DNA from: Candidatus Eiseniibacteriota bacterium
GTDB taxonomy: Bacteria > Arandabacterota > Arandabacteria > JAGLYR01
DNA length: 8,692 nucleotides
Assembly: GCA_023132135.1 (NCBI GenBank)
Contig: JAGLYR010000203.1
Location: forward strand, 1-8,692
Direction of reading: 5' to 3'
Shown here piece by piece: positions 1 through 8,692 of the stretch. Under the pieces are notes generated by a model. The model saw nothing but the letters and a program-made list of their open reading frames with translations. It searched no databases and was not told the origin of the DNA. Each line of letters begins with the position of its first letter. The stretch's first letter is position 1. A program made the position numbers and the translations under genes.

Positions 1-2897
1 GCCAGCATGTGACCATGCTGCTGGGCGCCCAGGATGTTCCCGGCGCCCCTGATCTCGAGATCACGCATGGCTATCTTAAAGCCCGACCCCAGGTCGGTGA
101 ACTCCGTCAGGGTCTTGAGGCGCTTGCGTTGCTCATCGGTGAGGCGAAGCCGGCGGGGTACCAGGAGATATGCATAGGCCCTGTGCCTCGACCTTCCAAC
201 CCGGCCCCTGAGCTGGTAGAGCTGCGCCAGGCCCAGCTTGTCGGCCCGGTCTACAATCAGGGTGTTGACGTTGGGCATGTCCAGTCCGGACTCGATGATC
301 ATCGTGGAAACAAGAATGTCGTAGCGGCGATCGATGAATTCCCCCATGACCCGTTCGAGATCCCGCTCCTTCATCTGGCCATGCGCCACTGTGATCCGCG
401 CGTCGGGAACCAGATCGCTCACCAAGCGCGCCATGGCCTCTATGGAGCGCACGCGGTTGTGCATCACAAAGCACTGCCCGCCCCGGTCCATCTCGCGCCG
501 GATGGCGTTGGCAATCACCCGCTCATCGAAGGAGAGCACGTGGGTCTCCACCGGCACCCGGTCCCTGGGAGGCGTGTTGATGATGGAAACGTCGCGCGCG
601 CCGATCATAGACATGTAGAGCGTCCGCGGGATGGGGGTCGCTGTCATGGTCAGCACATCCACCAGTTCCCTGTACTGTTTCAGTCTCTCCTTGTGACGCA
701 CGCCGAAGCGGTGTTCCTCGTCAATCACCACCAGCCCCAGATCCCGGAATCCCACACCCTTCTGGAGCAGACGGTGGGTGCCAATCACGATGTCGACAGC
801 GCCCTGCCGGAGCTTCTCGACAACTCTCTCCTGCTCCCTGGGTGTCTTGAACCGGCTCAGGATATCGATCTGGACGGGATACTCGGCCATGCGCTCCCGG
901 AAGGTCACCAGGTGCTGTTGCGCCAGCACCGTTGTGGGAACCAGCACGGCCACCTGCTTGGAATCCATCACCGCTTTGAAAGCCGCCCGGATCGCCACCT
1001 CGGTCTTCCCGTAGCCCACGTCGCCGCAAACGAGGCGATCCATGGACCGGGTCGATTCCATGTCTGCCTTGACCTCTTCAACGGCGCTGTGCTGGTCCCG
1101 GGTTTCCTCGTAGACGAAGGCGGCCTCCATCTCCCCCTGCCACGGTGTGTCCAGACTGAAGGCGTGCCCCTTCCGGGCATCTCGGACAGCGTAAGTCCGG
1201 AGGAGCTCCCTGGCCACTTCCTGCGTTGCCTTCCGCACCTTGCTCTTGGTGCGCTCCCAGTTGCTTGAGCTGCCCAGGGTGTGCAGCGACGGTTTCGTAC
1301 CTTCCGGCGCAGCGTACCGTTCCAGCAGATCGATCTGCAGAACCGGGAGATAGAGCTTGCCCGCCTGGGCATATTCCAATTCGAGACATTCGGTGTCCCG
1401 GCCGTCGACACGGAGTCGTCTCGTTCCGACGTAGCGCCCGATCCCGTGATGGATGTGAATCACATGATCGCCGATTCTCAGGGCATCGGGAGTGCCCACC
1501 GAACCCTTACCCCTGTACTGGCGTAGCGCCCGCCGGCGGCGGTACCTCCCGAAAATCTCGTGATCCGTCAGGATCTGAAGGTGCGTTTCCCCGTGCGAGA
1601 ATCCGGCAACCAGCGATCCCACACCCAATTCGACTCCGTCGGCCGCTTCCCCCAGGATCTCTTCCAGACGCGCCCGCTGACCCTGGCTTCCACAAAGAAC
1701 GAACACGCTCTGGCGCTGGCGACTGAAACGCCTTAGCCGATTCGCGAGGAGTTCTAGGTTGCTGCCCAGCGCCTCTTGGGACATGGTACCCGACGCGATG
1801 GACTTCTCTTCCCCGTTCTCAGGGAGCCGGGAGAAACCCAGAGCGCCTCTCGCCATCAGTGTTTTCAACACGTGGAGCGGCTCGTGGAACGCCGTGCGAG
1901 GTTTCACCGCGAATCGCTTGCCTCTCTTCCGGCGGCCGTAGAGTTCCTCGACTTCCTCCCAGATCTCCCTGCCCTCCTGTTCCAGGTGGCGAGGTTCATC
2001 GAGAACAACCATGGCATCTTCTGGAACGTAATCGGAGATCCCGCCCGTCTTGTTGTAGAAAAGAGAGATGTACTGTTCGATGCCCGGGAAGAAGGTGCCC
2101 GCGGCAATTCGGACCCCGAGTTCGTCGAGATCGCTCTCATCGCCGGACGCCCACTTCCCGAGTTGCTCCTCGGCGAGAGACAGGTTTTCAGGAGACAGAA
2201 TGACCTCGCCGGCGGGAAGAACTCGAATCTCTTCCCGCTGGCGCAGCGATCTCTGGGTCTGGGGATCAAAATCCCGGAGCGACTCGATTTCGACTCCCAA
2301 CAGGTCGATGCGAACAGGGTACTCACTACCGGGCGAGTAGACATCGATAATCCCGCCCCGAATGCTGTAGCTCCCCTGGTATTCAACTCGAGAAACCCGT
2401 TCGTAGCCACCGGATGCCAGGTGCTCCCCGAATTCGCCGGGTTCGACTTCGTCACCAATCGTCAGCCGCCGGATGGCGGCTCCCAGAATACGGGCCGGAG
2501 GAAGCCGACGGGAGAGTGCACGAAGGCTGGTCACCACCACTGCCGCTTCCCGATCCAGCAGGGCAAGGAGAGCGGCAAGCCGCCTTTCCACAACGCGCAT
2601 GTCCGGGGAACAGGACTCGTAGGGCAGAATCTCCAAGTCCCGGAGATGGCGGACGTGGCACTCGCCCAGGAGAAAGGACAAATCGTCCACCGCCCGTTCC
2701 GAGTCCACCTCCGTGGGACAGACAAGCAGCGCAGTACCCTGGCATTTTCTCCACAGAGACGCGGTGAGAACGGTCTTGGCCGAGCCCGCCAGGCCCGAGA
2801 CCCGGACCCCGGTCTTCCTATTCTCTCTCTCAGCGACCACCGCTCGGAAGGCCGAGGATTCAGCGAAGAGCGATGTGATCTTCTCTCCGAGGTTCAT
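1..2897 (-). CDS. mfd: Mfd, transcription-repair coupling factor (C-terminus cut by window edge)
   Basis: Mfd is a DNA translocase that removes RNA polymerase stalled at lesions and recruits UvrA for nucleotide excision repair. I translated one uninterrupted minus-strand frame of 965 codons with no stop before base 1. The family is about 1,150 residues, so roughly the last 190 lie outside. Residues 1 to about 350 are the UvrB-like module, including YQGSYSIRGGIIDVY from residue 173 and a P-loop-like GLAGSAKT at 35-42. The RNA polymerase-interacting domain begins near DHVIHIHHGIGRY at 477 and runs past 528. The helicase core has Walker A GDVGYGKT (625-632), DEEH (726-729), MTATPIPRT (751-759) and QLRGRVGR (895-902). 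The RecG-like TRG motif follows (about 937-963). The ATG overlaps the stop of the upstream vWA gene as ATGA. A GAGGAG lies 12 nt upstream (2910-2915), rather far, so translational coupling is likely. Family assignment is very secure. Confidence 0.98.
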   Translation of the reverse strand, partial: MNLGEKITSLFAESSAFRAVVAERENRKTGVRVSGLAGSAKTVLTASLWRKCQGTALLVCPTEVDSERAVDDLSFLLGECHVRHLRDLEILPYESCSPDMRVVERRLAALLALLDREAAVVVTSLRALSRRLPPARILGAAIRRLTIGDEVEPGEFGEHLASGGYERVSRVEYQGSYSIRGGIIDVYSPGSEYPVRIDLLGVEIESLRDFDPQTQRSLRQREEIRVLPAGEVILSPENLSLAEEQLGKWASGDESDLDELGVRIAAGTFFPGIEQYISLFYNKTGGISDYVPEDAMVVLDEPRHLEQEGREIWEEVEELYGRRKRGKRFAVKPRTAFHEPLHVLKTLMARGALGFSRLPENGEEKSIASGTMSQEALGSNLELLANRLRRFSRQRQSVFVLCGSQGQRARLEEILGEAADGVELGVGSLVAGFSHGETHLQILTDHEIFGRYRRRRALRQYRGKGSVGTPDALRIGDHVIHIHHGIGRYVGTRRLRVDGRDTECLELEYAQAGKLYLPVLQIDLLERYAAPEGTKPSLHTLGSSSNWERTKSKVRKATQEVARELLRTYAVRDARKGHAFSLDTPWQGEMEAAFVYEETRDQHSAVEEVKADMESTRSMDRLVCGDVGYGKTEVAIRAAFKAVMDSKQVAVLVPTTVLAQQHLVTFRERMAEYPVQIDILSRFKTPREQERVVEKLRQGAVDIVIGTHRLLQKGVGFRDLGLVVIDEEHRFGVRHKERLKQYRELVDVLTMTATPIPRTLYMSMIGARDVSIINTPPRDRVPVETHVLSFDERVIANAIRREMDRGGQCFVMHNRVRSIEAMARLVSDLVPDARITVAHGQMKERDLERVMGEFIDRRYDILVSTMIIESGLDMPNVNTLIVDRADKLGLAQLYQLRGRVGRSRHRAYAYLLVPRRLRLTDEQRKRLKTLTEFTDLGSGFKIAMRDLEIRGAGNILGAQQHGHML

Positions 2898-5035
2898 CGA
2901 AACAGTTCTCTCCTCAACTTATCTGCGGAGTCCTTCTTCCTCCGCCCTCGAATCATCCACGTCTCCAGCGCCAGGAAACCAAAGGCCGCCCACAGAAACG
3001 CCGACCCCAACTCGCGTCCGTAACGAAGGGTGGTTACCTCGGTCTCAAGATCATCATCGGGCCCAATGAATTTCAGCCGGCCACCCGAGATCCGGGCCTC
3101 TGTCTCCTCCCGGTCAAGAACGTCCAGCGCCGACTCCGCCGTCTCCACATTGACAGCGAACCGTGCAACCTCCTCGTCCCCGCGCCGGAGAAGATGGATT
3201 CCCGGATATTCCAGATGATCCCAGCGTACCCTGGCCCGCCCCTCCACCATGTGGGGTTCAAGGAGAATCTCCTCCCCCGTGGGATCCACTCCTATCACAC
3301 CTCCCCGTCCCCCACTCAGCATCACGCCCGCCGAACCCCCTACCGGGTATGACTCTTCGCCCCAACCGGAACCGGAGGACAGGTACCGGACGGCCTCATG
3401 GAGAACAGGAACAAACCCTCCCGAGAGCGGAAGATCCGTCCATGCCGGGTCGGCCGAGGTGGCCAGGAAAAGCACCCTTCCCCGGCCACTCTGCCCCTCA
3501 ATCAGTGCGGGGCGGTGGTTGGAGAACTCCGCGAGCACCGACACGTCCTCACCAACCCTCGATGCCATGACCTTCCAGAAGTGAACGTCGTCCAGCAGAT
3601 TCTCTGCTTCGCCCCGGAGGGTCCGGAACATGGGGTGGCCGGCCCGCAGGAGACGGAACCGGAGAAACCCATTCCCGTCTACATTGCCCTCTGGACCCAG
3701 AAGGGTCAGATCCAGGAATTCGGGCAGCAGTGTTCGGTTGTAGAATCCAAGATCCAGGCCAGGCCCGGCCAGGATCAGAAGACCTCCACCCCGCCGGACG
3801 AACTGGCGAAGCAGATCCATCTGCACCGGCTCCAGCCGGGGCACGTCGGCAAGGATGACCACGGCTGCAGGGTCCAGCTCGCCGGAGGAGATCTCACCCG
3901 GCCGGACCAGCGATACGCGTATCCCCGCCGATCCCTCACCCTCAGGATCCAGGGCCACGCCCGCAAAGAACCCCGAGCTTCGCCCGCGCAGCACCGTTGA
4001 CCCACCACCCACCACCAGCACGCGCACAGACTCGGAACCCGACAGACCGAAATACCGGGTATCGTCCACCGGGATTGCATCCCCGGCAATCCGCACCACC
4101 CCGGCTACGGGACCTGTGGTTTGCTCCATCCTCAGAAGCACCGAAGCCGCGGCGCCCGCCTCCAGATCCACGAGAGATTGATCCTTCATCTCGCCGCCGC
4201 ACTCCAGCTCCACGAGCAACGACCTGCGGGGCTGATTCCCCAGGTTTCGGACGACAACCTGAAAGAGCCGATTGTCCGCTCCCACGCCCAGCGTTTCCAC
4301 AGCCTCCACTCGAACGACCGCGACATTCGCTTCCGGCAGATCTCCGACCCGCACCCAGTACAGAGTGACATCCTCAGCCAGGTTCACCCGGGATCCGTCC
4401 TTCCTTCCACCCCAACTTGCCTCCTGCGAGTCGGTGATGAAGTAGATTTCCTTGTTCAGGTTGTCCGACGTCTCGAGTCCCCGACCGGCCTCCTCGAGAG
4501 CAGCTACCGCCTCACCTTTGCCAGAGGATACCTCCAGGCTCTCGATCCGCCTGCCAACGAATCCCAGGTCCCTCACCGGGTCGGCAACCACCGGCCCGCT
4601 CGCCGACCCACTCGCCAGCAGCACGACTTCATCGCCGGGTTCGAGAAGCGAAAGCACTTCCTGCGCCCGCTGCTTCGCCAGATCGAACAGCGTTCCCGTC
4701 TCCATGCGCGCGGACATGCTGTAGCTGTGGTCCATCACGATACAGGCGGTCGTCCGCGCACGCCCTTCGCTCGCTCCCAGCAAGCCGCCTTTGAGGGCGG
4801 GGCGCGCCAGCGCGAGGCTCAGGAACACCAGCAGGAGAATCCGCACCACCAACAGCAGGATTTCCTGCATGCGGACCCGGCGCGTCCGCCGCGGTTGGAG
4901 CTGCGTTACGAACCTGAGCCAACCGAAGTCCACCTGCCGCGCGGGTCTCCGGTGGAGCAGATGAATGATTACCGGGAGAGCGGCCGCCGCCAGACCCGCA
5001 AGGAAGATGGAGTTGAGAAACGTCAGTCCCAGCAT
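2894..5035 (-). CDS. BatA-type membrane protein with vWA and glutamine amidotransferase-like domains
   Basis: This 713-residue protein begins with the BatA-type double-transmembrane region: helices at about 5-26 and 57-77, separated by a basic loop (HLLHRRPARQVDFGWL, then QPRRTRRVRMQE). A vWA domain follows (about 96-230) with a complete metal site, D102-x-S104-x-S106, plus a conserved-looking TDS at 201-203. Residues 240-330 look like an immunoglobulin-like (CARDB-type) module. Residues 392-545 resemble the class I glutamine amidotransferase-like fold of this family (VVILADVPRLEP, then RRGGGLLILAGPGLD), with no obvious catalytic Cys triad. A C-terminal helix (about 678-696) is followed by a basic tail. 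The topology is therefore a large domain, probably periplasmic, held by membrane segments at both ends. The ATG is 6 bp after the DUF58 stop, with a weak TAGGA upstream. It probably works with the neighbouring MoxR and DUF58 proteins; the substrate is unknown. Confidence 0.93.
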   Translation of the reverse strand: MLGLTFLNSIFLAGLAAAALPVIIHLLHRRPARQVDFGWLRFVTQLQPRRTRRVRMQEILLLVVRILLLVFLSLALARPALKGGLLGASEGRARTTACIVMDHSYSMSARMETGTLFDLAKQRAQEVLSLLEPGDEVVLLASGSASGPVVADPVRDLGFVGRRIESLEVSSGKGEAVAALEEAGRGLETSDNLNKEIYFITDSQEASWGGRKDGSRVNLAEDVTLYWVRVGDLPEANVAVVRVEAVETLGVGADNRLFQVVVRNLGNQPRRSLLVELECGGEMKDQSLVDLEAGAAASVLLRMEQTTGPVAGVVRIAGDAIPVDDTRYFGLSGSESVRVLVVGGGSTVLRGRSSGFFAGVALDPEGEGSAGIRVSLVRPGEISSGELDPAAVVILADVPRLEPVQMDLLRQFVRRGGGLLILAGPGLDLGFYNRTLLPEFLDLTLLGPEGNVDGNGFLRFRLLRAGHPMFRTLRGEAENLLDDVHFWKVMASRVGEDVSVLAEFSNHRPALIEGQSGRGRVLFLATSADPAWTDLPLSGGFVPVLHEAVRYLSSGSGWGEESYPVGGSAGVMLSGGRGGVIGVDPTGEEILLEPHMVEGRARVRWDHLEYPGIHLLRRGDEEVARFAVNVETAESALDVLDREETEARISGGRLKFIGPDDDLETEVTTLRYGRELGSAFLWAAFGFLALETWMIRGRRKKDSADKLRRELFR

Positions 5036-5041
5036 GGTGTC

Positions 5042-5953
5042 CTACCCCAATCGCTTGCGCTTATGCAGATAGTTGAACAGCAGGCTGTCGTAGGGGGTGC
5101 TCGTTTCTGTGGGCACGTAATCAATCAAACTCTCCCCGCAGCGGCGGCGGTACTCCAGGAGCCACTCGCGAATCGCCCCCTGGTACCGGTCTCTCACTCG
5201 CCATGGTTCGGTCAGGATTTCCTGGTGCGTCTCCAGATCCCGAAGAATGACTTCCCCCTCAAAGGGAAATCCCACCTCGCTGGGATCGAGAACATGAAAG
5301 ACCAGGACTTCATGCTTCCGGTGGCGGAAATGCCGGAGCCCGGAAAGTACCTTGCCGGAGTCATCCTGCAGATCCGAGATCAGAATGATGAGCCCGCGCC
5401 GCTGGATTCGCTCCGCCAAGTCATGAAGCGCTGCTCCCACATTCGTCCTCTCGCCCGCCTCCACCCGTCCCAGCTCTCCCAGCAACAGATGCAAATGCGA
5501 ACGGGTCGAGCGGGGAGCGATGAACCTGCGGATCTTCGTGTCGAAAGTCAGTAACCCGACCGAATCCTGCTGCTTGAGCATGAGGTAGCTCAGGCTGGCG
5601 GCCAGTACGCACCCGTATTCCAGCTTCGACATACCGCCCGAGCGATAGCCCATCGAGGCACTCGCGTCCAGTACTATGTAGGCGCGGAGGTTCGTTTCCT
5701 CCTCGAACTCCTTGATGAAAAACCGGTCTGTCTTCGCATAGACCTTCCAGTCGACATGCTTGATCGGATCGCCCGGCATGTACGCGCGATGCTCTGCGAA
5801 CTCCACGGAGAATCCCCGGTAGGGCCCCCGGTGCAGGCCCGCGATGAATCCCTCCACCACCAGCCGGGCCTTGAGTTCCATTGTGGCGAGCCGCGCGACA
5901 ACCGCAGGATCAAGGAAACGTTTTGTGTGTTGCTCTGCCAATCGACTACCCAA
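5042..5953 (-). CDS. DUF58 protein with vWA-like metal site
   Basis: This is a 303-residue soluble DUF58 protein, the usual partner of MoxR ATPases. The family signature R-x-Y-x-x-G-D-x-x-x-x-x-D-W is present as RAYMPGDPIKHVDW at 56-69. The following vWA-like part has a full metal-ion site: DASAS at 96-100, T170 in ERTNVG, and D194 in LISDLQDD. There is no signal peptide or membrane segment, so it is probably cytoplasmic. The start is TTG, overlapping the MoxR stop by 8 bp (TTGGGTAG). A second in-frame TTG at 5941-5939 (residue 5) is an alternative. The first in-frame ATG (residue 25) would remove the conserved FLDPAVVARL segment, so a TTG start is preferred. No clear Shine-Dalgarno precedes it, which fits translational coupling to MoxR. 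The family is certain; its exact role (probably a MoxR client or adaptor) is not established. Confidence 0.95.
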   Translation of the reverse strand: MGSRLAEQHTKRFLDPAVVARLATMELKARLVVEGFIAGLHRGPYRGFSVEFAEHRAYMPGDPIKHVDWKVYAKTDRFFIKEFEEETNLRAYIVLDASASMGYRSGGMSKLEYGCVLAASLSYLMLKQQDSVGLLTFDTKIRRFIAPRSTRSHLHLLLGELGRVEAGERTNVGAALHDLAERIQRRGLIILISDLQDDSGKVLSGLRHFRHRKHEVLVFHVLDPSEVGFPFEGEVILRDLETHQEILTEPWRVRDRYQGAIREWLLEYRRRCGESLIDYVPTETSTPYDSLLFNYLHKRKRLG

Positions 5954-6959
5954 CGGTTACGGGAACCGCTTCTGTCAATCTCGTCACGATCTCGGGTGCG
6001 GCGATCCCGTCGGCCTCTGCGTTAAAGGAAGTCACAAGCCGGTGACGAAGAACGGCCAGCGCCACCGCTTTTACATCATCGACCTCGGGAGTGAAGCGTC
6101 CATCCAGGACTGCTCGCGTCTTGGCGGCCAGGGTCAGATACTGGGACGCTCGCGGGCCCGCACCCCAGCTCACCCACTCTCGAATGAAATCCGGAGATCC
6201 GGGCTCACCAGGTCGGGACCAGCGAGCCAGCCTCACCGCGTAGTGGAGCACGTGATCGGAAACCGGCACTCTCCTCACCAGTCCCTGGAGATGGATGATA
6301 TCCTCCCCCGAAAGAACCTGGTCGAGCTGCGCTTCGTATGCACTCGTGGTGGACTCGACGATCCGTCCCTCTTCCTCTGCGCTGGGATAATCAACGTGCA
6401 CATTCAGCATGAACCGGTCGAGCTGCGCCTCGGGAAGCGGATAGGTCCCCTCCATTTCGATGGGATTCTGCGTCGCCAGCACAAAGAACGGTGGCTCCAG
6501 GCCATGCGTCTGCCCTCCAGCAGTCACTTCCCGCTCCTGCATGGCCTGGAGAAGAGCCGCCTGGGTTTTCGGCGGGGTCCGGTTGATCTCGTCCGCCAGA
6601 ATGATATTGGCGAAGACGGGTCCCCGAATGAACTTGAATCCCCGTCGGCCCGTCTCCGGATCGTCTTCAAGGATATCTGTCCCCGTGATGTCTGAAGGCA
6701 TGAGATCCGGCGTGAACTGGATCCGGCTGAAACGGAGATTCAGGATGCTGGCCAGCGTGCTGACCATCAGGGTCTTGGCCAGTCCCGGCACTCCCACCAG
6801 AAGACAGTGCCCGTTGCCGAGGAGGCCCATGAGCAACTGCTCAATGACGCCTTCCTGGCCCACAATGACCTTCCCCATTTCCGCCCGGATCCGGGCATGT
6901 GCCTCCCGGAGTTCCTTGATTCCAGCCAGATCCTGTTCGTGCGCTTCTGTTGCAGTCAA
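5946..6959 (-). CDS. MoxR-family AAA+ ATPase
   Basis: This 337-residue AAA+ ATPase is of full family length. Visible motifs are Walker A GVPGLAKT (56-63), Walker B ILADE (120-124), sensor 1 in LATQNP (161-166), a probable arginine finger in LDRFM (R182), and the sensor 2 region around GAGPRAS (266-272). The stretch EGTYPLPEAQLDRFML is typical of MoxR proteins. MoxR ATPases are thought to act as chaperone-like machines that mature or load metal-binding and vWA-containing partners, and the next two genes encode such vWA-type proteins. The start is TTG (6959-6957) with a good GGAGGG (6968-6973) 8 nt upstream. As the first gene after a 120-bp gap with a possible promoter, it probably opens the moxR-DUF58-BatA-mfd unit. 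It ends inside the DUF58 start (8-bp overlap). Confidence 0.96.
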   Translation of the reverse strand: MTATEAHEQDLAGIKELREAHARIRAEMGKVIVGQEGVIEQLLMGLLGNGHCLLVGVPGLAKTLMVSTLASILNLRFSRIQFTPDLMPSDITGTDILEDDPETGRRGFKFIRGPVFANIILADEINRTPPKTQAALLQAMQEREVTAGGQTHGLEPPFFVLATQNPIEMEGTYPLPEAQLDRFMLNVHVDYPSAEEEGRIVESTTSAYEAQLDQVLSGEDIIHLQGLVRRVPVSDHVLHYAVRLARWSRPGEPGSPDFIREWVSWGAGPRASQYLTLAAKTRAVLDGRFTPEVDDVKAVALAVLRHRLVTSFNAEADGIAAPEIVTRLTEAVPVTVG

Positions 6960-6967
6960 GACCTCTT

Positions 6968-6973
6968 CCCTCC
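6968..6973 (-). promoter_or_regulatory. Shine-Dalgarno of the MoxR gene
   Basis: On the minus strand GGAGGG lies 8 nt before the TTG at 6959-6957. This is close to optimal spacing and supports the non-ATG start. Confidence 0.7.
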
Positions 6974-6989
6974 GTCCACCGTCGTTCTC

Positions 6990-6998
6990 GGTGGATAA
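6990..6998 (-). promoter_or_regulatory. DnaA-box-like site (TTATCCACC)
   Basis: The minus strand reads TTATCCACC, one mismatch from the DnaA box TTATNCACA at the last position. It is part of a cluster with sites at 7059 and 7080. It also forms half of a short inverted repeat, GATAA-GTG-TTATC (6994-7006), whose other arm is a poorer box, TTATCTCCC (7002-7010). It lies 30 bp upstream of the MoxR start codon, so it could also be a repressor-type site near the 5' end of that transcript. Confidence 0.45.
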
Positions 6999-7016
6999 GT
7001 GTTATCTCCCGGCACC

Positions 7017-7046
7017 AAGATACAGGCATAACATGTTGTATCGCAA
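7017..7046 (-). promoter_or_regulatory. Possible sigma-70-type promoter for the MoxR operon
   Basis: On the minus strand TTGCGA (7046-7041, matching TTGACA at 4 of 6) is followed after 18 nt by TATCTT (7022-7017, matching TATAAT at 4 of 6). The predicted transcript would start near 7010, about 50 nt before the TTG start codon. The spacer contains the palindrome AACATGTT (7030-7037). The element sits between DnaA-box-like sites. It is a pattern match only and could be chance, but this is the sole gap in which the tightly packed downstream genes could acquire a promoter. Confidence 0.3.
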
Positions 7047-7058
7047 CCACTTCCAGCG

Positions 7059-7067
7059 TTATCCACA
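7059..7067 (+). promoter_or_regulatory. DnaA box, perfect consensus (TTATCCACA)
   Basis: The plus strand reads TTATCCACA, an exact match to the classic DnaA box. A second near-match in the same orientation begins exactly 21 bp later, about two helical turns, so both would face the same side of the DNA. It lies in the non-coding gap between the bactofilin and MoxR genes. Confidence 0.6.
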
Positions 7068-7079
7068 TATTACCCAGAG

Positions 7080-7088
7080 TTATCCACT
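7080..7088 (+). promoter_or_regulatory. DnaA-box-like site (TTATCCACT) overlapping the bactofilin stop codon
   Basis: The plus strand reads TTATCCACT, one mismatch from TTATNCACA. It is a direct repeat of the site at 7059: both read GTTATCCAC followed by A or T and then TA. It covers the TAA stop (7082-7080) and last codons of the bactofilin gene, so part of its sequence is also coding. Confidence 0.45.
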
Positions 7089-7484
7089 TACCTTCGTCTC
7101 TTCAGGAATTCGTGCCGCCTGGGGCGCGTCCCCGCTCTTGGCGGGATCCCCATTCATCCGGCAGCTCCCCTGAAAAAACACACCCTCGGCGATCACCAGG
7201 CTTGTGGTGGTAACGTCGCCCTCCATATGGCAGCCTGCTTCCAGTTCAACCCGTTTGGATGCCGATACGTTCCCGAAAACGCGGCCTCCAACGATCATCG
7301 ACTTGGCTTTGACATCCGCCCGCACGACTCCCGACTTCCCGACGACCAGCATTTCTGTCACCGTCAGATTCCCCTCAACCTCGCCATCGATCCGGATGGA
7401 CCCCTGGATTTCCGCCGTTCCCTTCAGGACCGATCCCTGCCCAATGACTGAGTTGATCATATCTTCCCTCGACTTCTCTTTCAT
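7080..7484 (-). CDS. Bactofilin (polymer-forming cytoskeletal protein)
   Basis: Bactofilins polymerise without nucleotide into filaments or membrane-associated sheets that position envelope enzymes. This 134-residue protein has the typical layout: a short polar N-terminus (1-12), a beta-helical core (about 13-108) and a disordered tail rich in Pro, Ala, Lys and Glu. The core shows the repeating glycine/valine pattern: GSVLKGTAEIQGSIRIDGEVEGNL, with later rungs VRADVKAKSMIVGGRVFGNV and VELEAGCHMEGDV. There is no signal peptide. The ATG has a strong purine-rich GAGGGAGG ending 4 nt upstream (7489-7496). The upstream gene, across 373 bp, encodes an M23 endopeptidase, a recurrent bactofilin partner. 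In Helicobacter (CcmA with Csd proteins) and in budding alphaproteobacteria (BacA with LmdC) such pairs control cell shape. A shape or local wall-remodelling role is inferred here. Confidence 0.95.
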   Translation of the reverse strand: MKEKSREDMINSVIGQGSVLKGTAEIQGSIRIDGEVEGNLTVTEMLVVGKSGVVRADVKAKSMIVGGRVFGNVSASKRVELEAGCHMEGDVTTTSLVIAEGVFFQGSCRMNGDPAKSGDAPQAARIPEETKVSG

Positions 7485-7593
7485 GCTCCCTCCCTCGTCT
7501 AGCCCGCATTTCTCACCAGCCTCTGTGCGCCGCCCTCACGGATCGCTGCAGTAACATCGGTTTGGCCACCGTGTCGGGGTCGAAGGTTCGGAA

Positions 7594-7628
7594 CCGGTGC
7601 TTCGTGCTACGTGCCCCGTGCTTCGTGC
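7594..7628. repeat. Five-unit heptamer tandem array (NNCGTGC, degenerate)
   Basis: Read on the plus strand, five successive 7-bp units are CCGGTGC, TTCGTGC, TACGTGC, CCCGTGC and TTCGTGC. The GTGC core is invariant and the first three positions vary; the first unit has G in place of C at position 3. On the minus (transcribed) strand the unit is GCACGNN. The 7-bp period is not a multiple of three, so the array is unlikely to be coding. Similar GCACGAA-type heptamers occur between genes in many environmental bacterial genomes; this last point is from memory. Confidence 0.75.
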
Positions 7629-7641
7629 GATGATGACTTCT

Positions 7642-7652
7642 TCAACAACCCC
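7642..7652 (+). repeat. Direct repeat TCAACAACCCC, copy 1
   Basis: This 11-bp sequence is identical to 7816-7826 in the same orientation. The two copies enclose the inverted repeat at 7699-7778. The surrounding bases are also alike: a pyrimidine-rich TTCT or TTTC precedes each copy. Confidence 0.5.
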
Positions 7653-7690
7653 ACATAACACCGATTTCTAGTCCCGCCGCTTCGACAGCT

Positions 7691-7708
7691 CCGTCGACCC
7701 TTCGACGG
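7691..7708. repeat. Small perfect hairpin (7-bp stem, 4-nt loop)
   Basis: CCGTCGA (7691-7697) and TCGACGG (7702-7708) are exact reverse complements around a 4-nt loop. The right arm is also part of the left arm of the long inverted repeat at 7699-7778, so the two structures are mutually exclusive. There is no T-run on either side, so it does not look like an intrinsic terminator. Confidence 0.55.
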
Positions 7709-7778
7709 GCTCAGGGCGAACGGAGGGCTGCTTGCTCTCCTGACACGAAAACACCGTTAGTCCTGAGCCCGTCGAAGG
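7699..7778. repeat. Long inverted repeat, REP-like (17-bp perfect arms)
   Basis: CCTTCGACGGGCTCAGG (7699-7715) and CCTGAGCCCGTCGAAGG (7762-7778) are perfect reverse complements. Pairing continues inward: 7716 with 7761 (G-U type), 7717 with 7760, one mismatch, then AACGG (7719-7723) with CCGTT (7754-7758). This gives about 24 paired positions closing a 30-nt loop (7724-7753). The arm sequence resembles a TTCGAC-x-x-GCTCAGG repeat that I recall as dispersed in intergenic regions of many unrelated bacteria. It could act as a REP-like element, protect or attenuate the mRNA between the M23 and bactofilin genes, or be a short non-autonomous mobile element. No poly-U follows it on either strand. 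Confidence 0.8.
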
Positions 7779-7815
7779 ACACCACACTGCCGTCCCCCAA
7801 AGCCCCCGGCGTTTC

Positions 7816-7826
7816 TCAACAACCCC
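7816..7826 (+). repeat. Direct repeat TCAACAACCCC, copy 2
   Basis: Second copy of the 11-bp repeat at 7642-7652, 174 bp away in the same orientation. Its CCCC end overlaps the first tract of the possible G-quadruplex, so the low complexity of the C-rich stretch may account for part of the match. Confidence 0.5.
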
Positions 7827-7843
7827 TCCCACCCTCCTGACCC
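7823..7843 (-). other. Possible G-quadruplex just after the M23 stop codon
   Basis: On the minus strand, beginning 14 nt after the TGA, the order is GGG, six bases, GGG, one base, GGG, one base, GGGG. This meets the common G3-N1-7 quadruplex pattern on the mRNA-like strand. It could stall RNA polymerase, slow 3' exonucleases or mark the transcript end. It is a sequence pattern only, with no evidence of folding. Confidence 0.5.
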
Positions 7844-7857
7844 GCCTGCGCCCCCGG

Positions 7858-8637
7858 TCAATCCCGGCCGGTCAGAGCTTCCATCGGATCGATGGGATCC
7901 CCGTCCTTCCTGATCTCAAAATGCAGGTGGGGGGCGCTGCTCACCCCCGTGCTTCCGATAATTCCGATCTCCTGCCCCTTGACCACCGTTTCCCCTTCCC
8001 CCACCAGCAGATCCTCATTGTGCCCGTACCTGGACTCATAACCATCGTCATGGCCAATGATGACCAGATTCCCCAAGCGGGCGTCCCACCCGGAGAAAAC
8101 GACGATTCCCGATCGCGCCGCTCGCACTGGTTCACTCTTCGCGGCTACGATGTCAATCCCCAGATGGCCCGCGTCCTTGCCGGATGCCGCGCGGAATCCT
8201 CTCGAAATCCACCCCATTGCGGGCCACTCCCAGTTTGCATCTGCAGCGCTCCCGACAACCAGAAATGGCGGGATCGTCCCCAGGGGTCCGCCCCCTGTGA
8301 TCTGCCCGTTCTTGGAAAGCACTGTGTCCACAGGCAGACCAACCCACTCGCGGATCCGGGAGTGGAACTCGCCCAGCGCAAGCAGATTTTCCTCGAGCTG
8401 CAGTACCTTCCCGTTCGCCTTGGCCAGCTCCCGGTTTTCCACGGTCAGGAGCTCCACCTGGCGAATTGTCTCCCGGTACTCTCCGATCAGCACCCCCAGC
8501 GCAATCAATCCCATGACCGCCACGGCGCAGAATCCACCCAGGCCCCAGAGAACCCACGCGGGAACCCTCACCTTCCAGCTATTGGTTCGGTCATGTGGAG
8601 CGATGATGATGGAGTACCATCTCCGGGCGTTCAACAT
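7858..8637 (-). CDS. Membrane-anchored M23 zinc metallopeptidase (LytM-type endopeptidase)
   Basis: M23 enzymes cut peptide cross-links in peptidoglycan. This 259-residue protein has a basic cytoplasmic N-terminus (1-26, with the APHDRTNSWKVRVP segment), one transmembrane helix (about 27-51), a short predicted coiled coil (about 52-90) and a C-terminal M23 domain (about 138-255). All expected metal and catalytic residues are present: H158 and D162 in HLGID, H206 in RYGH, and H237 and H239 in HLHFE. It is therefore probably an active enzyme with its domain in the periplasm, not a degenerate activator such as EnvC. The ATG is preceded by AGGA about 6 nt upstream; only 55 bp of 5' sequence is visible, so promoter and upstream neighbours are unknown. 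The bactofilin gene follows in the same direction after 373 bp, which suggests a scaffold-enzyme pair. Confidence 0.95.
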   Translation of the reverse strand: MLNARRWYSIIIAPHDRTNSWKVRVPAWVLWGLGGFCAVAVMGLIALGVLIGEYRETIRQVELLTVENRELAKANGKVLQLEENLLALGEFHSRIREWVGLPVDTVLSKNGQITGGGPLGTIPPFLVVGSAADANWEWPAMGWISRGFRAASGKDAGHLGIDIVAAKSEPVRAARSGIVVFSGWDARLGNLVIIGHDDGYESRYGHNEDLLVGEGETVVKGQEIGIIGSTGVSSAPHLHFEIRKDGDPIDPMEALTGRD

Positions 8638-8692
8638 CCTCTGTCCTTTTCTTCGGCCTTCGCCCTATTTCCCATTTCCTATTGCCTTGTAT

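Follow-up and report, generated by a model that had tools for sequence, protein, structure and literature searches.

DnaA is the protein that initiates chromosome copying, and elements outside the origin that reset DnaA, datA and DARS, have been described in E. coli and other Proteobacteria. The E. coli datA element is non-coding, lies 3' of a transcription unit and carries DnaA boxes around a bending site in a spacing-dependent arrangement (PMC10380432, PMC10950094), and bending by IHF at this site brings DnaA molecules together (PMC10380432). DARS1 and DARS2 of E. coli contain three core DnaA boxes at fixed spacing, two of which are opposed (PMC8682772, PMC4585315).

DnaA boxes between bactofilin and moxR

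The window, by which we mean the whole stretch of DNA analysed, is one complete contig of 8692 bp from a 3.40-Mb genome in 345 contigs. All of its genes lie on the minus strand, in the order M23 peptidase (7858..8637, Pfam PF01551), bactofilin (7080..7484, Pfam PF04519, E 8.6e-27), a 120-bp gap, MoxR ATPase (5946..6959, Pfam PF07726), DUF58, BatA-like and Mfd. The contig ends (8692) just upstream of the M23 gene, at the place that parB and parA occupy in relatives; no ParB was found in the genome assembly containing the window, which is probably due to an assembly gap.

Directly 3' of the bactofilin gene and upstream of moxR, we found a non-coding element of about 99 bp with three DnaA boxes. 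Box 1 (6990..6998, minus strand, TTATCCACC), the one distal to bactofilin, differs from TTATCCACA by at most one mismatch, lies 30 bp from moxR and is inverted with respect to the other two. Box 2 (7059..7067, plus strand) is a perfect TTATCCACA, and box 3 (7080..7088, plus strand, TTATCCACT) has at most one mismatch and begins with the three bases of the bactofilin stop codon. These results confirmed the sequence-only reading, which had listed one perfect and two one-mismatch boxes and a 21-bp spacing of the two plus-strand copies (7059 and 7080), and which had called the gap less GC-rich than its surroundings (6960-7079 is 49% AT, compared with 39% for the window). A fourth, poorer site that it included, TTATCTCCC, lies in a stretch without conservation in relatives and is dropped here.

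The claim that such a cluster is improbable by chance also held within the window, where four matches to TTATCCACA with at most one mismatch were present against 0.68 expected, and four or more appeared in 2 of 200 whole-window shuffles; the fourth match is an unrelated site at 2747. Across the 3.4-Mb genome the outcome was divided. The word TTATCCACA occurs 8 times against 7 for a reversed control, so that it is not enriched, and one-mismatch DnaA boxes occur at about 100 places or more, but a same-strand TTATCCAC pair within 90 bp is found only at this array.

A conserved array with an internal palindrome

The same layout (inverted box 1, a spacer of 59-61 bp, box 2, 12-13 bp, box 3) recurs 3' of bactofilin across phyla, and both Zixibacteria and genomes from one or more other phyla carry it directly 3' of an M23-bactofilin pair. 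Among 80 loci from a MoxR search, only L071 and L072, two Zixibacteria loci, carry the M23-bactofilin pair immediately before moxR, in the order seen in the window, and these were also the only loci with clusters of three or more boxes. A bactofilin search added two genomes, G013 and G010, with boxes just 3' of bactofilin. The layout in L071, L072 and G013 was thus recovered without geometry as a query. Read in the same direction, the distances between box starts are 21 and 69 bp in this genome, 20 and 70 in L071, 20, 20 and 69 in L072, and 12, 21 and 69 in G013, while G010 differs, with 11 and 65.

When the three-box spacing was itself used as a search pattern, it matched in 8 of 386 genomes and its reversed control in none. 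At four of these sites the boxes are densely clustered, much as they are at origins; the remaining sites, in this genome, G013, G161 and G110, all immediately follow a bactofilin gene. Within Zixibacteria the pattern was found in 34 of 132 genomes, at one site each and with no control matches, and about three quarters of the genomes had no match to the strict pattern. The 30 array loci that we fetched from this group all have an M23 gene immediately upstream, together with a recognisable bactofilin in 29. In these matches the spacing is partly fixed by the query, as are the eight box 1 bases GTGGATAA; location, single copy, ninth base and palindrome are independent of it. The ninth base adjoining box 1 is T in 33 of 34 arrays, the window's copy being the exception, and the ninth box bases, absent from the query, are conserved in 32-33 of 34. 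A matrix built without the window gives it 58 bits, whereas the highest null score was 7.

The arrays span at least three phyla, counted as this genome (G000), Zixibacteria, and the group of G013, G161 and G110, whose kinship to G000 is "same domain"; the set of 132 Zixibacteria includes none of these four genomes. For G010, G013, G161, G110 and G001, genes were identified by eye from translations. In a comparison that the earlier reading had proposed, the 9-mers proved to be conserved in relatives, where the remaining spacer positions carry little information, and relatives place M23-bactofilin in an mnmG-rsmG-parA-parB neighbourhood. Our literature searches, which covered open-licence papers, turned up no DnaA element described next to a bactofilin gene.

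Further analysis of the spacer uncovered a 25-bp palindrome (7029..7053, TAACATGTTGTATCGCAACCACTTC) that had been overlooked in the first reading. It lies exactly 5 bp before box 2, matches the consensus TAAN4TTGN5CAAN4TTA at 11 of 12 positions and is present in every array copy. The mean score over 34 arrays was 9.2 of 12, compared with 3.35 (sd 0.26) in shuffles. Since the consensus was read mainly from Zixibacteria, the four arrays from elsewhere test it largely independently; the score is 11 in this genome and 9-11 in the other non-Zixibacteria arrays. In 3.1 Mb of sequence the combination of palindrome and box was found only at these arrays, at an array in G001 and upstream of dnaA in four sister-family genomes, and shuffles gave none. 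Together, the conservation of layout, location and palindrome across phyla and the absence of control matches refute the reading of the array as a chance cluster of 9-mers, which the lack of genome-wide enrichment of TTATCCACA would favour and to which we now give a negligible probability.

Three identities for the palindrome and its flanking boxes were considered and rejected. IHF as the binder is made less likely by the near absence of its full consensus (TAAnnnnTTGATW), which 1 of 34 spacers contains; 14 of the 34 have the exact core, and in form the palindrome looks like that core doubled. It is not parS (TGTTNCACGTGNAACA), which has a different sequence and lies elsewhere. A possible RNA stem, with box 1 paired to box 2, has no Rfam match, and substitutions in box 2 break the pairing; these substitutions, TTTTCCAC and, upstream of dnaA, TTATCAAC, stay close to DnaA-box variants.

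With these features in hand, the array can be set beside the E. coli elements. Like datA, it is non-coding, single copy and 3' of a transcription unit, with boxes around a second site. Unlike the array, datA needs a minimal region of 187 bp, has a canonical IHF site between essential DnaA boxes and lies downstream of a tRNA operon rather than of bactofilin; its layout in L321 (boxes at 745+, 907+ and 919-, IHF site at 810) is also different. Where datA has its IHF site, the arrays have a symmetric relative of the core, the full consensus being present in only the one spacer of 34. DARS shares with the array three boxes, two opposed, at fixed spacing. However, the opposed boxes of DARS1 are 14 bp apart with their CACA ends facing, whereas those of the array are 69 bp apart, have their TTAT ends facing and enclose the palindrome, so that the close head-to-head boxes I and II plus box III of DARS are not seen. 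Because the E. coli elements lack its geometry, the array may work like datA or DARS but belongs to neither family.

Origins, neighbouring genes and segregation sites

The earlier reading had suggested that the boxes could be part of oriC. We weighed the array as an origin of replication, whether current, recently abandoned or secondary, at which DnaA would load and unwind the neighbouring region. It has clustered DnaA boxes, as bacterial origins do, and these are beside the par operon; parS lies 3.4-3.5 kb away in most Zixibacteria tested; in four genomes with both on one long contig the array is 0.06-1.6 Mb from dnaA. A module of box 1, palindrome and box 2 stands immediately upstream of dnaA in four sister-family genomes, one of which, G001, has its skew switch there, and this module could equally mark the element as an origin part. 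The copies are at L177 5040-5130 (G001:C57, about 45 kb), L048, L049 and L051. The same G001 contig also has a full array (L175 1877-1967) 3' of V-ATPase-like genes, 33 kb from bactofilin, with a degenerate palindrome (6 bits).

GC skew was examined in six genomes, and in five of them (G110, G387, G410, G412 and G001) there was no negative-to-positive switch at the array. The switch falls at dnaA in G001 (45 kb, with the array 43 kb away) and in G110 (11 kb from the array); in G387, box clusters flank dnaA. In G412, a single contig, dnaA lies mid-arm, about 0.96 Mb from the cumulative minimum, and the array is nearer to that minimum, at about 276 kb. The sixth genome, G411, shows an apparent switch, but the array there, at a truncated bactofilin (G411:C1 1827466), lies 1.43 Mb away from the one parS site that was found (394889). 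For these reasons we took the switch as a rearrangement breakpoint and rejected the G411 array as an origin; the separation is probably an inversion or a misassembly with its breakpoint in bactofilin. In the window itself, skew is negative on both sides of the array, and no shift in leading strand is seen among the co-oriented genes on either side of 25 arrays. Skew in the examined genomes is weak and mixed with gene direction, and four-fold-site skew over sampled windows is too noisy for exact origin placement, so that these data argue against the origin reading rather than exclude it.

The base composition points the same way. The gap has no AT-rich unwinding element, nor room for one, with a maximum of 60% AT in 40 bp, whereas this genome's dnaA-dnaN gap reaches 85%. 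The latter (L003, contig C9, 702-1632, 930 bp) combines this stretch with four one-mismatch DnaA boxes and is likely a canonical oriC; its locus encodes dnaA (cut short at its 5' end by the contig boundary), dnaN, DUF721-like, gyrB, gyrA and hflX-like genes. Since the array has neither a skew switch nor an unwinding element, it is probably not oriC, and we consider an origin function there, present or former, distinctly unlikely.

We also considered the array as a DnaA-dependent transcription switch, acting either on the moxR operon, as the sequence-only reading had offered, or as a roadblock that ends the par-M23-bactofilin transcript. DnaA-dependent roadblocks are known (PMC10950094), and the element fills a 120-bp gap in which box 3 shares bases with the stop codon of bactofilin and box 1 is close to moxR. 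However, the gene downstream differs between lineages: moxR follows most Zixibacteria arrays but not those of other phyla, where we found hflX-like genes (G013 and G161) or V-ATPase-like subunits (G010 and G110). Other arrays are followed by a membrane protein gene (L219-L222) or lie between convergent genes (L204). Moreover, the moxR match starts some 150-400 bp beyond box 1 in most Zixibacteria, the G001 array is remote from bactofilin, and a search of the gap revealed no sigma-70-like promoter, the only promoter type covered, and no terminator. Because the downstream gene varies and can be convergent, the array is probably not a moxR promoter, and a switch of either kind seems unlikely to us.

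The frequent attachment of the array to bactofilin raises a further reading, in which it is a segregation or anchoring site that links DnaA to ParABS and bactofilin through a segregation protein on the palindrome. A bactofilin-type protein organises ParABS in Myxococcus xanthus (PMC5703909), and many relatives have the array attached to the par operon. Yet the array keeps to bactofilin where mnmG-rsmG and parS lie apart (G110 and G411). In G110 (L173, G110:C26 41.6-60 kb), bactofilin and the array are on the gyrA side of dnaA and mnmE-mnmG-rsmG on the other, which suggests that bactofilin has moved but kept its array. In G001, the array accompanies V-ATPase-like genes while bactofilin is elsewhere, and the palindrome, as noted, is not parS. 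We therefore regard a segregation site as very unlikely.

A candidate DnaA-control element

The reading that we prefer is that the array is a conserved DnaA-control element, assembling a defined DnaA complex away from the origin and working like E. coli datA or DARS; on our analysis, this is about evenly poised between right and wrong. Constant spacing, opposed boxes and the intervening palindrome together suggest one ordered complex with DNA bending or looping. A dimeric protein at the palindrome, HU/IHF-like or another, would bend or loop the DNA and so bring together the DnaA bound at boxes 2 and 3 and that at box 1. The resulting complex would alter how much active DnaA there is or its nucleotide state, in the manner of the E. 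coli elements datA and DARS, and placement near the origin in several relatives would tie the element to early duplication of that region.

Of the earlier proposal of DnaA titration, the general idea of titration or control survives. Titration clusters, like the array, hold high-affinity boxes outside the origin, but titration needs only boxes, whereas the array scarcely varies in geometry, occurs once per genome and includes a palindrome as well. Its fixed spacing and single copy indicate a specific DnaA complex and not titration alone.

Somewhat more tentatively, and from sequence comparison, the arrays may form a previously undescribed, single-copy family of DnaA-control elements in at least three phyla, in which a loop of DnaA and a palindrome-binding protein beside bactofilin would link the initiation cycle to a segregation and cell-shape locus outside Proteobacteria. 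If so, DnaA control of the datA/DARS kind would be older, or would have evolved more than once. A defined sequence is now available for finding the palindrome-binding partner protein, and the array would tie the timing of replication to the bactofilin/par region through a concrete piece of DNA.
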